A stretch of 36,704 nt of DNA from Candidatus Poseidoniaceae archaeon (GTDB taxonomy: Archaea > Thermoplasmatota > Poseidoniia > Poseidoniales > Poseidoniaceae). The position numbers were made by a program, and so were the translations under genes. The DNA lies in the NCBI GenBank assembly GCA_028353405.1, contig JAOMOG010000015.1, forward strand, positions 1 through 36,704. Reading direction: 5' to 3'. Below, piece by piece: positions 1-36,704 of this stretch; position 1 is the stretch's first letter, and the number at the start of each line of letters is the position of its first letter. The notes below the pieces were generated by a model. It saw only the letters and a list, made by a program, of their open reading frames with translations, was not told the DNA's origin and did not search any database.

Positions 1-3000
1 TATACATGTCGATACTCGTCGGTGATACGCTCTACTTCGATGCGCAGTACAGAAGCGGCGACATGGAACTGTGGGCTCATCAACCAGGTGAAATCACCTC
101 ACTGAGCAGCGGCTCAGGTAGCGGCTCAAGCGGCGGCATGACCAACCTCACCAATGCAACAAGTTGTGTTGCTTCTCCAAGTCTACCAAACGGCTTGAAC
201 ATCGACAGCAGTACGTGCACCATCAGTGGTACACCAATAGTCACGACAAGCAATGCAACCTACACGGTCACAGCCAACATCAGCAATACAACATTCCAGA
301 CGACCGTATGGCTCTCCACCTCACCGTTCGCAACCATCACCTCAACGGTGGAAGGTGCGCATCTCAATCTTGGTGAAGCTATGGGCCCGATCACGCTCAA
401 CTACACTTCACAAGCGGGTAACGGAACCCTGTACAACGGCAACGGTACTGCTTGGATGGTCAAGGACATCTACAGCGGAGCTGCCGAAGGTAGTCCCTAT
501 TTCCTCACAGCCGTTGGCAACATTCTCTATTTCCGAGCCATAGACGGAACCAACGGATACGAATTGTGGAAGAGCGATGGAACTGCCTCAGGCACGGTGC
601 TGGTCAAGGATATCAACAGCGGAAGTGACAGCGGTTGGCCTAACCACCTCACAGCTGTTGGCAACACCCTTTATTTCGAAGCCACCGATGGAACCAACGG
701 ATACGAATTGTGGAAGAGCGATGGAACAGCCGCAGGCACGGTAATGGTTAAGGACATCAACAGCGGAAGTGGCAGCAGTGATCCCACCCACCTCACAGCC
801 GTTGGCAACACCCTCTATTTCGCAGCCAACGACGGAACCAACGGATGGGAATTGTGGAAGAGCGACGGAACAGCCTCAGGCACGGTGATGGTCAAGGACA
901 TCAACAGCGGAAGTGTTCAAATTGTTCCCTCCTACCTCACAGCCGTTGGCAACACCCTCTATTTCTCAGCCACCGACGGAACCAACGGAACCGAATTGTG
1001 GAAGAGCGATGGAACAGCCGCAGGCACGGTGATGATCAAGGACATCAACAGCGGAAGTAGCAGCAGTTCTCCCAGTTATCTCACAGCCTTTGGCAACACC
1101 CTCTATTTCGCAGCCAGCGACGGAACCAATGGAACCGAATTGTGGAAGAGCGATGGAACAGCCTCAGGCACGGTGATGATGGACATCAACAGCGGAAGTG
1201 GCAACAGTTATCCTAACTATTTCAAAGCCATTGGCAACACCCTCTATTTCAAAGCCACCGACGGAACCCTCCTCAACATGTTGTGGAAGAGCGATGGAAC
1301 AGCCAATGGCACAATGATGGTCGGCTCCAGCGGATCTCTCCCCCTTATTGATTCTAATTCCTACCTCACAGCCGTCGGCAACACCCTCTATTTCCGAGCC
1401 AACGACGGAACCAACGGATGGGAATTGTGGAAGAGCGATGGAACAGCCAACGGCACAATGATGGTCAAGGACATCCGCAGTGGAAGTGACAGCAGTTCTC
1501 CCCAATACCTCACAGCCGTTGGCAACACCGTTTATTTCTCAGCCCACGGCGGATCGGGAGTAGGTACTGAATTGTTCAAGAGCGATGGAACAGCCAATGG
1601 TACGGTGATGGTCCAGGAGATCAGCAGTGGAAGTAGTAGCGATCCTAGTGAACTCATAACCGTTGACAATATCCTCTATTTCCGAGCCACCGACATACCC
1701 AACCAACCTAACGTGGGATCTGGAAAGGAATTGTGGGCTTTAGACCCTGCCAACATCACCCTCAACACCCCACCACCCGTTTCATGGGAAACCGACCCTG
1801 CATTACCTGCAGGAATGAGTATCTCGAACGGCGTCATCAGTGGAACACCTTCGGTTTATGCCAACAATCAGACCTACACAGTTTATGCTAATCAGAGCAA
1901 TTATTCAACAACGCACCAGTTGTACTTCAGCGTGGATACGGACAACGCACACACGGTCGTTGAGAACCAAGCCATCGATGCCATTGGCTTCCACCCTCCG
2001 TTCAACAACGGTACCACTACGTGGACGGCTTCGGCAAACTTGCCAGCAAATCTCTTGATTGATTCTTCAACGGGTGAAATTACTGGAACGGTCATCAGCA
2101 CGTTTGCAAATGCGACCATTACGGTAACAGCAACTCATAATGGCAGCGCAGTCGAGACATTCACGTTCAATCTGCAGAGTCTTGCTGATTACGACGGCGA
2201 TGGACTTGCCAACGATCTGCCAGCAGATTACGATGCAGCCGACCAACCAACGCCAGGTCTTGTTGCTGACGATGATGACGACGCTGACGGCTTGGCCGAT
2301 TCTGTCGAGACTGACACTGGAACCTACATTGATGCAACAAATACGGGTACTGACCCATTGAATCCAGACACCGACGGTGACGGGATTTGTGACGGCCCAA
2401 ATGCAGTACCTCCAATCTGTGTCGTAGGTCCAGACAGCGATCCGAACGGTGAAAGTTTCCCGCCAACCTTAGTTGCCGTGAACAACACCGTCATCTCAAC
2501 GCTTGCTCCATACTTGGCAGTAAGCGGTGGAACATACGAGATTGCACCTGATTTGCCAGCAACTCTGTCACTTGACCCCGCAACCGGTGAAATCACCGGT
2601 ACAGCTACCGAAACCATCACCAACACCACCTATACCATGTGGTCAAACAACTCCAACGGCGATACTATGTCGTGGAACTTCACGATTGAAATCCTTGAGG
2701 ATACAGACGGTGACGGTTTACCTAACCAATTACCTGGTGATTACGACTCATCAAATCCAGATTCACCCGGCTTGAGTGAAGATCTGGACGATGATGGCGA
2801 TGGTATTTCCGATATCGATGAACAAAACGATGGTACTGATTCGTTGAACCCTGATACAGATGGTGATGGAATGTGTGATGGAGAAATCCCTTCCACCTAC
2901 TTTGACCCGAACTGTGTCGCAGGCCCTGACGCTTTCCCAACCGACCCATCTGGTGATACAGATACCGACGGTGACGGCGACCCCGACACTCTCAATCCAC

Positions 3001-6000
3001 CTTCTAACAGCGACCCTGCTTTGGTCGAGGATTTTGATGATGACGGTGACGGCATAGAAGATGTTAACGAAAGTAACTCTGGCATCAATAATGGCCCGAA
3101 CGATCCTGGAACTGACCCTCTTGACCCAGATACCGATGGTGATGGAATCTGTGATGGTCCAAATGACGTCTATGATAAACAAGGTAACCTAATCTGTATT
3201 GGTGGACCTGACCAGACACCGCTTGGTGAACCTGCTTCAGGTGTAGTCTATGGACTGAATAACTCACAACTTTCCAGTCTTGTGCCACCGTACCAGTTGC
3301 CTGATGCTGCATGGGAAATTTCCCCATATCTTCCGCAAGGCCTTTCCATAGACCCAGTCAGTGGAATTATCAGCGGTATACCGACTGAAATCACTGGAAA
3401 TATTTCTTATACAATATATGGTAATTCATCAACTTCAACAATCACCTTCGATTTCAACTTACAAATTCTTGAAGACACTGACCGCGATGGAGAACCAAAC
3501 GAATTACCGATTGACTATCCTGAAACAGGAGAACTCATCGAAGATTTGGACGACGATGGTGACGGTGCTTCTGATTTGAGTGAAACCGGAACAGGAATCT
3601 ACAACGGAACAGGTGATATGGGAACAGACCCACTTGACCCTGATACCGATGATGACGGAATATGTGATGGACCGAACGATGTCTTACCACAGTGTATTGG
3701 TGGTCCCGATTCAAACCCATTCGGAACCGGTCCTCTTGGACCAACTGTGCTGGTTAACAATACTATGACCACTCCACTCCTTCCTGCTAACGCAGTGCCT
3801 GGAGCAGTATGGGAAATATCTCCACAGTTGCCTGAAGGCCTCACACTTGATTCAAGCACTGGCATAATTACTGGAACACCGACACAAACAATGGGCAATA
3901 AAACCTTCACAATGTGGGCAAATACTACTGTTCCAAGCATGTCAATCCTCTCAACCTTCTGGCTTGAAGTGCTCGAAGATTCTGATGGCGACGGTATGCC
4001 TGACACACTTCCAGAAGATTATCCAGACATCAACCCACCTTACGACCTCATCGAAGATTTGGATGACGATAACGACGGAATGTCTGATATCGATGAAGAT
4101 TTGATTGGTACAGACCCAGTGAACCCTGACACCGATGGTGATGGTTTCTGTGATGGAAACGGAACCGGTGACGGCAATTGCTACGCAGGACCGGATTCTG
4201 CACCACTCGACCCACTTCTGCCGGTCAATACCGATGGAGATGGATTCCCTGACGACGACCCAGATGGTGAAGGCGGATTGATTGCTGACGATGATGACGA
4301 TAATGATGGATTCCTTGACACCCGTGAAATGGAATGCGAAAGCGATCCTCTCGACGCAACCGACATACCTCAAGACTTGGATGGTGATGGAATCTGTGAT
4401 GCAATGGATGATGATATTGATGGTGACGGTTTGTATAACGTTATCGAAAATGATTCTGGTATTTACAATTCATCTATTGATACTGGTACTGACCCGCGTA
4501 ATGCGGATACAGATGGCGATGGTGTTTGTGATGGACCAAGCGTTCCAATGAACGGTGGCTGCACCGTAGGACCGGATGCATTCCCACTTGACCCAGCAGC
4601 TTATACCGATACAGATGGTGACGGATTCCCAGACGAATTGTTTGGAAACTCAACCAGCACTCCACCACTTATTCTTGATTTAGATGATGATAACGATGCT
4701 TGGAGTGACTTGGATGAATTTGCATGCCTCACAGATAGTCTAGATGATACAAGCATACCAGCCGATACCGATGGTGACGGTGTTTGTGATGCATTGGACG
4801 ACATTCTTGACCTACCGTTTAACTTGACTTATCCGAGCCAAAATCTACAACTTACAATCAACCAAGAGATGGATTCATTCCTAGCGAATATCACTGGTGC
4901 AGGAGATGTTGTTACTTGGGAAATCAGTGGAGAATTACCTGAAGGTCTTACCTTTGGCTGGAGCCCAGCACGAGATGCTGCGCTTGACGGAAGTATCCGA
5001 GGAACGCCTACTGAACTAATGGAAATGACCAATTTCACTATCTGGGCAAATAATTCGGCCTACAGCCAGTCCTTTGAAGTCTCTCTTACTGTTATCGAAG
5101 AAGCAATTTCCGAAGATGATGATGATGATAGTGGACTGGGTTGGATGTGGTGTTTCCCAATCCTGATTCTCCTCTTGCTTTTGTTGCTCATCCCACTTAT
5201 CCTTGGACGAGACAAAATTCTTCTAATGCTGGCAGAAGGTCCTGAACCAGAGAATACCACTGCATCCCCCGAATTCTTATCCGGAGCAGGAACAGAAGAA
5301 GATCCATTCATTTTAGAACCAATAATTGACCTTGAACCGGGTGAATCTGCAAGCAGTATGGAAATTATTACTATTGACAAAATGTCTGATATCAAAATAG
5401 AGATGATCGATTTGCATCAAGAATCTAATGGTGATAAATTCAGTATGTATGAGGAGCAATTCGGTACAATAGGCGTCCGCCAACTCGCTATTGGCAAAGA
5501 TGGAGAAGTCACTATCAACATGAAGTTCGATGATGGCGTTGATACCCCGACCTTTGAAGGCGGCGAATACTCTGGTTTGTTGAAACTTGGAAGAGCGAGT
5601 GTTTACTTCTCTTGGTCGGTCACGGTCAAGAAAGATTTGAGCAAGAAGAAGAAATTCGAAAAGGCTGCTAAAAAGGCTGCTAAGGACGCTAAGGCTAAGG
5701 ATGCTGACGCTAAGGCTACCGAAGAGAAATCTGGTGAAGACAAAACGATTGGAAAGGAAAAGACTACTGAAGAAAAGGTAACCGAAGGAAAGGTTGCTGT
5801 TGTTAAAGACAAAATTCATTCAGTACTTGACCGCGATGGTGATGGAGAACTCACTTTAAGTGATGTCAAAACCGGTGCAATCCAAGTAGGTAAAAATGTC
5901 AAAACTGGTGCCGATAAAATCAAGCAAACGGTTGTAGCAGCTAAGGGCAAAACTCATGAATACCTCGACAAAGATGGCGATGGTATATTGACGAATACCG

Positions 6001-6833
6001 ATTTCAAAATTGCAGTAGGACGCAGCGATGAAAAGAAGGCTACCGAAGAGAAAGAGGCTAAGGACAAGGACGCTGACGCTAAGGCTAAGACTGCTAAAGA
6101 CGCTAAGGACGCTAAGGACGCTAAGGCTAAGACTGCTAAAGACGCTAAGGCTAAGACTGCTAAAGACGCTAAGGCTAAGACTGCTAAAGACGCTAAGGCT
6201 AAGACTGCTAAGGACGCTAAGGCTAAGACTGCTAAAGACGCTAAGGCTAAGACTGCTAAAGACGCTAAGGCTAAGACTGCTAAAGACGCTAAGGCTAAGA
6301 CTGCTAAAGACGCTAAGGCTAAGACCGCTAAGGACGCTAAGGCTAAGACTGCTAAAGACGCTAAGGCTAAGACTGCTAAAGACGCTAAGGCTAAGACTGC
6401 TAAAGACGCTAAGGCTAAGACTGCTAAGGACGCTAAGGCTAAGACTGCTAAAGACGCTAAGGCCAAGGCTGCTAAAGACGCTAAGGCTGCTAAGGCTGCT
6501 GAAGAGACTGAAGAGAAGGCCGCGGCTAAACCCGTCACAAAGGAAGCCAAGAAACAGGAACTATTGGAGCGCGTGAAGGCAAAGGCATCTGAGATTGATT
6601 TTGGAATACTCGGTGTTGCATCTGCTTCTGAAAAAGACGACCTACAAACCCTCAAGGGTATCGGTCCTTTCATTGAAGAGAAATTGAACGCACTCGGAAT
6701 CTATACCTTCAAGCAGATTTCCAAAATGAAAGGAGAACTCGAAGATCAAGTAAATAGGGCAATCGAATTCTTCCCAGGAAGAGTCAAGCGCGACCAATGG
6801 GTAATGCAGGCTAAGGAACTTCTAAAGAAGTGA
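1..6833 (+). CDS. Giant cell-surface protein with Lys/Ala-rich and HhH cytoplasmic tail (5' partial)
   Basis: The frame is open to the left edge and the first visible residues already lie in a repeat (LYFDAQ...ELWAH), so the true start is upstream. Residues are counted from the ATG at 6 (2275 visible). Order: an Ig-like putative-adhesion (He_PIG) module near 50-100 with LPxGLxIDSSTxxISGTP; about nine ELWKSDGT repeats of roughly 50 residues (about 145-580); further He_PIG modules starting near 592, 670, 840, 1101, 1266 and 1636, alternating with thrombospondin-3-like DTDGDGxCDGP calcium stretches; an acidic patch; one membrane helix at 1713-1733 followed by GRDK, so the C-terminus should be cytoplasmic. 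Inside the cell: a small domain, two EF-hand-like loops (LDRDGDGELT at 1941, LDKDGDGILT at 1987), about 15 AKAKTAKD repeats (about 2038-2158), and a terminal helix-hairpin-helix (LKGIGPFIEEKL, 2216-2227). Calcium-stabilised adhesion outside is inferred from the modules; the role of the basic, DNA-binding-like tail is unknown. The gene converges on the exporter gene with a 2-base gap. Confidence 0.9.
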   Translation, partial: YMSILVGDTLYFDAQYRSGDMELWAHQPGEITSLSSGSGSGSSGGMTNLTNATSCVASPSLPNGLNIDSSTCTISGTPIVTTSNATYTVTANISNTTFQTTVWLSTSPFATITSTVEGAHLNLGEAMGPITLNYTSQAGNGTLYNGNGTAWMVKDIYSGAAEGSPYFLTAVGNILYFRAIDGTNGYELWKSDGTASGTVLVKDINSGSDSGWPNHLTAVGNTLYFEATDGTNGYELWKSDGTAAGTVMVKDINSGSGSSDPTHLTAVGNTLYFAANDGTNGWELWKSDGTASGTVMVKDINSGSVQIVPSYLTAVGNTLYFSATDGTNGTELWKSDGTAAGTVMIKDINSGSSSSSPSYLTAFGNTLYFAASDGTNGTELWKSDGTASGTVMMDINSGSGNSYPNYFKAIGNTLYFKATDGTLLNMLWKSDGTANGTMMVGSSGSLPLIDSNSYLTAVGNTLYFRANDGTNGWELWKSDGTANGTMMVKDIRSGSDSSSPQYLTAVGNTVYFSAHGGSGVGTELFKSDGTANGTVMVQEISSGSSSDPSELITVDNILYFRATDIPNQPNVGSGKELWALDPANITLNTPPPVSWETDPALPAGMSISNGVISGTPSVYANNQTYTVYANQSNYSTTHQLYFSVDTDNAHTVVENQAIDAIGFHPPFNNGTTTWTASANLPANLLIDSSTGEITGTVISTFANATITVTATHNGSAVETFTFNLQSLADYDGDGLANDLPADYDAADQPTPGLVADDDDDADGLADSVETDTGTYIDATNTGTDPLNPDTDGDGICDGPNAVPPICVVGPDSDPNGESFPPTLVAVNNTVISTLAPYLAVSGGTYEIAPDLPATLSLDPATGEITGTATETITNTTYTMWSNNSNGDTMSWNFTIEILEDTDGDGLPNQLPGDYDSSNPDSPGLSEDLDDDGDGISDIDEQNDGTDSLNPDTDGDGMCDGEIPSTYFDPNCVAGPDAFPTDPSGDTDTDGDGDPDTLNPPSNSDPALVEDFDDDGDGIEDVNESNSGINNGPNDPGTDPLDPDTDGDGICDGPNDVYDKQGNLICIGGPDQTPLGEPASGVVYGLNNSQLSSLVPPYQLPDAAWEISPYLPQGLSIDPVSGIISGIPTEITGNISYTIYGNSSTSTITFDFNLQILEDTDRDGEPNELPIDYPETGELIEDLDDDGDGASDLSETGTGIYNGTGDMGTDPLDPDTDDDGICDGPNDVLPQCIGGPDSNPFGTGPLGPTVLVNNTMTTPLLPANAVPGAVWEISPQLPEGLTLDSSTGIITGTPTQTMGNKTFTMWANTTVPSMSILSTFWLEVLEDSDGDGMPDTLPEDYPDINPPYDLIEDLDDDNDGMSDIDEDLIGTDPVNPDTDGDGFCDGNGTGDGNCYAGPDSAPLDPLLPVNTDGDGFPDDDPDGEGGLIADDDDDNDGFLDTREMECESDPLDATDIPQDLDGDGICDAMDDDIDGDGLYNVIENDSGIYNSSIDTGTDPRNADTDGDGVCDGPSVPMNGGCTVGPDAFPLDPAAYTDTDGDGFPDELFGNSTSTPPLILDLDDDNDAWSDLDEFACLTDSLDDTSIPADTDGDGVCDALDDILDLPFNLTYPSQNLQLTINQEMDSFLANITGAGDVVTWEISGELPEGLTFGWSPARDAALDGSIRGTPTELMEMTNFTIWANNSAYSQSFEVSLTVIEEAISEDDDDDSGLGWMWCFPILILLLLLLLIPLILGRDKILLMLAEGPEPENTTASPEFLSGAGTEEDPFILEPIIDLEPGESASSMEIITIDKMSDIKIEMIDLHQESNGDKFSMYEEQFGTIGVRQLAIGKDGEVTINMKFDDGVDTPTFEGGEYSGLLKLGRASVYFSWSVTVKKDLSKKKKFEKAAKKAAKDAKAKDADAKATEEKSGEDKTIGKEKTTEEKVTEGKVAVVKDKIHSVLDRDGDGELTLSDVKTGAIQVGKNVKTGADKIKQTVVAAKGKTHEYLDKDGDGILTNTDFKIAVGRSDEKKATEEKEAKDKDADAKAKTAKDAKDAKDAKAKTAKDAKAKTAKDAKAKTAKDAKAKTAKDAKAKTAKDAKAKTAKDAKAKTAKDAKAKTAKDAKAKTAKDAKAKTAKDAKAKTAKDAKAKTAKDAKAKTAKDAKAKTAKDAKAKAAKDAKAAKAAEETEEKAAAKPVTKEAKKQELLERVKAKASEIDFGILGVASASEKDDLQTLKGIGPFIEEKLNALGIYTFKQISKMKGELEDQVNRAIEFFPGRVKRDQWVMQAKELLKK
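440..1745 (+). repeat. ELWxxDGT-encoding tandem repeats (about 150 bp period)
   Basis: About nine tandem units encode a module of the form LTAVGNTLYF-x-A-DGTNG-x-ELWKSDGT-x-GTVMVKDINSGS. The units are close to identical at DNA level in the core (ggcaacaccctctatttc and gaattgtggaagagcgatgg recur almost unchanged), while the loops between KDINSGS and YLTAVGN vary. The eighth unit reads ELFKSDGT and the last degenerates to ELWALDPAN, marking the end of the array. Strong DNA identity suggests recent duplication or ongoing homogenisation. Confidence 0.9.
6117..6480 (+). repeat. 24-bp minisatellite encoding AKAKTAKD
   Basis: About 15 head-to-tail copies of a 24-bp unit (gctaaggctaagactgctaa followed by agac) encode Ala-Lys-Ala-Lys-Thr-Ala-Lys-Asp. 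Copies differ mainly by silent aaa/aag changes and one act/acc change; the final copy is AKAKAAKD. The array lies inside the cytoplasmic tail of the giant surface protein and its composition resembles histone-H1-like tails. Confidence 0.95.
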
Positions 6834-6835
6834 AA

Positions 6836-7450
6836 TTAGACCAATGGACCTCTTAGCAGGAAGGCAACCCATAGTAGTGTAAGCAATCCTCCACAGATTT
6901 TGAAAATACGTGGACCCTTTACTGGATCACTGAATAGTTTAGAGGCTTTATCGCCAAAGTATGTCCATACGAACATCGCTAGAACACAGATTGAGATAGT
7001 AATCAATACAATAGTGAGAATACCAGTAATTCCACCTCCAAGGGGAGTGATGAATTGGCTCATAATGAGAATGACAAACGCCCATTCCTTGCCATTGGCA
7101 AATTGCATTGCTATGCCTGTTTTAAATCCGAGTTTACCTTGTGAATTTGACACCCCGATAGAGGTTGGGTCAAATCTAAACATACCAACGGCCATGGCGG
7201 CCAAAAAGAGCATACCTATCCAATGAAGAATTCTAAGAGCAATCGTATTACCATCCAACGAATCGACAACAAAACCTATCGCTAATTCGATGATGATAAG
7301 TCCAGTCGCCATTCCTGCAATCAGTGGGACATTGCTCTTTTTCCCGAACATTCCACTATGTGCAAAGCAGGTCAAAGCATTCGGTCCAGGAGTCAATAAA
7401 GCAATAGCAATTATTGCAAATAACTCGAGTAGGGCCGTTGCCACTTCCAT
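6836..7450 (-). CDS. LysE/RhtB-family amino-acid exporter
   Basis: A 204-residue membrane protein with about six hydrophobic segments. Near the N-terminus it carries the family signature TPGPN (20-24) after a first helix (ELFAIIAIALL), followed by a GxxxGxxxG-like helix (LIAGMATGLIIIELAIG). Length and motif match LysE/RhtB translocators, which export amino acids or related small molecules by proton antiport across the cytoplasmic membrane; the substrate cannot be read from sequence. The start is ATG at 7448-7450. The gene is divergent from the PIN-domain gene (81-base gap) and converges on the giant surface gene with almost no spacing, so no separate terminator region is visible. Confidence 0.9.
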   Translation of the reverse strand: MEVATALLELFAIIAIALLTPGPNALTCFAHSGMFGKKSNVPLIAGMATGLIIIELAIGFVVDSLDGNTIALRILHWIGMLFLAAMAVGMFRFDPTSIGVSNSQGKLGFKTGIAMQFANGKEWAFVILIMSQFITPLGGGITGILTIVLITISICVLAMFVWTYFGDKASKLFSDPVKGPRIFKICGGLLTLLWVAFLLRGPLV

Positions 7451-7531
7451 AGTTTAGCCCCCATCAACGTGTTAATCAATGTAGTCTTTTTTTCACCCAT
7501 AAGAAATGATAAATTACAGCCAACCGAAACC

Positions 7532-9430
7532 ATGGTTATGGCCGAGCTATGGGTTGTCGATTCCAATTGCTTTATTCACATCGGTTCAATGGCTCCAGAT
7601 ACGTTTGTTAAAAGCATCTCAAATGCATTGAACAATCTTCAAACAGGACTTCACGTCACTCCTGGGGTTCACGATGAGGTGAGAACAGTTAGGTTTCAAA
7701 AATGGAAGGGGCAGCCTAATCTATTAGAGAAAATGCAAACTCTACTCATCACAACCACCGTTGATAATTCCCAAATCAGTGGCCTAGCAAATCTGATTGG
7801 AGAAAAGGCAGCACCTCAAGATGTAGACCTTTCATTGATGGTCTTGGCTTCGCAATTGGTGCATGAAGGAAATACTGTAACAGTGGTAACCGACGATTTC
7901 AAAATGACAACCACTGGGGATAAAGCAAATCTTGGATTTGAGACCTGTCCCCCATCAACTTTCTTACAAAGGATGGCAGATTATGCTTCGCAATCACACA
8001 AAAAGAGTTTACTTAGCCTGTCAAGACGCGTTAGAGCGGCAGAAATGCGTTATGCCATTAGTAGGGCTGGACAATATGATATCCAAGAGAAACTAACCTG
8101 GATGATAGACTCTCTGCTAGAAACGCGTGTTACTCCTGAGCCGATTGCGGAATCAACCATAGATGATGAAAGTAAATTGATATCCGCTCTCCAAAGAGTG
8201 ATACGTGGCGAAAATGTCAAAAAATCACATCTAACCAAATTGGGCACACTGCCCAAAGTATGCAATCCAATATCAAAAATCGATGATTATCTCTCAAACA
8301 TTTCCTCAAGTCAAGATTTAGACAATATTTCAGGTGAATATGACAAAGCAACACACCTGCTCAGCGAAGTGATGGAATCTATCGGGCTGGGACTAACTCC
8401 TCTAAACGAAGAGATTGCAGAAATTGCTCATAGGGCTATGGCGGGCGACATGTACAGAATGGAATCTGCATTGGGAATGATGGCAAAACTATCTGGTAAT
8501 TTACCACGAGCAAGAAATCATCTTTCACGTGCATTATATTCTGCAACACTGATAGATGATAACAAAGCAGAGATGAGGGCGATGCATCAACTCGGATTAC
8601 TAGCATTATCAGCAGCGAGCTGGCATAGGGCCGCATCGCTATTCGAAACCGCAGACTCACAGGCACAAAAAATAGATACTAATCGCTTACCACACATGGT
8701 TGCTGCTGCGATTTCAAGACATTTACAGGGTGAACAAGACCTCGCCCAATCACACATTTCATCGGCAAGATTGATAGTTCAAAATAATAAATCTGAAGCG
8801 GTTGATTTACTTTCAGAACTTGGTAATTCCTTGTTAGCAATCGATAGGCCAGGTTTGGCAATAGAGGTATTTGATGAAGCGATGGAATGTGCTATTGAAT
8901 CTGGGCAAGATGATAAAATGGATGCTTTAGCAGAAGCATTGCTATTAGCCAATTCAGCAATCAACAATGAAGATCAGGCACAGTTTGCAGGTTTGCGAGA
9001 ATTGCTAGATACTTTGAATCAATTACATGTTGATTCGGTAGATGAGTTTGAAACTAAGATTTCAGAAATAGGTCAAAGAAGTGAAAAACTATCAAAACCC
9101 ATAGACGATATATGGGCGGAATGGCAACCATCTAGCAAACTAATTTCTGCTAATTCCCAATTAATCGTTTTGCGAGTTCACGAAGATGGTAACGGTCAAG
9201 AATTGATTATCTCTCACCACGCTGAAATCGGCGCAATAGGATTATGGCTACCCGAAGGTGGAATCAAGGCGGCACCGGGTAATTTGATCGATATCAGAGA
9301 TAGTCGCGTCAAAGTCGCCAAACCTCCTCAAACATTGTTAGAACTGCATAATATCAGAGGTTTGGTGGCGGTAGAATCTCCCGAAGCAATATCATTTATC
9401 GCAAAGACAGAAGATTTGCTTGAAGATTAG
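7532..9430 (+). CDS. PIN-domain protein with helical-repeat (TPR-like) middle
   Basis: The frame extends upstream to 7469, but the conserved part begins just after ATG 7532 (or 7538), which I take as the start (632 residues). Residues about 5-145 look like a PIN nuclease domain: VVDSN with D10, VHDEV with E49, APQDVDLSLMVLA with D97/D99, and TVVTDDF with D121/D122, the acidic set expected to bind the catalytic metal in VapC-like and Nob1-like RNases. Residues about 290-510 are helical with TPR-like spacing (LARNHLSRALYSA, HRAASLFETADSQ, GLAIEVFDEAMECA). The last 100 residues are rich in beta-strand-like segments. It is probably a metal-dependent RNase with a protein-binding middle. No antitoxin-like partner is adjacent, so a toxin-antitoxin role is unlikely. 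Confidence 0.75.
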   Translation: MVMAELWVVDSNCFIHIGSMAPDTFVKSISNALNNLQTGLHVTPGVHDEVRTVRFQKWKGQPNLLEKMQTLLITTTVDNSQISGLANLIGEKAAPQDVDLSLMVLASQLVHEGNTVTVVTDDFKMTTTGDKANLGFETCPPSTFLQRMADYASQSHKKSLLSLSRRVRAAEMRYAISRAGQYDIQEKLTWMIDSLLETRVTPEPIAESTIDDESKLISALQRVIRGENVKKSHLTKLGTLPKVCNPISKIDDYLSNISSSQDLDNISGEYDKATHLLSEVMESIGLGLTPLNEEIAEIAHRAMAGDMYRMESALGMMAKLSGNLPRARNHLSRALYSATLIDDNKAEMRAMHQLGLLALSAASWHRAASLFETADSQAQKIDTNRLPHMVAAAISRHLQGEQDLAQSHISSARLIVQNNKSEAVDLLSELGNSLLAIDRPGLAIEVFDEAMECAIESGQDDKMDALAEALLLANSAINNEDQAQFAGLRELLDTLNQLHVDSVDEFETKISEIGQRSEKLSKPIDDIWAEWQPSSKLISANSQLIVLRVHEDGNGQELIISHHAEIGAIGLWLPEGGIKAAPGNLIDIRDSRVKVAKPPQTLLELHNIRGLVAVESPEAISFIAKTEDLLED

Positions 9431-9541
9431 AATAGCGTCAAAAGGTCGCTTTATGATAGGCGTTCACCTCGGCCCACTTTTGTGAGCAAATTACCAACTC
9501 CTAGGCCAAAACCCCAAAGCCATCTTTGAGATGAGCGAATC

Positions 9542-10606
9542 ATGTCGGAGGAATTGATTGATGCCGACATTCGAGTAGCTCGGACTTTACCGTCGAGATT
9601 CTATACTGAACCTGAACAATTCAAGCGTCTAATGAGTGTATTTTCTGGTTGGCAATTTGCAGTTCACACCTCGCAGTTGGAGGCGAATACGATTCAACCA
9701 CTAGAGCACATTGAGGCGATCAGTGGAGAATCAATGGTCTTGATTCGAAGTGAACAAACAAAGTGTGTATCCAATGTCTGTACTCATCGAGGGATGCGTT
9801 TGGAACTTGAGGCATGTACAAAGAAAACGCTACAATGTCGATATCATGGTCGTACCTTCAACCTTGATGGAACGTTTCGCCACATGCCTGAATTTGAGCA
9901 GGCGATTGGGTTTCCAAGTGAAAGCGATGACCTCAAAAAGTTTCCACTCAAACAATGGATGGGGATGTATTTCACAGCACAAGAAGAGATGCCCGACCTA
10001 CCATGGGCCATGCTTGAACAACGCCTAGGTTTCCTCAAAGCAGAGATGTTTATTCACGATGAGAGCCGAGATCGTGACCATAGTGTTGAAGCCAATTGGC
10101 TGCTCTATGTTGACAATTTCCTCGAAGGTTTTCACATCCCCCATGTTCACCCAGAACTCAACCAAACACTCGATTATTCAGGATATATCACCGAGACCTT
10201 TGATGGTGGAGTATTGCAAATCGGTAAGGCGATGGAAGGCGATGTCAAGTTCAATTTACCTGCCGGTCATCCAGATGAAGGCCAGGATATTGCGGCATAT
10301 TACCTGTGGCTATTCCCTAACATGATGTTTAATTTCTATCCGTGGGGATTATCAGTTAATGTGGTTATTCCAGTAACTCACAACCAGTGCAGAATCCTTT
10401 ACCGCGGCTATGTTGGTGATTCTGCACTAGCCAGTCAAGGTGCAGGTTCGGTATTGGATACTGTTGAACATCAAGACCAATGGGTTATCGAAGAAGTGCA
10501 GAAAGGCATGGCCTCAAAGGCATATGATCGAGGGCGCTATTCACCAACTAGGGAACAAGGTGTGCACCACTTCCATCGAATGCTCAATGAGAAATTCAAT
10601 TGTTAG
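9542..10606 (+). CDS. Rieske non-haem iron oxygenase, alpha-subunit type
   Basis: A 354-residue protein with both domains of ring-hydroxylating/choline-monooxygenase-type oxygenases. The N-terminal Rieske [2Fe-2S] ligands are C80 and H82 (NVCTHRG) and C99 and H102 (QCRYHG). The catalytic domain has DNFLEGFHIPHVH with H198 and H203 as likely mononuclear-iron ligands, and a C-terminal EHQDQWVIEEVQ segment that should supply the third, acidic ligand. Such enzymes hydroxylate or demethylate aromatic, betaine-like or other small substrates using electrons from a separate reductase. No reductase or ferredoxin gene is nearby, so the substrate and electron donor remain open. It is followed after 53 bases by the secreted esterase gene on the same strand. 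Confidence 0.9.
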   Translation: MSEELIDADIRVARTLPSRFYTEPEQFKRLMSVFSGWQFAVHTSQLEANTIQPLEHIEAISGESMVLIRSEQTKCVSNVCTHRGMRLELEACTKKTLQCRYHGRTFNLDGTFRHMPEFEQAIGFPSESDDLKKFPLKQWMGMYFTAQEEMPDLPWAMLEQRLGFLKAEMFIHDESRDRDHSVEANWLLYVDNFLEGFHIPHVHPELNQTLDYSGYITETFDGGVLQIGKAMEGDVKFNLPAGHPDEGQDIAAYYLWLFPNMMFNFYPWGLSVNVVIPVTHNQCRILYRGYVGDSALASQGAGSVLDTVEHQDQWVIEEVQKGMASKAYDRGRYSPTREQGVHHFHRMLNEKFNC

Positions 10607-10659
10607 ATATTTGCAAAATAAACAATACATTGACAATAAATGCCTTGTTAACACAACTG

Positions 10660-13506
10660 ATGAGGACGGCAATTTCGGTATTTTGTATCACCGTTTTGAT
10701 GCTAATGGGCACTCTACAATACCCTGTAGAAGGAGAGTTTTTTCTAAATAAAACTCAACAGAACCAATTCCTTTCTCCGGTAATCAACGACGCCGATGAG
10801 TCTGAAAATTACACACTTGTGTATCAGTTAGATATCCCTGATGTCGCAAATCATAACAGCGTCGCAATTAGTTATTCTATCGATAATAGTTCACAAATAG
10901 ATTTCAGTTTTGATCGAGTTGCCTATCACTTGGAACTTCAAAAAAGCGGTGAAGATAGAATCTATGTTTATGTTTCATTTCCCGCCCTCACAGCCGATAT
11001 AGAAGATATTGGCGTCCCCCACTATAACGCAGGGATTGTGTATCAGCAGTTGATAGAAGATTTACATATTTCTTCAAATCATCCAACCCTTTCATCAATC
11101 ATTTCTAGTGATTCTGGTGTGATTGAATTTTGGCCAAGTAATTATGGAGCAGGCAATGAAATCGGTGTTCCAGGTGCTGACTCCGGATCATATGATTTTG
11201 GAGACGATTCAGCTTCAGGTGCGGGTTACGGGAGTATGCAAATACATGACTATAATTCAGGTCAAACATTATTCTCATACAGCGGTTGGGGTTACGATGG
11301 AGTCAACGATTTAGGCATTGGAAACAATCCTGATTCAAGTGGTAATCCAGATTGGACATTTGCTAGTAATACCGATGATTATGAGTTGAAATCAATGCGC
11401 ATTATGGTCAGAGAAGGCCCACCAATACCTGGGATTCACGTTGACATTACCTCCCCACAGAGCCATCAAATCATTCAGCGCCAGGGCAATGATATCGGTC
11501 AATTGCCAATTTCAGGCCATATTGATTATGATTATGATTTCGTTTCAGCAAGGATGATTGAAATCGATTCTAATGGCAGTAATATTAGCACTCCAAGTGA
11601 ATGGCATACAATCCATTCATCTTTCAAAGCAGGTGGTACATTTTTCAAAAATATTGACGTCAATACTGGGTGGTATAAAATGGAGTTACAAATCTCTAAT
11701 CAAGGCAGTTTAATTGAAACAATCATAGTGGAGCCAATCGGAGTCGGTGAAGTATTCATCATTGCCGGGCAATCTAATTCTGCAAATCATGGTAATACAA
11801 CACTCACGCCTAGCGATTCACGTGTCAGTACATGGGGTGCCGATGGGTGGAGATTTGCCATAGACCCATTGCCGATAGCGACAGGTAATGGTGGTAGTCC
11901 CTGGCCAGCACTAGGGGATAATTTAGCACTGCGATATGATGTACCAATCGGTCTAATCTCTGTCGGGTGGGGTGGTACAAGAGTTGAGCAATGGTTACCA
12001 GACGATTCTTCAAGCGATCCTCTCTTTGATAGAATCACAATGGCATTAGACGAGGTAGGTTATCTTGGAGCACGCGCTATACTATGGCATCAGGGAGAGA
12101 GTGATTTAGCCAGTGGCACTACGACTGAAGATTATACTTCGATGCTTAATGAAGTCATTATGGGCAGCCGGATTGCCGCAGGTTGGGATATACCTTGGGT
12201 TGTAGCTAGAGCATCATATTTGCCTGGATTCAGTGCAGAAGATTTAGCCGTAATAGTAGATGCACAACAAGCGGTTATCGACAATGATCCTCTAGCATAT
12301 CTTGGACCCGATACGGATAATTTGATTGGCGATAGTTGGAGATATGATACTGTTCATTTTAATGGAGAGGGCTTACGTGAACATGCAAGATTGTGGGATA
12401 TTTCTATCTCTGCGATGATGGAAGATTTCCTTGGATGGGATGATGACGGAGATGGAGTAGAAAACAGCCAAGATGATTGCGAGGACACTCCACTAGGTGA
12501 ACCGACATATGCTGACGGCTGTAGTGATAGTCAGAGAGATAGTGACAATGATGGCGTAAGTGACGATGTCGATTTGTGCCCCGGATTTGATGATACTTTA
12601 GATTTAGATTTAGATGGAATTCCAGATGACTGTGATACGATTATTGATAGTGATGGAGATGGTGTTGCTGATAATTTGGATGAGTGTGAAGGATATGATG
12701 ACTCAATAGACATTGATTTGGATAGTATTCCAGATGGCTGCGATTCTATTATCGATAGTGATGGAGATGGTGTTGCTAATGATCTAGATGAATGTGAAGG
12801 CTATGATGATTCAATAGATATTGATTTGGATAGTATTCCTGATGGTTGCGATTCTATCATTGATAATGATGGAGACGGAGTTAACAACAGTATTGATTTG
12901 TGTGAAGGTCATGATGATTTAATTGATTTAGATTTTGACAGTATTCCAGATGGTTGCGATTCTATTATCGATAGTGATGACGATGGTGTAGCAGATATTT
13001 CAGACAAGTGTGCTGGATTTGATGATGCTATCGACAATGATAATGACGCCATACCAGACGACTGTGATTCTTTGATAGATTCAGATTTCGATGGGGTTGC
13101 AGATGAAGATGACATATGTCCAGGTTTTGATGATCTTATAGATCTAGATTCTGATTCAATACCGGATGGCTGTGATGGCTATATTGAAGATAGCAGCACA
13201 GAAGAATCTAGTTCCACAATTACTTCATTCACTTCGGTAATAGGAGCGGGTTTACTGCTAATACTAGTAGCAATGTTAGCCGCTATGCTGATGCGTAAAG
13301 GAAGCGGTGGCCCTGAGAAGGAATTACTTGATTCTGAAACGTTCTTTGATATGGCTGAGAAGATTCAAACCCCATCGCTTGATGAGGGGCCAGACCCTTC
13401 ACTCATAGGTGAAATCAAGGATGATTTTGAATGGGTTGAACATCCTATTGGTAGTGGTGTTTGGTATTTCAAAGACAAGGAAACCTTACAGTGGATAAAA
13501 CACTGA
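10660..13506 (+). CDS. Secreted SGNH carbohydrate esterase with DxDGD repeats and membrane anchor
   Basis: I start at ATG 10660 because it gives a signal peptide directly (MRTAISVFCITVLMLMGTLQ); a TTG at 10600 would bury it. Of 948 residues, the N-terminal third is beta-rich and unassigned. A sialate O-acetylesterase-like (SASA/DUF303) SGNH hydrolase follows: nucleophile S372 in IIAGQSNSAN, LWHQGESD (E480, D482), and D563/H566 in YDTVHFNGEGL. Then come about seven thrombospondin-3-like units (DSDGDGVADNLDECEG, DDSIDIDLDSIPDGCD), one transmembrane helix (about 858-880) and a 68-residue cytoplasmic tail ending in WVEHPIGSGVWYFKDKETLQ. It probably deacetylates or de-esterifies polysaccharides outside the cell. 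It converges on the propeller gene with a 1-base gap. Confidence 0.85.
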   Translation: MRTAISVFCITVLMLMGTLQYPVEGEFFLNKTQQNQFLSPVINDADESENYTLVYQLDIPDVANHNSVAISYSIDNSSQIDFSFDRVAYHLELQKSGEDRIYVYVSFPALTADIEDIGVPHYNAGIVYQQLIEDLHISSNHPTLSSIISSDSGVIEFWPSNYGAGNEIGVPGADSGSYDFGDDSASGAGYGSMQIHDYNSGQTLFSYSGWGYDGVNDLGIGNNPDSSGNPDWTFASNTDDYELKSMRIMVREGPPIPGIHVDITSPQSHQIIQRQGNDIGQLPISGHIDYDYDFVSARMIEIDSNGSNISTPSEWHTIHSSFKAGGTFFKNIDVNTGWYKMELQISNQGSLIETIIVEPIGVGEVFIIAGQSNSANHGNTTLTPSDSRVSTWGADGWRFAIDPLPIATGNGGSPWPALGDNLALRYDVPIGLISVGWGGTRVEQWLPDDSSSDPLFDRITMALDEVGYLGARAILWHQGESDLASGTTTEDYTSMLNEVIMGSRIAAGWDIPWVVARASYLPGFSAEDLAVIVDAQQAVIDNDPLAYLGPDTDNLIGDSWRYDTVHFNGEGLREHARLWDISISAMMEDFLGWDDDGDGVENSQDDCEDTPLGEPTYADGCSDSQRDSDNDGVSDDVDLCPGFDDTLDLDLDGIPDDCDTIIDSDGDGVADNLDECEGYDDSIDIDLDSIPDGCDSIIDSDGDGVANDLDECEGYDDSIDIDLDSIPDGCDSIIDNDGDGVNNSIDLCEGHDDLIDLDFDSIPDGCDSIIDSDDDGVADISDKCAGFDDAIDNDNDAIPDDCDSLIDSDFDGVADEDDICPGFDDLIDLDSDSIPDGCDGYIEDSSTEESSSTITSFTSVIGAGLLLILVAMLAAMLMRKGSGGPEKELLDSETFFDMAEKIQTPSLDEGPDPSLIGEIKDDFEWVEHPIGSGVWYFKDKETLQWIKH

Positions 13507-13507
13507 A

Positions 13508-14596
13508 TTATTGCGCAGCAGTAATTCGATATAACGTCCCATCATTACCAAATGTGGCATAATATAAATCACCATTTGCATCGAATCGTAGCGGCAGTGG
13601 AGTTCCTAAATCCACTGCAAATCTTGTTACTTTGCTATCCCATCCTTGGCCACTACTTCCATCTGAATTATTTTGAGCAGGAGTAATATCAATACGAACA
13701 ATTTCTTGCCCTTGTGGCAAGAATGTATTCCAAGAACCGTAGACTGATGAATACAAAGTGAATCCATCTTGAGGATTATTTTCTAACCCCGGCAACTGTG
13801 AATTTATTGGGCGTAAATCAATACCATTCAAACTGGTATGAGGTGTCCATGTCGCAATAGGACCAATTGTCCCTTCAGGCACTGGGTGTTGTGGATCGTC
13901 ATCTGGCCAGCCATAAGCAGCAGCTTCAATCAACAAATTTACTTCTTCATATGGATGATCACCTTCCCAATCTCTGCCATTATCAGTGAAGATATAGCCA
14001 AGCCCTTCAACCCAAACTCCATCGAAAGAATTGCGAACTCCAGAGGCGAGAATACCGTGTTCTCCAGTGGTTGCATTGACCCAAAGCAATGCACCGTTTC
14101 TCTCATCATCCTCATCACAAACATTGCAAGTAGAACCACTATGCCAAACAAGAGTTCCATTAGGTAGTTGAGATATTGCATTTGTTTGATGATTCCCCGA
14201 ATCAACCCCTGTGACCAATTCGACTCGATTATCAAACTCTAAACCACTTCTATCATAACGTGATAATTTCCCTTCTTCAGAAACAAATAGATTTTCTTCA
14301 CTTATGTGAACTCCATGCGGGTGATACAAACCATCTACCACCGTAGTGCTAGAAAAATTGTCAGTAGAATCTAAAACAATTATTCTTCCTCCATCTCTAT
14401 CACACATCATCAAATGAGTTTCATCAACCCATTCCATACAGGTCGGTCCACCAAAGCCAGAAGCCACTTCTTCAATTACAAAACCATCTTCGGTTACATG
14501 TGAATTGAATGGTGTTGTATAGGGATAAATCTGTCTTGCAATTAACAAGAAAAACAACAATGCGACAATTGGAATGATATGTCGTCCAGTTCGCAT
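13508..14596 (-). CDS. Membrane-anchored sorbosone/glucose-dehydrogenase-like beta-propeller
   Basis: About 362 residues from ATG 14596; a GTG two codons upstream is also possible. An N-terminal hydrophobic segment (HIIPIVALLFFLLIARQI) should export or anchor the protein. The rest matches the PQQ-type soluble glucose/L-sorbosone dehydrogenase propeller: GGPTCMEWV, VYHPHGVHI-like strands (DGLYHPHGVHI), SGVRNSFDGVWVE, FTDNGRDWEGDHPYEEVN and YGWPDDDPQHP. Members oxidise sugars outside the cytoplasm, though many propellers of this group have no proven activity. The C-S-G-S-T-C-N-V-C region contributes several cysteines that might form disulfides. It lies 39 bases downstream of enolase on the same strand and may be co-transcribed with it. 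Enzyme activity is inferred. Confidence 0.75.
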   Translation of the reverse strand: MRTGRHIIPIVALLFFLLIARQIYPYTTPFNSHVTEDGFVIEEVASGFGGPTCMEWVDETHLMMCDRDGGRIIVLDSTDNFSSTTVVDGLYHPHGVHISEENLFVSEEGKLSRYDRSGLEFDNRVELVTGVDSGNHQTNAISQLPNGTLVWHSGSTCNVCDEDDERNGALLWVNATTGEHGILASGVRNSFDGVWVEGLGYIFTDNGRDWEGDHPYEEVNLLIEAAAYGWPDDDPQHPVPEGTIGPIATWTPHTSLNGIDLRPINSQLPGLENNPQDGFTLYSSVYGSWNTFLPQGQEIVRIDITPAQNNSDGSSGQGWDSKVTRFAVDLGTPLPLRFDANGDLYYATFGNDGTLYRITAAQ

Positions 14597-14635
14597 ATTC
14601 ACATTGAAGAGGGGTTTTGCTTTGAATCTTAGTCA

Positions 14636-15889
14636 TCAATTGAACGGAGAACGATATTCATCAACATCTGCTGCAATTCTTAGTAGTTGGTTGTATTTTG
14701 CAACTCTATCAGAACGTGAAGGTGCACCGGTTTTGATTTGTCCAGCCCTTGTACCAACTGCTAAATCAGCAATAGTCACATCTTCAGTTTCTCCACTTCT
14801 ATGTGAAATAACATTATTGAAACCATGTGTTGTTGCCATATCCATCGCTTCAAGAGTCTCTGTTACAGTTCCGACTTGATTTAATTTAACCAACATTGCA
14901 TTAGCAGCACCGATTTCAATTCCCTGGGCTAACCTTTCGGATTGAGTAACAAATAAATCATCACCAACAGTTTGAACGCGATGCCCTTCTCTCTTGGTGA
15001 ATAAAGTCCAACCGCGCCAATCGTCTTCACTAAAACCATCTTCAATTGAAACAATTGGATATTCGTCAAGCCAACCTGAATAGACGTCAGCTAAATCTTC
15101 ACTTGATAGGACCTTTCCATCCATATGATATCCATCTTCATGATAGAATTCTGTAGCAGCTACATCCAATGTAATTCCCATTTCTTCGGTTGAGTATCCA
15201 GCCTCCTCAATCGCCCTAACCATGTATTTCAGACCCTCTTCATTAGCCGGTAAGTTAGGACAAAATCCACCTTCATCACCTACGCCTCCAAGTAATCCAT
15301 CGGCCTTTAATTCAGCCTTTAGAGAGTGATAGGTTTCAACACCAGCCCGCAAACCTTCAGCGAAACTATCGAAGCCATGAGGCATGACCATGAATTCTTG
15401 AACATCAACATTGGTTGCAGCATGAGCACCACCGTTGAGAATATTGAGCATTGGTACTGGCATTAATCCGCCAGCAACTCCACCGATATACTTCCACAAA
15501 GGAAGTTCGTGAGTTGCAGCACCTGCATGCAGACAGGCCATTGAAACACCTAACATTGCATTAGCACCCAACTTAGATTTATTTTGAGTTCCATCAGTTT
15601 CAATCATCACTTCGTCGATCAATTTCTGTTCATCAACAGGCATTCCGATAACAACTTCTTCAATATGTTCAAAGATATTTGCAAGCGCCTTATCAACACC
15701 CTTTCCAAGGTATCTGGATTTGTCACCATCACGCATCTCAAGTGCTTCATATGCGCCGGTTGAAGCGCCACTTGGAACTGCAGCACGGCCCCTTAAGCCA
15801 CCATCAACATAACAATCAACTTCTACAGTAGGATTGCCTCTGCTATCTAGAATCATACGTGCATCGAGTCCGGTAATGTGGCCTGACAT
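14636..15889 (-). CDS. eno: Enolase (phosphopyruvate hydratase)
   Basis: A full-length 417-residue enolase, which interconverts 2-phosphoglycerate and phosphoenolpyruvate in glycolysis and gluconeogenesis in the cytoplasm. Visible family features are [37 protein letters not shown] with catalytic E206, Mg ligands D242 (LDVAA), E283 ([11 protein letters not shown]) and D310, catalytic K335 (VKLNQVGT), and the closing [10 protein letters not shown] (H363, R364), followed by [11 protein letters not shown]. All key residues are present. The start is ATG 15889. It is divergent from the Lrp-type regulator across a 251-base AT-rich region and precedes the propeller gene on the same strand. Confidence 0.98.
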
Positions 15890-16140
15890 AGTGCTCTCCG
15901 GTCATGGCCAGCAGAAGGCATGATTTGAACTAAATGGATGAACACGAAAACAACATTATCTAAATAATTTCAATATTATGGCCATAGATTTTATCGGATA
16001 TATTCAAGAGCAGATAGAAAGATGGTCGTATTTTCAGAGAATTCAAAAATCCGAAAAGCGGAAATGTTATTTCCGGTAAAAAGGCATAATCCTAATAATA
16101 GTTTCCACATAACTGCACATTAGTAGGTTTGATATACCGA
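15890..16140. promoter_or_regulatory. Divergent promoter region between eno and the Lrp-type gene
   Basis: This gap separates two divergent genes and must contain both promoters. It is AT-rich around 15950-16010 (caatattatggccatagatttt and tatcggatatattcaag are candidate TATA/BRE surroundings) and holds a perfect inverted repeat at 16059-16075. No convincing coding region or RNA gene is seen. Exact promoter positions cannot be fixed without transcript ends. Confidence 0.4.
16059..16075. promoter_or_regulatory. Perfect inverted repeat, candidate Lrp operator
   Basis: CGGAAAT-gtt-ATTTCCG is a perfect 7-bp dyad with a 3-base spacer, 65 bases before the regulator's ATG. A second, weaker dyad (TCCG-aaaag-CGGA, 16050-16062) overlaps it. 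Size and position fit an autoregulatory site for an Lrp/AsnC dimer; binding is inferred. Confidence 0.45.
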
Positions 16141-16581
16141 ATGCGTCGGCGTCCAACTATGCCTCGTATCGCAGAGATAGACCGTGCAATCCTAGCCGAA
16201 CTCCGAAAGAATGGCCGTATGTCCTATGTTCACTTAGCAAAGGAAGTAGGGGCATCAGAAAGAACAGTTCGTACTCACGTTCGTAAGATGGAAGAGAACG
16301 GAACAATTCGTGGCTACACTGTTCGTGAAGGTGGCGTTGGTCTAACTGCTCTAATCAGAATCAAAGTATCTCCAGGCGCTGAGATCGGGTCATTCGCAAG
16401 CGAAGTAACCGGTTGGGAAGGAGTTGAAATTATCTATGAAGTTTCAGGAAGTGCAGATTTAGTTGCACTAGTTCACGTTGATGATACAATGTCTTTGCGC
16501 ACCCTTCTTGACAAAATGTGGTTAACTGCTCCAAATGAAATTGCAAGCACAACCACAGAATTAGTTCTTGAACAATACTGA
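16141..16581 (+). CDS. Lrp/AsnC-family transcriptional regulator
   Basis: A 146-residue protein from ATG 16141; ATG 16159 (MPRIAEIDRAIL) is an equally plausible start and a TTG at 16129 is less likely. The N-terminal winged helix-turn-helix has IDRAILAELRKNGRMSY, LAKEVGASERTVRTHVRKM and ENGTIRGYTV. The C-terminal RAM-like ligand/oligomer domain has LIRIKVSPG, VEIIYEVSGSADLVALVHV and LVLEQY. Family members bind DNA as dimers to octamers and respond to amino acids or related metabolites. The gene stands alone, divergent from enolase, with a perfect palindrome in its upstream region, so autoregulation is likely. The ligand is unknown. Confidence 0.92.
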   Translation: MRRRPTMPRIAEIDRAILAELRKNGRMSYVHLAKEVGASERTVRTHVRKMEENGTIRGYTVREGGVGLTALIRIKVSPGAEIGSFASEVTGWEGVEIIYEVSGSADLVALVHVDDTMSLRTLLDKMWLTAPNEIASTTTELVLEQY

Positions 16582-16586
16582 ATAAA

Positions 16587-16715
16587 TCATTCATCCTCTT
16601 TTGGAGGGTCGACCACTGATTTCTTCTCATCAGAATCTGGTAATGAGTAATCAATGCCGCATGATTTGCAAATCATGTTCTTGTCCCAATCGCATTGTCG
16701 GCGGCACTGTGTCAT
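16587..16715 (-). CDS. 42-residue Cys-rich (zinc-ribbon-like) miniprotein
   Basis: A short reading frame from ATG 16713-16715 to the TGA at 16587 begins MTQCRRQCDWDKNMICKSCG and continues with an acidic/lysine tail ending PPKEDE. Four cysteines in C-x3-C...C-x2-C (C4, C8, C17, C20) could bind one zinc ion. In the same frame the codons before the ATG read GLCGKI, adding one more Cys, but no usable start codon lies between them and an in-frame TAA. It converges on the Lrp gene with a 5-base gap and lies downstream of the DUF454 gene on the same strand. Coding is supported by cysteine spacing and compact fit; the role is unknown. Confidence 0.55.
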   Translation of the reverse strand: MTQCRRQCDWDKNMICKSCGIDYSLPDSDEKKSVVDPPKEDE

Positions 16716-16803
16716 AATCTTGCCACAGAGGCCATGTTATTCAAACTCCTGTTTTGTAAATATGATTAAAATGAACAAAATCATCAAAATAATGTAGCGG
16801 TGT

Positions 16804-17328
16804 TCACTCAGCAGTAGGGACTTTCCAACCGACCCACCAAATACCGATTAAAGCAATAATCACAATCGTTGTTTGACCAAAGCCAGGGTCTCCAGCCTTT
16901 GTAAGTGCCCATACAGAGAAGCCCGAAACCAATGTGATAAAACCACAAATGAATATCTTTGAATGTAGAGGGAGTGCTTTACCTGCGCGGTAATAATCTA
17001 GCAGTATATTGCCAAATAAACGATTGGTTAGTAGCCATTTGAACATTTTCTGAGATGATCGAGCGTAACAGTATGCTGCTGCTACTAGCCAAGATGTCGT
17101 AGGCCAACCAGGCAAGAATACTCCAATAACTGCAAAGACAACAAATAGACTTCCAAAAACAATCCAAACAACTCTGGAGAGGGGATTCGCAGATGGTTTA
17201 TGTTCAGCGAGAATGGCATTGATCAGTTCCACATCTTCAAGTGGAAGAGTCTCTTCTATTTCCTTAGAAACAGTAGATTTTGCCGAAGCAACAGTTTCAG
17301 AGATGGTGATGGAAACCATGTCACTCAT
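16804..17328 (-). CDS. DUF454 (YbaN-like) inner-membrane protein
   Basis: A 174-residue protein. After a roughly 50-residue soluble acidic N-terminus come hydrophobic segments with the DUF454/YbaN signature: LFVVFAVIGVFLPGWPTTSW, LVAAAYCYARSSQKMFKWLL, NRLFGNILLDYYRAGKALPL and HSKIFICGFITLVSGFSVWAL. The family has no established biochemical function. The N-terminal extension is longer than usual for YbaN (about 120 residues). The start is ATG 17328; M4 (17319) is also possible. The gene is divergent from purN across about 80 bases, with the miniprotein gene downstream. Confidence 0.85.
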   Translation of the reverse strand: MSDMVSITISETVASAKSTVSKEIEETLPLEDVELINAILAEHKPSANPLSRVVWIVFGSLFVVFAVIGVFLPGWPTTSWLVAAAYCYARSSQKMFKWLLTNRLFGNILLDYYRAGKALPLHSKIFICGFITLVSGFSVWALTKAGDPGFGQTTIVIIALIGIWWVGWKVPTAE

Positions 17329-17410
17329 GTCGGGGGCGGGGTCTTCATGTCAAAAAGGAATAGGATGATGTGTCCGAAGTTCTCAAGGCAGATAATGTGC
17401 AGGATGAACC

Positions 17411-18082
17411 ATGACAAGTGGTGATTGCGTGGCGAGGAAGGCTAGCGCGGACGACCCCTTGCGTTGTGCAGTATTGATTTCCGGCTCTGGCTCTGGAATG
17501 GAGAAATTAATCCACCACCAGCAATCTGATTCACTTTGTAGTCACCAAACAGTTATTGTAATCAGTGACAAAATATCAGCTGCCGGATTAGGTAAAGCCG
17601 AGGCATTAGGAATCAATAACTTGGCAATCGAATTACCTGATATCGATGATGCTAGTCAAAGAAGATTGAGTCACGAGGATCTAATTGGTCAAGCGATTGA
17701 AGAGAGTGGTGCAGAACTTGTAATTCTTAGCGGATATATGCGAATCCTTACTCCCTCATTCGTTGACAGATGGGCGCCGAATTTGGTTAACATTCACCCA
17801 TCACTATTACCACATTTTCCGGGCGCAGATGCGCATGGTGATGTAATTGCTAGCGATGTAGAAGTCAGTGGATGTACAGTACATTTTGTTGATTCAGGGG
17901 TTGATTCAGGGGCAATAATCGCTCAATGCAGAGTACCAAGGTTACCCGATGATGATGTTAAATCCCTTGCAGCAAGAGTACAGGTTGAGGAACATATTAT
18001 TTATCCACAAATTATTGATGCAATCGCAGAAGGAAGAGTCTTCTTAGAAGATAACAAAGTCACTATTGATGATGTCCTTTGA
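17411..18082 (+). CDS. purN: Phosphoribosylglycinamide formyltransferase
   Basis: A 223-residue GAR transformylase, which transfers a formyl group from 10-formyltetrahydrofolate to GAR in purine synthesis. Motifs: AVLISGSGSGMEKLI near the N-terminus, ELVILSGYMRILT, and the catalytic set N127 and H129 in VNIHPSLLP and D165 in DSGVDSGAII. FPGADAH replaces the more common YKGxxxH, so the local substrate loop differs slightly. Length is close to the bacterial enzyme (about 212). The start is ATG 17411, divergent from the DUF454 gene. The last 20 bases overlap the end of the convergent mobA-like gene. Confidence 0.93.
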   Translation: MTSGDCVARKASADDPLRCAVLISGSGSGMEKLIHHQQSDSLCSHQTVIVISDKISAAGLGKAEALGINNLAIELPDIDDASQRRLSHEDLIGQAIEESGAELVILSGYMRILTPSFVDRWAPNLVNIHPSLLPHFPGADAHGDVIASDVEVSGCTVHFVDSGVDSGAIIAQCRVPRLPDDDVKSLAARVQVEEHIIYPQIIDAIAEGRVFLEDNKVTIDDVL

Positions 18083-18590
18083 GTTGTGACTTTTCATTAT
18101 AATTGGAAAAACCTTCACCACGCCCGGCAATAACTATTGTTGCCAAACCGTCAAATAATGAATTGACACTTGAACCATCACCTATCTGATAATCACTAGG
18201 GCAGTTAGCGAGTAACGGTTGCCGATTTGAATTAGAATCAAGAGGAACTCCGCCACCACTTTGCAATAAAGCCTGTAGCGAGTCCAGATCTAAATCAAAA
18301 GCATCACATGGAATAAATTGAATTGGACCAGATATTTCATGATAAACCCAACGAATTACATCACTCAGTTTTTGACAATGTTCCGGATCTGGCCAAACCT
18401 CCCCTTCAAACAACGAAGTTCTTTCTTCACTACCACAGAGAGTAATAATTTTTACAATACCACATTCGATGCAAAGTTGGCGTATCCGTTCGACACCACC
18501 ACACATCAATGCCTTGTCCTGGCCCATTCTCGTACTATTTCCTCCGGCAAAAATAACTGCTGAAAATTGTTGAGAATTATTGTAAGTCAT
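18063..18590 (-). CDS. MobA-like nucleotidyltransferase (molybdopterin guanylyltransferase-like)
   Basis: A 175-residue nucleotidyltransferase-fold protein. VIFAGGNSTRMGQDKALM (residues 13-29) is the MobA/IspD-type nucleotide-binding loop with R21 and K26. FIPCDAFDLD at about 94-103 corresponds to the PCDxPFL metal-binding strand. It is slightly short for MobA, and the second half (LDSNSNRQPLLANCPSDYQ) is recognisable but divergent. MobA attaches GMP to molybdopterin; related proteins use other NTP substrates and no other cofactor genes are in this window, so the substrate is uncertain. Its ATG overlaps the end of the upstream small gene by 14 bases, making it the last gene of a four-gene operon. 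Confidence 0.75.
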   Translation of the reverse strand: MTYNNSQQFSAVIFAGGNSTRMGQDKALMCGGVERIRQLCIECGIVKIITLCGSEERTSLFEGEVWPDPEHCQKLSDVIRWVYHEISGPIQFIPCDAFDLDLDSLQALLQSGGGVPLDSNSNRQPLLANCPSDYQIGDGSSVNSLFDGLATIVIAGRGEGFSNYNEKSQLKGHHQ

Positions 18591-18786
18591 CCAAACCCTC
18601 TAGAGCAATTTCTAATTCGGCTAAGAGGCTACGAACTCTCTCCAATAATGCCTGTCTTTCTCGGGTTGAACGGGCTTCAGGCAACCATTCTAACAACCGC
18701 CTAACATCTTTAGCATCGCGTTCAACTGTCCACTTCAAGACCGATTCTAAAACCGGGTCTTCAGTGGGTAGAAAGCGGTCCGCCAT
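18577..18786 (-). CDS. Small helical protein (69 residues), function unknown
   Basis: Starts MADRFLPTEDPVLESVLKW and consists of charged amphipathic helices (DAKDVRRLLEWL, RQALLERVRSLLAELEIAL). There are no cysteines, signal peptide or membrane segment. It sits 26 bases after the HEAT-like gene and overlaps mobA by 14 bases, so translational coupling is likely. I do not recognise the family. Confidence 0.65.
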   Translation of the reverse strand: MADRFLPTEDPVLESVLKWTVERDAKDVRRLLEWLPEARSTRERQALLERVRSLLAELEIALEGLDDLQ

Positions 18787-18812
18787 AGGTTATTGCAGTT
18801 AGACCAAGCCCT

Positions 18813-19436
18813 TCAATTCTGCTCTGTTAAAGCCCGTTTTCGGATTCGTTCAAACAGCTCTCCGCCAGTCGGTGCGAGTTCTATCATCTCTTTACAAATA
18901 GTTGGATTTCTTTTTGATAATGAGCAAAATATTACCGCTGTTTGATGCCATAACTTACTCTGCCTTGACATTTCAAGAATCCAATCATCATCAGGAACTG
19001 GACTTCCTCCGCGAATTATTTCTTCCGAGATTTCAAGAATCATATCCAATGATTCTTGCCGCTGCAATAAGTGAATAAATGCCATCCAAGGATCTTCACC
19101 TAAGTCTTCTTCAGACAAGTTGGAAAGAAGTATTCCAGCCATCTTCAAGTCTTCATACCCATGTCTTTTCCACAGTGCAGGAATCAAACGCGCCAACTTT
19201 CTTCGATTTTTACTATTGGTCAAAACCCATGAAGCAATTCTTCTCAGTTCCGGGTCTGCACATCCAAGATTGAAAGAAAACCCCGCATCATGTGCTAATA
19301 GATCTGAAGTAGGTTTTACCATCAATCCAATACATCCCTTGGCATAAGCAAGGCGTAGAAATTTCAAACTTTTTCTTTTTCCCAACAAGACCTTGGGCGA
19401 TTGATTGTTGAGAAATTCGTCTAAATCTGAAATCAA
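18813..19436 (-). CDS. HEAT/ARM-like helical protein, function unknown
   Basis: A 207-residue, almost wholly helical protein. Segments such as ADPELRRIASWVLTNSKNRR, LARLIPALWKRHGYEDLKMA and GILLSNLSEED suggest HEAT-like or DNA-alkylation-repeat (AlkD-like) helix pairs, but no catalytic residue can be named. The start is a TTG whose last bases form the TGA of the upstream gene (TTGA at 19433-19436). That is a strong sign of translational coupling and the reason for choosing this start, as no upstream ATG is in frame. It lies between the TerB-like gene and the 69-residue gene in one operon. Confidence 0.65.
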   Translation of the reverse strand: MISDLDEFLNNQSPKVLLGKRKSLKFLRLAYAKGCIGLMVKPTSDLLAHDAGFSFNLGCADPELRRIASWVLTNSKNRRKLARLIPALWKRHGYEDLKMAGILLSNLSEEDLGEDPWMAFIHLLQRQESLDMILEISEEIIRGGSPVPDDDWILEMSRQSKLWHQTAVIFCSLSKRNPTICKEMIELAPTGGELFERIRKRALTEQN

Positions 19437-19972
19437 GAAGAACCACCATCAACCGTCTTTTTACGAACAGTGTCAAAAATATCCCCTACTAATCCAACGG
19501 AATCACGCAGGGTTGCAAGCATTTTTTCCATAACATTGGGGTCTTCGAATTTTTCTTTAACCATGGTGCGCAAGGTTTCTTCAATGATTGCGTGGTCTTT
19601 ATCATCGATCTCAAAAATCGAACGAAGATGTGCCAGTACTCTGAATTCATCTCTTGAAAGAGAAGCATTGACGATTGCAACTTCGAAAACTTTGGTGTAA
19701 ATAATTCTTGCCTCGTCTACCGAAACAACATCGCCCTTCGGACTTTTCTTCCCTTCTTTGATGGCTGAATAAATTTCACCAGGTTGCTCACTTGTAAGAT
19801 TCAGTGCACTAGCTAATTTTATAATCAATCTCTTCTCTTCTCTAGTCAAAACACCGTCCGCTAGCATCACTTCTACAGTGGTACGGAAGATGTTCAAACT
19901 ACCGAGGGAGAGTTTGGGCATATCAAGCCCATTGTTTTCCTCTTCTTGAATACATTGCCTAAACATAATCAT
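19433..19972 (-). CDS. TerB-like domain protein
   Basis: A 179-residue helical protein. Residues about 25-60 (FRTTVEVMLADGVLTREEKR then LIIKLASALNLT) match the TerB/DjlA-type pattern of an acidic ADGxLTxEEK turn between helices. A second half (VFEVAIVNASLSRDEFRVLA, FEIDDKDHAIIEETL) looks like a degenerate second copy. TerB-like domains are found in stress and envelope-linked systems, sometimes as fusions; their chemistry is unclear. The start is ATG 19972; 19966 or 19918 (MPKLSLGSL) are possible. It is first in the four-gene operon ending in mobA and divergent from dnaG. Confidence 0.7.
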   Translation of the reverse strand: MIMFRQCIQEEENNGLDMPKLSLGSLNIFRTTVEVMLADGVLTREEKRLIIKLASALNLTSEQPGEIYSAIKEGKKSPKGDVVSVDEARIIYTKVFEVAIVNASLSRDEFRVLAHLRSIFEIDDKDHAIIEETLRTMVKEKFEDPNVMEKMLATLRDSVGLVGDIFDTVRKKTVDGGSS

Positions 19973-20134
19973 TGATTTATGCTACTTTTTAGCAAAAGGG
20001 TTCAATAAGTATTGGCATGTCGCATTATTTGTTCACTTCCCTTTCACGCTTTGAGATGGCAACATTTCAAGCATAGCAATGTAGTGTAAGACTCAATGGG
20101 TCTTTCCAATCAATGCGAACGGTTTAGTGAACAC

Positions 20135-20140
20135 AAGGAG
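20135..20140 (+). promoter_or_regulatory. Shine-Dalgarno site deciding the dnaG start
   Basis: AAGGAG lies 9 bases before ATG 20150, whereas the upstream in-frame ATG at 20096 has no such site. It supports starting DnaG at MAQKRNNRD and shows that leadered translation occurs in this genome. Confidence 0.7.
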
Positions 20141-20149
20141 ATAATTAAA

Positions 20150-21388
20150 ATGGCTCAAAAAAGAAATAATCGTGACTCCGGTCACCATCAGAAGCAAAAG
20201 GCGATGAAGTATTTGATTCGCGCTGACATTAAGGTCAACGGTTCAGTCCAAAGAAAGGACATAATCGGGGCCATCATGGGGCAAACCGAAGGTTTGCTCG
20301 GTGACGAACTAGAAATACGCAAGTTGCAAAGAACAGCACGCATCGGCCATGTCGATGTCGAGATTGAATCCAAGGGCGGTAAGGTGCACGGAGTAATATC
20401 AGTGCCAAGCAGTATGGATAATGTTGAAACCGCAATTATTGCATCCGCATTGGAAACAATTGATAGAATTGGTCCTTGCGCAGCAGTGATTAAAGTAATT
20501 GACATTCAAGATGTAAGGGCAACCAAGCGAACAACTGTTGTTGACCGTGCTAAGGAACTGCTCCTTGGCCTAGTTAATTCCGGTGAAGCTGCATCAAAGA
20601 CAGTAATCGAAGAAGTACGCTCGGTCTTAACAACCGGTACTGCAACATCTTTCCATGGTTTAACCAGTGGACCAAACGTTGAATCTTCCACTTCACTAAT
20701 TATCGTTGAAGGAAGAAATGACGTTCGTAACCTATTGAACTGTGGCGTAAAGAATGCAATTAGTGCTGATGGCGCTGGTGACATGAAGCAAGAATTGATC
20801 GACCTAGCAAATAGCAAGGAAACCGTAATTCTAGCAATCGATGGCGACAGAGGTGGAGAGATGTTGTTTTCACAACTGATTGAAACTCTGAAGGTAGATT
20901 TCGTTGCACAAGCACCTGTTGGACAAGAATGGGAACTACTGCCTCAAAAGACAGTAACAAAATGCCTTTCAATGAAAGTTGACGCAACAAAATTCTCACA
21001 CGTGCTGAAGAAGAAGCAAGAGAGCGATAGTGGCAATGCTACCAAAGATAAGAATTGGGCAGAGGATATGCCTGAGGAATTTGTAGTAGAAGAAGCTCCA
21101 GCAGAAGTACAAGAATTCTTTGATCACCTAGACAATATCACCTCTAAAAAGGCAGTATTTATGATGGTCGACGGAACAGTTTCTGACGAAGTTGGCGCTT
21201 CAACACTTGCAAAGAAAGCAAACGAAGCAGATGGCGCAATTGCAATGATTGTTAATGGACCAGTTAGTGAAAGAACATTAGAAATTGCAAGCGAAGCAGC
21301 AATTCCAACAGTTATCGGAACAAAGGCTGGAAAAGGATTTGCAGCACGTGAAGATGTCAAAGCTTGGTTATCAGAAGAACACCGCTGA
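20150..21388 (+). CDS. dnaG: Archaeal DnaG-type primase / exosome-associated Toprim protein
   Basis: About 412 residues. An N-terminal archaeal DnaG region (KYLIRADIKVNGSVQRKDII, GQTEGLLGDELEIRKLQRTA) precedes a Toprim catalytic domain with IIVEGRNDV (E187) and AIDGDRGGE (D231, D233), the acidic residues that bind Mg2+. A charged linker and a C-terminal domain (AVFMMVDGTVSDEVGASTLA) follow. In archaea this protein makes short RNA primers in vitro and is a subunit of the RNA exosome. The upstream ATG at 20096 would add 18 residues without family similarity and is rejected in favour of 20150, which has a good ribosome-binding site. It converges on the 927-residue gene with an 8-base gap. Confidence 0.95.
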   Translation: MAQKRNNRDSGHHQKQKAMKYLIRADIKVNGSVQRKDIIGAIMGQTEGLLGDELEIRKLQRTARIGHVDVEIESKGGKVHGVISVPSSMDNVETAIIASALETIDRIGPCAAVIKVIDIQDVRATKRTTVVDRAKELLLGLVNSGEAASKTVIEEVRSVLTTGTATSFHGLTSGPNVESSTSLIIVEGRNDVRNLLNCGVKNAISADGAGDMKQELIDLANSKETVILAIDGDRGGEMLFSQLIETLKVDFVAQAPVGQEWELLPQKTVTKCLSMKVDATKFSHVLKKKQESDSGNATKDKNWAEDMPEEFVVEEAPAEVQEFFDHLDNITSKKAVFMMVDGTVSDEVGASTLAKKANEADGAIAMIVNGPVSERTLEIASEAAIPTVIGTKAGKGFAAREDVKAWLSEEHR

Positions 21389-21396
21389 AACCCGAA

Positions 21397-24180
21397 TCAA
21401 ATTCTAACCCCGCCAACAGGCGGTAATCGAATGCTGTTGACTACATGGTTTACACCTTCTTCCAACTCCACTAATTCTGTAGGATGTGGAAGTTCTAATT
21501 GGTCAGCCATCAATGGTAGGCTTATGCCTGGGCCGGGAATTCTTTCAAGAGCAATACCTAGTGTAATCGCATCATCAAGGAAGTTTCCACTAGCACCGGA
21601 ATGCCTTGCTTCAAGTCGCAAACGCGACCACTTACTCATTTCAGTAACAGCACTGGATAATTGGGTAAGTAATTCAGCACGAGCATCATCTCCTTTTTCA
21701 TGCCTAGGAATTAGCCGAATTGCAAGTCTAAGTATTCTATCAACACGCATGTCGCGAGGCTCGATGCCAACATGACTGGCTAAATTTCTACGAATAGAGT
21801 TCAGCGACTCAGCACCTTCTTTTTGCACAAGTTCAGCATCTTCTTTGAGGCCGAGATTGGTTAGAAGTGTTGACAGTGCAACAAGAGCATTATCCACTTG
21901 TTGCGCGTTTGCAGCATTTGGAATTTTATTACTACGACTTTCGACTTTAATTATTTCTTCAGAAACAGTTTTCTCAACTATTTTCTCTTTGACAACAGGG
22001 ACAACAACCTTCTCTTCAACAACTTCTTGCTTTGCGATCGTTTCCTCTTCCATGGCTTCTAAAATTGCTTCATGAACATCTTGCAATCCATCGCGCGGTA
22101 ACAAAACCTCTTTCCCGTCCTTGCTTACCATCGGCACCAAAGTCTGACGAATCGGAGATGGACTCCATGAAGTGAAAGTGAAATCGGAGTCTTCAATAGG
22201 ACGCGAGGCCAAATGCCTAAGGAACTGAGGGATTGAATTATGAAGATTTTCAATATTATCTGGTTTGCGTAGTTCTAGTTCGGTATCTAGTGCTAACGCG
22301 ACATCGTTTTGCCATGGTAGCGCTTTGAGACGGCGGCACAGAGATGGGTGCTGATGGATTTGTGTACGCATATTGGAAATCTTTCTTGCAGCAGCTACGA
22401 GATTGATATTAACTTCAAGTCGCAAATGGGTGACATTCCAACCACGATATTCTAATTCAGCCAATTCTTGATCAGTCTTTGTGGCTAATCTTTTCATCGT
22501 TTCACCGGCGATTATATCACCAGCAGTTGGTGATGCAGAAGCCGATTTACCAAAGCGGCGAGTTGATGCTATCAATTCCTCAAATGCGCGAATGTTCAAT
22601 GTGGAAGTTGAGATATTTTCATCCGCCTTACCCTGGCCCAATAAATCCAACCAATCGCGTTCTAGCATTCTCAAATGCCTCGCGCCCCGCCTCGCTTGTT
22701 TGTCAATAAACAGTTCCATATTGGTCAATAGTTCAGCATCAGCATCAATTTCTCTTAGAATAGAAATTCGTTTTTCTACTTCAGCAGACCCATCATACGA
22801 GGAATCTAAACTGTTCAGATTATCAATTAATTGTAATCTAATATCCAATTTAGGGATTTCTGCCTTCAGTAGTTGAAGTGATTCACGCGGTTTATCGACA
22901 ACACGCCGCTGCCAATCATCCATTACCAAACCCATATCTTCGTATTTAGCAACCAATTCCAAACCATCAAGTTCAATTTGTCTCCAATCATGTTGCAAAG
23001 ACTCAACAATATCGATAAAATCTTGAGTATGTTCAATCTTCCCTGCTAATGCTTCACCCTCATGCTTTCTCTCGGGCCACCTAGACACGATATCTTGCCA
23101 ACTTTGCATAGCGTTTAGATGGATATTTATCATGCTATTAATCTCTGGAAGGTTTGCTTCCCATTCCAATAATTCTTCCGCAGTAGCATCTTCTTCACTT
23201 GGCAAGATTATCCCAATATTTCTCCAATTTTTCAACTGGTCATTGAGAAGTTGCTGCCTTTGATGGAGATTGTCGGCAATAGCGATGATTTGGTCACTAA
23301 GGTTTTGAATATCAGCCGACAAACCCTCTTCGATCAATACGATTCTTCTAGCCTCATGGTGGTCTGCTAAACTATTATCAAATGGTGCAATTTCTCTTAT
23401 TATTAACAAACGTAATTGCTCATGTTCATCATGTAATAAATACCATTTATCAATTTCATCAAGAGCATCTTTTAGATTTAATTCAGAAATATACACAACA
23501 TCGTAACCAACTTCCAACATGTGTTTCATCGAATCGGTTATCAATTGGTTTTGCTTTTCTTCAATTTGTTCAATTTCACCCAATTCCATCTTGATGAGGT
23601 CATAATTATCTGGATTGGCTAAGTAGGGTACAATCACTATTGTAGCAGGCCTATTTGATGAATCCAATGAGTCAAACCTTTCTAGTAATTCCTTGCGAAT
23701 ATCACCCAACCCATTAGTAGCCCATTGTAGTGCTCCGGCTTCAAGTTCCAATTCCCATGGCCGGTTTTCCTTGGCCCAGTTTTGATATTCAATCAATATT
23801 CGGTCTGCGGCCATCGGATTTTTCAAATCATCTTGCCAGCCCAAAGCTAAAGTGACATCCTCGTCATCCCAGTTGTCAATAATAGAAGTTAGCCTATGGC
23901 GTAAATTAACACTTAGATCAACTAAATATTCAGCTCGTTGCAACCGTTCACTAGATGTTGCGGAATCAGTTGAAAGAAAATCTTCTAAGGCATCAATAAT
24001 TAATCCAGATTCACCCCATTCCTCCAACCTTGAGTAATACCAAGGGATGTCGGAATCGTCATCTGAATCGGTACTCACGGGCTCACCTAACCTTACTAAG
24101 AACAGCCACAGCCTTTGAATGTGAGCAATGTTGGAGGCAAATTGTTGCTTTTTTCTAACGGTGTAGAGTAGTGCCGTCAA
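21397..24180 (-). CDS. Large helical protein (927 residues), function unknown
   Basis: I do not recognise this protein. It is strongly helical and charged throughout, with many Trp/Asp-containing helix repeats (SIIDNWDDEDVTLALGWQDD, MQSWQDIVSRWPERKHEG, LQHDWRQIELDGLELVAKYE, LERDWLDLLGQGKADE) that recall spectrin-like or other long helical bundles. A Val/Lys/Glu linker near residues 705-735 (VVEEKVVVPVVKEKIVEK) separates a C-terminal helical domain of about 190 residues. There is no signal peptide or membrane helix and cysteines are nearly absent, so a cytoplasmic scaffold role is likely. It is divergent from the membrane-anchored TPR gene and may share its regulation. Confidence 0.75.
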   Translation of the reverse strand: MTALLYTVRKKQQFASNIAHIQRLWLFLVRLGEPVSTDSDDDSDIPWYYSRLEEWGESGLIIDALEDFLSTDSATSSERLQRAEYLVDLSVNLRHRLTSIIDNWDDEDVTLALGWQDDLKNPMAADRILIEYQNWAKENRPWELELEAGALQWATNGLGDIRKELLERFDSLDSSNRPATIVIVPYLANPDNYDLIKMELGEIEQIEEKQNQLITDSMKHMLEVGYDVVYISELNLKDALDEIDKWYLLHDEHEQLRLLIIREIAPFDNSLADHHEARRIVLIEEGLSADIQNLSDQIIAIADNLHQRQQLLNDQLKNWRNIGIILPSEEDATAEELLEWEANLPEINSMINIHLNAMQSWQDIVSRWPERKHEGEALAGKIEHTQDFIDIVESLQHDWRQIELDGLELVAKYEDMGLVMDDWQRRVVDKPRESLQLLKAEIPKLDIRLQLIDNLNSLDSSYDGSAEVEKRISILREIDADAELLTNMELFIDKQARRGARHLRMLERDWLDLLGQGKADENISTSTLNIRAFEELIASTRRFGKSASASPTAGDIIAGETMKRLATKTDQELAELEYRGWNVTHLRLEVNINLVAAARKISNMRTQIHQHPSLCRRLKALPWQNDVALALDTELELRKPDNIENLHNSIPQFLRHLASRPIEDSDFTFTSWSPSPIRQTLVPMVSKDGKEVLLPRDGLQDVHEAILEAMEEETIAKQEVVEEKVVVPVVKEKIVEKTVSEEIIKVESRSNKIPNAANAQQVDNALVALSTLLTNLGLKEDAELVQKEGAESLNSIRRNLASHVGIEPRDMRVDRILRLAIRLIPRHEKGDDARAELLTQLSSAVTEMSKWSRLRLEARHSGASGNFLDDAITLGIALERIPGPGISLPLMADQLELPHPTELVELEEGVNHVVNSIRLPPVGGVRI

Positions 24181-24319
24181 CTTTTAATTTACTTAGAAAA
24201 ATACCTTATCTACAACTTCCCCCTTTAGGGGGCGGTAAAATTTAGAAGGTCCGGAAAACACCCCCAAGAACCACTTTTCAGCCGCAGACCATAAAGGCAT
24301 AAAGGAAAGGTGGGCGGTA
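24181..24319. promoter_or_regulatory. Divergent promoter region with C5/G5 inverted repeat
   Basis: The gap between the 927-residue gene and the TPR gene contains CCCCC-ttta-GGGGG at 24219-24232, a GC-rich dyad in otherwise AT-rich DNA. It is followed by runs of C/A and a purine-rich stretch (ggaaaggtgggcgg) just before the TPR ATG, which may serve as ribosome-binding site. The dyad could be an operator for one or both genes. Confidence 0.35.
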
Positions 24320-26635
24320 ATGGAACCCTTAACAGTACTTTTCAGCCTCACTTGTATTGGTGTTGGAACAGGTCTTGGTTATTGGCTGAAGAAAGCCGAT
24401 GACAAATTCATTTTAATCAATGAGACAGGTATTTTGTTGCAAGAATCACAAGCTGCAAATTATTCCCATCTCAACAACGAAATCGGCGCATTACAAAATT
24501 CAGTTGGCGACATGTTAGGATTAATCGATGCCCTAAGAGCAACTAACCCGGAATTAGATGGTGCAATACTTTCACATGCCACAATCACTCGCTTGGAAAA
24601 TCTTGGAGAATTTGCCAATCAAGAGGACATTGACTCTGCGATTAGAGATTCCTTACACTGTATCGAAACTCTTGTATCGACAGTAAGTAGTGATACTTTA
24701 GTTGGTTCTGAAGGAGTTCTTAATTCAACGAGTGAGGCCTTGGTCACCCGTCTTCTCGATCTATTTGTCAGCAAGAATGTGACACTAGAACAATTAGGAA
24801 TGAGTTCACTTTCAGCACATAAACTCGGTCACGTTACTATGTCTCTACGCAGATATGAATGGGCAGAATCTGCATTCGGCCTCGCCTACCAAGCATCTCC
24901 AGGCAATACCAATTTACTAGAAGGGTTGGAAAAGATTGCTATAATCAAGAGCGACCCTGTATTACGTCGCCATTGGCTAGAGGCTAGAATGAGCGTCACT
25001 CCAGACGACCCAGAATTACTTCGTGCACATGCACACTTGTTGGCATCCTTAGGCGATGAAGAAGCAGAAAGAGACGTTCGCCGCTTAGAAGCACTCGGAC
25101 TTGATACAGCGGCAGACCGTTCATTATTGTCAGGACTGCGCGCTAGAGCAGGCGCTCGCAGTGAAGCATTGGAAGCGATTGAAAACGCACTTGCAGAAGA
25201 TCCAAGCATCGCCAATGATTGGTATAGTCATGCTAAATTACTCTACCAAGAAGAGGAGATGGGTAAGGCACTAACTTCAGTTGACCGTTGTTTAGAATTG
25301 AATAGACAACATGGTGATGCATGGGCATTGATGGCAGTTCTACTAGCGCCTAAAGAAAACAGACTCAAAGAGGCATTGAAAGCCGCAACACATGCAGTAG
25401 CACTAGATAGTGGTGGAGTAGAATTGATGCTGCTTAAAGTAGACTTACTAATCGCAAGCGGCTCTCCTTCCGATGCTGAAAAGGCACTTCAGAAGGCACT
25501 AGAAAACAACTCTCAAAACGGAGAGTTAAGGGCCAATATTGCTTCAAGAAAATTACTTGAAGGTAACCTCGTGGAAGCACAAAAATTACTCGATGAAACG
25601 CCAGTGGGGATTGACCACACACTCCTACATGTTGTTGAAGGGCGCTTACATTTGGCCAATGCAGACAGGGCCCGCGATGGTACTGGACAAACAGATGCAA
25701 CTTTGTTAGCCGAGGCCTTTGTTGCATTCGATGAAGCACTCAAATTAGATAGAGAATCAGGAGTCGCTTGGCTTGGACTTGCTAGAAGCAATCGCTTACT
25801 GCAAAACCTTGACCAAGCAGCAGAATCACTCGATAGAGCTCGAAGGCTATTACCAGAATCTGACCCTTCCGCATCGATTGAATCGGCTTTGTTATCTCTT
25901 GACAATGGTGATATTTCAGCTGCTAGCACCTTTATTGACGCTGCTGACATACACGGGGATAATGCGACAATTTCCTATGTAAGAGGAAATATTGCAGCCC
26001 GCAGTGGCCATCTAGAGCAAGCACTAACACATTATACGGAATCTCTGAAATATGACCCTGGACATATCCGTGCCCGTCTAAACAGATGTAGTGTTTTGAT
26101 GGCAATGGATGAGGCAAAGAAGGCATTAGATGATTCAGAAATACTCTTAGATTTGGCACCAAGTTTGATTTTAGCACGGTTGCGAAGAGCAGAATCTTCC
26201 ATGATGCTTGGAGAGTGGGAGCCGGCCAGGGACGATCTTAAAATCGTTCTAGAAAATGCACCTCATCATCACCATGCACTAACACAACTCGCATCATGCC
26301 ACATGTCATTAAAGAGGCCAGAAAGAGCAGAAGCACCATTGAATGAAGCGCTTAGATTAGTTCCTAACCACGCACCTGCTTGGCATCAACGCGGTTTACT
26401 CTATCTTGACTGGGGTAGAGAAGAAGCGGCATTATCAGACTTCGAAGCAGCAATTCGTTCCGATTCTCAACACTTGGATGCGCGACTACACGTAGCAGCA
26501 TTACATCACGAAGCACAACGCCTTGACCAGGCTAGTGCAGCATGGAAGAGCGTACTTGCAATCGATGCAGATTGTCAAGTCGCCCGTACTCGTTTGGATG
26601 AATGTGAAATCGCTCAAATGACCACTTCCAACTGA
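24320..26635 (+). CDS. Membrane-anchored TPR-repeat protein
   Basis: A 771-residue protein with one N-terminal hydrophobic helix (LTVLFSLTCIGVGTGLGYWL, about residues 4-23) and a long soluble region. After a linker of about 150 residues it is TPR repeats to the end: WAESAFGLAYQASPGN, ALEAIENALAEDPSIANDW, EALKAATHAVALDSG, AFVAFDEALKLDRESGVAWL, ALTHYTESLKYDPGHIRARL, EEAALSDFEAAIRSDSQHL, at least ten units. TPRs scaffold protein complexes. The KK after the helix suggests that the long C-terminal part faces the cytoplasm. Partners are unknown; the divergent 927-residue helical protein is a candidate by location only. Confidence 0.88.
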   Translation: MEPLTVLFSLTCIGVGTGLGYWLKKADDKFILINETGILLQESQAANYSHLNNEIGALQNSVGDMLGLIDALRATNPELDGAILSHATITRLENLGEFANQEDIDSAIRDSLHCIETLVSTVSSDTLVGSEGVLNSTSEALVTRLLDLFVSKNVTLEQLGMSSLSAHKLGHVTMSLRRYEWAESAFGLAYQASPGNTNLLEGLEKIAIIKSDPVLRRHWLEARMSVTPDDPELLRAHAHLLASLGDEEAERDVRRLEALGLDTAADRSLLSGLRARAGARSEALEAIENALAEDPSIANDWYSHAKLLYQEEEMGKALTSVDRCLELNRQHGDAWALMAVLLAPKENRLKEALKAATHAVALDSGGVELMLLKVDLLIASGSPSDAEKALQKALENNSQNGELRANIASRKLLEGNLVEAQKLLDETPVGIDHTLLHVVEGRLHLANADRARDGTGQTDATLLAEAFVAFDEALKLDRESGVAWLGLARSNRLLQNLDQAAESLDRARRLLPESDPSASIESALLSLDNGDISAASTFIDAADIHGDNATISYVRGNIAARSGHLEQALTHYTESLKYDPGHIRARLNRCSVLMAMDEAKKALDDSEILLDLAPSLILARLRRAESSMMLGEWEPARDDLKIVLENAPHHHHALTQLASCHMSLKRPERAEAPLNEALRLVPNHAPAWHQRGLLYLDWGREEAALSDFEAAIRSDSQHLDARLHVAALHHEAQRLDQASAAWKSVLAIDADCQVARTRLDECEIAQMTTSN

Positions 26636-26683
26636 TAGCGTTTGAAGCGAAGTGATTTGAACAAGGCCCTATGTGGGTCTGTT

Positions 26684-27226
26684 ATGAGCCTAAACATATC
26701 CGATATAGCCCCGAGTTTCAATCTTAAAAATGCAAATCCAAATCATGGAGGAGAAATGGTTTCTCTTGATCAAGCCAAAGGAGAGAATGGCACTGTAGTT
26801 GTTTTTGAATGCAATCATTGCCCGTATGTCGTTGCTAGTTTTTCAAGAATGGATGCTATGGCGGAGTACTGTGCTAGCTTAGGAATTGGCTATGTTGGAA
26901 TCAATTCTAATGATGCAAATAATTACCCAGACGACTCTTATGATAATATGGTTAAGAGAGCGAATAAGGGATTGCCATATTCCTATTTACATGATGCAAC
27001 ACAACAGATTGCTCAACATTATGGGGCTAAGCGAACACCTGAGTTTTTCTTATTTAATTCACAACTCGAATTAGTCTATCAAGGAAGGATGGACGACTCT
27101 CCGCGCAATCCTACAGAAGTCACAACATCTGAACTATCTGATGCGATTACAGCAATGTTAGATGGTCAAACACCTTCAGTAGTTCAAACAGATTCAATCG
27201 GATGTTCAGTAAAATGGAAGATGTGA
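26684..27226 (+). CDS. Thioredoxin-fold (redoxin/AhpC-TSA type) protein
   Basis: 180 residues from ATG 26684; the frame extends to a TTG at 26642, but family similarity begins at MSLNISDIAPSFNL. A peroxiredoxin/thioredoxin fold is shown by APSFNLKNAN, VVVFECNHCPYVV with C43-x-x-C46, and the cis-proline segment KRTPEFFLFN. The C-terminus GCSVKWK matches a conserved cytosolic thioredoxin-like family that often ends in GCxIKWK. It is probably a thiol oxidoreductase or reductant-dependent peroxidase. No signal peptide is present, so it is cytoplasmic. It lies 48 bases after the TPR gene and converges on the thioredoxin-like lipoprotein. Confidence 0.85.
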   Translation: MSLNISDIAPSFNLKNANPNHGGEMVSLDQAKGENGTVVVFECNHCPYVVASFSRMDAMAEYCASLGIGYVGINSNDANNYPDDSYDNMVKRANKGLPYSYLHDATQQIAQHYGAKRTPEFFLFNSQLELVYQGRMDDSPRNPTEVTTSELSDAITAMLDGQTPSVVQTDSIGCSVKWKM

Positions 27227-27241
27227 TTTCTCATAAGAAAT
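27226..27241. terminator. Hairpin between convergent genes, terminator candidate
   Basis: ATTTCT-cata-AGAAAT is a perfect 6-bp stem right after the redoxin stop codon, between two convergent genes. Its placement fits bidirectional transcript-end structure; there is no strong T-run. Confidence 0.35.
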
Positions 27242-27261
27242 TAACTAAACAAATTACCCGC

Positions 27262-27876
27262 TCACGAATCTAAGAGGTCGATTGCCTCAGTCAGTAGAGT
27301 CATATTAGCCCAATATACCTTACTTTTCCATAATGTTTTACCATCTCCATCAATCAATGTAAACGATGGAGTTACTGGGCTTGCAAAAGCGATACTGTAG
27401 CCATAATCTGTATTTTGCCCAGTACTCATATCGATTGCAGGTTGGCCATCATCTGGAACTAATACTGGCCATAGAGATTGTGTAGTGCTATTTTCAGAAG
27501 CATATACTTCAATCACCTGATCTCTTGATTCAAAAGAAGGGTATCGATGAATGCTGATTATTCTAGTGTCATTAGACATATTTCCCTCCCGCATTGAGTC
27601 GGCAATCATTTCGGTCCAATCATGGCAACCCGAGCAACCAGCAGCAACCCATAAAATCAGTGTTTTTTCTCCATTAGCATCGGCTAGTAAATCCATCTGT
27701 TGACCCCGATCTATGTCTCTGCCAACAGTATCCGCTACCAAGTTTAATTTCTCAGGTAGTTTAATTTCTTGTTCAATCTCTTCCTCAGTAGTTTCCATCT
27801 CTTGAGAATTAATACAACCAGGAGCAACAAGGAGTAAAATTATGACAAAACACATTGCTTGTAGATTAGTCGCCAT
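27262..27876 (-). CDS. Thioredoxin-fold lipoprotein
   Basis: A 204-residue protein with a lipoprotein signal: hydrophobic CFVIILLLVAPGC with the lipobox cysteine at C21, then an acidic linker. The mature part has ILWVAAGCSGCHDW (C81-x-x-C84) and the cis-Pro strand TPSFTLIDGDGKTLW, which define a thioredoxin/TlpA-like fold. It should act outside the membrane in disulfide exchange or cytochrome/metal maturation; the partner is unknown. The start is ATG 27876; M8 is possible. It converges on the cytosolic redoxin, so inside and outside thiol enzymes sit side by side. Confidence 0.8.
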   Translation of the reverse strand: MATNLQAMCFVIILLLVAPGCINSQEMETTEEEIEQEIKLPEKLNLVADTVGRDIDRGQQMDLLADANGEKTLILWVAAGCSGCHDWTEMIADSMREGNMSNDTRIISIHRYPSFESRDQVIEVYASENSTTQSLWPVLVPDDGQPAIDMSTGQNTDYGYSIAFASPVTPSFTLIDGDGKTLWKSKVYWANMTLLTEAIDLLDS

Positions 27877-27993
27877 ACCAATAGTTTAGCACATTGGCTT
27901 TTGAAGATTTGTTTAAATTCCAGTCTTTTGGAATAGCTGAACGGGCCTAATTACCTAGATATATTTGTAAATATGAAAAACTCCTTCCTCCAA

Positions 27994-28028
27994 AATCTAC
28001 AACAAGTCCCGGCCAGTCGTTGTAGATT
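27994..28028 (+). promoter_or_regulatory. 10-bp inverted repeat at the start of the DUF4203-like gene
   Basis: AATCTACAAC - 15 bases - GTTGTAGATT is a perfect 10-bp inverted repeat ending 6 bases before ATG 28035. In RNA it would form a stable hairpin over the ribosome-binding area; in DNA it could be an operator. An AT-rich dyad (ATATTT-gt-AAATAT) lies about 30 bases upstream. Confidence 0.5.
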
Positions 28029-28034
28029 GTTCGA

Positions 28035-28694
28035 ATGGATATCACAGGAGACTTTTGGCAACAAATTGACGGTTGGGCGAGTCCAGCCTTAGGCGGCTTT
28101 CTAATTGCTATCGCTATTTTCTTGCTACTGTCTGGTTCAAAAAACATCAAAGCATTTTCATTCTTTATCGGTTGCGCAATAGGGATGTTATCCAGTTCAA
28201 TATTGTATGATGCACTAGGGACGACGTTGGCGATATCTGCTGGCGATTTCACACTGATTGCGACAATTGGTTGTGGAATATTGTCATTATTATTCATTAG
28301 TTTAGTATCGTTAGCAGTGACCCTTTACATTTCACTCAATGTGATGTTTGGGATCATATCTATGCTAGAAAGCAATGGATATGATTTAGAATTAGGTGTA
28401 ACAGGTGGATTATTATTCTTCATTTCCTGGTTTATGAATCGTTTTTTGAAAAAGAATCTCTATGTTTTCGGTTCTGCAGCATTGGGCGCATTAATGGCGA
28501 TATACGGTTTCTCAGTGTTCACAGGGCAAACGCCTTCGCAGGTTGACTTGGATAATCTAGTATTGCAATTCGGCGGACTTGTGTTATTCATCAATTCAGT
28601 TCTATACCAACGTTATCGTCTCAAAGAAGCCGAAAAAACTGAAGAAGATGAAGAATTAAGGACAGTACCAAAATATCTAGAAAAGAATAACTAG
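28035..28694 (+). CDS. Multi-spanning membrane protein (DUF4203-like)
   Basis: 219 residues with six or seven hydrophobic helices: GGFLIAIAIFLLLSG, AFSFFIGCAIGMLSSSILYD, IGCGILSLLFISLVSLAVTL, VTGGLLFFISWFMNRFL, LYVFGSAALGALMAIYGFSV and LQFGGLVLFINSVLY. The C-terminus is charged and cytoplasmic. The glycine-rich paired helices resemble DUF4203/TMEM198-type proteins, whose function is not defined. The start is ATG 28035, immediately after a 10-bp inverted repeat. Confidence 0.75.
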   Translation: MDITGDFWQQIDGWASPALGGFLIAIAIFLLLSGSKNIKAFSFFIGCAIGMLSSSILYDALGTTLAISAGDFTLIATIGCGILSLLFISLVSLAVTLYISLNVMFGIISMLESNGYDLELGVTGGLLFFISWFMNRFLKKNLYVFGSAALGALMAIYGFSVFTGQTPSQVDLDNLVLQFGGLVLFINSVLYQRYRLKEAEKTEEDEELRTVPKYLEKNN

Positions 28695-28702
28695 GGCAAA
28701 TC

Positions 28703-28718
28703 CAACCACGGGTGGTTG
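28703..28718 (+). terminator. GC-containing hairpin after the DUF4203-like gene
   Basis: CAACCAC-gg-GTGGTTG (a 6-bp stem with CGGG loop) begins 8 bases after the stop codon and precedes the SnoaL-like gene. It is the only strong hairpin in the gap, so terminator or processing structure is likely; no T-run follows. Confidence 0.35.
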
Positions 28719-28771
28719 AAAAGAGTCCTTCGTTGCGGTTAGTTTAAACTCCGTCTCCCAATCCCAAAACC

Positions 28772-29122
28772 ATGTCAATCATAGCAGCATACAACGAAGC
28801 ATGGGATACTGGAAACGTCGAAGCACTCGCAGAGATCATTCACGACGAGTTCGTCTTCAACCCTCACGTAGGTGGATATACCATGAGTAAATCCGACATG
28901 ATGGGATTCGTCAGTGGCGACAGTATGCCAATCTCGGAAAACAACAGAATCTTGTTCGAAAACGATGAAGTTGGTGTTGCTCACTCTATTGTTCACTTTG
29001 CAAACGATTCTGACTCTGAAGCTGTCATGTCATTTATGCGATTCAAAGACGGTAAAATCATTTCAATGGAAACCGGTGCAACGCCACTCTCTGAAGATTA
29101 CAAACTCGTCGGAAGCGAGTGA
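28772..29122 (+). CDS. SnoaL/NTF2-like domain protein
   Basis: 116 residues with the NTF2-like cone pattern: a first helix (IIAAYNEAWDTGNVEALAEI), IHDEFVFNPHVGGYTMSKSD, then beta strands (VGVAHSIVHF, AVMSFMRFKDGKIISMETG). SnoaL-like proteins bind or isomerise small molecules, or only dimerise; no catalytic residues are certain. It is a single gene between two hairpins, with GTTTAAAC upstream near 28742, and richer in GC than its neighbours. Confidence 0.82.
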   Translation: MSIIAAYNEAWDTGNVEALAEIIHDEFVFNPHVGGYTMSKSDMMGFVSGDSMPISENNRILFENDEVGVAHSIVHFANDSDSEAVMSFMRFKDGKIISMETGATPLSEDYKLVGSE

Positions 29123-29155
29123 TATTACAAAATCCCTGTAACAGGTATTTCAGGA

Positions 29156-29175
29156 AATCACTTTTGATAGTGATT
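29156..29175. terminator. Hairpin in a convergent gap, terminator candidate
   Basis: AATCACT-tttgat-AGTGATT is a perfect 7-bp stem between the convergent SnoaL-like and 29194-29517 genes. A smaller dyad (CCTGT-a-ACAGG, 29135-29145) is next to it. Position suggests bidirectional termination. Confidence 0.4.
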
Positions 29176-29193
29176 ACTTCAAACAAAGTAAGA

Positions 29194-29517
29194 TTATTCA
29201 ACAATTTTTTCAATGTTGAAACTTTCCCCCTCATGCCCCCACTTCAGCACGCCTGGATTATCTTTCTCAATAATGAAATGCTTAGTAGCAAATTCTTCCC
29301 CCCATTTAGAGTGAGGTGGGTCAAACAGTAACACAATTCGTGTACTATACATTCCAAAAGATCCCACGCCAGCTTTTGCAGGTATTCCATCGACTAGAAC
29401 ATCGTGCATTATTGGGGCTTCGGTATTTGGATTTTCTTCAAATCCATGGCTATCATTCTCTACTGCTAAAGATGTTTCAGTTGCAGGTTCGGTATTTATT
29501 TTAGGTTTTAAGGCCAT
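29194..29517 (-). CDS. Hypothetical protein, about 107 residues
   Basis: I start at ATG 29517 (MALKPKINTEP); an upstream ATG at 29556 adds 13 residues and almost touches the preceding gene. An unstructured acidic N-terminal third (TETSLAVENDSHGFEENPNT) precedes a compact part (APIMHDVLVDGIPAKAGVGS, YSTRIVLLFDPPHSKWGEEF). There is no signal peptide, membrane helix or cysteine. The family is not recognised. It lies downstream of the DUF2892 gene on the same strand. Confidence 0.55.
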   Translation of the reverse strand: MALKPKINTEPATETSLAVENDSHGFEENPNTEAPIMHDVLVDGIPAKAGVGSFGMYSTRIVLLFDPPHSKWGEEFATKHFIIEKDNPGVLKWGHEGESFNIEKIVE

Positions 29518-29558
29518 GAGGTTGTATAACGCCCACTCTATTTTAAATCTTATCATTT

Positions 29559-29762
29559 TTATTCATTAGAAATAGCTGTGGGGCAAGTATTTACTCCTAA
29601 TACCCGATAAAACGGGCAGTAGCCAAATGTTGAGGTAAGGACGGTCCATGTCCCTAAAACAAAAAAGGCGATTTCCCAATCAGCATTTGCAAGGTAATCA
29701 AATGTGACTAGGCCCAAGCCGGTAAACATTCTGACAGTCCTATCAAATCCACTCAAATTCAT
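29559..29762 (-). CDS. DUF2892 (YgaP-type) small membrane protein
   Basis: 67 residues with two short helices. FDRTVRMFTGLGLVTFDY and FGYCPFYRVLGVNTC are the DUF2892 signatures (usually GxCPLYxLLGxxTC) seen as the membrane part of YgaP-type rhodanese proteins and as stand-alone proteins. Two conserved cysteines are present. It sits between the DUF523-DUF1722 gene (9-base gap) and a small unknown gene on one strand. Confidence 0.85.
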   Translation of the reverse strand: MNLSGFDRTVRMFTGLGLVTFDYLANADWEIAFFVLGTWTVLTSTFGYCPFYRVLGVNTCPTAISNE

Positions 29763-29771
29763 ATCAATTCC

Positions 29772-30731
29772 TCAAACTTTTGCCATTACTCCGCTTACAA
29801 TGTTGAATGGTTCAAACAGACGTTTCCAAGGAAGGTGTTCCGATCCAGCCATCTCATATGCTTGCTGAATCAATGCCATCGAAGCAATTCTCGGAACTAA
29901 ACCTTTCGAATAATAATCAATCCATGTGTGTAGATAAGCTCTCTGAGATTTCGGTAAATTCTTTGGCAATCGCCCAACAGCCCGACGCAAAGCAGCAGCA
30001 ACATATCTTTTCTGAACATTATGGCTCATGTATTCTTGAGCCCCAGTAATATATTCCAATGCTAATTCATTCACCGACTTATTTTCAGGGTTTACGGCCA
30101 ACCGATTTCCAAGTATTCGTGGAGCATTAGGTGAGCGGCTTTGCAATAGCAGTTTGTGCTCACCATGAAATTGCTGTAAACTGGATCTAGTCCAACCTCT
30201 TTCTTCATATTTCCACCATAGGTCCATCATTGCAACACGAGCAAGGAAGTTTTCAGCCTGAACCGGTTCATTCAGACGCCCTTCTTCAATAGCGGGAATG
30301 TGCGGATAAAGGGTAGTGAATATCATTGAGAAAAGACCAGTACCATTTTTTTGTGGATGTTTCTTTTCACTATACACCTTAACGCGTTCAAGGCCACAAC
30401 TAGGAGAACCTTTCTTGAATACAATTCCTGAAATTCTTTGATTAATCAAAGCATCAGATTGCAATTCACTCCACTCGGCCATTTTTTGAGTATAGTCTTC
30501 ACCAGATCTAGGCTCAATTAGACGAATCCCAGCAGGGCTATTTACCAATCTTACTGTAGGCCTAGGAGTGCCTAATCCAATGCCTACTTCTGGACAAAAA
30601 GAAATCTTTTCAATATAATTATTTAATCGATCAAATAACGCAAAATTACAATGTCCGCCATTATATCGTACGTTTTGCCCCAATAAGCATGCAGAAACTG
30701 CTACTTTAGGTAAGTATTCAGGCTCAACCAT
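29772..30731 (-). CDS. DUF523-DUF1722 (YbgA-like) protein
   Basis: A 319-residue two-domain protein. The N-terminal DUF523 part has VAVSACLLGQNVRYNGGHC (C15), FCPEVGIGLGTPRP (C46) and GSPSCG (C112), three conserved cysteines that may bind a metal or iron-sulfur cluster. The C-terminal DUF1722 part has LQQFHGEHKLLLQSRSPN and LRRAVGRLPKNLPKSQRAYL. The fused pair is typical of YbgA-type proteins, which often lie near photolyase genes, but no photolyase is in this window. The biochemical role is not established. The start is ATG 30731. Confidence 0.88.
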   Translation of the reverse strand: MVEPEYLPKVAVSACLLGQNVRYNGGHCNFALFDRLNNYIEKISFCPEVGIGLGTPRPTVRLVNSPAGIRLIEPRSGEDYTQKMAEWSELQSDALINQRISGIVFKKGSPSCGLERVKVYSEKKHPQKNGTGLFSMIFTTLYPHIPAIEEGRLNEPVQAENFLARVAMMDLWWKYEERGWTRSSLQQFHGEHKLLLQSRSPNAPRILGNRLAVNPENKSVNELALEYITGAQEYMSHNVQKRYVAAALRRAVGRLPKNLPKSQRAYLHTWIDYYSKGLVPRIASMALIQQAYEMAGSEHLPWKRLFEPFNIVSGVMAKV

Positions 30732-30797
30732 ACCATCACTAATTCCATTCCAATATATATACGATAGTTTTCAACCAAGAGTGGAAATTCCATTAAT

Positions 30798-31352
30798 TTA
30801 CCATGGATATTTCAAATTCCATAAGATTCCATCATTGATAATAACTTGTATTGCGAACATCATTGCTCCGACAATAGGCCAAATCGTTCCAGGTTGAATT
30901 CCATCCTGATGAGCACTCAAAGCAAACAGTCCAAGAAGTATATTTCCTAAACAAACGAGCAGTAGATTTCCAATCACCAACCATTTTGTCCAAGAGTAAT
31001 CGCTACGGATGTGGAATGCGGTTAGTTCAAGCCAAAGGCAAGAAGGAATCAAGACCAATAGGAAAGCAATAAGCAAGCGTGTATGCCCTCCGCTATTTCC
31101 ATTAGTCCAAGGCCATTGGACTTTTTCTACAGCTGCAGCGTCCCATTGATAGAGAAAATACCACCACATGATCAGGAATCCTGTTGCTGCAATAAACATA
31201 CATATGACATTAAACGGCCGCCAAGACTCGGGAATACCGCCCCACAATTGGTTTGGATCGGCCATTCGATAAATTCCAATAACATACGACACCAATACCA
31301 TCGGACCCAAGATGTATAAATTCAATCTAATAGATTCACGCGTTATTTCCAT
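30798..31352 (-). CDS. Membrane protein with about five helices, function unknown
   Basis: 184 residues. Hydrophobic segments are NLYILGPMVLVSYVIGIY, FNVICMFIAATGFLIMWWYF, LLIAFLLVLIPSCLWLELTA, WLVIGNLLLVCLGNILLGLF and IVGAMMFAIQVIINDGILW, with aromatic-rich loops (WGGIPESWRPF, WPWTNGNSGGH). The family is not recognised. It is divergent from the PI-PLC-like lipoprotein gene. Confidence 0.7.
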   Translation of the reverse strand: MEITRESIRLNLYILGPMVLVSYVIGIYRMADPNQLWGGIPESWRPFNVICMFIAATGFLIMWWYFLYQWDAAAVEKVQWPWTNGNSGGHTRLLIAFLLVLIPSCLWLELTAFHIRSDYSWTKWLVIGNLLLVCLGNILLGLFALSAHQDGIQPGTIWPIVGAMMFAIQVIINDGILWNLKYPW

Positions 31353-31486
31353 GAATTAATTTTAGATTACTGATGTATAAAATATCGTTTACCTTCATGC
31401 AACTGCCGGTAAAGAAAATGAAGAATTAAAAAATATCCAAAACATCTAGAACAGGTTTATCATTACTAGCGAACTCACCGATTTAG

Positions 31487-32494
31487 ATGAGGTCTCTTGC
31501 GCTGATACTTTCCTGTTTGATGCTATGTGCATCATTAGGGGGTTGTTTAGGTGCACAAGAGCAAGAAGAAACAACCTCAGAACCGACTGACACAACCCCT
31601 CTAAGAGTTAACCACATCCAGGTCAAGGGAACTCATAATTCGTATCATCTAAAACCGATAGGTCCAACAATTCGCGCCTACGATTACTCTCATGAACCCC
31701 TTGATACACAAGCCCAACAATTTGGAGTAAGGCAATTTGAGATTGATGTTTGGTGGAGTCCAGGCCAGCAATTACAAGTCTATCATAATCAATATGATAG
31801 CAGAACTACCTGTCAAACATTGCAACAATGTTTGCAAGTACTACTAGAGTGGAGCGACTCAACACCAAACCATGTCCCTCTAACGATTTGGGTCGAGCCA
31901 AAAGAATGGACTTGGGCTGCGGTTGATGATACTACGGTGATCCAAGCTCAAGATATGTTAGATGATTTGGAACAAGAAATTAATTCAGCGTGGCCAGAAG
32001 AGAAGATAATCACTCCTGATAATGTTCGCGGAGAGCATCCAGATCTTTCAACTGCGGTAACTACTACTGGGTGGCCATTGCTTGATTCTTCAAGAGGAAA
32101 AGCCATTTTCGTATTACTGGGGGGTGGCGATTTGCGTACAGATTACCATTCTAAATTTCCAAACTTAGAAAACGCTACAATGTTCACAATGTCTGTGGAG
32201 AATACTCCTGAGTCAGCAATATTTTCCAATACCAATCCAATAGGTGATGCTGAAGAGATACAAGCATTGGTTGAGGCGGGCTATATCGTAAGAAGTCGTG
32301 CAGATGATGCCGAAGGTGGTGAAGCGGATACTAATGAGACCGAGCGCCGTGACAAAGCAATTGAAATCGGAGCCCATTCAATCTCAACGGATTATCCAAC
32401 CCAAGTCGATGGCATTGAATATTGGCTTGATTTGAATGTAAGGTGCAATCCCATTTCTGCACCAATTGATTGTTCAGATGATGCAATTGAATGA
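31487..32494 (+). CDS. PI-PLC-like (Ca2+-dependent phosphodiesterase) lipoprotein
   Basis: 335 residues with a lipoprotein signal ending LGGC (C20), so it is exported and lipid-anchored. The mature part resembles the bacterial Ca2+-dependent phosphoinositide phospholipase C family: VKGTHNSYH (H50, N51), FEIDVWW (E85, D87), LQVYHNQYD (second catalytic His, H100) and IWVEPKE (E137, K139), the order expected for a TIM-barrel PI-PLC. Such enzymes cleave inositol phospholipids; the natural substrate here could be archaetidylinositol or lipid from eukaryotic cells or debris, which sequence cannot settle. The gene after it starts only 39 bases downstream and is probably co-transcribed. Confidence 0.82.
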   Translation: MRSLALILSCLMLCASLGGCLGAQEQEETTSEPTDTTPLRVNHIQVKGTHNSYHLKPIGPTIRAYDYSHEPLDTQAQQFGVRQFEIDVWWSPGQQLQVYHNQYDSRTTCQTLQQCLQVLLEWSDSTPNHVPLTIWVEPKEWTWAAVDDTTVIQAQDMLDDLEQEINSAWPEEKIITPDNVRGEHPDLSTAVTTTGWPLLDSSRGKAIFVLLGGGDLRTDYHSKFPNLENATMFTMSVENTPESAIFSNTNPIGDAEEIQALVEAGYIVRSRADDAEGGEADTNETERRDKAIEIGAHSISTDYPTQVDGIEYWLDLNVRCNPISAPIDCSDDAIE

Positions 32495-32533
32495 TATAGG
32501 AAATACTATTCAACTGCAAGTGAAGGAAATAAT

Positions 32534-34150
32534 ATGGACGATGCGAAATCAGTGCAACCTCAAAGCGCCCCGCTCCCTGGCCACCCTCAAACACCTACAA
32601 TGCAGGATAGTGTTGTTGGCGGCGATATATACACGGGCGATGTGACGATTAATCACCATCATACAGAATCTGTAAACAACACCCTTAGCCGTACTGTTTG
32701 GATTACTACGGGGTTAATTGTTGCCGCTATTCTTTTGGCTATGTTCGGTGTGATGTCGGATGCTTGGGCAGTGCAAGAGGAATCGGAAACGATCGAGTTA
32801 TTTGGGACTGAAATTACAACAAAGGTAGAAAGTGAAACGGGCCTTGACGATTTCTCAGTCACTATGTGCGTCAATGGGAATTGTACGACAGAGACCGAAG
32901 ATTTAGGTAGTGAATATGATAATTGTACATCAAATGCGGCTGATATTGAATTAAATTCATCTGAAACAGAAGAAATTTGTGGTAACTTAGGAGATACGGC
33001 AAGAGCAGGATTTACTGGAATGATTTTCATCATAGTGGGTATTTGTGTAATGCTAACCACTCTTCTTGCTACGTTTATGGGTACGCGCGGCACTATACTC
33101 CCCTATGCTCAGTACTATCCATTTGGAGGCGCTGCACTCACTCTCGCTGGTGTTGTTGCTTGGAAAATGATATTGCCCGAGGGTGATGTCAGTCTAGGAT
33201 ATAGTGCTTGGATGACTATTGCCAGCATTGTTTTGGCAACAGGGGCAGGTGGATATACAGTGTATAAGGGGACAAATCCACGAATACCAGGGCTAGGTGT
33301 ACGCGCTCTAACAGCAGAATCAGATTCTAGAGAGTATGTTCTTCGCGAAAATGCAATGGGTACGAAATCTACTTCTCTTGTTGAACAAGGCAAGGTTCTC
33401 CGTTTAGTATATACTAAATTAAACAACGAAGAAGTAGTTACAGAAGATCATTTTATTGTTCAGAAGGAATCTTTAACAGGTTTCACTCATTATCGTTTCG
33501 ATTGGCTTGATAATGGTAAATATGCATGGTGGTTGATGACCGCTTTTGGAATTATTTCATTATTCAAAGATTCCCAACAATCGCCATTGCTGTTAATAGG
33601 AGCCTTACTCTCATTGGCCCAATTCTTTGATCCAGAATTATTGTCCTTTGAAACCAACTCAAGACGGCATCGTTTGCTTCTATACAGGCAGGATTCAAAC
33701 CGGGAATTAATAAATTTTAGTATGGGCGAAATTGATTCCAAAATGCAACAATTGCTTAGTGGTGAACAATTAGATGGCAGCAGCGTCGAAGCCAAAGCAG
33801 CAGAAATTGAGGAAAATAGAGCGGCTGAACTCAAAGCGGAACAAGAAGCCGCAGTTGCGCTTGAACTTGCTAAGGCTGCTGCTGCGACAGCACCCGTAAT
33901 TGCGCCCGTTCCAGCCCCAAGCGTAATACCTGGTATAGAACCGCCGCAATTACCAGTTGCTGAGAAACCATCAGGGCCGCTTGTTGTAAAGCCAGAAGTT
34001 GTTATTCCACCACCACCAGCTCCAACAGGAGTTCAACCATTACCTCCGCCATTGCCACTACCGCCACAAGCGCAACCACTACCTCCGCCACCACGTTCAC
34101 TTCTTGATGAACCACTACCTCCACCACCGCCAATCTCGTGGGATGATTAA
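32534..34150 (+). CDS. Multi-helix membrane protein with Cys loop and Pro-rich tail
   Basis: 538 residues. A soluble N-terminus contains MQDSVVGGDIYTGDVTINHH. Helix 1 (about 54-77, WITTGLIVAAILLAMFGVM) leads to a loop of 80 residues with C112, C117, C131 and C149 and N-glycosylation sequons at N116, N130 and N141. Helices 2-4 lie at about 161-182, 195-213 and 223-242, giving a four-helix, claudin/PMP22-like layout. A soluble domain follows (YVLRENAMGTKSTSL, VLRLVYTKLNNEEVVTEDHF), then a helical hairpin (WWLMTAFGIISLF, LLLIGALLSLAQFF), an Ala/Glu coiled coil and a Pro-rich tail (PLPPPLPLPPQAQPLPPPPR) ending SWDD. Loop outside and tail inside are inferred. Function unknown; it is likely in an operon with the PI-PLC-like gene. 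Confidence 0.78.
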   Translation: MDDAKSVQPQSAPLPGHPQTPTMQDSVVGGDIYTGDVTINHHHTESVNNTLSRTVWITTGLIVAAILLAMFGVMSDAWAVQEESETIELFGTEITTKVESETGLDDFSVTMCVNGNCTTETEDLGSEYDNCTSNAADIELNSSETEEICGNLGDTARAGFTGMIFIIVGICVMLTTLLATFMGTRGTILPYAQYYPFGGAALTLAGVVAWKMILPEGDVSLGYSAWMTIASIVLATGAGGYTVYKGTNPRIPGLGVRALTAESDSREYVLRENAMGTKSTSLVEQGKVLRLVYTKLNNEEVVTEDHFIVQKESLTGFTHYRFDWLDNGKYAWWLMTAFGIISLFKDSQQSPLLLIGALLSLAQFFDPELLSFETNSRRHRLLLYRQDSNRELINFSMGEIDSKMQQLLSGEQLDGSSVEAKAAEIEENRAAELKAEQEAAVALELAKAAAATAPVIAPVPAPSVIPGIEPPQLPVAEKPSGPLVVKPEVVIPPPPAPTGVQPLPPPLPLPPQAQPLPPPPRSLLDEPLPPPPPISWDD

Positions 34151-34159
34151 ACAATACAT

Positions 34160-34206
34160 CTTAATTTAAGCTAACATTAGCTAAAAGAAGAGTTTCAAAA
34201 TGAAAC
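34160..34206. terminator. Three small dyads after the Pro-rich membrane protein
   Basis: CTTAA-t-TTAAG (34160-34170), AGCTA-acat-TAGCT (34169-34182) and GTTTCA-aaa-TGAAAC (34192-34206) follow in a row between the membrane-protein stop codon and the 3' end of tRNA-Cys. They may separate the two convergent transcripts. Confidence 0.35.
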
Positions 34207-34221
34207 ATTAAGGGTGAAAGG

Positions 34222-34295
34222 TGGAGCACGGTGAGAGATTTGAACTCCCGTTTCAGGGTCTGCAACCCCGCTCATAGCCGCTCTGACAACCGTGC
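34222..34295 (-). tRNA. tRNA-Cys (GCA)
   Basis: Read on the minus strand, GCACGGU pairs with ACCGUGC in the acceptor, followed by discriminator U and an encoded CCA. The D arm is UCAG/AUGA with a GG-containing loop. The anticodon stem CGGGG/CCCUG encloses the loop UUGCAGA with anticodon GCA. The variable loop is AAACG, and the T arm GGGAG/CUCUC encloses UUCAAAU. All arms pair as expected without an intron; the 74 bases include CCA. Confidence 0.95.
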
Positions 34296-34429
34296 AACAA
34301 CTAATCGGATTGGCCTGCCCTATTTCAACGCGTCTTTGTATTAGATTGCTATTTGGCTACAACAAACTTCCAATAATCAATATAAGGTCAAGATTTTATG
34401 TATGTTGCCATTAACAAAAACGAACGAAG

Positions 34430-35017
34430 ATGACGGCTGGTGACGAGATGCGGCAACAGGGTAGATCTAAACCGTTCACGCCCGGAACCCTCGAAGTCAA
34501 AGTACGTCTTCCGGGTGAAGACATTCCAGAATCATATTTTCAGTGCAGATACGATGTATTGCGACACCCTCTTGGGTTTCCCATTGGCAGTGAACGCTTG
34601 GTTGATGATAGCGAAGCAATACACGCATGGGTGGAAAGAGATGGTGTCGTGTTATGTGTAGGCCGAGCCCACCTCATCGACGCATCGAGTGACGGTAGTG
34701 CTGCCGACCACGCAGGTCCAGGCGCGAGTATTTGCCCGGCATTCGGCCCTTTACAACAAATAAATTCACAAAATCGGCCCTCAATCCAAATTAGACAAAT
34801 GGGAACTAGGCAACAGGGTAGGAGGCAAGGACTCGCTTCAACTGTACTTGCTGCATTGGAAACGAATTCCATACAACACTTTTCGGCGAAGACAGGCTTC
34901 TTACAGGCTCGTGAGGCTGCATTTTCATTCTATCAATCGCAGCACTGGCAGATGATAGACTCCCCCTATATCATTGAAAAAATAGGGCCTCATCATTCTA
35001 TGATGAAGCAATTTTAA
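34430..35017 (+). CDS. GNAT-family N-acetyltransferase
   Basis: 195 residues. GNAT features are a first strand/helix with ESYFQCRYDVLRHPLGFPIG, VVLCVGRAHLI, the acetyl-CoA loop RRQGLA at 131-136 (R/Q-x-x-G-x-G/A type) preceded by IQIRQMGTR, ASTVLAALE, and a C-terminal TGFLQAREAAFSFYQSQHWQ. The layout recalls the ElaA-like branch. The acceptor substrate is unknown. The start is ATG 34430; ATG 34448 is possible. The gene stands alone after the tRNA. Confidence 0.82.
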   Translation: MTAGDEMRQQGRSKPFTPGTLEVKVRLPGEDIPESYFQCRYDVLRHPLGFPIGSERLVDDSEAIHAWVERDGVVLCVGRAHLIDASSDGSAADHAGPGASICPAFGPLQQINSQNRPSIQIRQMGTRQQGRRQGLASTVLAALETNSIQHFSAKTGFLQAREAAFSFYQSQHWQMIDSPYIIEKIGPHHSMMKQF

Positions 35018-35084
35018 GTTCAATGCTTGATAAATGGTTGATTCTTACCTACTTACAGCATAGAAGGCAAACTGCGACCCAATA

Positions 35085-35096
35085 TGGCAATTGCCA
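35085..35096. promoter_or_regulatory. 12-bp perfect palindrome before an unknown gene
   Basis: TGGCAATTGCCA lies 21 bases before ATG 35118 and is itself flanked by an outer inverted pair (CCAAT at 35079-35083, ATTGG at 35103-35107). This is a good operator candidate. The CAATTG core returns three times in the 35.9-36.2 kb region. Confidence 0.4.
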
Positions 35097-35117
35097 AAGC
35101 GAATTGGAGATTAATAC

Positions 35118-35861
35118 ATGATACAAAACAATACCAACAAGAACAAATCTTGTTATAACCAATCAACCAGCCCCAAGAGTATGGTGGCCTCGGAGTCAGA
35201 TCAAAAGAAGCGGATAAAGAGCTACATTGAAGCGTTCAAATCATTATCCGAAAAAGATCCAGATGGTTTTGAATCGATCGCTCCCGAATTACTGCGGAGG
35301 TCTGTATGGAATTGGAGGGGGGCAGATCCTTACTTTTCAGAAAGACTGTCTCTTTGGTTAGACAAAGAGTGCCTATGGACTCCATTCCACGAGATAATCC
35401 CGAAATCAAAAAACACAGTTCTAGACCGCCCTGCCGTCAACGCTCCTTCTAAAGAGCATCTCAGTTCGATTCACAAAGAACTATTTTCTCGATTAGAAGA
35501 AAAGTTTGATGGCGATTTTAACCGGTGGGATGCGGCGATTAGAGATCAATTCATTGTGTTGGGTATGTTGGCAATCGCCGGAAAGGGCGGCGAAAAACAA
35601 GGTCGAATGGTCCATAACCTCGGAATTAGCGAGGGAGAAAATGGCCTAATACAAGGATCAAATGCAATCAGGGCTGCAAAAATAGCAATCTCTCGGATGG
35701 CAAAACCAATGAAAATATTCAATCCAGCAAAAGGCCATGGTTATGAAAGAGTTCACAGTTTCAGTGATTCAAATACATCTGATTTAGTTGCTCGATATGT
35801 TCTCAGCCATGATGCTTCAACATTACTACCACAATCACTATTGCGGAATAGCTATGATTGA
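35118..35861 (+). CDS. Hypothetical protein (247 residues)
   Basis: I do not recognise this protein. It starts at ATG 35118, with ATG 35181 (MVASESDQKKR) as an alternative that drops an Asn-rich leader. It is hydrophilic and helical (KKRIKSYIEAFKSLSEKDPD, LSSIHKELFSRLEEKFDGDF, WDAAIRDQFIVLGMLAIAG). The stretch GRMVHNLGISEGENGLIQGS has a helix-turn-helix-like rhythm, and RAAKIAISRMAKPMK is basic, so nucleic-acid binding is possible but unproven. There is no signal or membrane helix. A palindrome precedes the gene and a hairpin-rich region follows it. Confidence 0.6.
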   Translation: MIQNNTNKNKSCYNQSTSPKSMVASESDQKKRIKSYIEAFKSLSEKDPDGFESIAPELLRRSVWNWRGADPYFSERLSLWLDKECLWTPFHEIIPKSKNTVLDRPAVNAPSKEHLSSIHKELFSRLEEKFDGDFNRWDAAIRDQFIVLGMLAIAGKGGEKQGRMVHNLGISEGENGLIQGSNAIRAAKIAISRMAKPMKIFNPAKGHGYERVHSFSDSNTSDLVARYVLSHDASTLLPQSLLRNSYD

Positions 35862-35886
35862 GACATCCCATCGCGCTCTTCATATA

Positions 35887-36170
35887 GGGTCGTGTTGTTC
35901 CAATTGTTAGAGGGAACGAAGGGTTCCCTATGATCGACCCGTGGAATACGATGCAATTGGAGAACATAATCAAGGATACTAATAAAGCGAATAAACAAGA
36001 CACTGCGAGCCAGTGTCGCGCCATCTCAACAGTGCTTGAGAGCCGTCTAAATCGCTTTAATAATGCCTTGAAAACAACTCGAAGCCAGTGCGCAGCATCG
36101 TATATATCCCAAATTGTGAATCCCATTACGTGGGCTGCACAATTGGAAAGAGAGAACAGCGGGTTCTCTA
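35887..36170 (+). other. Hairpin-rich intergenic region, candidate structured RNA or regulatory element
   Basis: This stretch between two genes holds several perfect inverted repeats: GGGTCG/CGACCC (35887-35892 with 35935-35940); TCCAATTG/CAATTGGA (35899-35906 with 35954-35961), which interleaves with the first pair as a pseudoknot would; AGGGAAC/GTTCCCT (35911-35929); GACACTG/CAGTGTC (35999-36017); TCTCAA/TTGAGA (36024-36041); CCAAATTGTG/CACAATTGG with inner CCCA/TGGG (36109-36146); and AGAGAAC/GTTCTCT (36151-36169). The first and last 7-bp hairpins have the same layout and differ in the stem by a paired G-C to A-T change. An 81-codon frame (35930-36175) spans it but has no clear protein features. 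It does not resemble the RNase P, SRP or 5S RNAs I can recall. Confidence 0.45.
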
Positions 36171-36206
36171 TGTAAAAACAAACTAAAAAATAGGAAGTGA
36201 AAAAAC

Positions 36207-36704
36207 ATGAATGATAAAAAAATAATGAGCGTGCTAATTGCAATGTTCCTTGCTATCTCTGCATTAACTGCAGTGAGTGGTGACGGATCTGACCCGAACG
36301 ACCCTACCGACGGTGGGGCTGATTGGGACGGTGACGGTTTAACCAATGCTGAGGAACAAGCTGAAGGCACTAATATGAATAATGCAGATAGCGATGGAGA
36401 CGGCCTACCAGATGGCTGGGAAGTTTCCAACGGTCTAAACCCAACTAACGGTGGCGATGGAAATGCAGATCCTGATGGAGATGGCTTGACCAACTCCCAA
36501 GAATATGCAAAGGGTACCAACCCTAACAACTCCGACACTGATGGTGATGGTAAGGCTGACAACGTTGATCAGTTCCCAAACGACCCTAACGACGGTGAAT
36601 ACTCCGACTCTGATGGTGACGGCATTCCTGACGCATATGACCCTGATTTTACTGAATCAGGTGCTGGCGGCGGCAATGGTGAAACCGAAGGCGGTGGCGA
36701 ATCC
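36207..36704 (+). CDS. Secreted DxDGD-repeat protein (3' partial)
   Basis: Begins at ATG 36207 and stays open to the window end (166 codons visible). A signal peptide (MNDKKIMSVLIAMFLAISAL) is followed by thrombospondin-3/dockerin-like calcium units: DWDGDGLTNAEEQAEGTNMN, DSDGDGLPDGWEVSNGLNP, DPDGDGLTNSQEYAKGTNP and DTDGDGKADNVDQFPNDPND. A Gly-rich linker (GAGGGNGETEGGGES) then begins, suggesting further domains beyond the window. GGAAGTGA, ending about 6 bases before the ATG, resembles an archaeal ribosome-binding site. It is a surface or secreted protein of unknown activity, preceded directly by the hairpin-rich region. Confidence 0.9.
   Translation, partial: MNDKKIMSVLIAMFLAISALTAVSGDGSDPNDPTDGGADWDGDGLTNAEEQAEGTNMNNADSDGDGLPDGWEVSNGLNPTNGGDGNADPDGDGLTNSQEYAKGTNPNNSDTDGDGKADNVDQFPNDPNDGEYSDSDGDGIPDAYDPDFTESGAGGGNGETEGGGES

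Follow-up and report, generated by a model that had tools for sequence, protein, structure and literature searches.

A candidate structured and translated mRNA leader upstream of a secreted TSP3-repeat protein gene in Candidatus Poseidoniales

The window analysed here is a stretch of 36,704 nucleotides, one contig of an incomplete archaeal genome from Candidatus Poseidoniales (Marine Group II archaea), which are abundant archaea of the ocean. From sequence comparison, its region 35887–36170 is best interpreted as the 5′ leader of an mRNA that encodes a secreted TSP3/QG-repeat protein, a leader that is conserved, structured and itself translated. Two near-invariant hairpins, hp5 and hp3, bracket an upstream open reading frame (uORF) that runs through the intervening structure and through hp3 itself. 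This architecture can be regarded as largely secure, whereas the full reading, in which the hairpins serve in recognition or 5′-end protection and ribosomes sweep the leader, has roughly even chances of being correct. The features on which the argument rests are as follows.

35879–35886, + strand: TATA box TTCATATA, identified by the spacing of TT[CG]A[AT]ATA
35909–35929, + strand: 5′ hairpin hp5, AGAGGGAACGAAGGGTTCCCT, at the predicted transcript 5′ end, with paired changes
35941–35943, + strand: GTG of the Shine–Dalgarno-like CCCGTG(A) motif that precedes the uORF start
35948–35954, + strand: left arm of helix P2, holding the uORF start codon; partner 36095–36101
35951–36175, + strand: uORF of 74 codons plus TAA, open in 85 family loci
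35971–35988, + strand: left arms of helices P3 (35971–35974 with 36067–36070) and P4 (35981–35988 with 36054–36061), with paired changes
36000–36016, + strand: internal hairpin P5 (36000–36004 with 36012–36016)
36109–36146, + strand: hairpin H6 (36109–36118 with 36138–36146; inner stem 36122–36125 with 36131–36134)
36149–36169, + strand: 3′ hairpin hp3, AGAGAGAACAGCGGGTTCTCT, overlapping the uORF end, with paired changes
36193–36199, + strand: Shine–Dalgarno-like GGAAGTG of the main gene, seen in the sequence and conserved in the genus alignment
36207–36704, + strand: main gene for the secreted TSP3-repeat protein, truncated where the contig stops

The leader is tied to a single gene. In every homologous locus that is long enough, the downstream gene codes for the same secreted protein, in which TSP3 repeats come after a signal peptide, and in the window its product matches PF18884 (TSP3_bac, E = 2.1e-15). 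Complete copies of the protein have 516–581 residues and include a QG-rich tract; the protein consists of a signal peptide and TSP3 repeats, together with a long QG/QQG tract and acidic D-rich repeats (574–581 residues in L271–L273 and L276), and its gene is followed by a very large TSP3-repeat ORF (2,629 residues in L273). The repetitive QG tract is probably where the window contig breaks off.

At E ≤ 1 and with weak matches counted, a 345-nt region spanning the leader detects homologues in 153 of the 171 family genomes, and in 19 of the 21 good family genomes. Identity is mostly 70–75% in the best full-length matches from the same genus, in which the ends are most conserved and the interior sequence is variable. 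Of 293 genomes of the order, 209 contain the hairpin pattern GRGAACNNNGGGTTCYC, usually as a same-strand pair, and both families are represented among them; a reversed control of the pattern gave almost no matches in these 293 genomes, and the pattern itself is absent from 21 genomes of a third family of the class, a sister lineage. Named records that carry it belong to Candidatus Poseidoniales, Poseidoniaceae and Thalassarchaeaceae, with a few contigs under bacterial names. The latter include metagenome-assembled contigs labelled Rhodobiaceae, Gammaproteobacteria and Rickettsiales (L137, L159 and L205, with hairpin pairs in L137 and L159), which are probably misbinned Poseidoniales.

The promoter is equally regular. 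In 100 of 103 loci from both families, the beginning of TT[CG]A[AT]ATA is 30–31 nt away from the AGAG of hp5 downstream, and the sequence in between is variable; from this spacing, the predicted 5′ end of the transcript most likely lies at hp5. A conserved structure is thus preceded by a promoter and always followed by the same gene. The preliminary description, made from the sequence of the window alone, had considered either a leader or cis-regulatory RNA or a small repeat-bounded element. The former, a leader RNA that regulates the secreted-protein gene in cis, is strongly supported by the conserved gene order, the spacing of the promoter and the covariation seen in helices and hairpins.

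Folding of the + strand (35880–36180) gave −95.6 kcal/mol as compared with −70.4 kcal/mol for 100 dinucleotide shuffles (z = −5.07), none of which folded as well. The − strand gave z = −4.6, which is what the complement of a structured RNA should give. The signal extends beyond the end hairpins: with these removed, the leader middles of 31 diverse representatives had a mean z of −3.3, and all values were below 0. Several further inverted repeats are indeed present between the end hairpins, as had been described. In a composite structure for 28 sequences from the same genus, 96.5% of the pairs are standard and 15 have changes on both sides; its covariation score is 0.173 versus 0.067 after shuffling, although its partial derivation from the same 28 sequences favours the structure; structures slid by 1–3 columns scored 0.02–0.07. 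Paired changes preserve both end hairpins and most internal helices. P3 and P4 are paired in 100% and 94.6% of cells, respectively, with seven pairs changed on both sides; the corresponding values are 91.4% and three pairs for P5, and 96–100% and five pairs for H6. P2 is kept and nearly invariant within the genus. In other genera its first-position G always has a C partner where the partner motif was found (9/9), and this motif is missing in many of their loci. Two further pairings were set aside. The interleaved repeat originally taken for a pseudoknot (TTCCAATTGT, 35898–35907, with 36139–36148) lacks support because its left arm shows no conservation and falls after the TATA box but ahead of the predicted transcript, and a long-range alternative from RNAalifold that pairs AACCCGTG with hp3 was dropped, its AACCC being lost in several genera.

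The same RNA carries an open reading frame. The uORF begins about 21 nt past hp5, and the GTG of its Shine–Dalgarno-like motif lies 9–11 nt before the ATG in each of 85 family loci, at a distance of 10 or 11 nt in all but one of them; one place is counted twice (L027 and L091). An 81-codon frame beginning at 35930 had been noted earlier; the conserved start is instead the in-frame ATG at 35951 (75 codons with the stop), upstream of which most relatives have an in-frame stop. In the 85 loci the uORF frame contains no stops, whereas the two alternative frames contain 286 and 308, and the 31 diverse representatives contain none, where about 87 would be expected per frame; the frame is thus free of stops beyond chance. 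The uORF spans hp3 and stops 0–37 nt after it. Among the Thalassarchaeaceae, a uORF was found in 25 of 32 leaders, a set sorted by protein motif that includes one Poseidoniaceae locus (L074); some of these use GTG or TTG as the start codon in the corresponding position, and two further leaders (g12) have a relocated ATG. A Shine–Dalgarno-like GGAGG(AG) lies just downstream of the uORF start (35959–35963; GGAGA in the window), and the frame in which it is read varies within f2.

Coding and RNA function had initially been posed as alternatives, with strong codon-level conservation expected to speak against the latter. Both hold: the frame is kept open, but its codons are only weakly conserved, with a pooled pN/pS of about 0.84. 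This value is no proof of neutrality, because pairing restrains synonymous sites and because some clades have values of 0.56–0.67, so that some constraint on the peptide is possible. The uORF might accordingly be viewed as a genuine, fast-evolving microprotein, with the RNA structure secondary, given its uninterrupted frame in all 85 loci, an N-terminal M-x-x-E-[ED] that is common in the family and the lower ratios in those clades. We consider this unlikely. The C-terminal part is encoded across hp3 in any of three frames, so that, depending on lineage, the peptide ends in ERENSGFSV, KERTAGSLS or VEREQRVL; the GGAGGAG near the start likewise changes frame in f2; length ranges from 59 to 103 codons across the family; no Pfam match was found for the peptide; and the pooled ratio is high, even though structure also lowers pS.

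The position of the uORF relative to the main gene brings classical translational coupling into consideration, whether by termination and reinitiation or by unmasking of the main ribosome-binding site. Of 123 uORFs, 116 stop within an interval that extends from 36 nt ahead of the main ATG to 8 nt past it, and a few lineages have overlaps (L061 and L074). However, the median distance from uORF stop to main ATG is 31 nt, and a gap of about 20 nt nearly abolishes coupling in both Haloferax volcanii and E. coli (PMC10666635), which makes reinitiation unlikely. The main ribosome-binding site is moreover predicted to be open with or without the leader (0.69 versus 0.68 unpaired), hence accessible without the uORF, and there is nothing obvious to unmask. 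Coupling in either form therefore seems improbable.

As to the end hairpins, the window contains AGGGAAC/GTTCCCT (35911–35929) and AGAGAAC/GTTCTCT (36151–36169) with 5-nt loops, exactly as first described, and both sit in a 24-nt repeat whose copies are 240 nt apart. The paired difference between them, A/G with T/C, is real, and homologues add more. The hairpins are invariant within the genus and vary across genera, where hp5 appears as GGGGAC/GTCCCC or GGAGAC/GTTTCC, and hp3 changes from AGAGAAC/GTTCTCT to AGGGAAC/GTTCCCT in several genera and to AGAAAAC/GTTTTCT or AGAGGAC/GTCCTCT in others. The ATG that follows each hairpin in the window, also remarked upon earlier, is not conserved, as relatives carry other letters there (AGAA, ATGA, AAGA and others after hp5; mostly GTG after hp3). 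One-sided changes comprise four kinds that yield G-U and none that yields A-C, a pattern that favours RNA over DNA symmetry. Separately, one-sided T to A changes, from GTTC to GTAC or, in L212, to GCAC, recur at the same pair in separate lineages and leave an A-A or G-A mismatch there (hp5 of L106, L156, L220 and L212; hp3 of L109, L175 and L198).

Near-invariant inverted repeats, one of them overlapping the predicted transcription start, could also be DNA operators, that is, palindromes at +1 and near +240 to which a transcription factor binds as a dimer. This is a doubtful explanation, because DNA would be blind to the difference between G-U and A-C on which the one-sided changes turn. The sites are not symmetric palindromes either, their loop (NNNGG) being asymmetric and in the same orientation at both; their spacing varies from 201 to 325 bp with no helical phase; and the sequence between them covaries as RNA. 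A small MITE-like mobile element bounded by the hairpins, the other option raised at the outset, would fit repeated ends around a variable middle but has a negligible chance of being correct, since there is a single locus per genome in a fixed context, always upstream of the same gene, and a search of the window's own genome for further hairpin copies found only these two.

Comparison with 4,227 Rfam families at the gathering score identified only a tRNA in the window and nothing at the leader, and relaxation to E ≤ 10 over 35700–36300 added two chance-level matches; at neither setting did a known riboswitch aptamer match. Archaeal RNase P RNA (RF00373) and SRP RNA (RF01857) were ruled out at this locus, the genome's copies lying elsewhere (G000:C51 and G000:C8, respectively). 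A literature search of partial coverage found nothing on the leader.

Natural variants show which parts of the leader can be dispensed with. In a collection of 130 distinct leaders, anchored on hp5 and hence with hp5 in all 130, hp3 is present in 111 and missing from 19. Both uORF and hp3 occur in 107 leaders, an ORF in the uORF position without hp3 in 16, hp3 without a uORF in four, and neither in three. The 16 hp3-less leaders include cases in which the ORF is the main gene itself (L196 and L256) or is fused to it (L174, an in-frame fusion from which the intervening stop is absent). At the level of genera, members of g14 have lost hp3 and kept a 45–62-codon ORF that ends shortly before the main ribosome-binding site; in g20 the uORF is gone and hp3 contains an A-A mismatch, while g21 has neither uORF nor hp3. 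With seven of 130 leaders lacking a uORF by the criteria used, and 19 lacking hp3, neither element is essential everywhere.

A reduced version was also observed on contigs from a virus catalogue. Four IMG/VR contigs of 56–166 kb (L256–L259) carry the same TSP3/QG gene with hp5 20–31 nt before its ATG and no uORF, and the metagenome-assembled contig PBHZ01000025.1 (L196) has the same layout of hp5 followed by the gene. A phage-type glycosyltransferase is encoded on L258, and a tRNA-synthetase-like gene is present on both L258 and L196; a viral origin of contigs of this type is likely, and a tblastn search with the virus-contig protein against named phage records returned no match. Most of the viral matches to the 21-mer pattern, however, fall inside a different viral coding gene (L250–L252, L254, L255, L260, L261 and L263–L270); these matches are probably due to chance, because they lie within a coding gene and lack the promoter context.

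How the leader might act is suggested by two of its properties: the near-invariance of the stems suggests recognition by a factor or protection of the 5′ end, and the open track suggests that the passage of ribosomes itself matters. Hp5 and hp3 could be recognized by one RNA-binding factor and/or shield the 5′ end. Ribosomes translating the uORF would then sweep the leader, displacing structure or factor at hp3, and would keep the RNA covered up to the main ribosome-binding site, so that the stability or output of the main mRNA would follow ribosome traffic, with the uORF peptide mostly a by-product.

Partial parallels to this putative mechanism are known from bacteria. The 5′ untranslated region of ompA is an example of a protective hairpin at the 5′ terminus, and hp5 similarly lies at the predicted extreme 5′ end of a surface-protein mRNA; by contrast, the Poseidoniales stem is nearly invariant over an order and has a second copy 200–325 nt downstream, with the uORF between. 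In attenuation of the E. coli pyrBI type, a leader ORF of unimportant sequence crosses a hairpin and stops just past it, as does the Poseidoniales uORF. However, no U-tract follows hp3, which is therefore not an intrinsic terminator of the bacterial type, and archaeal termination differs. The B12 riboswitch leader of ppe2 in Mycobacterium tuberculosis contains a uORF and resembles the present case in that a structured 5′ leader harbours a translated uORF, which is closely followed by the main ORF (PMC11260477). In contrast to ppe2, the Poseidoniales leader is archaeal, has twin hairpins and no known aptamer or ligand, its uORF crosses the structure in any of three frames, and the gap between uORF and main gene looks too long for reinitiation. 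A more specific proposal is offered tentatively: a new form of archaeal post-transcriptional control, in which the hairpin pair would be read by an RNA-binding factor, the open-track uORF would let ribosomes reset the state, and virus-like contigs would carry a stripped-down version before their own copy of the gene.

As far as comparative sequence data can indicate, the leader represents an order-wide RNA family of the Poseidoniales with structural support and no Rfam entry, attached to what is perhaps a major secreted product. On the same basis, it provides a clear case in which selection keeps a reading frame open while its codons are nearly free. The natural losses of each of its parts imply that their functions are separable, and the architecture as a whole points to an as yet unknown kind of gene control.
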